33,145 bases of DNA from Armatimonadota bacterium (lineage in GTDB: Bacteria > Armatimonadota > Fimbriimonadia > Fimbriimonadales > ATM1): positions 1-33,145 of the forward strand of contig JAJPJR010000012.1 of assembly GCA_021324165.1 (NCBI GenBank), read 5' to 3'. How positions within the stretch are numbered: position 1 is the first letter of the stretch; every line of letters begins with the position of its first letter. Of this stretch, positions 1-33,145 are shown piece after piece. Both the position numbers and the translations under genes were made by a program. The notes under the pieces are model-generated. The model worked only from the letters and a program-made list of their open reading frames with translations, did not search any database and was not told where the DNA came from.

Positions 1-2
1 CA

Positions 3-45
3 TCCGGCGCTTCGCGCCACCTTCCCCCTAAATCAGGGGGAAGGA
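3..45. repeat. Hairpin repeat, copy 1
   Basis: This 43-base unit recurs exactly at 156-198. It contains a short palindrome (GGCGC-TTC-GCGCC, 6-18) followed by a perfect 10-bp stem (20-29 with 35-44) around a 5-base loop. It looks like a dispersed intergenic repeat of the REP/MITE kind. No coding sequence is evident in 1-286, and the rest of that stretch is unremarkable spacer. Confidence 0.8.
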
Positions 46-83
46 TGGAAAGCAGAACTCCACGCTGCCCACATTCCATGCTG

Positions 84-120
84 CCCCCTGGAATCAGGGG
101 GAAGCCCAGTGAGCGAAGCG
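84..120. repeat. Diverged or inverted relative of the hairpin repeat
   Basis: A 6-bp stem (84-89 with 96-101) uses the same C-run/G-run core as the flanking copies. It is followed by GCGAAGCG (113-120), the reverse complement of the CGCTTCGC present in copies 1 and 2. The order suggests a partly inverted, degenerate copy lying between the two identical ones. Confidence 0.5.
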
Positions 121-155
121 AACGGTGATGGGGGTAAGCGAGCAAACCACCCCCT

Positions 156-198
156 TCCGGCGCTTCGCGCCACCTTCCCCCTAAATCAGGGGGAAGGA
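156..198. repeat. Hairpin repeat, copy 2
   Basis: Identical over 43 bases to 3-45, with the same 10-bp stem (173-182 with 188-197). Exact identity of two copies 153 bases apart points to recent duplication or gene conversion. Confidence 0.8.
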
Positions 199-286
199 CA
201 GAAAAACTGAAACCACCCGTAAACCCAACCTTCACCCTAATGCAGGCTGAAAGGATGCAAAAACTGGAAGCACAAAGAAAACTGAT

Positions 287-363
287 TGGTGGGCCCAGGT
301 AGATTCGAACTACCGACCTCGCCCTTATCAGGGGCGCGCTCTAACCAACTGAGCTATGAGCCC
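287..363 (-). tRNA. tRNA-Ile (anticodon GAU)
   Basis: Read on the minus strand this is a full 77-nt cloverleaf with encoded CCA (287-289). The acceptor arms GGGCTCA and TGGGCCC pair with one wobble. The D arm, the TTCGAAT T-loop and an anticodon loop with GAT at 327-329 are all present. A possible minus-strand -10 box TATACT lies at 376-381, giving a very short 5' leader. No convincing -35 is visible. Confidence 0.96.
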
Positions 364-437
364 GATGGGGCGCGAAGTATACCTACGCCAAAGTTACGCC
401 CCACTCCCATCGGGCGTCAAAATCCCCAAGGAAAGGT

Positions 438-443
438 TATACT
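438..443 (+). promoter_or_regulatory. -10 box (TATACT) for the propeller gene
   Basis: TATACT lies 27 bases before the ATG at 471, and an AGGAGG ribosome site (459-464) has ideal 6-base spacing. No good -35 is visible. With the minus-strand box at 376-381 this makes 364-470 a divergent promoter region. Confidence 0.45.
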
Positions 444-470
444 TTCGGGCAGTTGCACAGGAGGCATCAG

Positions 471-2099
471 ATGGTTCTTAGGCGTTTTCTCACCTTTTGG
501 GTCGCAGCAGCGGCCTGCTCAGCAATCGCGATCAACGGGCCGCTTCCCCTCGGCTGGCGGTGGACGGGCAAAGCGATGTCGCCCCCGAGCGCCTCGCCGG
601 TGCTTTCGGGCAGCATGGTTATCGTCCCCGTTGGAAACAGTGTGTACGCTCTCGACGCTGCAACCGGCCGCCAGATTTGGGAATTCCCCAAAGGCTCCGA
701 ACCTGCGGGTGAATTCAAAACCACGGTCGCAGTTTCGGGTGATACAGTGATCGCAGGCAACACCAACAAGTCGGTGTTTGCAATCAACAAAAACGACGGC
801 TCAAAACTTTGGACGCTGCTGCTCAGCGGTTCGGTGGCCCGACAGGTTTTCGCGGACAACGAGAACGCATATCTTCTAACCAGCGATAATCGCATCGTGG
901 CGATCAACATCGCAACCGGTTCGCGCGCGTGGGCTCAAGATTACGATATTCAAGATTCGGTGGTTGGCAGCGCAGTGCTATACGACGGCGATCTGATTTT
1001 CTACACGGGTTCAAGCCAACTGATGTCGTTCAGCACAACGAAACAGAAACCGAATTGGACACTCAACGTCGGCTCGGTGCCCGAAGGCGCTCAGCCGGTG
1101 ATTTTCGATGGCGCAGTTTGGGTGGTTTCGGGAACGCAGATCGCAAAACTGAATGCGAAAACCGGCAGGCCGTCATTTACGAAAACCATGCCCGCGCAGC
1201 TTGCGGGATCGCCGGCGATGACACCCAAAGGAGGCGTGGTCGCCACCGAAGATCTGAAATGCTACGTGATTGACCTATCAGGAAACCTTACGAGCCGCAA
1301 GCCGATCGAACTGCGCGGATACCTCGCTGGTTCGCCTCAACCCGTGGGCGACCTGGTTCTCGTTCGGTCGAGAGCAGGCGCGTTGTTTTTGATTGATCCT
1401 TCGCGTTCGGGCGGCGCCGTCATTTGGGAATACAGCACGATTCCCATCGCAGGCATGAAGCGCACGGAATCGGGTGAGACCACGGGCGGAACGGGGCCCT
1501 ATGGAGGCGGAGGAGGCGGCGCAGGAGGAACGCTCCGAGCGGGCGGCGGTGGAGGCACCACCCAAAAAGCCTCGCCGGTTCTTACGGTCGCAATTCTTGG
1601 TCAGGTTGCCGCAAGCGACAACGCGATCTATGCGCTGGGAGATGAAGGCTCGGTTTTCGCGTGGGGCGCAAACCTCGGCACCGATGAAACCGGCCCGACC
1701 ATCACGATGCTCACGCCTCCTGATGGCTCCACGCTTTGCGCAAAACCCGGTTTGAACATCGTGTTCGACCTTGAAGATCAAACATCGGGAGTGATGTCGA
1801 AAAGCATCCATGTAACGATGAACGGCCAGCCGGTCAATTGGGAATACGAGCCCGGTCCCGGCTATTTGTGGATTCGCGTCCGCGATGCAGGAAGCACGAC
1901 TCCGGGTTCTAACCTTCCGTTTCCCGATGGAAGAAAAACGATCACGGTTTCGGTGGCGGATTGGATGGGCAACGTTACCGAAAAAAGTTTCACGCTGGTG
2001 GTTGACAACTCACTGGAGCCGATCAAAGAACGCGGGAGCGACGTGAAGGCCGGCCTCGGCGGCAAAGGAAGTGGAAGCGGCGGTTCGGGCAGCGGCTGA
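471..2099 (+). CDS. Exported PQQ-type beta-propeller protein (BamB-like repeats)
   Basis: Residues 1-22 form a signal peptide with a basic start, hydrophobic core and Ala-rich end. Residues 35-330 hold repeated blades of the PQQ/BamB type, recognisable from motifs such as VYALDAATGRQIWEF and VFAINKNDGSKLW. A Gly-rich linker of about 30 residues (1490-1560) follows, then a last propeller strand, a C-terminal Ig/Big-like region beginning near TITMLTPPDGS, and a Gly/Ser tail. The start at 471 is preferred because AGGAGG sits 6 bases upstream and translation yields a clean signal peptide. The protein is probably periplasmic or surface-exposed. Nothing in the sequence shows that it binds PQQ or belongs to a BAM complex. 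The stop overlaps the dprA start (TGATG), so the two are probably cotranscribed. Confidence 0.8.
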   Translation: MVLRRFLTFWVAAAACSAIAINGPLPLGWRWTGKAMSPPSASPVLSGSMVIVPVGNSVYALDAATGRQIWEFPKGSEPAGEFKTTVAVSGDTVIAGNTNKSVFAINKNDGSKLWTLLLSGSVARQVFADNENAYLLTSDNRIVAINIATGSRAWAQDYDIQDSVVGSAVLYDGDLIFYTGSSQLMSFSTTKQKPNWTLNVGSVPEGAQPVIFDGAVWVVSGTQIAKLNAKTGRPSFTKTMPAQLAGSPAMTPKGGVVATEDLKCYVIDLSGNLTSRKPIELRGYLAGSPQPVGDLVLVRSRAGALFLIDPSRSGGAVIWEYSTIPIAGMKRTESGETTGGTGPYGGGGGGAGGTLRAGGGGGTTQKASPVLTVAILGQVAASDNAIYALGDEGSVFAWGANLGTDETGPTITMLTPPDGSTLCAKPGLNIVFDLEDQTSGVMSKSIHVTMNGQPVNWEYEPGPGYLWIRVRDAGSTTPGSNLPFPDGRKTITVSVADWMGNVTEKSFTLVVDNSLEPIKERGSDVKAGLGGKGSGSGGSGSG

Positions 2100-3130
2100 T
2101 GCGCTCGCCTCGTTTTTGGCAGGCACTGCTCTCACTCGACCTGCTTCCTCATCAGGCCCGAGCCCTCCTCGAGCGGCTCGGGCCTGACTGTGTGGAGCCC
2201 GAAGATCTGATTCGTTCGCACGCAATCACGAACGATCAAAAGACGAAACTCGAAAACGCCCTCGCAAAACTTGATTCGATCAGCGATTGGCCGCACATCC
2301 TGAGTGTTGAACACGATGACTATCCGAGCAACCTGCGCACGGCGAATCCACCCGCGGCATTGATGGTGTTGGGCAAAATCGAGCCGCGCGACAGCCTTGC
2401 GGTTTCGATTGTGGGCACGCGCAAAGCGTCAATCTATGGAGCGGCTGTGGCAAGACGGATCGCGTATGAACTCGCGTCGGCGGGAATTACGATCATCAGC
2501 GGCGGCGCTTATGGAATTGACGCAGCCGCGCACGAAGGAGCGCTGGAAGCGGGCGGACGAACGATCGCGGTTTTGGGTTCAGGGCTCGACAAACTGTATC
2601 CGGCGTCGCACAAACACGTGTTTGAAAAGATTTCACGCAACGGCGCGGTGATTTCGCAGTTCGCTCTTGGCAAAACGTCGCAGCCTTGGATGTTTCCTAT
2701 CCGCAACGACACGATTGCCGGCCTCAGCCGCGCGGTCATCGTGGTTGAGGCTCCCAGCATGAGCGGAGCGTTGATCACCGCCGCAAGCGCTGCTGAATAT
2801 GGCCGATTGGTTTTCGCAACGCCCGCCAACATTGATTCGCTCAACTATCGTGGAAGTTTTCGGCTGATAAACGATGGGGCCACGCTGCTGTTCACACCGG
2901 ATCAGGTTTTTGAAGCACTTGGCGTGAATAAGCGCGTCGGCGCGCGACCGCAAATCGAACTTTCCGAAACCCATGCCGCGATTCTGGCGCTCCTTTCGAG
3001 CGAACCCGAAATCCCTGACAACCTAAGCGAAAAACTGCAGCTTCCAGCAGGAGAGATGTTCGCACACCTCACGGAACTCGAACTTCGCGGCCTGATTTCA
3101 AAAACGCCCGGCGGATATGTGAAGGCATGA
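2099..3130 (+). CDS. dprA: DNA processing protein DprA/Smf
   Basis: DprA binds incoming single-stranded DNA during natural transformation and loads RecA. The 343 residues show an N-terminal SAM-like region (1-65), the Rossmann domain with SIVGTRKAS (103-111), SGGAYGIDAAAHEGAL (134-149), AVLGSGLDKLYP and MSGALITAASAAEYGR, and a C-terminal winged-helix segment (about 285-343). Length and motif order are normal for the family. The ATG overlaps the preceding stop, and the gene's own TGA overlaps the nagA ATG. The pilB-pilT-pilC genes near the right end of the window would be compatible with type IV pilus-driven competence, which is inference. Confidence 0.95.
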   Translation: MRSPRFWQALLSLDLLPHQARALLERLGPDCVEPEDLIRSHAITNDQKTKLENALAKLDSISDWPHILSVEHDDYPSNLRTANPPAALMVLGKIEPRDSLAVSIVGTRKASIYGAAVARRIAYELASAGITIISGGAYGIDAAAHEGALEAGGRTIAVLGSGLDKLYPASHKHVFEKISRNGAVISQFALGKTSQPWMFPIRNDTIAGLSRAVIVVEAPSMSGALITAASAAEYGRLVFATPANIDSLNYRGSFRLINDGATLLFTPDQVFEALGVNKRVGARPQIELSETHAAILALLSSEPEIPDNLSEKLQLPAGEMFAHLTELELRGLISKTPGGYVKA

Positions 3131-4149
3131 ACGCCCACGTTTGGAAAGACAACGGTTGGCAGATACAACAGATCGAAGCATCCCAATCTGTCAGCGAACC
3201 CATGTATCTGGTTCCGGGCCTTGTGGATGCGCACTGTCACGGCGCTTTTGGTTTGGATGTGATGCGGGGAGAATCGCGCCAGATCGGCAAAACACTTCGT
3301 CAGCACGGGGTGGAATGGTTCTGTCCCACAACCGTAACGGCAAGCTGGGATTCGCTCGAAACCGTGCTGAATGGGATTCAGATCGGCGAAGACGGCATAG
3401 CAGGAGTTCATTTGGAAGGGCCGTTTATCAACCCGAAAAAAATCGGCGCGCAGCCAAAGGAGTTCGCATGCGGCCCCTCTTGGGAACAGTTTCAATCGCA
3501 CCTTAAACAGCATCTGAACAAAATCAAAATCGTAACCCTTGCTCCCGAACTTGGCGGCGCAGACGAAGTTGTGCGGATGCTGCACCAAAACGGAATCATC
3601 GCATCTATTGGTCATTCCGATGCCGGCTTCGAATGTCTCGAACGTTTTCGCGGATTCGGTTTGAACCGAATGACCCACTTTTACAACGCCATGTCCGGAT
3701 TTCACCATCGCGGGGCTGGGTGCGTCGGATTCGGGCTGCTGCGCGCGCCGAGATGCGAACTGATTTACGACCGCGTGCACGTTTCGCGCGAGGCTGCCGA
3801 GCTGCTCTTCAGATCGGTCGGCATCGAAAACGTGATCGGAATCAGCGACGGCACCGCGATGTCCGGCATTCCCGACGGCCAGCCTCGCGAGATGTGGGGG
3901 CGCCAAGTCGTCAACAAAAACGGCACGCCCCGTCTTGCAGATGGATCGTTGTGTGGCAGCGGGGCGACCCTTCTGATGGTGTTTCAGAACCTTTGGAACG
4001 ACTTCGGACCTGAAGCCGCCATAAAGGCTTGCAGCCAGAACCCCCGCGCCGAACTCGGTCTGCCTGAGCCCGATCTGTTTCTTCTGGTGGATTCCCAAGC
4101 GCGGCTTTTGGAACTCAGGTCTGGCAATCTGGAGCCCAAGCCCGTATAA
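3127..4149 (+). CDS. nagA: N-acetylglucosamine-6-phosphate deacetylase
   Basis: The enzyme removes acetate from GlcNAc-6-phosphate in amino-sugar and peptidoglycan recycling. Family signatures are clear: PGLVDAHCHG (metal-site H36/H38), GVHLEGPF with metal ligand E97, IGHSDAG (H163), MTHFYNAM (H184), the substrate-loop YDRVHV, and ISDGTAMSG with D241 in the position of the catalytic Asp. At 340 residues it is shorter than the usual roughly 380, mostly at the N-terminal beta-sandwich, but no catalytic element is missing. It overlaps dprA by ATGA. Its TAA lies inside a TATAAT box that probably drives the next gene. Confidence 0.93.
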   Translation: MNAHVWKDNGWQIQQIEASQSVSEPMYLVPGLVDAHCHGAFGLDVMRGESRQIGKTLRQHGVEWFCPTTVTASWDSLETVLNGIQIGEDGIAGVHLEGPFINPKKIGAQPKEFACGPSWEQFQSHLKQHLNKIKIVTLAPELGGADEVVRMLHQNGIIASIGHSDAGFECLERFRGFGLNRMTHFYNAMSGFHHRGAGCVGFGLLRAPRCELIYDRVHVSREAAELLFRSVGIENVIGISDGTAMSGIPDGQPREMWGRQVVNKNGTPRLADGSLCGSGATLLMVFQNLWNDFGPEAAIKACSQNPRAELGLPEPDLFLLVDSQARLLELRSGNLEPKPV

Positions 4150-4150
4150 T
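4145..4150 (+). promoter_or_regulatory. Consensus -10 box (TATAAT) before the first KimA gene
   Basis: A perfect TATAAT contains the nagA stop codon. A partial -35 (CTGGCA, 4121-4126) lies 18 bases upstream. The ATG at 4163 follows 12 bases later with no Shine-Dalgarno sequence, so the transcript would have a leader of only about 5 nt. Confidence 0.6.
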
Positions 4151-4162
4151 CGGCCCCTGGGC

Positions 4163-6007
4163 ATGCTTTCACATCCACTAACGGCCCTGAAAAGGCTCTT
4201 TTTCGGCGCGCCCATCGCCACTTCCCGCGCTCATCACGAACGCTTACCGATTCTTTTCGGCCTTCCGGTTTTCGCAAGCGACGCGATCTCCTCGGTCGCC
4301 TATGCCACCGAGGAGATTCTGCTGGTCTTGGCGGCGTCCACCACTGTGGCGTTGGGAAGCGTGGTTTGGATTTCGATCGCGATCGCCGGATTGGTTGGGA
4401 TCGTGGTTTTCAGCTATGTCCGGACGATTCATGCGTACCCTCAGGGCGGCGGGGGATACAGGGTTTCCAGCGACAACATCGGTTCAAGGCTGGGCAGGGT
4501 GGCAGGCGCAGCGCTTCTGATTGATTACGTTCTTACGGTTGCGGTGAGCGTCAGCAGCGGAGTTTTGGCAATCGCCTCGGCGTATCCGGCAACCAAGCCG
4601 TACATCGTTGAAATCGGTTTGATGTGCATCGGGATTATGGCGTGGGTGAACCTGCGGGGAACCCGCGAGAGCGGCTTGGTGTTTGCGATTCCCACCTATC
4701 TTTTCATCACGTTGATTTTGGGCTTGATTATTGTGGGACTGTTGGGAGCGGGGCGGGGTGTCGGCCCGCTGACCAGCGCCGAAGCGATCCGCCCTGACCA
4801 GACTCTGGCGCAAGCGTCGGCGCTTTGGATCATTCTGCGCGCTTTCGCGGCGGGATGCACGGCGCTTACCGGAATCGAGGCGATTGCCGACGGCGCGGGA
4901 GCGTTTCGCCCTCCGGAAGCCGTGAACGCCAGCAGAACGCTCATTCTGCTTGGCGTTGTGCTGACGTCGTTGTTCGTGGGAGTGAGTTGGCTCGCATCGC
5001 ATTACGGCGTCGCGCCGATCAGCCTTTCGAGCCCGAACTACAAAACGGTTCTGGCCCAGCTCAACGAAGGCTTGTTCGGAAACGGCGTGCTGTTTTACAC
5101 GCTGCAGATCACCACGATGGCGATTCTGATTTTGGCTGCCAACACCGCATTTGCCGACTTTCCCCGGTTGTGCAGTTTTATCGCCCGCGACAGTTACATG
5201 CCCCGCCAACTTGCGAACTTGGGCGACAGGCTGGTTTATCAAAACGGAATTCTTCTGCTCGCGTTTTGTGCGGGGATGCTGATTTTTGTGTTTCACGGCG
5301 ACACGCACCGTTTGATTCCGCTGTATGCGGTGGGAGTGTTCACTTCGTTCACGCTGAGCCAAACAGGAATGGTTGCGCGCCAAATAAGGATGAAGCAGCC
5401 GCTGTGGGGAATCGTTGCAAGCGCGATCGGTGCCGTTACCACAGGCGGCGTGATGCTGGTGATTCTGATCACGAAGTTTCACGACGGCGCGTGGATTGTG
5501 GTGATTACCGCCACCTTGCTGCTGCTTTTCTTCGCTTGGGTTCGGCGGCATTACGACTATCTGGCCGAAGAGTTGAACGTGGCGCCCGATGAACGCGTGC
5601 CCATTTCCGATACGACCGTTTTGCTGCTGGTGCCGCGCATTCATCGCGGAGTGCTGAACGCGATATCCTATGCCCGCACTTTGAGCCATGACTGCAGGGC
5701 GGTGCACATCACCATCAACCCCGAATCGGTTCCGAAAATGGTGGAAGAGTGGGAAAAGCATGCGCCCGATATTCCGCTTGTGATTTTGGAATCTTCGTAC
5801 CGATCGCTGGTCGAGCCGCTGATGGAATATATTGACGAGGCGGTGGGCGAAAGGCCGAACCATTTTCTCACGGTGATCGTTCCGCAGGCCGTGCCGAAGC
5901 ATTGGTGGCAGGGAATCTTGCACAATAATGCAGCGATTCCAATCAAAATGGCGCTTGCAAGCCGCAAGAATGTTGTCATAACCAACTTGAGGTATTTCTT
6001 GGACTGA
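4163..6007 (+). CDS. KimA-type potassium transporter (APC/KUP-related), copy 1
   Basis: A 614-residue membrane protein with about 12 hydrophobic segments (roughly 30-455) and a cytoplasmic C-terminal domain of about 150 residues. The blocks FASDAISSVAYATEE, HAYPQGGGGYRVSSDNIG and CTALTGIEA match Bacillus subtilis KimA (YdaO), a high-affinity proton-coupled K+ importer controlled by c-di-AMP. D40, Y47, D121 and E239 align, from memory, with acidic and Tyr positions important in that protein. The generic alternative name is APC-family amino-acid permease. Its stop overlaps the start of the STAS-USP gene (TGATG), implying coupled translation. A paralogue lies at 23461-25335. Family assignment is confident; the substrate is inferred. 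Confidence 0.82.
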   Translation: MLSHPLTALKRLFFGAPIATSRAHHERLPILFGLPVFASDAISSVAYATEEILLVLAASTTVALGSVVWISIAIAGLVGIVVFSYVRTIHAYPQGGGGYRVSSDNIGSRLGRVAGAALLIDYVLTVAVSVSSGVLAIASAYPATKPYIVEIGLMCIGIMAWVNLRGTRESGLVFAIPTYLFITLILGLIIVGLLGAGRGVGPLTSAEAIRPDQTLAQASALWIILRAFAAGCTALTGIEAIADGAGAFRPPEAVNASRTLILLGVVLTSLFVGVSWLASHYGVAPISLSSPNYKTVLAQLNEGLFGNGVLFYTLQITTMAILILAANTAFADFPRLCSFIARDSYMPRQLANLGDRLVYQNGILLLAFCAGMLIFVFHGDTHRLIPLYAVGVFTSFTLSQTGMVARQIRMKQPLWGIVASAIGAVTTGGVMLVILITKFHDGAWIVVITATLLLLFFAWVRRHYDYLAEELNVAPDERVPISDTTVLLLVPRIHRGVLNAISYARTLSHDCRAVHITINPESVPKMVEEWEKHAPDIPLVILESSYRSLVEPLMEYIDEAVGERPNHFLTVIVPQAVPKHWWQGILHNNAAIPIKMALASRKNVVITNLRYFLD

Positions 6008-6795
6008 TGGTCGTAGAATCCATCAACGATATTATCAAGCTTTCCGGTGATTTGGTTACAAATCAGTGGGAGGCGATTCGCACCGCCGCGGGTTTGCTGC
6101 TGAAGCGGCACCCGCGCGGCGTGGTGGTTGACTGCAGCGGCATTCGGAAAGTAAGCGAGGAAGGCGCACAGACTTTTTATGACATGATGGTGTACATCGA
6201 GTCGAAAAAAGCGCGGATTATCGTTGCCAACGTTCCAGCCCATGTGAAAGAGGCATTATCTGATGTTCCCGACGTACGATCGCGGCTTGCGATGGCCGGG
6301 AGCGTTGCAGACGCGAGGAAATCTCTTGATTTGTTGGACGAAATTACCAAGCCGCGCAAAGGGGAACAGCGGTCTACGGGAAAACTGCTGCTTTGCCTTT
6401 CGGGAAGCCTCGCCGACTCCTACGCCATTTCGCTTGCGGCGGCGATTGCCGAACGAAGGCACCTTTCGGTTGCAGCAACATTTCCGATTGCGGTGCCCCG
6501 CGCGCTGCCAGCCAACACGCCCATGCCCGAAGAAGAGCAGATTGCAACCCAATCGCTGACCAGGGTGCGCGAGTTTCTTTCGCAAAAAGGAATCGAAGTG
6601 GAACTTTCGGTTGACCGCACGCGCAGCATCGCATCGGTCATCGAATCCATGCAGGAAGGCGCCATGGTATGCGTCATTTCACTTCCTGCACCCGACCCGG
6701 CAAAAGGGGAGCCGGCAAACCTGATCAACGCGCTGTTGGGCATTGTCAAGCCCGAAATCGTGCTGGTGCGCGGGCCCCTTCGTCAAATGGGGTAA
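6007..6795 (+). CDS. STAS domain fused to a universal-stress-protein-like domain
   Basis: Residues 1-110 fit a STAS (anti-sigma antagonist) fold, with VVVDCSGIRKVSEEGAQTF at the usual phospho-acceptor loop. The Ser of the typical DSSG is replaced by Glu (S50-E51-E52-G53), so classical serine phosphorylation there looks unlikely. Residues 125-260 resemble a UspA domain (LLLCLSGSLADSYAISLAAAIAE near its start, PEIVLVRG near its end). The G-x2-G-x9-G(S/T) ATP loop is not evident. There is no signal peptide or membrane segment, so it should be cytoplasmic. Coupling to a KimA transporter suggests a regulatory subunit, as with STAS domains on SulP transporters or the USP domain of KdpD. That role is inference. 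Confidence 0.65.
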   Translation: MVVESINDIIKLSGDLVTNQWEAIRTAAGLLLKRHPRGVVVDCSGIRKVSEEGAQTFYDMMVYIESKKARIIVANVPAHVKEALSDVPDVRSRLAMAGSVADARKSLDLLDEITKPRKGEQRSTGKLLLCLSGSLADSYAISLAAAIAERRHLSVAATFPIAVPRALPANTPMPEEEQIATQSLTRVREFLSQKGIEVELSVDRTRSIASVIESMQEGAMVCVISLPAPDPAKGEPANLINALLGIVKPEIVLVRGPLRQMG

Positions 6796-6798
6796 ATT
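6793..6798 (+). promoter_or_regulatory. Possible -10 box (TAAATT) just before guaB
   Basis: A TANNNT hexamer overlaps the TAA of the STAS-USP gene and ends 5 bases before the guaB ATG. No -35 and no ribosome site are visible, so a leaderless guaB transcript is possible. Confidence 0.3.
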
Positions 6799-6803
6799 TG
6801 AAT

Positions 6804-8285
6804 ATGCGACACGTTAGCCCCGAGGAGCGCCTCAGCTTCGATGACGTGCTCCTGGTTCCCAAGCGAACCGAAGTCATGCCCCATCAGGTTGACATCTCAA
6901 CCGAACTGCTGCCGGGAATCCGTTTATCAACGCCTTTTGTTTCCGCGCCGATGGACACGGTCTCGGACGCGCGCATGGCGATCGCCATGGCCCGCGAAGG
7001 CGGCGTCGGCGTGATTCACCGCAATATGACCATTGATCAACAAGCCGATATGGTGGATCGAGTGAAGCGAAGCGAGCACGGCGTGATTCACGATCCGATT
7101 CGGCTTGGCCCCGATAACACGATTAAAGAAGCGATCGCTATGATGGATCGCTACCACATTTCGGGAGTCCCCATCACCGATGACTCTGGCAAACTGGTTG
7201 GGATTCTCACGAACAGAGACATCAGGTTCGTTACAGAGTTTTCGAAGCCGATTCGCGAGCGAATGACGAAGCAAAACCTGATTACCGGAAAGTCCGGCAC
7301 AACGCTCGATCAGGCCGAAAAGATTTTGCAAGAGCACCGCATTGAAAAACTTCCTTTGATTGATGAAGCCGGTTTGCTGGTTGGGCTCATCACGATCAAA
7401 GACATTATGAAAGTGAAGCAGTTTCCCAATGCAACCAAAGATTCGAAAGGAAGGCTGGTTGCGGGAGCGGCGATCGGCGCGCTGCGAGAGCCTTATGAAC
7501 GCGCAAAAGCGCTGCAGGATGCGGGTGTTGATTTCGTGGTGATTGACGCAGCCCATGGACACAGCAAAGGCGTGATGGACTGCCTGAAAATGCTCAAGAA
7601 CAAACTGCCCGATTTGAAAGTGATTGCAGGCAACGTGATCGGCAAAGATGGCGTTTGCGAACTTGCCTCGCTGGGCGCGGACGGCCTTCGTGTGGGAATC
7701 GGCGCGGGATCCATCTGCACAACTCGCGTGGTAGCAGGTGTGGGCGTGCCCCAGTTTCATGCGGTTTTGGAATGTGCGCGTGCTGCGGCCGAGATCGGCG
7801 TTCCCACGATTGCCGATGGCGGAATTCGCAGCAGCGGCGACATTGTAAAAGCGCTCGCCGCCGGCGCAAACGCCGTGATGATGGGCAACATGTTTGCTGG
7901 CTGCGACGAAAGTCCGGGCGAAATCGAAATGTACCGAAACCGCGCTTACAAAGTGTATCGCGGAATGGGATCCATCAGCGCCATGCGCCAAGGCAGCAGC
8001 GACCGATATTTTTCAATTAAAGAAGGAGCGGCGATTGTGCCCGAAGGCGTTGAAGGCCGTGTGCCGTATCGCGGGCCGCTGCACGAAATCATGACGCAGC
8101 TGATCGGCGGCCTGAAATCGGGCATGGGTTATTGCGGCGCTGGGACGTTGGCCGAACTCAGAACCAACGCAGAGTTCATTAAAATTACCAATGCCGGACT
8201 GCGCGAATCGCACCCGCATGACGTTTGGATTACCAAAGAGCCCCCGAACTATAGCAGCCCCACGATGGCAGGCGAAACGGACTAA
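6804..8285 (+). CDS. guaB: IMP dehydrogenase
   Basis: GuaB oxidises IMP to XMP with NAD+, the committed step of GMP synthesis. The 493-residue protein has the N-terminal SFDDVLLVP signature, a CBS pair inserted in the barrel (about residues 93-205), the catalytic loop GAGSICTTR with Cys305, [17 protein letters not shown], and the flap region [10 protein letters not shown]. The ATG at 6804 gives the expected N-terminus; the open frame upstream of it is not family-like. The gene follows the KimA and STAS-USP genes by 8 bases but is a housekeeping enzyme with no evident functional link to them. Confidence 0.97.
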
Positions 8286-8339
8286 AGGCCCAAAAGCCGA
8301 CCGCGCTTTGCGCAACAATAAGCGTGGCGGAGGCCGCAA

Positions 8340-9800
8340 ATGGATAAACGACAAAAAATCGCCCACTTGCTTCGCAGGTTCGGCTTGGGCGCAGGAAAGC
8401 ACGAACTCGATTTTTATGACAAATTAGGATTCGATTCGGCCGTGGATCGGCTGATTGATTACGACAATGTGGATGAAGAGTTTCCGTACACGTTTCCCGA
8501 ATTCATGATTGAAAAGAACGGAAACGTTGCGGTGGACTCATATCGTCCCGCAATCTGGTGGGCGCTGCGATTTGTGCTCACGCAACGCCCTTTGCAGGAA
8601 AAACTCACGCTGTTTTGGCACGATCATTTTGCGGTGAGCGGCACGAAAGTGGAGTTTGGGCCGGTGATGCACCAATACCAGGAAGTGTTGCGATTCCATG
8701 CTGCGGGAAACTTTCGGCAGCTTTTGGGCGCCGTGGCCCGCACACCCGCGATGATGCTGTATTTGGACAACAATCTGAACGCGAAGACAAAACCGAACGA
8801 GAACTTTTCGCGCGAACTGATGGAACTGTTCACTATGGGATCGGGCTACACAGAACAAGATGTGAAACAGGTCGCGCGCGCGTTTACGGGTTGGATTGTG
8901 GCGTTTGCCGTGGCCGAAAGCAACGGCCAGCATATTTATGACCAGATTAAAGACTGCATTTTGCAAAACAGGCCGGTTACCGCGTTTGCTGTGTTCCCCG
9001 AGATTCACGATACGGGTGAAAAAACCATTTTGGGCAAAACAGGAACGTTCGACGGTGCGCAAGTGCTCGATATGCTGGTTGAAAAAGAGGAGACCGGACG
9101 AAACATCACCAAAAAACTTTGGGAGTACTTTGCTTTTCACAACCCAGAGCCAAAACTCCAAGACCGGTTGACAAAGGCGTATTTCGACGGCAAATATGAG
9201 ATTCGCAAGATTTTGCGAACGATTGTGGAATCGGACGAGTTTTGGAGCGAAAAGTGCGTTCGCAGGAAGGTCAAAAGTCCGGTTGATTTTGTGGTGCCGA
9301 TCGCCCGCGCGATTGATTTTCGCAAATTCGCGCTTGCGATGCGTCCGCCGAAAATGCCGCTCCTGGCGCCGGCGAACGACATCGGCATGGGAATCGGTTA
9401 CGGGGTTTTCACCAGCATGACCAACCAAGGAATGCAGTTGATGTTTCCTCCGAACGTCGGCGGTTGGGAATGGGGCGACAAATGGATCAATTCCGCCACG
9501 ATGGCCGAACGCATGCAGATCGGCGACCTGTTTTTTGGCGATGAAAAAGACCAGCGGCTTACAGGATTTCTATCAAACTGGATCGTTTCGGAAGAATCTC
9601 CGAAGAACGCCGAAGAGTGCGTGCAAGTTTTGGCCAAAGTTTTCGATGCGCAGATTCCTCCCGATAAAATGAAAATTTTACAATCGGCGTGCGAGCAGCA
9701 CGGCGGCGTCGAGGCGCTGAAAGACCCCAAAAAAGCGTGCGTGATGCTGAAAGCAGTTTGCAAACTTCTGTTCGGTGCGCCAGAATATCAGTTCTGTTGA
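8340..9800 (+). CDS. DUF1800 family protein
   Basis: The 486-residue protein shows the DUF1800 pattern: an N-terminal HLLRRFGLGAG-type segment, RPLQEKLTLFWHDHFA, ENFSRELMELFTMG, YTEQDVKQVARAFTGW, and a later segment with MQLMFPPNVGGWEWG. The molecular function of the family is unknown. Members are usually encoded beside a DUF1501 (sulfatase-like) gene, which is absent here. No signal peptide is evident, unlike many relatives. A GGAGG site (8329-8333) 6 bases before the ATG fixes the start. Its TGA overlaps the likely TTG start of the Sua5-type gene. Confidence 0.85.
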   Translation: MDKRQKIAHLLRRFGLGAGKHELDFYDKLGFDSAVDRLIDYDNVDEEFPYTFPEFMIEKNGNVAVDSYRPAIWWALRFVLTQRPLQEKLTLFWHDHFAVSGTKVEFGPVMHQYQEVLRFHAAGNFRQLLGAVARTPAMMLYLDNNLNAKTKPNENFSRELMELFTMGSGYTEQDVKQVARAFTGWIVAFAVAESNGQHIYDQIKDCILQNRPVTAFAVFPEIHDTGEKTILGKTGTFDGAQVLDMLVEKEETGRNITKKLWEYFAFHNPEPKLQDRLTKAYFDGKYEIRKILRTIVESDEFWSEKCVRRKVKSPVDFVVPIARAIDFRKFALAMRPPKMPLLAPANDIGMGIGYGVFTSMTNQGMQLMFPPNVGGWEWGDKWINSATMAERMQIGDLFFGDEKDQRLTGFLSNWIVSEESPKNAEECVQVLAKVFDAQIPPDKMKILQSACEQHGGVEALKDPKKACVMLKAVCKLLFGAPEYQFC

Positions 9801-10723
9801 TACCCGAAGCCGAACTTCGCCGCGCCGCAGAAATCCTTCGAACAGGAGGCTTGGTGGCGTTTCCGACCGAAACCGTGTACGGTCTCGGCGCAAATGCGTT
9901 CGACGAATTGGCTGTGTCGCGCGTGTTTCAAATCAAACGCCGCCCGCCAACCAATCCGCTCATCGTTCATGTTTCGCATCTTGATCAAGCGAAAACTCTC
10001 GCCGCCGAATGGCCTCCGGCCGCGCATGAAATTGTCGAGGCGTTTTGGCCTGGACCGCTCACCATCGTGCTTCGCAAATCGCAACTTGTGAGTGCGCTCA
10101 TCACGGCAGGCGGCGAAACCGTTGCGCTGCGCATGCCGTCGCATCCGGTTGCGCAGGCGCTCTTGAAACTTTGTGAGTTTCCCATCGTTGCGCCAAGCGC
10201 CAACCTTTCCACCAAACTTTCTCCCACAACCGCCGCGCATGTGAAGCAGCAGCTCGGCGGTCAGATTGACATGATTTTAGATGGAGGACAGACCGACTGC
10301 GGAATCGAATCCACCGTGCTCGATCTTTCGATTGCGGCGCCCGCCATTCTTCGTCCGGGCGCGGTTACAAAGCAGCAGATCGAACGGGTGTTGGGCCGCA
10401 CCGTCCAAATCCACCGAGCATCCGCCAAATCTCCCGGATCGCGGGGAAAACATTACGCACCCAACGCCAAACTTGCACTTATCTCTGCGGCCGAAGAACC
10501 GCCAAGTGAGGTTGGAGCGCTGCTTCTTCGCGCCGCGCCGAGAGGCAAATGGCATTTTTCCATGCCCTCCGATCCCGCAGAATATGCCAAACAGTTGTAC
10601 GCAACGCTGCACACACTGGATCGAGCAGGAATCGAACAGATCGTCGTAGAATTACCGCCTGACGAGCCGGAATGGCTCGCCGTTAGAGACCGCCTTTTGC
10701 GCGCGGCAGGAGAAACCGAATGA
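9797..10723 (+). CDS. Threonylcarbamoyl-AMP synthase, Sua5 type
   Basis: This enzyme makes threonylcarbamoyl-AMP from Thr, bicarbonate and ATP for the t6A modification of ANN-decoding tRNAs. The YrdC core is clear: GGLVAFPTETVYGLGANAF, KRRPPTNPLIVH, AFWPGPLTIVL, VALRMPSH, PIVAPSANLS and the GIESTVLDL segment. After it come SPGSRGKHYAP, the Sua5 linker motif, and a short C-terminal Sua5 domain. The start is uncertain. TTG at 9797 gives TTGA overlap with the DUF1800 stop and 308 residues, but has no clear ribosome site; CTG at 9794 is an alternative. The stop overlaps the next ATG. Confidence 0.9.
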   Translation: MIPEAELRRAAEILRTGGLVAFPTETVYGLGANAFDELAVSRVFQIKRRPPTNPLIVHVSHLDQAKTLAAEWPPAAHEIVEAFWPGPLTIVLRKSQLVSALITAGGETVALRMPSHPVAQALLKLCEFPIVAPSANLSTKLSPTTAAHVKQQLGGQIDMILDGGQTDCGIESTVLDLSIAAPAILRPGAVTKQQIERVLGRTVQIHRASAKSPGSRGKHYAPNAKLALISAAEEPPSEVGALLLRAAPRGKWHFSMPSDPAEYAKQLYATLHTLDRAGIEQIVVELPPDEPEWLAVRDRLLRAAGETE

Positions 10724-11850
10724 ATGTTGACAAAGAAACGATGACGCTGCTCGACTCGAAATACGACGGGTATTTAGAGGGCAGATTGGTGGACGGATTC
10801 ATCCACGATTTTGGAATCAGATTTGCGGCCGGTCACTGGTGCGCTGGTGAATTCTTCGATAGATTTTGTCCTGTGGGCTACAACAGCAACGATCCCAATT
10901 TCAAAGACACAATTCCCGACCAGATCGAACGCGTGGCAAAAGCAGGCATCAAAGGCATCGAGTTTCATGAACGCAGTTTCATTGATTCGCATTACGCCGT
11001 TGATCAACAAGCTGTCAACGCCATTTCATCGGCCCTCATTCAACACGGTGTCATTCCTACCAACATGAACATGAACACCTGGACCGATCCGAAGTGGAAG
11101 TTTGGCGGCATCACGCATCCCGATTCGGGCGTTCGCAAAGAGTGCGTTGATCTTTGCCTGCAAGGCATCGAGATCGCAAAAACCATCGGCTGCGTGAGCG
11201 GAAACTTATGGCCGGGATCCGATGGGTGGGATTATCACTTCGAAACCGATTATGGCAAACGGTTTTCGTGGTACATCGAAGGCTGCACCGCCATTGCCGA
11301 ACGCGCCGACAAGCTTGGCCTGAAATTTGGCACCGAACCCAAACAGAAAGAGCCGCGCGAAGGAAACATGATCGTGAACACCGTTGCCAAAGCCGCGCTG
11401 GTAGCCCAAGAGGTAAACAAAAATCTGGGCAAAACCGTTATGGGAGTGGTGATTGATTATGGCCACGAACAGATGGTGGGCAACACGCCTGCCGATTCGC
11501 TCTATATGCTCAAGCGCGTGGGTGTGCCCATCGCCAATTTTCACATCAACGGCGCGAAATACAACAGCAACGATGAAGATCGCATCGCCGGAACCGACGA
11601 TGTGTGGAGGCTGATCGAATTCTGCTATGCGGCCATTGACACAGGCTACGACGGCTGGTTTGGAGAAGACCAGTTCACCTATCGCACTGAGCAGACAAGA
11701 TCCATGCGCCAAAGCATGGAGTTTTTTGCAAACTGCATGAAAAAGGCGTTGAAAATCTACGCGCGCAAATCCGATCTCGACGCGGCAATGACCACTGGAG
11801 ATGCATGCAACACCATTGATGTAGTGAAAAAAATTATTTACAACGGATAG
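10720..11850 (+). CDS. Xylose-isomerase-like TIM-barrel sugar isomerase/epimerase
   Basis: The 376-residue protein belongs to the AP-endonuclease-2/xylose isomerase-like fold. Candidate metal ligands occur in the family order: E206 in GTEPKQKEPREG, D246 with H249 in VIDYGHE, H275 in NFHINGAK and E316 in WFGEDQF. The EPK.xEP block resembles true xylose isomerase. The substrate cannot be told from sequence; xylose, rhamnose or an inositol-type sugar are all possible. The start is supported by AGGAGA (10708-10713) with 6-base spacing and by ATGA overlap with the Sua5-type gene. It converges with the DUF72 gene, with only 7 bases between the stops. Confidence 0.75.
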   Translation: MNVDKETMTLLDSKYDGYLEGRLVDGFIHDFGIRFAAGHWCAGEFFDRFCPVGYNSNDPNFKDTIPDQIERVAKAGIKGIEFHERSFIDSHYAVDQQAVNAISSALIQHGVIPTNMNMNTWTDPKWKFGGITHPDSGVRKECVDLCLQGIEIAKTIGCVSGNLWPGSDGWDYHFETDYGKRFSWYIEGCTAIAERADKLGLKFGTEPKQKEPREGNMIVNTVAKAALVAQEVNKNLGKTVMGVVIDYGHEQMVGNTPADSLYMLKRVGVPIANFHINGAKYNSNDEDRIAGTDDVWRLIEFCYAAIDTGYDGWFGEDQFTYRTEQTRSMRQSMEFFANCMKKALKIYARKSDLDAAMTTGDACNTIDVVKKIIYNG

Positions 11851-11857
11851 CCGCTCT

Positions 11858-12664
11858 TCAATCGCCAAACAGCGAGCTTTGCTGGCGCTTTGTGGGCACG
11901 CCCAACAACTCCGCCAGTTGCCGCGCGTTTGTAACGGCTTGCGCGCCGTAATGGTTGTTGAAAAACAGAAACACGTCTTGCGCTGCTTCGGCGATCTTCA
12001 TCACATCGGGCACAAACTGTTGCAGTTCGTGCTCGGTGTAAAGATAGTCGTACCGTTCCCATGCCTCTTCGTGCTCGTGCCATTTTGCAGCGTTGCGTCC
12101 ATGAAAACGAAAGTAAGCCGTTTGGGAAACGGCGATCGGGTGCCACCCGGCAAGTCCTTTCAACTTCGGCTCATCAACAACGCACAGTGTGGTTCCGGTA
12201 TCTTTCAAAAACCGGATCAGTTCGTCGCGCATCCAATCGCCGCTGCGAAACTCCACGCACAACGGCTGCAGTTCGGCGCAAATCCGGCTGAGATATTCGA
12301 TATTCTCATCGCAATAGCGAAACGATTCGGGAAACTGCGCCAACTGCATCGCCAGCTTTCCTGCGCGTCTAAACGGCGCATTCTGATCCAAACTTTTTCG
12401 AATCGCATCTTCGGGATCCGATCTTTCATGGGTCAATGCCCGGTTCAACTTTACGCAAAACCGAAAATCGGCAGGAGCCTTTTCAACCAGCGATTCGCAC
12501 GTTTGTGCCGAAAGCCAGCCGTAATAGCTCGAATCAATCTCCACGCACCTGAATTCGGTCGAATAGTATTCGAACAGCCTGCCCCCGACCGATGGCGGAT
12601 AGTATCGCCCCACCCAATCACGATAACTGAAGCCGCAGGTGCCGATCCAAATGCGAGCGCTCAC
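11858..12664 (-). CDS. DUF72 (YecE-like) protein
   Basis: The 268-residue protein starts with the DUF72 signature [17 protein letters not shown]. It continues with [54 protein letters not shown] and the typical [14 protein letters not shown] segment. The family adopts a TIM-barrel-like fold of unknown function. Length is normal. The GTG start overlaps the TGA of the CoA-transferase gene (GTGA), so the two are translated as one unit. Confidence 0.88.
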
Positions 12665-13359
12665 GACGCCGAAACGGTGCGCTGCTCGATCCGCTTTTCA
12701 AACTGGCCCTGCACAATCATATCCACATAAATCCCAGGTGTGTGAATGCAATCCGGATCGAGCGTTCCAATTTCGACAATCTCCTCGACTTCGGCGATCG
12801 TCACTGCCGCGGCCGTCGCCATCATCGGGTTAAAGTTCCGAGCAGTTTTGCGGTAAATCAGATTCCCCGCCCTGTCGCCTTTCCACGCTTTAACGATTGC
12901 AAGATCGGCTTTCAACGCCTTTTCCAACACATACCACCTGCCGTCAATCTCGCGCGTTTCTTTGCCTTCGGCAACCAGCGTGCCGTATCCGGTGGGTGTG
13001 AAAAATGCCGGAATCCCCGCACCGCCCGCTCGAATCCGCTCCGCCAATGTGCCCTGTGGAACCAACTCCAACTCCAGTTCACCCGACAAGCACTGCCTTT
13101 CGAACTCCTCATTTTCGCCCACATAACTGGCGATCATTTTCTTAATCTGCTTCGTCGCCAGCAACAAACCTAAACCAAAATCATCAACTCCAGCGTTGTT
13201 GCTGATCACCGTCAACCCTTTCACACCCGTGTCACGCAATGCAACGATCAGATTCTCAGGAAGCCCACAAAGCCCAAAGCCTCCAGACATCACGGTCATT
13301 CCATCGCGGACCCCAGCGCGCGACAACGCCTGCTTTGCATCCGAAACTGTCTTATTCAC
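12661..13359 (-). CDS. 3-oxoacid CoA-transferase, subunit A
   Basis: The A subunit of a class I CoA-transferase (SCOT/ScoA type) moves CoA between succinyl-CoA and acetoacetate or a similar 3-oxoacid. Family blocks are nearly textbook: [57 protein letters not shown] and [11 protein letters not shown]. The GTG at 13359 gives 232 residues, the normal size, with the family's N-terminal form; the open frame upstream is not family-like. The B subunit, which carries the catalytic Glu, is normally the next gene but is missing. A DUF72 gene takes that place. Either a B subunit is encoded elsewhere or this is a remnant. Confidence 0.92.
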
Positions 13360-13366
13360 TTCCCGC

Positions 13367-13372
13367 GTTATA
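13367..13372 (-). promoter_or_regulatory. Possible -10 box (TATAAC) before the CoA-transferase gene
   Basis: On the minus strand TATAAC ends 7 bases before the GTG start, which would put transcription initiation at or next to the start codon (leaderless). No ribosome site with good spacing is visible. A weak -35-like TTGCCG lies only 14 bases upstream. Confidence 0.35.
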
Positions 13373-13394
13373 CCCCTGCCCGCAAACGGCAAAA

Positions 13395-13414
13395 GGGACG
13401 GACCAGTCCGTCCC
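13395..13414. promoter_or_regulatory. Perfect inverted repeat upstream of the CoA-transferase gene
   Basis: GGGACGGA (13395-13402) and TCCGTCCC (13407-13414) form a perfect 8-bp dyad around 4 bases, directly upstream of the putative promoter at 13367-13372. It could be an operator. No T-run follows, so a terminator is less likely. The rest of 13415-13614, between the divergent genes, shows no gene or strong signal. Confidence 0.4.
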
Positions 13415-13614
13415 AATTGCGCCAATCGCGAAGTTTTCCCCAAATGGGAAAACAGTTCGCGGCTCTCCTTCCTCCGCGGTTTCCCGCAGGCGTGACAAAG
13501 CCAATTCTACATAACCCACGATAAATTTCAACCCGTTTTGACCTGTTAAATGTACCAGGTTTGGCTCCGCCCGGACTCGGTTGGCGCGACGGTTGCACCA
13601 CCAAACGACCGACA

Positions 13615-14085
13615 ATGGAAAAAGTCGTGTTCGGCCTCATCCTATATGCGATCATCGCATTCGTCATCGCCCTTACGGCCAACTGGGTGCGGTCGCTGTT
13701 CACCAAAACCGGTTCGATCGGCGATGCGCCTGCCGCAGGACGAATTTTGGTGCTTTGGCTCGTCGTGATGGCGATGCCTTATGGATGGGTGGAGTTTCAA
13801 ACCGCGCGTCACAAAACCGAATTCGATGACATTGTGGATTACGCCGCCAAGGGCAAGAAAATCTCCGGAGATGTTCTGTACACCAAAGTGCAGCACCTGT
13901 GGGGAGGCAAAGCCAAACTTCTGGTTGTAACCCAAGAAACCGAAGAGTGGGGCGGCACTTACCGCGACCTTTATCAACTGGTTTGCACGCAAGACGACAA
14001 AAACCGATGGGAACTCGAGGAAGTCCGTCCCATCAACACTTCCAAAGGCGATTCTGCAGGCTTCGTGTTCCCGCCTTATTGGTAA
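13615..14085 (+). CDS. Small membrane protein of unknown function
   Basis: Not a family I recognise. The 156 residues begin with a hydrophobic helix (about 4-24, VVFGLILYAIIAFVIAL), a short basic/polar loop, and a second helix (about 44-60, RILVLWLVVMAMPYGW). A soluble C-terminal half of about 95 residues follows, mixed alpha/beta in character and ending PPYW. It is likely anchored in the inner membrane with both termini on the same side. The ATG at 13615 is chosen because both helices follow directly; a TTG at 13561 in frame is possible but adds an unlikely basic segment. Its last 10 bases overlap the 3' end of purK on the opposite strand. Confidence 0.6.
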   Translation: MEKVVFGLILYAIIAFVIALTANWVRSLFTKTGSIGDAPAAGRILVLWLVVMAMPYGWVEFQTARHKTEFDDIVDYAAKGKKISGDVLYTKVQHLWGGKAKLLVVTQETEEWGGTYRDLYQLVCTQDDKNRWELEEVRPINTSKGDSAGFVFPPYW

Positions 14086-15113
14086 GGTTCAACAATCTCG
14101 GTTATGTGGCCGATTTTTCTTCCGGGCCTCGGCTGTTTGCCATACATGTGAACGAACCGTTTCTCGTTGGGTTCTGGAACTCCAGCGTCCTCGCCGATGA
14201 TGTTCGTCATCACACACCGATACCGATTCGCCGTGCTGCCCAGCGGCAAACCGCAAACCGCCCGCAAATGGTTTTCGAACTGGCTCGTCACCGCGCCTTC
14301 GATGCTCCAATGTCCCGAATTGTGCACGCGCGGCGCAAACTCGTTTGCCAACAGTTCACTTCCCACTTGAAACAGTTCAATCGCGAGCACTCCCGAATAG
14401 TTCAGCGCCTCCAACATCCGCTTCGCATAAGATTCTGCGGCCGATTGCAGCGTTTGACTCACGTTCGGCGCCGGAGAGATCGTGGTTCGCAAAATCCCTT
14501 CGGAGTGATGGTTTTCAACCAAGTTGTAATGCGCGATCTCGCCGTTCGTTCCGCGCACAGCGATGATGGATAGTTCCCGGTCGAATGCCACGCGCTTCTC
14601 TAAAATGCACTCTTTTCCGCGGAATTCTGCCAGCCGTGCGGCATCGTCAGCCGTATCAATTCTCATCTGCCCCTTTCCGTCATATCCCATTCGGCGGGTT
14701 TTCAAAATGCACGGCGCATTCAGTTTTTCAAGGGCGGCAGTAAACTCCCCCTCGGTTTGCACAAGTTCATACGGCGCTGCCGGAATGCCCAGTTTGCCAA
14801 ATAACGCTTTTTCTTTTGCGCGGTCTTGAGTCTGTTCCAGAGCGGTGATGCTCGGGCGCACCGGAGCAAACCGCTCAACAAACCGCGCCGTTTCAACCGG
14901 CACGTTCTCCCATTCGAAAGTGATCACGTCGCAGCCTTCGGCAAAACGCGCGAGATTTTGCTCATCGCACCAATCTCCCACGATCAGTTCGGCGATCTGC
15001 CCGGCACACGCATCGGCGGCTTTGTCATAAAACTTGCAGCGCAAATTCAGCGCGCCCGCCGCTTCCGCAAGCATTCTGCCCAGTTGTCCGCCGCCAAGTA
15101 CGCCGATCGTCAC
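14076..15113 (-). CDS. purK: N5-carboxyaminoimidazole ribonucleotide synthase
   Basis: PurK is an ATP-grasp enzyme that carboxylates AIR to N5-CAIR with ATP and bicarbonate, feeding PurE in purine synthesis. The 345 residues show the N-terminal [22 protein letters not shown], the ATP-grasp region with [13 protein letters not shown] and GVLAIELF, then [13 protein letters not shown], all family hallmarks. The GTG start overlaps the purE stop (GTGA). The gene runs convergently into the small membrane-protein gene with a 10-base overlap of coding ends. Confidence 0.96.
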
Positions 15114-15607
15114 GAACGAACCCTGGGATCAGGACGCTTCAAAACTTTGTTCGTTTGATCTTTGCGAAACTTTTCTATGGCTTTTGCGATTTTCGGGTTT
15201 TCAAGCGCAAGGATCGCTCCTGCCATCAATCCTGCGTTGCGTGCGCCGGCTTCGCCGATCGCGAGTGTCGCCACAGGAATTCCTGCGGGCATTTGCGCCA
15301 TAGAAAGAAGCGAATCCAACCCTTTCAACGCTTTGGATTCGATCGGCACTCCCAAAACCGGCAGCCGCGTTTTCGAAGCGATCATGCCCGGAAGATGCGC
15401 TGCTCCGCCCGCGCCCGCAATAATCACCCGCAAACCTCTGTCAATTGCCGTTGAAGCGTATTTGAACAGCAGATCGGGCGTGCGGTGCGCTGAAACCACT
15501 TTGACCTCATAAGGCACCGCCAACTTGTCCAAAAACTCGGCGGCGCGCGCCATCGTCGGCCAGTCCGACTCCGAACCCATCACGATTCCAACCAACGGTT
15601 TTGCCAC
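15110..15607 (-). CDS. purE: N5-CAIR mutase, class I
   Basis: PurE converts N5-CAIR to CAIR, the step after PurK. The 165-residue protein carries [19 protein letters not shown] and [18 protein letters not shown], the phosphate- and substrate-binding loops of class I PurE. Length is normal. The start is GTG, 9 bases after the mazG stop, without a convincing ribosome site. A TAAAAT box (15614-15619) ends 6 bases before it. The purE-purK order with overlapping reading frames is the usual functional pair. Confidence 0.96.
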
Positions 15608-15613
15608 GACTCG

Positions 15614-15619
15614 ATTTTA
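15614..15619 (-). promoter_or_regulatory. Possible -10 box (TAAAAT) before purE
   Basis: On the minus strand TAAAAT incorporates the TAA stop of mazG and ends 6 bases before the purE GTG. This is the spacing expected for a leaderless transcript. No -35 was found. Confidence 0.35.
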
Positions 15620-16390
15620 CCGTTCGGCGGCTTTGGCTTGATTCCAAAGATCGTCCCACTCTTCGGCTGTCATCTGTTTCAAAGGCTTTTGTGCGGTTCG
15701 TTCCATCATTTCAAACCGGCGGACGAATCGGTCAATCATTTTGCGCAATGCGTCCTCGGGTTCCACATCCAGCCATCTGCACAGGTTCACCAGCGCAAAC
15801 AGGAAATCGCCCAATTCGGCCTCGATCTCCGCTTTGTCTGCGTTCAGTTCCGCCGCGCGCAGTTCGTTCAACTCTTCGAAAACTTTGTGCATCACCGCTT
15901 CTTTCGAAGGCCATTCGAACCCAGCGCGCGCCGCCCGCTTGCTGATTTCAAAAGCGCGCAGCAGCGATGGAAGCGATTTCGGCACCCCGCCGATCGCCGA
16001 ACGCGCCCATCCCGATTCCATCCGTTTGATTTCGTCCCAATTTGCCAAAACCTGTTCGGGTGTGCTTTCGTTGACATCTCCAAAAACGTGCGGATGCCTG
16101 CGCACAAGTTTCTGTTTCACCGTTTCGATCACGTCTTGAATGTCGAATCCGCCCGCGGCGGCTGACATCTGCGCGTGCATCACCGGCTGCAAAATGAGAT
16201 CGCCCAACTCCTCTTTCAGCCGTTCAGGATCTTTGGCATCAATCGCTTCAACGGTTTCATAGGTCTCTTCGATCAGATGCCGTTTCAGCGATTCGTGAGT
16301 CTGAGCCTTGTCCCAAGGGCAGCCGCCGGGCCCCAGCAGCCGGTTTGCGATGTAAACCAAACCGTCAAACCCTTCAGGAATCTCTTCCAA
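15617..16390 (-). CDS. mazG: Nucleoside triphosphate pyrophosphohydrolase MazG
   Basis: MazG hydrolyses NTPs and dNTPs to monophosphates and clears aberrant or signalling nucleotides. Two MazG helical domains are visible. The N-terminal one has CPWDKAQTHESL, the metal motif EETYE (EExxE) and EELGDLILQ. The C-terminal one has EELNE and EAELGDFLFALVNL. This two-domain, 257-residue form matches the Escherichia coli type. The start appears to be TTG at 16390, one base after the PPIase stop, so the gene probably depends on coupling to it. Confidence 0.93.
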   Translation of the reverse strand: MEEIPEGFDGLVYIANRLLGPGGCPWDKAQTHESLKRHLIEETYETVEAIDAKDPERLKEELGDLILQPVMHAQMSAAAGGFDIQDVIETVKQKLVRRHPHVFGDVNESTPEQVLANWDEIKRMESGWARSAIGGVPKSLPSLLRAFEISKRAARAGFEWPSKEAVMHKVFEELNELRAAELNADKAEIEAELGDFLFALVNLCRWLDVEPEDALRKMIDRFVRRFEMMERTAQKPLKQMTAEEWDDLWNQAKAAER

Positions 16391-16391
16391 C

Positions 16392-17345
16392 TCAGTTGTT
16401 TCCCAGCGAATTGAGATAATCCTGCAAATACAAATCCCAAAGTTTTTTCAACCCTGGGCTCGATATTTCGATTTTCGCCGATTTCAACGCGTTCACCATC
16501 ATTTCGCGAACGTTGTTTTTGTGCCTGCCGATTTCGATCATCAGCGTCTGCCGAATCTGTTTTTTGAGTTTATCATCCAACGGCAGCTGCTTCGATTCGG
16601 TTTTTGCTTCCACGCGATATTTGGCCAAGTCGCCGTCTACTTCGATCCATGCCGTATCGCTTCCGGGGGCCGTTCGGCTCACTTCGTTCAACACATTCTG
16701 CGGCAATTGAGAAATCGGAACGGTGGGCAGATCTCCTCCGCTGAATTTCGTAATGTCCACCGACATCGTCCTCGCCACCTCTTCAAACCGTTTCGTTTTC
16801 AAAGCGTCTTCGGCTTTGGCTTTGTCGGCGGGATGTACCACCAGCACACGCAGTTTCACGGTCGCAGGCGTGGCATACATTACCTTGTTCGTGCCGTAAT
16901 GTTCGGCAACTTCCTGATCGGTTACTTTAACGCCCAGTGTAATCAGATTCACCTGCGCAAGTTCCACCAGCAGGTCGCCTTTCAATTCGGCTTCGGTCAT
17001 GCCCAAATCAATCAACCGCGAATACCGTGTGGGATCATCGCTTTTTCGAGCCGCGAACTCCGCATCAACTTCGGCTTGCGTGGGCAGCACGCCTTTGCTT
17101 TTTGCCAGCTGCAAAATCAGTTTTTGCGTGATCAAATTCACCACGGCAAAATAAGCGGGCGGCCGCTCGATAAACTGGTTTCCTTGTCGTTGACCCACGC
17201 CCGACAAAAACTCCATCGTTCGGTAATACTCGCCTGTTTTCACCTGCTCGCCATTCACCGAAACCACCACTTTGTTCGGGTCAATGGTTTGCGCCGCCGA
17301 AAGTGCGGCGGTCAGACCCGCGAAAATCAGGAACAAGGTTTTCAT
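16392..17345 (-). CDS. Exported PpiC/SurA-like peptidyl-prolyl isomerase
   Basis: The 317-residue protein has a signal peptide (MKTLFLIFAGLTAALSAAQT) followed by a SurA-type N-terminal chaperone region: VVVSVNGEQVKTGEYYRTM, then INLITQKLILQ-like helices with TQAEVDAEFAARK. A parvulin-type segment (about 170-260) includes FEEVARTMSVD and FSGGDLPTVPISQLP, and a helical C-terminus follows. It probably folds envelope proteins in the periplasm. The parvulin core is not a strong match, so isomerase activity is less certain than the chaperone architecture. ATG at 17345 has an AGG at 6-base spacing; an in-frame ATG at 17351 is possible. It is followed by mazG after one base. Confidence 0.78.
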   Translation of the reverse strand: MKTLFLIFAGLTAALSAAQTIDPNKVVVSVNGEQVKTGEYYRTMEFLSGVGQRQGNQFIERPPAYFAVVNLITQKLILQLAKSKGVLPTQAEVDAEFAARKSDDPTRYSRLIDLGMTEAELKGDLLVELAQVNLITLGVKVTDQEVAEHYGTNKVMYATPATVKLRVLVVHPADKAKAEDALKTKRFEEVARTMSVDITKFSGGDLPTVPISQLPQNVLNEVSRTAPGSDTAWIEVDGDLAKYRVEAKTESKQLPLDDKLKKQIRQTLMIEIGRHKNNVREMMVNALKSAKIEISSPGLKKLWDLYLQDYLNSLGNN

Positions 17346-17355
17346 CTTCATCCTG

Positions 17356-17361
17356 ATTTTA
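17356..17361 (-). promoter_or_regulatory. Possible -10 box (TAAAAT) for the PPIase-mazG-pur run
   Basis: On the minus strand TAAAAT lies 10 bases before the chosen ATG (17345) and 4 bases before the alternative ATG (17351). A start site about 7 nt downstream of the box would leave only the inner ATG on the transcript with a very short leader. No -35 was recognised. Confidence 0.4.
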
Positions 17362-17445
17362 GACGATTGACCGGTTTTGCCGGGTCGGAACGGCCCAATC
17401 CGAAAGATTCTTGGTTGAAAACCTGGCCCCAAAAACACTATCTGC

Positions 17446-18720
17446 ATGAAACGGTTTCTTAGACTCCTGGCCGATGCGGGCTGGACGCCCCACCTCGGGC
17501 AGAGAGAGTATCTGATGAGCGGGGCGCGTTTCCGCGTTCTCGCGTGCGGAAGAAGGTGGGGCAAGACCGACGCGGCAGCCGCCGAAATCGCCGCGCGAAT
17601 CGAAGGGGGACGTCCGGGAAAGCAGATCGCAATCGCCCCAACCCTCACCCAGGCACAAATCGTGTTCGAGAGGGTGAAAACGATGCTCGCCATGGCCGGC
17701 ATCGCCTTCACCGCCGTGAACTCGCCTCATCCCACGCTTCGAGTGCATGAAGAAGGCAACAAAAAACTCCGCGTGCTGCACGTGTTCGACGCAAGGTCGG
17801 GCCACGAAGCCCGCAACCTGCGCGGCGACGGCGCTGCGCACATTCTGATTGACGAAGCCGCGTTCGTTCCCGAATCGCTGATCACCGAAGTTGCGATGCC
17901 CATGCTTGCAGCCAGCGATGGACGCATGACCTTGATCAGCACGCCGCGCGGCCGCGGTTTTTTCTATCGCTTTTTTGCGATGGGAACACGAAATGAGAAC
18001 GGATTCTGGTCGCGCACCGCGCCGAGTTGGGAAAACCCGCTTGTGAGCCAAGAGTACATCGCGCTGCAGAAAGAGATTCTTTCCGATCGGGTTTTTCGCA
18101 CAGAATACGGCGCGGAGTTTCTGGATTCCAATGCCACGGTGTTTAGTTCGGATTCGATTGATGCCGCATTGAAACTGCCGGAGGTGCAATCGGGGCGGGT
18201 TGTGGTTGGCGTTGATTGGGCTCGCTATGGCGACTACACCGCGGCTGTGGCCGTCCGCGGCACGCGTTCGCGCGCAAGTGTTGTGGAAGTGAAACGGTGG
18301 AGCGGCATGCGTTGGAGTGAGCTGAGCGCGGCGGTCGCGGAATTCTCCAAATCGGTGGACGCGGCGACTGTGGTTTGCGACGCAACCGGTGTCGGCGATC
18401 CCGTAACCGAACAACTGCGCGAAAGGCTTCCCCAGCATCTGGTGAAAGGGTTCGTTTTCACCCGAAGTTCGAAAGCAGAAATCGTCGAACGGTTGGTGTG
18501 GATGCTGGAACGCGAAACGCTTTCGCTTCCCGCAAATCCAGAACTGCTGCGCGAAATCGAGCATTTCGAGGGAGCAACCGACGATTCGGGGTTCACCCGC
18601 TATCAAGCCAGTGCAGGCATGCACGACGACACGGTGTGTGCGCTCGCAATGGCGTGCTCCGAACTTCCGTTCGGGCCGGGTTTAGGCATTCTATCAAAAA
18701 ACAGACAGGAGCAACGTTGA
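17446..18720 (+). CDS. Phage-type terminase large subunit
   Basis: TerL packages phage DNA into proheads using an ATPase and a nuclease. This 424-residue protein has both. Walker A is CGRRWGKT (34-41), Walker B with catalytic Glu is ILIDEA (133-138), and the coupling STP is at 165-167. The RNase H-like nuclease acidic residues are D257 (GVDWARYGD), D312 (CDATGVGDP) and D394/D395 (MHDDTVCALAMA). No frameshift or stop interrupts it, so selection may have kept it. No Shine-Dalgarno is visible before the ATG. It overlaps the portal gene by TGATG. No small terminase, capsid, tail or integrase gene is nearby, which is odd for a prophage. Confidence 0.9.
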   Translation: MKRFLRLLADAGWTPHLGQREYLMSGARFRVLACGRRWGKTDAAAAEIAARIEGGRPGKQIAIAPTLTQAQIVFERVKTMLAMAGIAFTAVNSPHPTLRVHEEGNKKLRVLHVFDARSGHEARNLRGDGAAHILIDEAAFVPESLITEVAMPMLAASDGRMTLISTPRGRGFFYRFFAMGTRNENGFWSRTAPSWENPLVSQEYIALQKEILSDRVFRTEYGAEFLDSNATVFSSDSIDAALKLPEVQSGRVVVGVDWARYGDYTAAVAVRGTRSRASVVEVKRWSGMRWSELSAAVAEFSKSVDAATVVCDATGVGDPVTEQLRERLPQHLVKGFVFTRSSKAEIVERLVWMLERETLSLPANPELLREIEHFEGATDDSGFTRYQASAGMHDDTVCALAMACSELPFGPGLGILSKNRQEQR

Positions 18721-19835
18721 TGTTCAAACTATTCAGCAGAAAAAAGAGAGGCGGCGGCCCGCCGCAGGGTGACACCGCGCCCGCACTTGCGCGCGGGTCC
18801 ATTACTCCGTACCGTTTTCCTGGCGCGGCCCAAGAGATCGCTGGCCAAAAACTGGATCTTTCGGTTTATGACCAGATGATGACCGATCCGCTTGTGAAAT
18901 CGGCAATCACAGTCAAAAAACTTGGAACCCTCGCAGCGCCGTATCGCATTGTGGCCGCGAACGATTCACCCGATGCGGCAATTCGCCTGCGATTCATCGA
19001 ATACGTGATTCAAGAGATGCGCTCCGATGTGCACAACGTGCTGATTGACACGCTCGACTGTCTGGTCAAAGGGTATTCGGTGCAGGAGAAAATCTACGTT
19101 GAAGATGACCGCGAGTTTCCAGGCAAAATCCGAATCGAAGCGATCAAGTCGAAAGATCCTGCGATGTTCGGCTTCGAAGTGGATGAGTTTTTGAACATCC
19201 GCTCCGTCACGCTCACGGTGCCGGGAGAGCAGCCGAGGTCGCTTCCGGTTTCGAAGTTCATTCTGTTTGCAAACAACCAGGTGTATGGTCAGCCCGGCGG
19301 AGAATCCGACCTAAGGCCCGCCTATCGTCATTGGAAGATCAAGAATGAACTGATCAAACAGTGGTCGGCGCATCTGGAAAAGTTCGCTTCACCCACAGTA
19401 ACAGGAAAATTCCGCCGGGGCACACCGCCCGAGGATCAAGCGGCTTTGTTGAACGCATTGGACAAAATTCAGCGTCAAAGCGCCGTGGTGTATCCCGATG
19501 ACATCGAGGTGGGGTTGTTGATGGGCGATCGGCCGGGTGTCAGCGGATATTTGGAAGCGATTGACTATCACAACCGCGAAATCGCGAGGGCGATATTGGG
19601 TCAAACACTCACGACCGAAGATTCGCGCCGAATCGGCTCGCTCGCATTGGGAAAAGTGCACTTGCAGGTGCTGATTATGCAGCTTGCCGGACTGCGAAGA
19701 AACCTGGCGGAACGTGTGATGAACGAACAGGTCATCCGCCCGCTGATCGAACTGAATTTTGGTCCTGGGCTGTATCCAAAACTCGCTTTCGAAGAGCCCG
19801 ACTTAGACGTGTTTAGAACGGGCAAGGTGGTCTAA
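18720..19835 (+). CDS. Phage portal protein (DUF935/Mu gp29-like)
   Basis: The portal forms the ring through which DNA enters the capsid. The 371 residues match the DUF935-type portal pattern: YDQMMTDPLVKSAITVKK, LVKGYSVQEKIY, a central SKFILFANNQVYGQPGGESDLRPAYRHW-like block (split here by position 19254-19330), an FASPTVTGKF segment and IARAILGQTLTTEDS. It is shorter than Mu gp29 (about 510 residues), lacking much of the C-terminal part. AGGAG (18707-18711) lies 8 bases before the ATG. The stop is only 23 bases before tRNA-Ala. Together with TerL it forms a two-gene phage-derived island. Confidence 0.8.
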   Translation: MFKLFSRKKRGGGPPQGDTAPALARGSITPYRFPGAAQEIAGQKLDLSVYDQMMTDPLVKSAITVKKLGTLAAPYRIVAANDSPDAAIRLRFIEYVIQEMRSDVHNVLIDTLDCLVKGYSVQEKIYVEDDREFPGKIRIEAIKSKDPAMFGFEVDEFLNIRSVTLTVPGEQPRSLPVSKFILFANNQVYGQPGGESDLRPAYRHWKIKNELIKQWSAHLEKFASPTVTGKFRRGTPPEDQAALLNALDKIQRQSAVVYPDDIEVGLLMGDRPGVSGYLEAIDYHNREIARAILGQTLTTEDSRRIGSLALGKVHLQVLIMQLAGLRRNLAERVMNEQVIRPLIELNFGPGLYPKLAFEEPDLDVFRTGKVV

Positions 19836-20980
19836 CGGTAAAATGGGTGACTCGCCCCGGGGGTATAGCTCAGTTGGGAGAGCACCTGCTTTGCAAGCAG
19901 GGGGTCAGGGGTTCGAGTCCCCTTACCTCCACCAAACTCCGTTTCGGCGCGGATGCCGTTTTGCGTCCATGCGGCAATGGCAAGCTTGCCGTCGGGCGAA
20001 CTCGCGATCACAGGCGATGTGCCGGTTCCGCTGAGTTTTCTTGTGGGCTGACCGCCGATTTTGCAAAACACAGCACCATCCAAGCACCACACAACGGCAA
20101 AGCCCGCGCTGCAAGAAGCGATCCACGGATTGGAGCCTTGCGAAACGAACGCCTCGGGTCCGCCCGGCGCCGCGGTGAAAACCGATGCGTCTCTGCGCCA
20201 TGCCGTAAGCAGCGAGCCCTGCGGATCGAGGGCGAGCATTCCGCCATCCATGGGGCAGGCATCCAGCCGCCAGCTGCCGGTTCCCAACTTGCGCGCGGGA
20301 CCGAACGTGCGAAGATCGGAAGTTTCGATCAGGTACATGTCGCGGTTTCCGTCCATCACGTTGCGAAACATGATGTGCAGACGGTTTTGCAAATCGAATG
20401 CCAGCGATGGATGACAACATTGACAGATCGTTCCACTGGGCGATGCATACACAAGAACGTTTTTCGACCAGTTGAGCCCGGCATCTTTGGAGATTGAAAG
20501 ATAAAGCCGCGTTCCTTGATCGCGCAGATCGAGCCATGTGCAAGCGATGGTTCCATCGGGAGCGACGGCCATCGCATGCAAGCCCTCGCGCGCTGAGCCT
20601 GTTGCGTCGTTTACTTTCGTTGGCTTCGACCACGTTCTGCCCAAATCAATCGAGCGGAACGCGTACAGATCTCCATCGCGCCCGCCGCCCGTCGCGCCAA
20701 ACGTGGCAGTTACGGTGATCGTGCCATTGTGAGTTACGATTCTTGGGCCGCGCCGCATGCCAAGCGAGAGTTTTCCTGCCGAGCCGACGAGGATCGGAGC
20801 GCCGTAACTCTTTCCTTCATCTTTTGACACCGAAATGTACAGATCGCTGCCCAAGCCGTAAGCGATGCAAACCGTATGGTCAGAACCGATTGCGATTTGG
20901 GGTTCGCGCGCGCCCGAAAACTCTGGCGGGGTTACCGCCACCGGCCCGGGCGCGCACACGATCAATGGGCAGAAGATCAT
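19832..20980 (-). CDS. BNR/Asp-box propeller protein with CQCCHP motif; 3' end runs through antisense tRNA-Ala
   Basis: The 382-codon frame has three Asp boxes (SKDEGKSYG, SIDLGRTWS, SKDAGLNWS) typical of sialidase-like beta-propellers. CQCCHP (186-191) and ACPMDG (241-246) look like metal or disulfide sites; sialidase catalytic residues are not obvious. The N-terminus (MIFCPLIVCAPGP) is a weak export signal. Residues 350-382 come entirely from the antisense of tRNA-Ala and its promoter; the last propeller strand (LAIAAWTQNGIRAE) is complete just before. The native stop was therefore probably lost, and the frame reads to a TAG opposite the portal stop. It overlaps the YHS gene (ATGA) and ends the metal-handling operon. 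A true sialidase role is unlikely. Confidence 0.72.
   Translation of the reverse strand: MIFCPLIVCAPGPVAVTPPEFSGAREPQIAIGSDHTVCIAYGLGSDLYISVSKDEGKSYGAPILVGSAGKLSLGMRRGPRIVTHNGTITVTATFGATGGGRDGDLYAFRSIDLGRTWSKPTKVNDATGSAREGLHAMAVAPDGTIACTWLDLRDQGTRLYLSISKDAGLNWSKNVLVYASPSGTICQCCHPSLAFDLQNRLHIMFRNVMDGNRDMYLIETSDLRTFGPARKLGTGSWRLDACPMDGGMLALDPQGSLLTAWRRDASVFTAAPGGPEAFVSQGSNPWIASCSAGFAVVWCLDGAVFCKIGGQPTRKLSGTGTSPVIASSPDGKLAIAAWTQNGIRAETEFGGGKGTRTPDPLLAKQVLSQLSYTPGASHPFYR
19839..19844 (+). promoter_or_regulatory. -10 box (TAAAAT) for tRNA-Ala
   Basis: TAAAAT lies 14 bases before the mature tRNA 5' end, directly after the portal stop. A transcription start near 19851 would leave a pre-tRNA leader of about 8 nt. 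No clear -35 is visible. Confidence 0.4.
19859..19934 (+). tRNA. tRNA-Ala (anticodon UGC)
   Basis: A complete 76-nt cloverleaf with encoded CCA (19932-19934). Acceptor arms are GGGGGTA and TACCTCC (one G-T wobble), the anticodon loop TTTGCAA has TGC at 19892-19894, and the T-loop is TTCGAGT. It lies 23 bases after the phage-type portal gene and is antisense to the 3' end of the BNR-propeller reading frame. Confidence 0.97.
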
Positions 20981-21252
20981 TTGGCCTTAGGAAGTTTGAT
21001 GTGCGGTTTGTTCGCGTATTTTTTCGGATTCTTTTTGAATTTCGAGGGACAGTCCGAGCAGCAGAAAAAATACCGATTGCCTTTGTAATCTGCATAAAGA
21101 TGCGATTTTTTGGCTTTGTCCATGTCCACTTTGTCTCCCGTAACAGGACACGCAATAACGTGCTTCGCTTTTGGCGAGATTTTGTGGCCCATTTGGGCAC
21201 TCGCGCCCAGGGCTGCGCACAAGGCCAGTGCAAGAATGATGACTGTTTTCAT
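20977..21252 (-). CDS. Exported YHS-domain metal-binding protein
   Basis: A 91-residue protein with a signal peptide (1-20, ending ASAQ) and one YHS-type domain: ACPVTGDKV with C35, then NRYFFCCSDCPSKFKKNPKKYA with C64, C65 and C68. YHS domains bind copper and other soft metals in P-type ATPases and small chaperones, so a periplasmic metal-binding role is likely. The C-terminal tail is Lys-rich. AGGAGA (21259-21264) has 6-base spacing to the ATG. It lies 17 bases after the barrel gene and overlaps the propeller gene, so the three are one operon. Confidence 0.85.
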   Translation of the reverse strand: MKTVIILALALCAALGASAQMGHKISPKAKHVIACPVTGDKVDMDKAKKSHLYADYKGNRYFFCCSDCPSKFKKNPKKYANKPHIKLPKAK

Positions 21253-21269
21253 GAGAGTTCTCCTATAGG

Positions 21270-22823
21270 TTAGTGATTATGCTCCATTCGAGCAGGGCGC
21301 AGGCGCAAGAACACGCCGAGCGTTACGGGACTTTTGCCATAAAACGGTTCGAGTGATTTCGGGAATATGTAGAAACCAGCATACGCCCCAACTCCCAATT
21401 CCGTTTCGTTTTGCTTTTTCAAGTTCCAAACTCCGCCCAAAAGGAATTTGTTGATCATGTAAGTGCCAGGAGACACCCCTTCCAACTCGTTTTTCATCAC
21501 GTGTTCCCACCTGGCAAAAACTGAGGCGGGACCCGTGAGATACGTGGCTTCAAGCAGAATCGAATCGAAGTTATCGCCTTGCACGATGTTTCTGCCGAAT
21601 GCGGCGGTCGCCGAAAGATTATCACCGTTGCGAAGCGGCTGACTGTAGATGAGCGCCGCCGTCAACCGGTGCTGATCAATCCCCGGCTCCTTCGATTCAG
21701 GAGATTTCAGATAGCCGTACGATGTGTTCATGGAAAGGTTCTTGTTCGGATTGAATGTCAACCGCGCAGAAGCGGAATTCAAACGGATCGGATCGGGCGA
21801 ATATCGGTTTTCATCGGGCTCTTTGCCGTTGAACGCCGAGGCTTCGATCTGCCACTGATCGCTGTTGATTCCTGCGGTGGCAACGCCCCACGCGATGTGC
21901 GTGCTGTCGAACCAGTGATGCGAAATCGGAGCCTCTGGAATCTCCATTCCGCTCGGACGATGCATGAAAGTTGGGCCGCCAAGTGCGGGCTCGCCAACGG
22001 GCGCCAGATACACGAACGCGTTGGTTTTTTCGGCGATAGGATGACTGTAAGTCATCGCAGCCTCAGCCACATAGTCGTGCGGGTGTTGATAGTCAGTCAA
22101 AGGCTTCCCGTATGCGGTTTCGCCGGTTTGAAACAGATCGGGATAGCCGAACTCTCCGTTGAAAACCGGATCGAGCGAAACCATGCCGCTGAATCCGAGA
22201 GTTCCGCCGCCGGTTTCCCTTCTTGCCATCAGCATCAGCATCGAGTTGGAATAAAACCGGCTGTCGCCGCGTTTTCCGCCGCTGTCGCTGGTGTTCATGG
22301 TGATGAACCCCATCGCATTCAGGTCATATCGTCCTGATTTTGGAAGGGCTGCCATGAACATCGGCGAGGATTCGGGAAGCCATGCCGTGCCCGAACCCTC
22401 TTTTTGCATGTTCCAGCTGCCGAGCCTTCCGAGCATCTGCATCGTCATCTCTGCAGAACCGCTCGATTTGACTTTGAAGTCAAAGTACTTTTTGGCAGGC
22501 TTGTGAGCTGGCGCTTCGACCAAAACCGCAACGCGCCACGGCCCAGCCATGCTGAAGTTCACGGTTGCGGTGTACGTTCCGTCTTTTTTGTTTTCGACAT
22601 CGGGATGTTTCGTCCCCATGTCCATGTTCGTCATGCCGACGGTCAACGTGACTTTCGCATTGGCGATGCGATGGCCTTTTGCATCGGTCAGGGTGATCGT
22701 CAGCGGGTTGTCTCCAACTGCCGGAGGCCCGGCAAGGCTGGCTTTGATTTCGACATCTTGTGCGAGCGCGAACGCGTTTGCGCATGCAAGCGCGAATGCA
22801 ATGAGAGAAATGACAGTTTTCAC
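21270..22823 (-). CDS. YtkA-like domain fused to a predicted outer-membrane beta-barrel
   Basis: The 517-residue protein starts at GTG 22823, set by AGGAGG (22831-22836) at 7-base spacing and by a good signal peptide (to about residue 22). Residues 23-118 resemble the FixH/YtkA-type Ig-like fold, with a Met-rich GMTNMDMGTKHP and SMAGPWRVAVLVEAP. The remainder has alternating hydrophobic strands and ends in LGVFLRLRPARMEHNH, suggesting an outer-membrane barrel. A conserved-looking QHPHD (246-250) and SHHWFDSTH (301-309) offer candidate metal-binding His residues. From memory, barrel proteins with this HPHD block occur near copper-efflux genes, but I could not verify that. The gene sits between the Cys-rich and YHS genes. 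Confidence 0.65.
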   Translation of the reverse strand: MKTVISLIAFALACANAFALAQDVEIKASLAGPPAVGDNPLTITLTDAKGHRIANAKVTLTVGMTNMDMGTKHPDVENKKDGTYTATVNFSMAGPWRVAVLVEAPAHKPAKKYFDFKVKSSGSAEMTMQMLGRLGSWNMQKEGSGTAWLPESSPMFMAALPKSGRYDLNAMGFITMNTSDSGGKRGDSRFYSNSMLMLMARRETGGGTLGFSGMVSLDPVFNGEFGYPDLFQTGETAYGKPLTDYQHPHDYVAEAAMTYSHPIAEKTNAFVYLAPVGEPALGGPTFMHRPSGMEIPEAPISHHWFDSTHIAWGVATAGINSDQWQIEASAFNGKEPDENRYSPDPIRLNSASARLTFNPNKNLSMNTSYGYLKSPESKEPGIDQHRLTAALIYSQPLRNGDNLSATAAFGRNIVQGDNFDSILLEATYLTGPASVFARWEHVMKNELEGVSPGTYMINKFLLGGVWNLKKQNETELGVGAYAGFYIFPKSLEPFYGKSPVTLGVFLRLRPARMEHNH

Positions 22824-22845
22824 TTTCTTACCTCCTGGAAAATCT

Positions 22846-22879
22846 GATTCACGCACGAAAAATCGTGCAAGCAAGAATC
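22846..22879. promoter_or_regulatory. Inverted repeat between the Cys-rich and barrel genes
   Basis: GCACGA (22853-22858) and TCGTGC (22863-22868) form a perfect hairpin with an AAAA loop. Outer arms GATTC (22846-22850) and GAATC (22875-22879) extend it with an internal bulge, overlapping the Cys-rich stop. No T-run follows on the minus strand. It may be an operator for a metal-responsive regulator or an attenuator. Confidence 0.4.
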
Positions 22880-23255
22880 AGATGACAGGAGGCGCCCGAC
22901 CGAGGTCGGGCAGAACAGTGGGTGGCTTGATGCTCCTCGCGGGGGAATCTGCCGCTTGGGGCAGCAAACCGCGCTGAATGGGGATTTCGATGCGAGGGAG
23001 AATCAGAGGTTCGAGCGGGTGATGGGTTCGGACGGGAGTGGCGCTGGCTGCCGAACCTGGGGTTTGAATCGAGCACACGCACGCGGCCGGGATGGGGGCA
23101 GCGGATTCGGTTTTGCAGCAAGTTTTAGGTTGGGCGGTTTGGCAGCAGCCGCAGGCAAGATGGCTTTCGCCCGCGGGCAGCGGCGCGATTGCGCCGGCGA
23201 GGCTTTGGAGCGCCAGCCCGAGCGAGGCGGTGAGGTTCACCAAAAGTCGCATCAT
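22878..23255 (-). CDS. Cys-rich exported small protein, possible metal-binding
   Basis: Not a family I recognise. From the ATG at 23255 (an adjacent ATG at 23252 is equally possible) it has 125 residues: a signal-like N-terminus (LLVNLTASLGLALQSLAGAIA), then seven Cys in a short span as CGCC (35-38), CC (46-47) and CVC (59-61), then a Pro-rich tail with a THHP motif. CxCC, CC and CxC pairs are typical of soft-metal ligands. No strong ribosome site is visible. It is the first gene of the minus-strand cluster and lies divergent from the second KimA gene. The leader before it holds a possible minus-strand -10 (TATAGC near 23300). Confidence 0.5.
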   Translation of the reverse strand: MMRLLVNLTASLGLALQSLAGAIAPLPAGESHLACGCCQTAQPKTCCKTESAAPIPAACVCSIQTPGSAASATPVRTHHPLEPLILPRIEIPIQRGLLPQAADSPARSIKPPTVLPDLGRAPPVI

Positions 23256-23302
23256 GCCGTATTGGGGAACGTTCGCCGAGCCGTGATTGTTCCCCTTTGT
23301 GC

Positions 23303-23308
23303 TATATT
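23303..23308 (+). promoter_or_regulatory. -10 box (TATATT) before the second KimA gene
   Basis: TATATT would place the transcription start near 23314, at the first base-pairing segment of the leader described at 23311-23400. No -35 with normal spacing is apparent. The 152-bp region 23256-23407 is a divergent promoter shared with the Cys-rich gene. Confidence 0.4.
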
Positions 23309-23310
23309 TT

Positions 23311-23400
23311 GACTCACCGGGACGGATGTCCCCGCCGCATTCACTTTGAGTCGGTGGCAAAGGCGCCAAGGCTGGCAAGCGTGCGACGAACCTATAAGGA
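23311..23400 (+). ncRNA. Candidate structured 5' leader of the second KimA gene
   Basis: The leader has a perfect hairpin GGGAC-GGAT-GTCCC (23319-23332). Two mutually exclusive closing stems are possible: GACTC 23311-23315 with GAGTC 23348-23352, or CACCG 23315-23319 with CGGTG 23352-23356. GCC 23365-23367 can pair upstream with GGC 23356-23358 or downstream with GGC 23374-23376. Alternate pairings and position before a K+ transporter gene suggest a riboswitch-like element. The sequence does not match the ydaO (c-di-AMP) consensus I remember, nor any other class I know. Confidence 0.35.
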
Positions 23401-23407
23401 GTTTGTC

Positions 23408-23464
23408 ATGCGAACGTTTATTTTGGCGCCGAGCCTGACGCGGCGCGCCGGGTGGCGAGGATGA
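23408..23464 (+). CDS. 18-residue upstream ORF coupled to the second KimA gene
   Basis: ATG 23408 follows AAGGAG (23396-23401) at 6-base spacing, the best ribosome site in this region. It encodes an 18-residue basic, mostly non-hydrophobic peptide (MRTFILAPSL start, RRAGWRG end). Its TGA (23462-23464) overlaps the ATG of the transporter (23461), giving ATGA. The transporter start has no ribosome site of its own, so ribosomes probably reach it by translating this leader. The peptide has no recognisable domain; a purely coupling role is likely. Confidence 0.55.
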   Translation: MRTFILAPSLTRRAGWRG

Positions 23465-25335
23465 TCGCCCAACCGAGAGTTTCCCCTTTCCGCAAAATCA
23501 AGCATTTTCTTTTCGGCACACCGATACCCAGTTCGAGAGCGCATCACGAAACGTTGGGGATCGTGACCGGTCTGCCCGTTTTCGCTTCGGACAATTTGTC
23601 TTCGAGCGCGTATGCCACCGAAGCGATTCTGAGTGTGTTGGTACTTTACGGCGCGCAGCTGGCGGCGCTGCAGTTGTGGATTGCGCTTGGCATCGCTTTG
23701 TTGATTGGGATGGTGGCCTGGTCATATAAGCAGACGATTTACGCTTATCCGGGCGGGGGCGGGTCGTATATCGTTGCGAGTGACAACTTGGGAGAAACTC
23801 CCGGCTTGATCGCGGGCGCGGCGCTGCTGATTGATTATGTTTTGACTGTGTCGGTTTCGGTTGCGGCGGGAGTTGCAGCGATCACATCGGCGTTTCCTGC
23901 GCTGCATCACGACTTGGTGTTGCTGAGCGTTGCGTGCATCGCATTTATTGCATTTGGAAACCTGCGCGGAGTGCGCGAATCGGGTGCACTGTTTTCGCTG
24001 CCCACGTACGGCTTTCTGCTTTCGATGGCGCTGCTGCTGACTTTTGGAATTGTGAAAGCGCTGACGACGCCGGCTCACCCTCAGGTTTTCGTTTCCGATC
24101 CGGGCGCCATCGGCAGCGAGGCGGCCCTGCCGCTGCTGTTTGTGGTGCTGCGATCGTTTGCGGCCGGATGCACGGCGCTTACCGGGATTGAAGCGGTGAG
24201 CAACGGTGTGCCCGCGTTCCGTGAGCCCGCGCCGCGAAACGCCTCGCGCACCCTTTTGATTATGGCGACGATTTTGACGGTGTTGTTTGTGGGGCTTGGA
24301 GTGATCACGCAGCATCTGCCAAAAATCGAGCTGTATTCCACATCGAACCCCGCTTATTCCACGCTGGTTTCTCAAATTGCGGCGTGGACGTTCGGCCATG
24401 GAACCGTTTTGTATTTTTTTGTGCAGTTTGCGACGGCTGCGATTTTGATATTGGCTGCCAACACAAGTTTTATGGATTTTCCGCGGTTGTCGAGCCTTTT
24501 GTCGCGTGACGGATACCTTCCTCGATCGCTCGCACGCCAGGGCGACAGGCTGGTGTTTCAGAACGGGATCGTGCTGTTGGCAGTTGCATCGGCTGCGCTC
24601 GTGTTTGTTTATCACGGCGAATTGGATCAACTGCTTCCGCTTTATGCCGTAGGCGTTTTCATGGCGTTTACACTTTCGCAGGTTGGAATGGTGGTTCATT
24701 GGCGGAAGTTGAAAGAGAAGGGCCACGGTTTCAGCGTGGCGATCAATGCGGTTGGCGCGATTGCGACAGGGATCGTAACCTTGGTTTTGTTCGTTACGAA
24801 GTTTTCGGAAGGCGCTTGGCTGATCGCGGTGTTGACGGTGCTGTTTTATTCGGGGTTTCGGCTGATCAAGGGGCGTTACAACTCGATCACCAAGCAGCTG
24901 GTGGAAGGCATCGGAACTGCCGGGCCGCGCGGCAGACATTCGGTTTTGATTCTGGTTCCCAGAATCCACCGCGGCATTTTGAAGGCGGTGAATTATGCGA
25001 TGGGGCTTCACAGCGATGAGATCAGGGCGCTGCACGTATCCATCAACCCGAAGAGTGTGCCGGAACTACGTGAGCAGTGGGACAAGTACGCGGCCTCGAT
25101 TCCGTTGATCGTTTTGGAATCTCCTTATCGGTCGCTGATTGATCCGGTGCTGGAATATGTTGACCAGATCAGGGCCGATCAGCCTGGCGAGACAGTGACG
25201 GTGATTGTTCCCGAAGCGGTTTCAACCAAATGGTATCAAAGGTTTTTGCAGGAGAACATCGCATCGCAGCTGAAGAGCGCGCTGGGCAGCAGGCAGAATG
25301 TGGTGGTTACGAACGTGCGGTACTTTTTGGACTGA
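23461..25335 (+). CDS. KimA-type potassium transporter (APC/KUP-related), copy 2
   Basis: A 624-residue paralogue of the transporter at 4163-6007, with the same layout: about 12 membrane segments and a soluble C-terminal domain ending NVRYFLD (NLRYFLD in copy 1). Key blocks are FASDNLSSSAYATEA, YAYPGGGGSYIVASDNLG and CTALTGIEAVSNG; D44, Y51, D125 and E244 occupy the conserved positions noted for copy 1. Here the AYP loop has PGGGG where copy 1 has PQGGGG. The ATG at 23461 overlaps the upstream ORF; an in-frame GTG at 23452 is less likely. Unlike copy 1 it has no STAS-USP partner but has a long structured leader, so the two copies are probably regulated differently. Confidence 0.82.
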   Translation: MIAQPRVSPFRKIKHFLFGTPIPSSRAHHETLGIVTGLPVFASDNLSSSAYATEAILSVLVLYGAQLAALQLWIALGIALLIGMVAWSYKQTIYAYPGGGGSYIVASDNLGETPGLIAGAALLIDYVLTVSVSVAAGVAAITSAFPALHHDLVLLSVACIAFIAFGNLRGVRESGALFSLPTYGFLLSMALLLTFGIVKALTTPAHPQVFVSDPGAIGSEAALPLLFVVLRSFAAGCTALTGIEAVSNGVPAFREPAPRNASRTLLIMATILTVLFVGLGVITQHLPKIELYSTSNPAYSTLVSQIAAWTFGHGTVLYFFVQFATAAILILAANTSFMDFPRLSSLLSRDGYLPRSLARQGDRLVFQNGIVLLAVASAALVFVYHGELDQLLPLYAVGVFMAFTLSQVGMVVHWRKLKEKGHGFSVAINAVGAIATGIVTLVLFVTKFSEGAWLIAVLTVLFYSGFRLIKGRYNSITKQLVEGIGTAGPRGRHSVLILVPRIHRGILKAVNYAMGLHSDEIRALHVSINPKSVPELREQWDKYAASIPLIVLESPYRSLIDPVLEYVDQIRADQPGETVTVIVPEAVSTKWYQRFLQENIASQLKSALGSRQNVVVTNVRYFLD

Positions 25336-25337
25336 AG

Positions 25338-25367
25338 CAGGGCGCGGTTCGAATGAACCGCGCCCTG
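25338..25367. terminator. Perfect 13-bp hairpin between convergent genes
   Basis: CAGGGCGCGGTTC (25338-25350) and its exact complement (25355-25367) flank a GAAT loop. It begins 2 bases after the KimA stop and lies 5 bases from the pilC stop on the other strand, so it can serve both. No T-run follows on either side, so it may act as a pausing or RNA-stabilising structure as much as an intrinsic terminator. Confidence 0.75.
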
Positions 25368-25372
25368 AAACA

Positions 25373-26599
25373 TTAGTGCTGCAGGGCGTCGCCCGCAGAC
25401 AGGTTTGAGATCGCTTCGAGCATCGGCTGGAACATCGAAAGAACGATGAACAAAACGATGCATCCGAGGATCACGATAAGAATCGGCTGGATTGCGGCCG
25501 TAAGACTTTCCAGAGCCGCTTCGATTTCGCTTTCATAAAAGTCGGCGATTTTTTGCAGCATGAAGTCGAGCGAACCCGATTCTTCGCCTACCGAAATCAT
25601 GTGCACCACCATCGGCGGGAACTGACGGCTTTTCTCGAGCGGATCGCCGATCCGGTCGCCTTCTCGGATTCGGGCACGCGCTTCCAGAACGGCGTCTGCA
25701 AGAATGTTATTGCCGATAACTCCGGCGACGGTCTCCATCGCTTGGAGGATGGGAACACCCGAAGTGAGGAGCGTGCCGAGCGTCCGGCTGAATCTGGCCA
25801 GGCAGATTTTGTGGTGCAGTTTTCCGAACACCGGCAGTTTGAGTTTCACGCGGTCGGCAACGCGTCTTCCAAACTGCGTGCTGACGAACGCTTTCCACAA
25901 AATGAGGAACACCAGCAAGCCGGCGATCAGCCAGTACCATTTGGTTGTCAAGAAGTGGGAGATGTCCACTAACATCTGCGTCAAACTGGGCAGCTCTTTC
26001 ACGCCGAGGTCTTTCAGCGTGTCCACAAGTTTGGGCACGATGAACGTTACGAGGCCGATGGTGATTCCAAGCGCCATGATCGTAACGATCACCGGATATG
26101 TGAGCGCGGCTTTGATTTTTCTTCGAAGCGCCACGTCGGCTTCCAGGAAGTTCGCAAGGCGCTGCAGAGTCTCTTCGAGCACGCCTCCCACTTCACCTGC
26201 GCGGATAAGGCCGATGAACAGGTTGCTGAACGTTTTGGGATGTCGCTGCATTGCGCGGCTGAGCGATTCGCCGCCTTCGACCCGTTCGCTGATGTCCACG
26301 AGGATTTTTCTGAGCCGTGGGTCGGAGGTCTGCTGTCCGAGCACGTCGAGACACCTTACGAGGGACACGCCGGCATCCACCATGGTGGAGAACTGGCGGC
26401 AGAAGACCGAGAGAACGGTGAGTTTGACCTTGCCGTAGGTTCGGGCGCGCGCGCGGCGGGTTTTGAGCGTTTGGACTTCCATGATGGTGAAGCCCTGCTC
26501 TTCGAACCGTCTGCGAAGCAGTTCTTCGGTATCGGCCTCGGCGGTGCCTTTTTGGATGGCGCCGGAGGCGTCTCGGAATGTGTATGCAAATACCGGCAT
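25373..26599 (-). CDS. pilC: Type IV pilus inner-membrane platform protein PilC (GspF family)
   Basis: PilC is the inner-membrane platform that couples pilin assembly to the PilB/PilT motors. The 408-residue protein has two tandem GspF domains (about 70-195 and 270-395), each with the FCRQFSTMVDAGVSL / FSRTLGTLLTSGVPI signature, SEGGE-like ERVEGGESLSRAM and ARIREGDRIGDPL, and GEVGG / GEESGSL loops. Three main membrane helices are present (about 168-190, 222-240, 370-395). Length is normal. AAGGAG (26606-26611) has 6-base spacing to the ATG. It is 10 bases downstream of pilT, in the order pilB-pilT-pilC. Confidence 0.96.
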   Translation of the reverse strand: MPVFAYTFRDASGAIQKGTAEADTEELLRRRFEEQGFTIMEVQTLKTRRARARTYGKVKLTVLSVFCRQFSTMVDAGVSLVRCLDVLGQQTSDPRLRKILVDISERVEGGESLSRAMQRHPKTFSNLFIGLIRAGEVGGVLEETLQRLANFLEADVALRRKIKAALTYPVIVTIMALGITIGLVTFIVPKLVDTLKDLGVKELPSLTQMLVDISHFLTTKWYWLIAGLLVFLILWKAFVSTQFGRRVADRVKLKLPVFGKLHHKICLARFSRTLGTLLTSGVPILQAMETVAGVIGNNILADAVLEARARIREGDRIGDPLEKSRQFPPMVVHMISVGEESGSLDFMLQKIADFYESEIEAALESLTAAIQPILIVILGCIVLFIVLSMFQPMLEAISNLSAGDALQH

Positions 26600-26609
26600 T
26601 GGTTACTCC

Positions 26610-27785
26610 TTACGCGGCTGGGCCAGGGGTAACCCCTGGGGCCGACGTGTTGATCATCTTCTTCAATTCGTCCACATGAATGGCTCGGCTCATAGCCTCA
26701 TCATAGGTAATCAGGCCTTTCATGTATAGGTCGCGCAGGTTTTGGTCCATGGACTGCATGCCATATTGCGCGCTCGTCTGAATCATTGACGGAATCTGGT
26801 GAGTTTTGTTCTCGCGGATGAGGTTGCGGATGGCCGGGGTGCAGATCATCACCTCTACGGCCGGGATTCGGCCCGGCTTTCCTGCCCTGGGGAGCAGCTG
26901 CTGGCTGATGACCGCCATCAGGTTGTTGGAGAGCTGAACTCTGATCTGCTCCTGCTGACCTGGTGGGAAGACGTCAATGATACGGTCAATGGATTCGGCC
27001 GAGGAGTTGGTGTGAAGCGTTGCGAACACCAAGTGGCCAGTTTCTGCCGCAGTGATGGCGAGCTGGATCGTTTCCACGTCGCGCATTTCGCCCACGAGCA
27101 GCACGTCGGGGTCTTCGCGCAGGCACGCGCGAAGGGCGTTGGCGAACGATTTGGTGTCCTGCCCCAACTCGCGCTGATTGACGATGGAAAGGTGGTGCGT
27201 GTGAAGGTATTCGATCGGGTCTTCGATTGTGATGATGTGTTCGGCGCGGGAGCGGTTGATGGTGTTGATCATCGCCGCAAGCGAAGTGGATTTTCCGTGG
27301 CCGGTGGGGCCCGTGCAAAGAATCAATCCGCGAGGTTTTTTGCAAAGGTCTTCCAGAACCGGCGGCAGATTGAGTTCGCGCACTGTTGGAATGCGTGTGG
27401 GAATCAGTCGGAACGCGCAGGCGATGGCGCCGCGATCTCTGTAAACGTTCACGCGGAATCGGGCGCGCTTTGGCAGCGAATAGGAGAAGTCGAGTTCGAG
27501 ACTTGATTCGAACCGTTCGATCTGCTCATCCGAAAGGATTTCATAAACGATGCGCGACGTGTCGGCGCCGGCCAGTTTTTCGTAATTCAGGCGGATGAGT
27601 TTGCCATCCACTCGAATGATCGGCTCGGCATCGGCGCAAAGGTGAAGGTCGGACGCGTTTTTGTCAACCACAATCCCCAAAAGTTCATTGATGTGGATTG
27701 ATTCGACGCTCTTGGGCCTTGAAGAAGACTGCTCTTCTTCGATCGCACCTGTCTCGACATACGGTAACTCAAATTTCAGTTCCAA
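26610..27785 (-). CDS. pilT: Type IV pilus retraction ATPase PilT
   Basis: PilT hydrolyses ATP to depolymerise pili for twitching and DNA uptake. Family signatures in the 391 residues are DKNASDLHLCADAEP near the start, Walker A GPTGHGKS (159-166), the Asp box TIEDPIEYLH, Walker B DPDVLLVGEMRD (226-236), the His box GHLVFATLHTN and the PilT-specific AIRNLIREN. The apparent start is TTG at 27785 with AAGGAG 11 bases upstream, longer than ideal; no better start is present before the N-terminal domain. A roughly 28-residue acidic N-terminal extension precedes the usual start. It lies between pilB and pilC. Confidence 0.96.
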   Translation of the reverse strand: MELKFELPYVETGAIEEEQSSSRPKSVESIHINELLGIVVDKNASDLHLCADAEPIIRVDGKLIRLNYEKLAGADTSRIVYEILSDEQIERFESSLELDFSYSLPKRARFRVNVYRDRGAIACAFRLIPTRIPTVRELNLPPVLEDLCKKPRGLILCTGPTGHGKSTSLAAMINTINRSRAEHIITIEDPIEYLHTHHLSIVNQRELGQDTKSFANALRACLREDPDVLLVGEMRDVETIQLAITAAETGHLVFATLHTNSSAESIDRIIDVFPPGQQEQIRVQLSNNLMAVISQQLLPRAGKPGRIPAVEVMICTPAIRNLIRENKTHQIPSMIQTSAQYGMQSMDQNLRDLYMKGLITYDEAMSRAIHVDELKKMINTSAPGVTPGPAA

Positions 27786-27821
27786 TTGGGTTATGACTCC
27801 TTGTTCGGCTTTTTTCTTATT

Positions 27822-29600
27822 TTAGAATCCTGCGGTGAACACGACGCGCATCACTTCTTCCGGCGTCGTGATTCCGTTGAGTATTTTAATCAATCCGTCT
27901 TCTCGAAGTTCCTTCATTCCGTTGGCTTTGGCGGCCTCTTTGATGTCGGCAAGAGGGGTGCGGCGCACGATCAGTTCGGCGATTTCGCTGTTTGTGCGCA
28001 TCAGCTCATAAATGCCGAGGCGTCCGCGGAATCCGGTGAACTTGCACGATTCGCATCCCCGGCCCCGATACAGCGTAACCGTGTTATCGGGATTGTCCAC
28101 CTTGAATCCGAACCGGCGCAGATCGCCCTCGCGCACTTCGTAAGGCTCTTTGCAGTCGGGGCAGATCTTTCTTGCCAGCCGTTGGGCGAGAACGCCGATC
28201 ACGGTCGCGGAGATCAGGTACGGCTCGACGCCCATGTCGGTCATACGCACCACGGCCGAGGGCGCATCGTTCGTGTGAAGCGTGGAAAGCACGAGGTGAC
28301 CTGTGAGCGACGCTTCGATCGCGATTTCTGCTGTTTCAAGGTCGCGCATTTCGCCCACCATGATAATGTCGGGGTCTTGGCGCAAAAAGTGTCTGAGCGC
28401 GTTGCCGAAACTCAAACCGGCTTTTCGATTCACCTGCACTTGGTTGACGCCGCCGAGTTGGTATTCAACCGGGTCTTCGATCGTGATGATGTTTCTTTCG
28501 ATCGAATTGAGTTTGTTTAGAATTGAATACTGCGTTGTGGTTTTGCCTGCGCCCGTGGGTCCCGTCGAGAGGAACATTCCGTTGGGCTGCGCTGTGAGTT
28601 CGTCAACTTCCACCATATTCTCTTCGGTGAAGCCGAGTTTTTCCAGACCAAGCAGCACGCTTGTTTTGTCAAGAATACGCATGACGATCTTTTCGCCCCA
28701 CGGTGTGGGGATTGACGACACGCGCAAATCGTAATCTTTTCCGACGCTGCGGATTTCGATGCTTCCGTCTTGCGGAAGGCGCCTTTCGGCGATGTTCATC
28801 TCCGCCATGATTTTGTAGCGGCTGAGCAGCGGCGCCTGCAGGTTTTTCGGAATGGTCATCATTTCGTGCAGAACGCCGTCAATTCTGTAGCGGACCCTGA
28901 CGCCCCGCTGCTGGGGTTCCACGTGAACGTCTGAAGCGCGGTCTGCAATCGCTTGTTGAATGAGCGCGTTTGCAAGGCGGATGATCGGCGCTTGTTCGGC
29001 CTCTTTGGCGGCGGCCTGCGCGTCGTCTTCCACCACAATTTCGCGGCTCGATCCCGCTTCGGCGATTGCGCGCCCGATGTCGCCGCGCATGTTGGCCTGA
29101 ACCATTTGCGTTGCGGCAGTCGGCGAGACCGCGGCTTGGCCGTTGCCGCCGACTTCGCCCGTGCCGCCGGTGTAGTTCTTTGCGATGGCGTCTTCGATTG
29201 CGCCGCGAACCGCATAAACCGGAATCACCCGGCAGCCGGAGGCGAGCTGAACGTCGTCTATCGCCATGAGATTGCCGGGATTGGACATCGCAAGATAAAG
29301 CGCCGAGCCCTCTTTGCGAAACGGAACAACCACGTGGTTGCGGGCGATCCTTTCGGGCACCACGTTGATCGCACTCGAATCTGGAGTTTCGCGGTCGAGG
29401 TCTACAAACCGAAGGTTCTGCTCTTGGGCTTTGGCTTCCAAAACTTCCCTTTCGCCGACGAACCCGAGCGTGATCAGCACGCTGCCCAGGTCTGGGTTCT
29501 TCGTTTGGTTTTGAACCTTTTGCGCTTCCTGAAGCTGTTCAGGCTTCAGGTAGCCCTTTTCGATTAGATATTGCGCTAGCGGCTTGCGAGCGATCGCCAT
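27822..29600 (-). CDS. pilB: Type IV pilus extension ATPase PilB (GspE family)
   Basis: PilB powers pilin polymerisation. The 592 residues comprise an N-terminal GspE/MshEN domain (1-145), a linker (150-200) and the ATPase core, with ASDVHVEPQ, Walker A GPTGAGKTT (347-355), TIEDPVEYQLGG, Walker B DPDIIMVGEMRD and the His box GHLVLSTLHTND. A tetracysteine zinc site is formed by C480, C483, C516 and C519. ATG 29600 is chosen because AGGAGA (29611-29616) lies 10 bases upstream and the MAIARKPLAQYL start is family-like. It precedes pilT by 36 bases. It is 121 bases downstream of the LptC-like gene, with a small hairpin between. Confidence 0.97.
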   Translation of the reverse strand: MAIARKPLAQYLIEKGYLKPEQLQEAQKVQNQTKNPDLGSVLITLGFVGEREVLEAKAQEQNLRFVDLDRETPDSSAINVVPERIARNHVVVPFRKEGSALYLAMSNPGNLMAIDDVQLASGCRVIPVYAVRGAIEDAIAKNYTGGTGEVGGNGQAAVSPTAATQMVQANMRGDIGRAIAEAGSSREIVVEDDAQAAAKEAEQAPIIRLANALIQQAIADRASDVHVEPQQRGVRVRYRIDGVLHEMMTIPKNLQAPLLSRYKIMAEMNIAERRLPQDGSIEIRSVGKDYDLRVSSIPTPWGEKIVMRILDKTSVLLGLEKLGFTEENMVEVDELTAQPNGMFLSTGPTGAGKTTTQYSILNKLNSIERNIITIEDPVEYQLGGVNQVQVNRKAGLSFGNALRHFLRQDPDIIMVGEMRDLETAEIAIEASLTGHLVLSTLHTNDAPSAVVRMTDMGVEPYLISATVIGVLAQRLARKICPDCKEPYEVREGDLRRFGFKVDNPDNTVTLYRGRGCESCKFTGFRGRLGIYELMRTNSEIAELIVRRTPLADIKEAAKANGMKELREDGLIKILNGITTPEEVMRVVFTAGF

Positions 29601-29682
29601 ATTTGGTGTTTCTCCTGCCCAGAGCCATGAGGCTCCCCCAGCGGGCAAGAATACCCGTGGGTTGGATGCCCCGGCACATGGT

Positions 29683-29700
29683 GTCCAATATGCGTTGGAC
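29683..29700. other. Small hairpin downstream of the LptC-like gene
   Basis: GTCCAA (29683-29688) and TTGGAC (29695-29700) form a perfect 6-bp stem 22 bases after the LptC-like stop on the minus strand. There is no T-run. It could mark the boundary between the upstream genes and the pil genes. Confidence 0.3.
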
Positions 29701-29721
29701 GCGGCATTTGAAGCGTAAAGT

Positions 29722-31107
29722 TCACCCGCCGCCCGTACGCTTGGGAGCGCCCGATGGAGGGGGCTCGGTTTGTTCTTCCTTCACGGTCATGCTGCCCTCC
29801 AGGTGGCTGGCTGTTACCTTCTCTTTTCCCTGCACGGTCGAGATGATCACGGTCTCGGCCAGAAAGTCGTCTCCGTTGCTGTTTTTCATCCTCACGTCCT
29901 TGCCCTGGTTCACGCTTAGAAGGGTGAGGATCTCCTTCTCTTCCTCGTAAACTGCCATGGGGGCAGTTACCTCGCGCCAGGCTCCTGAGGCCAAGTCTTG
30001 GTGCGCTTTCGGCGAGCCGGTGATCACCGCCTTCTTCGCGCCCTTTTCATAATAGTATTCGACCTTGGAACAGGTGATGAGAATCGGATACTTGCGGGCG
30101 GTTTTCGGGTCGCGGACTTCCTGCTCCTTCTTGTTCTGCTCATCCTGGGTTTGAGCTGGCTGTTTTAAGCCTTCGGGAAGGATCGGCTTGGCGGGCGGGA
30201 TGGGAGGCGCTTCGGTGGGCTTGCCCTTGTCTTTTTCGGGCTTCACAAAAATTCGTATCTGCCCGGTGGCCACCGCACGCTTTTCTTTGCGATAGATGGT
30301 GATGACGGGCCCCGTGATCACCGCATCGGGCCCGTAATACTCGACGTTCCCTTCGGCTGTCACGACGTCGGTCTGCTTGTTCCAGGTCATTTTTTCGGCG
30401 CGCATCATCGAATCTTCTTCGGTGAGTTCCGCATCGAGATACACCTCGCGATCGGGGTCGGTAAACGTTTCCATTTGGCGAGATCGCACGTTGATCCGTT
30501 TTTTTTGAGACTTGTCTTGCGTGAGGTCAGACGCGGGTCCCGTCCAATCAAGTTTTTCGAGGGTTGCGTGCCGCCGGGCGTACTCGAGTGTAAAACTAGC
30601 TGCACGCACCATTCCGTTTCGATAGGTTCCTGTAATTGGAGATTGAGTTGCGATGCTCTCTTTCATTCGATCCACAATGAGATTGGTGGTTTTTAGATTG
30701 AATTCCTGGTTCGTGAGCTGCGCCGTTCCGTTCACCTGAGCAATACCCCGTTTTGCGTCGTAATTAACAAGCGATGCCAAGAACCGCGCACACGCCTTAT
30801 CGCCTTTGTAAACCACTCCGCGCCGCACATCAATCAATCGAATAAACTGTTGATCGCGCCTGAGTTCCGCGCGGCGGACATTGAACGAAGCGACTGGTCG
30901 AGCCTTGTCGTAGGCCACAATGTCCACATCGCTCATCACCGAACCGATTCCTGGCCCGAACGGGTCGAGATAGTTCGCGTCTTCCAGCCCCGCCCACGGA
31001 TTCGCTGACGCGATTCTTTTGATGATCGGAACCGCGCACACAACGAGAATCGCCGCGAGAATCCCTACGAGCTTGCTCCGATAACGGTTAAGGTACGAGG
31101 ACGACAT
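29722..31107 (-). CDS. LptC/OstA-like periplasmic protein
   Basis: The 461-residue protein has an N-terminal membrane anchor (about 12-30, LVGILAAILVVCAVPII) as in LptC. It then shows repeated beta-rich OstA/LptA-type segments: FNVRRAELRRD, AQLTNQEFNLKTTNLIVD, YLDAELTEEDSMMRAEKMTWNKQTDVVTAEG (read across two strands), and a final block with DFLAETVIISTVQGKEKVTA. A Pro/Lys-rich insert lies near residues 300-345. The length fits an LptC-plus-LptA tandem and not either alone. Such proteins bridge lipopolysaccharide from the inner to the outer membrane, which supports a diderm host, though the LPS role is inferred. It overlaps the lipoprotein gene by 20 bases. Confidence 0.6.
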   Translation of the reverse strand: MSSSYLNRYRSKLVGILAAILVVCAVPIIKRIASANPWAGLEDANYLDPFGPGIGSVMSDVDIVAYDKARPVASFNVRRAELRRDQQFIRLIDVRRGVVYKGDKACARFLASLVNYDAKRGIAQVNGTAQLTNQEFNLKTTNLIVDRMKESIATQSPITGTYRNGMVRAASFTLEYARRHATLEKLDWTGPASDLTQDKSQKKRINVRSRQMETFTDPDREVYLDAELTEEDSMMRAEKMTWNKQTDVVTAEGNVEYYGPDAVITGPVITIYRKEKRAVATGQIRIFVKPEKDKGKPTEAPPIPPAKPILPEGLKQPAQTQDEQNKKEQEVRDPKTARKYPILITCSKVEYYYEKGAKKAVITGSPKAHQDLASGAWREVTAPMAVYEEEKEILTLLSVNQGKDVRMKNSNGDDFLAETVIISTVQGKEKVTASHLEGSMTVKEEQTEPPPSGAPKRTGGG

Positions 31108-31957
31108 CGTTCCTGAAGTTTTGATCGGGAGATGTGAAGCCGGTGATCAGCACGTCTTGATCTTGGTATCCGTTCAGATGAAAATGGATCGTATAATCAG
31201 CCGGCGGCACCCAAAAACTGTATTTTTGATCGTTTCCCACAGTTAACTGACGTTTCGGAACCCCTCCTTGAAACACCGTAACCACGGTTCCGCTCGAGTT
31301 TCCACCACCTTGCAGCGTTACTGTTCCATAGAGATTGCCAGGCGGCGGAGGCGGGTTCGAATCGCTTTGGGGCGAAAGCTGGATGATTGGAATCGTTACG
31401 ATGCCGTTGTTGGGCGGCGTATCAGCCGAAAACGGTGAAGGCAGGTACCCGGATTTAGAGGCTGTGCCGATGATTCCAAAAAAGATGAAATCTGCGGCGG
31501 AATCGTACGCCACTTCCTGCAGCGTGAAAGTTCCGTTTGCATCGGTCGTTCCGCGTTTGCCTGCAAACACGATGCTGACTCCCGAAACCGGCATCTGGTT
31601 GGTGGAATCCACAACCGTTCCCACCACGGTAACCGCTTCGGGCCCGATCCACAAATCGCCGAGATCGGTGTTTTGCGTGATGGGCGGGAACGTAAACGTG
31701 AACGTTGGGAAATCGCTCGACACCGTTGCTGTGGTCGTTCCGCTGGACGCTTTGATCGCAAAGAGACCGTCGGCATCGGTCTTCTTTGAGCGCGAGCCGA
31801 TGGTGACCGTTGCGGCAGGATCGGGCGCTCCGCCCGTGCTGGCAGAAAGCACCCTTCCTGAAACGGTGAATCCGCCTCCACCACCGCCGCCTCCGCCTCC
31901 GCCGCATCCAACGGCAAGAAGCGAAAGCAACAGAGCGAACATTGCGAAAGATTTCAT
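31088..31957 (-). CDS. Lipoprotein with poly-Gly run and carboxypeptidase-regulatory-like domains
   Basis: The start at ATG 31957 overlaps the preceding gene (ATGA) and gives a lipoprotein signal MKSFAMFALLLSLLAVGC; the lipobox (AVGC) is not perfect. The Cys is followed directly by eleven Gly, then three Ig/carboxypeptidase-regulatory-like repeats. These are recognised from TVSGRVLSASTGGAPDP with KKTDADGLFAI, VVGTVVDSTNQMPVSG with GTTDANGTFTL, and LYGTVTLQGGGN. It is likely anchored in the membrane and exposed in the periplasm or on the surface. The 289-residue protein sits between the large secreted protein and the LptC-like gene, but no specific partner is shown. Confidence 0.65.
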   Translation of the reverse strand: MKSFAMFALLLSLLAVGCGGGGGGGGGGGFTVSGRVLSASTGGAPDPAATVTIGSRSKKTDADGLFAIKASSGTTTATVSSDFPTFTFTFPPITQNTDLGDLWIGPEAVTVVGTVVDSTNQMPVSGVSIVFAGKRGTTDANGTFTLQEVAYDSAADFIFFGIIGTASKSGYLPSPFSADTPPNNGIVTIPIIQLSPQSDSNPPPPPGNLYGTVTLQGGGNSSGTVVTVFQGGVPKRQLTVGNDQKYSFWVPPADYTIHFHLNGYQDQDVLITGFTSPDQNFRNDVVLVP

Positions 31958-33145
31958 TGCGATGCCTGCCAAATGGTGAAATCCTGCTGCGCAGATCGCG
32001 CAGTGAAGGTGATGCTCACGCCGTTTCGCATCTGAGTTTTCCTGCGCCCGTCATCGAACACCAAGATCGGCACTCGGCGCTCGCCAACTTGGAGCGACGG
32101 CTTGAGCGTGTAGGTTGTGCCCGGCTTCAATCCGGTCAATCGAATCTTCCACGTTTGCAAAACGTTCTTTCGAATGTCGCGATACATGGGCGTCGTTGTG
32201 CCGATTTGGGCCTGCAACGCGCCGCCCCAAATCGGAGGGAGCATCGCATCGTAACGCTTATCCCAGCCGTTGGTTGCATCGCGCGATGTGCCGATCACAA
32301 CCGATGAATGTTCGATTTTGTTTCCCGCGAACAGCAGCACGGCGTTCCAATCATATCGCAATGGAGGCGGATTCGAACTTACGGCGAACGAATTTGGGCG
32401 GAACGTGATCGTAACGCCTTCGGGCGCCAAAACGCGAATATAAAACGCCATGCCTTTGCGAAAGTCAATGATCGGATCGAGCGTCCCGCCTTCGGGTACG
32501 CCGCTGAACGTATCGGGTGCACCCGGTGTAAGCGTAAAGAATGTGGAATCAATCAACGAATCAACCACCGCGTCATCGAGCGATTCGGGAAGATCAACGG
32601 TGTGCTGAATTGTGGCGTTCGAGAAGCTTAGATCGAAGTTGTACGGGTTGCAGATCAGATTCCATCCAGGCTGCAATGCAACCGAAATGGGCTGCGGGCC
32701 GACCGATCTGCCAAAAATCGAAAAGTTAGCGGCTGCCGCAGGCATACGGATGAAATATCCGCGGCCCGCCTGAAACGGCGCCATCGAAGGATAAAACTCG
32801 TAGCGGAACAGATCCTGTCTCCAGCGCGCGACGAGCGTCTGATCGGGAGGCAGTCCGAGGTTCGAAGCCATGTTGGTGTCGTACGGCGTTACCGGAAAGC
32901 CGACGCTTTGCACGCCGCCTGCAAGCCCTCCCAACGGCTGCCAAGTGAGGTCATCCACCAAACGAAGATCAAGCCCGAGCGTTGGGCCCCAACTGTTGAC
33001 GAAGCGCGTGAGCAACGTTGTATCCACTCCGGTATCGGTTTTGACCACTTCGATTTTCAACCTGCGCGGGGTGTCAAACGCCGTTCCGACCGTGGTGCCG
33101 AACGCACCGTTTTGAATTGGCGTTTCGATGGGCGCTGTGTTGGGC
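31954..33145 (-). CDS. Large secreted beta-rich protein, 5' end cut by the window
   Basis: The frame is open to the right edge, so at least 397 residues are present and the start lies outside. A TTG at 33060 in frame is not needed as a start. The visible part is beta-rich, with repeats of a W-[NL]-L-[IV] type block (ALQPGWNLICNPYNF and the FRKGMAFYIRVLAPEGVTITF region) that resemble surface-protein repeats. The C-terminus ends in a strand pattern, TARSAQQDFTIWQASQ. No domain is recognised with confidence. It is followed by the lipoprotein with ATGA overlap. Confidence 0.55.
   Translation of the reverse strand, partial: PNTAPIETPIQNGAFGTTVGTAFDTPRRLKIEVVKTDTGVDTTLLTRFVNSWGPTLGLDLRLVDDLTWQPLGGLAGGVQSVGFPVTPYDTNMASNLGLPPDQTLVARWRQDLFRYEFYPSMAPFQAGRGYFIRMPAAAANFSIFGRSVGPQPISVALQPGWNLICNPYNFDLSFSNATIQHTVDLPESLDDAVVDSLIDSTFFTLTPGAPDTFSGVPEGGTLDPIIDFRKGMAFYIRVLAPEGVTITFRPNSFAVSSNPPPLRYDWNAVLLFAGNKIEHSSVVIGTSRDATNGWDKRYDAMLPPIWGGALQAQIGTTTPMYRDIRKNVLQTWKIRLTGLKPGTTYTLKPSLQVGERRVPILVFDDGRRKTQMRNGVSITFTARSAQQDFTIWQASQ

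Follow-up and report, generated by a model that had tools for sequence, protein, structure and literature searches.

Four neighbouring genes in an uncultured Armatimonadota bacterium, located within the 33,145-nucleotide stretch of DNA analysed here (the window), form a probable copper-handling operon. It is likely a copper-responsive operon headed by a CutF/CruR-like arrest-peptide upstream open reading frame (uORF), which would unlock the Shine-Dalgarno (SD) sequence of an outer-membrane barrel gene and whose envelope products would bind copper. Gene 1, judged from its sequence, resembles a copper sensor built into the operon: a short peptide, exported, that would stall its own ribosome. The genes and their predicted elements are:

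22878-23255 (-): gene 1, the 7-Cys ORF or uORF; 125 aa, signal-peptide-like N-terminus
22887-22898 (-): RAPP codons CGG GCG CCT CCT, predicted stall site from the sequence and the RAPP arrest known from CruR
22886-22893 (-): anti-SD GCCUCCUG inside the RAPP codons, pairing with 22830-22837
22830-22837 (-): Shine-Dalgarno CAGGAGGU of the barrel gene, 6 nt before GTG 22823
22830-22893 (-): predicted SD-sequestering hairpin with stems of 8 + 9 + 6 bp, from folding z-scores
21270-22823 (-): gene 2, YtkA-domain/outer-membrane barrel fusion; 517 aa, GTG start, AGGAGGT SD
22512-22763 (-): YtkA-like domain with MTNMDMGTKH motif, matching PDB 9ll2 'Copper resistance protein' (E 6e-6)
21273-22436 (-): predicted barrel of about 16 strands, conserved His in two long loops (QHPHD; HR..HHWFDSTH)
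20977-21252 (-): gene 3, exported YHS-domain protein; 91 aa, Pfam YHS 9e-11
19832-20980 (-): gene 4, BNR beta-propeller with CQCCHP and ACPMDGG; Pfam BNR_2 2e-11

The four adjacent minus-strand ORFs described in an earlier sequence-only reading were all present at these positions, and gene 1 encodes, as that reading had it, an exported protein with exactly seven cysteines (CGCC, CC, CVC) behind its signal-peptide-like N-terminus. The reading had called the last three genes tightly linked; their linkage held and its restriction to three did not, since the intergenic gaps from gene 1 to gene 4 (54 nt, 17 nt and -4 nt, the BNR ATG overlapping the YHS stop by 4 nt) tightly link all four. It had also treated gene 1 as a metal-handling protein and found no known regulator at the operon. 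Both views give way, because a conserved C-terminal RAPP, whose codons pair with the SD of the following gene, marks gene 1 as an arrest-peptide uORF and thus as a regulator-like element in itself.

The window uORF ends in ...GRAPPVI and its N-terminus (MMRLLVNLTASLGLALQSLAGA) is Sec-signal-like by inspection. RAPP arrests translation in CruR (PMC12992588, PMC9426467). Of the 19 RAPP motifs in 768 ORFs predicted near relatives, 18 lay within 20 residues of the C-terminus, 17 of these 18 in Cys-rich small ORFs and one in a His-rich ORF, and nearly all of the proteins were exported. Relatives were recovered in 57 of 251 genomes with a profile that included the window uORF itself. Across a 19-member alignment C37, C38, C59 and RAPP were invariant and C61 nearly so, and outside RAPP and the few Cys the sequence drifts (mean column identity 23%). 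Profile scans gave no support for membership of the DUF2946 and CopL families: DUF2946 (PF11162) gave no match to the window uORF and matched 2 of the 19 relatives (best E 0.24), and the CopL NCBIfam model NF033807 likewise gave no match to the window uORF and matched a single relative of the 19, at 3e-4.

A strong hairpin in the window (z -3.6 over 91 nt; z -4.1 over 171 nt) joins the RAPP codons (GCG CCT CCT G) to the barrel-gene SD (CAGGAGGT). The RAPP/SD helix comprises 8 bp, including one closing G-U pair, and was present in both the minimum-energy structure and the centroid. Placing a ribosome on RAPP in silico raised the probability that the SD is unpaired from 0.01 to 0.53. Across the phylum, the 3' end of each uORF forms a much stronger duplex with the SD that follows it than with the SDs behind other uORFs. 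For 17 pairs the cognate duplex averaged -14.2 kcal/mol and the non-cognate -7.9 kcal/mol (z -7.8; 0 of 20,000 permutations), with cognate pairing absent at one locus (L053) and weak at another (L088). A second set of 30 pairs, with start codons picked by rule, gave -14.4 versus -9.6 kcal/mol (z -10.0; 0 of 20,000 permutations). Ordinary gene pairs (n = 165) had a mean of -7.9, and none reached the -19.6 of the window. Compensatory changes were also seen in the RAPP/SD helix. As the RAPP codons pair with the barrel SD and cognate pairing extends through the phylum, stalling of the ribosome on this motif should lay the SD open, and the arrangement should thus act as a CutF/SecM-like switch. Rho-type control is disfavoured by the short gap of 54 nt and by the SD hairpin, which offers an alternative.

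One of the closest counterparts is CutF of the Rhodobacter capsulatus cutFOG operon, in which a stem-loop hides the next SD and stalling opens it (PMC9973294). Of the features by which that study recognises CutF-like proteins, the window uORF has a length below 150 aa with an N-terminal Sec-like signal, PP in the last 15 residues, a Cys/His motif in the mature part (CC and CxC in 19 relatives) and a same-strand metal gene with an SD hairpin. Both are small exported proteins with a Cys motif and a Pro motif at the C-terminus, encoded immediately before a gene whose SD is hidden by a stem-loop. CutF, however, carries CxxxC and a proline-rich end, RAPP not being mentioned in PMC9973294, whereas the window uORF carries CC/CxC and RAPP; CutF regulates a multicopper oxidase, whereas the window uORF precedes a YtkA-barrel gene and its RAPP codons are themselves the anti-SD. 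CruR of Bordetella pertussis (bp2923, DUF2946), where copper relieves the arrest and control works through Rho (PMC9426467), is likewise exported, has a Cys motif and a C-terminal RAPP, and stands first in a copper operon that includes an outer-membrane protein. It differs from the window uORF, which has no DUF2946 match, in the CXXC at a fixed spacing of about 45 residues before RAPP (the conserved pair here is CxC with a variable spacer) and in its 162-nt gap and Rho terminator, compared to a short gap and SD hairpin. CopL proteins are also metal-binding cis regulators ahead of copper resistance genes, but their model, as reported above, matches one relative and not the window uORF.

The claim of a YtkA-like/outer-membrane-barrel fusion was borne out by Pfam (YtkA 1.7e-14 and a weak porin match; YtkA PF13115 at 54.7 bits, above the cut-off of 25.9), by an AlphaFold2 model of the 517-aa fusion (mean pLDDT 88.8) and by matches to porin folds in the PDB, with general porins as the top structure matches. 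Among 26 homologues H249, H288, H302 and H309 were invariant and H247 and H303 were conserved in at least 90%. A related-locus search with the barrel protein alone gave one locus only, and barrel homologues were taken from a genome search. Like PcoB/CopB (PMC12509749), this is a copper-operon outer-membrane barrel with a Met/His-rich N-terminal part, but it has a folded YtkA domain in place of a disordered N-terminus, a porin-like barrel of about 16 strands and invariant His loops of its own; membership of PcoB/CopB found no support in a Pfam scan, in which CopB gave no match at E up to 1. The YtkA domain shares a Met motif with CrdA of Helicobacter pylori (PMC9182242) and YtkA-like copper proteins, and differs from them in being fused to a barrel. 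The gene encodes a previously undescribed, copper-associated outer-membrane protein, probably a new kind of channel.

The BNR propeller was modelled by AlphaFold2 with pLDDT 90.4 and pTM 0.90, and in 11 homologues C186, C188, C189, C242 and M244, within the CxCC and CPM motifs, were invariant. Homology of the ORF ends near residue 345 (position 19946), and its last ~35 residues are an antisense reading through a tRNA-Ala (19859-19934). Insertion of an island at this tRNA was rejected, no repeat of at least 11 nt of the tRNA 3' end occurring within the window. An in-frame stop lies directly before the N-terminus of the propeller, which is short and lacks charge; judging from relatives, export is likely, though not certain. 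The fold resembles sialidases and homologues are annotated as such; the copper context speaks against a sialidase role, and a literature search for copper-linked BNR/sialidase proteins returned nothing relevant.

Relatives of each of the four proteins were found in other genomes in copper neighbourhoods, indicating more than chance. Barrel and propeller relatives adjoin copA, csoR, copZ, cusCBA or multicopper oxidase genes in Armatimonadota, in Bacteroidota and on a Sphingobium plasmid, among them CsoR/CopZ/CopA (L033, L038), CsoR/CopA (L041) and CusA/CopA (L036, L082). Copper as the metal is well supported by these neighbourhoods in three phyla, which agree with the earlier proposal that an envelope operon linked to copper includes an outer-membrane barrel. 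At many barrel loci, several of them on short contigs, neither a uORF nor a recognised copper gene lay close by. The uORF, YtkA domain and barrel occurred together at 8 loci, and the uORF directly preceded the barrel at 5 loci including the window. Joint conservation of the four genes was borne out in part: the exact set was seen in the window alone and sub-combinations were conserved. Single searches of the host genome recovered CopA (on C50), distant RND pumps, a single multicopper oxidase and one COX1, and no CsoR.

We propose that this envelope operon responds to copper and that a nascent chain controls its translation, with the first ORF as a CutF/CruR-like regulatory peptide. During synthesis and export of this peptide the CC/CxC cysteines would report copper and the ribosome would stall on RAPP near the uORF end. 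As the mRNA coding for RAPP would be the anti-SD strand of the hairpin hiding the barrel SD, the parked ribosome would cover that strand and free the SD for translation of the barrel gene; a uORF finished without a stall would let the hairpin re-form and leave the operon translationally off. The barrel, the exported YHS protein and the Cys/Met propeller, probably periplasmic, may then jointly bind envelope copper and move it through the outer membrane; transport would most likely be outward and serve detoxification. This scheme joins what was found here (the motifs, the order of the genes, the hairpin, cognate SD pairing throughout the phylum, the predicted folds and the copper neighbourhoods) to RAPP-type stalling and copper sensing as described for CruR and CutF; copper dependence and sign, transport direction and relay order are what we infer from the combination.

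By analogy with CutF, a copper ON sign is favoured. CruR shares RAPP yet has the opposite copper sign, via Rho, and therefore arrest together with copper leaves the direction unfixed. With the sign of CruR, a stall without copper would keep the operon on, copper would relieve the stall and shut it off, and the barrel would serve copper acquisition or supply. This is possible, if less probable, given the RAPP common to both peptides and the copper need of the host COX1 oxidase and multicopper oxidase, but it is opposed by the contrasts with CruR in Cys motif, spacing, gap and terminator, and by sister uORFs that stand before efflux/detoxification genes (cusCBA at L082; multicopper oxidase-type genes at L095 and L097). 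We consider it doubtful that the YHS and BNR proteins are unrelated passengers beside a functional unit of uORF and barrel only: the closest relative (L032) does have the uORF and barrel alone, and many BNR homologues lie away from a barrel, but the operon spacing is tight, a YHS orthologue adjoins the barrel at L036, BNR lies near a barrel at L049/L098, and BNR occurs in copper clusters in two phyla.

The identity of gene 1 itself admits two other readings. Sec-gene-regulating RAPP arrest peptides are widespread and the window peptide is exported, so that its RAPP might monitor Sec export, as in ApdA, ApdP and SecM, rather than copper; this is improbable, as copper genes and no sec genes lie downstream and the invariant CC/CxC with His-rich variants points to a metal ligand. 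Its export, Cys content and conserved position before the barrel would also suit a stable metallochaperone feeding the barrel in a relay, which we judge very improbable in view of conservation limited to RAPP and a few Cys, a RAPP that in every relative lies 1-5 residues before the stop, a 3' end that pairs with the next SD, and the precedent of CutF and CruR, whose protein products go undetected or are degraded.

Work on nascent peptides that sense copper is young, and the closely studied CruR and CutF come from proteobacteria and are unlike each other in sign and mechanism. The regulation described here is a variation on known CutF/CruR-like control; the controlled barrel is undescribed. The Armatimonadota case combines RAPP and Cys ligands with an SD lock that shows compensatory changes, a clean and testable link from stalling to gene control, and offers a function for small 'hypothetical' ORFs that resemble metallochaperones. 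It also points to an uncharacterised outer-membrane barrel family in three phyla, and to a 'sialidase-like' propeller family in two, as copper proteins. On balance we lean towards a wider view in which metal-sensing arrest peptides would occur throughout Armatimonadota, their RAPP codons doubling as the anti-SD so that stalling is itself the unlocking, and would control for copper an undescribed YtkA-porin route at the outer membrane.

The four minus-strand ORFs that the sequence-only reading had put forward as a candidate envelope metal-handling operon were present as described, and together they form a single compact operon in the window:

22878-23255, minus strand, Cys-rich uORF of 125 aa, followed by a 54-nt gap
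start GTG at 22823, minus strand, YtkA/barrel protein of 517 aa with the Shine-Dalgarno sequence (SD) AGGAGGT, followed by a 17-nt gap
minus strand, YHS protein of 91 aa, its gene overlapping the BNR propeller gene by 4 nt

Pfam domains YtkA, YHS and BNR_2 were confirmed in the operon products, with no Pfam match to the uORF product. The BNR ORF extends antisense across tRNA-Ala (19859-19934) and its last ~35 residues are read-through, since its relatives terminate at ...NGIRxxRL. Antisense reading through a tRNA is well known to give rise to spurious protein tails; tRNA-Ala and tRNA-Ile are read in this way by ORF ends or starts at 19832-19945 (-) and 286-363 (+) (GGGKGTRTPDPLLAKQVLSQLSYTPG and GRFELPTSPLSGARSNQLSYEPDGA). 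A phage remnant (17446-19835, +; terminase large subunit and Mu-type portal, Pfam Terminase_6 and Portal_Mu) lies between a SurA-like gene and tRNA-Ala, and of two similar amino-acid/potassium-type permeases (AA_permease_2; 4163-6007 and 23452-25335, +) the latter is directly divergent from the operon.

The uORF ends in LGRAPPVI-stop. Among 768 ORFs predicted from neighbourhoods of relatives' loci (L numbers), which were fetched regardless of RAPP and of which a few overlap so that some ORFs are double-counted, RAPP occurred 19 times, in 18 cases within 20 residues of the C-terminus. Seventeen of these 18 were small exported ORFs with 7-11 Cys; the remaining one was His-rich and ahead of cusCBA. 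Only CC, CxC, a PP and RAPP were common to the 19 aligned proteins. The uORF profile matched in 57 of 251 genomes, with a single match in the host. The uORF immediately precedes the barrel at five loci (window, L032, L053, L057, L060), and the order uORF, YtkA gene, barrel was found at eight (L034, L038, L041, L045, L047, L048, L056, L061). At L127, L144 and L146 RGPP replaces RAPP at the same C-terminal position, as expected if RGPP likewise arrests. The RAPP uORF at L082 (1641-2036, +), ahead of a cusCBA-type operon, has 16 His and no Cys and may sense another metal. On the Sphingobium baderi plasmid (L104) a small exported His/Met/Cys ORF (11162-11516, -; end DRAPPRHGHAHK) sits in a copper cluster also containing the barrel; outside Armatimonadota, too, this barrel may therefore come with RAPP regulation.

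In the folds computed for this part of the window, an 8-bp helix joins GCCUCCUG, which lies within the RAPP codons, to the barrel SD CAGGAGGU, with stems of 9 bp and 6 bp (hairpin z -3.6 and -4.1) between the two strands; computed SD accessibility rises from 0.01 to 0.53 once a ribosome covers RAPP. Across loci, the uORF's best complement within the 190 nt searched downstream often falls just ahead of the next start codon. Cognate duplexes averaged -14.2 kcal/mol versus -7.9 for non-cognate in 17 pairs whose start codons were in part hand-picked (0 of 20,000 permutations), and -14.4 versus -9.6 in 30 pairs from later-found loci with start codons set by a fixed rule blind to pairing (0 of 20,000; z -10.0, inflated because several sequences are closely related). 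Ordinary gene neighbours averaged -7.9, and none of 165 attained the window's -19.6. Where the uORF precedes YHS/YtkA genes, RNAalifold recovered the helix without guidance and two of its pairs showed compensatory changes; named-pair counting gave 94% paired cells versus 20-40% in slid versions. The pairing strand may comprise RAPP codons, codons of the tail or the stop codon, all within the region that a stalled ribosome would occupy. Cognate pairing is clearly lacking at L053. At L060 a long near-perfect inverted repeat (7456-7625; computed fold -129 kcal/mol) separates uORF and barrel gene and resembles a mobile-element remnant.

By this anatomy the uORF would work in the manner of CutF/CruR/CopL-type peptides. 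CruR is a copper-responsive uORF with RAPP, shared with the window uORF, as its arrest motif (PMC9426467), and RAPP stalling has been shown in vitro (PMC12992588). CutF, like the window uORF, is an exported Cys-motif peptide preceding an SD hidden by a stem-loop; a stalling-like delay opens the one at cutO (PMC9973294). The uORF failed both the DUF2946 and CopL profile tests. We propose that the nascent exported peptide would sense copper, that a ribosome stall at RAPP would release the barrel SD, and that an envelope copper route would then be produced; that a stall would mean ON follows from the RNA anatomy. Copper could relieve the stall, as for CruR, or promote it, as for CutF; judged from gene order, the CutF-like sign is favoured, as the genes that follow sister uORFs serve efflux and detoxification, and the CruR-like sign is less favoured.

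Copper as the operon's metal is well supported. The YtkA domain has a match in PDB 9ll2, a solved structure named 'Copper resistance protein'. Within neighbourhoods of about 19 kb where contigs allow, barrel relatives are accompanied by CsoR-CopZ-CopA (L033, L038), CsoR-CopA (L041), CopA-YHS and a CusA-like pump (L036) or CopA (L034). Outside the phylum, the barrel has a heavy-metal P-type ATPase nearby in Sphingobium, while in Pontibacter it is flanked by a copper ATPase and a copper-binding protein. BNR relatives lie immediately after CusA and adjoining CopA (L082), adjoining CopA (L083), within about 4 kb of CopA-CsoR (L086) or near a barrel (L098); those from outside the phylum, annotated 'sialidase family protein', are flanked by a multicopper oxidase and RND pump in Runella and adjoin P-type ATPases in Adhaeribacter. 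The host assembly (2.33 Mb, 97% complete) encodes one CopA-like ATPase outside the operon, one multicopper oxidase, a COX1 and only distant RND pumps, with no CsoR found in the genome search. Barrel distribution is patchy, since the barrel region proper occurs in ~30 of 250 other genomes of the phylum (additional genomes match the YtkA part only) and in none of the seven others of the host's family.

AlphaFold2 modelled the barrel protein confidently (pLDDT 88.8) as a YtkA domain followed by about 16 strands, with general porins as nearest solved folds. Its two longest loops hold near-invariant His (QHPHD; HR; HHWxDxxH). If the protein follows porin topology and its N-terminus is periplasmic, these loops would lie opposite the YtkA domain, which would be in the periplasm, and be either outside the cell or part of the constriction. 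The propeller model was also confident (pLDDT 90.4); its invariant CxCC and CPM motifs sit in loops that precede successive blades, plausibly on one face. Neither protein matches PcoB/CopB or any curated copper family.

The proposed relay from periplasm to outer membrane is supported in part, with the first ORF a probable regulator instead of a member of the relay. This Armatimonadota uORF is a new variant that we did not find described for the phylum in the literature examined, and it would control an undescribed outer-membrane protein; the main discovery is this probable regulator, which had been taken for a cargo protein.
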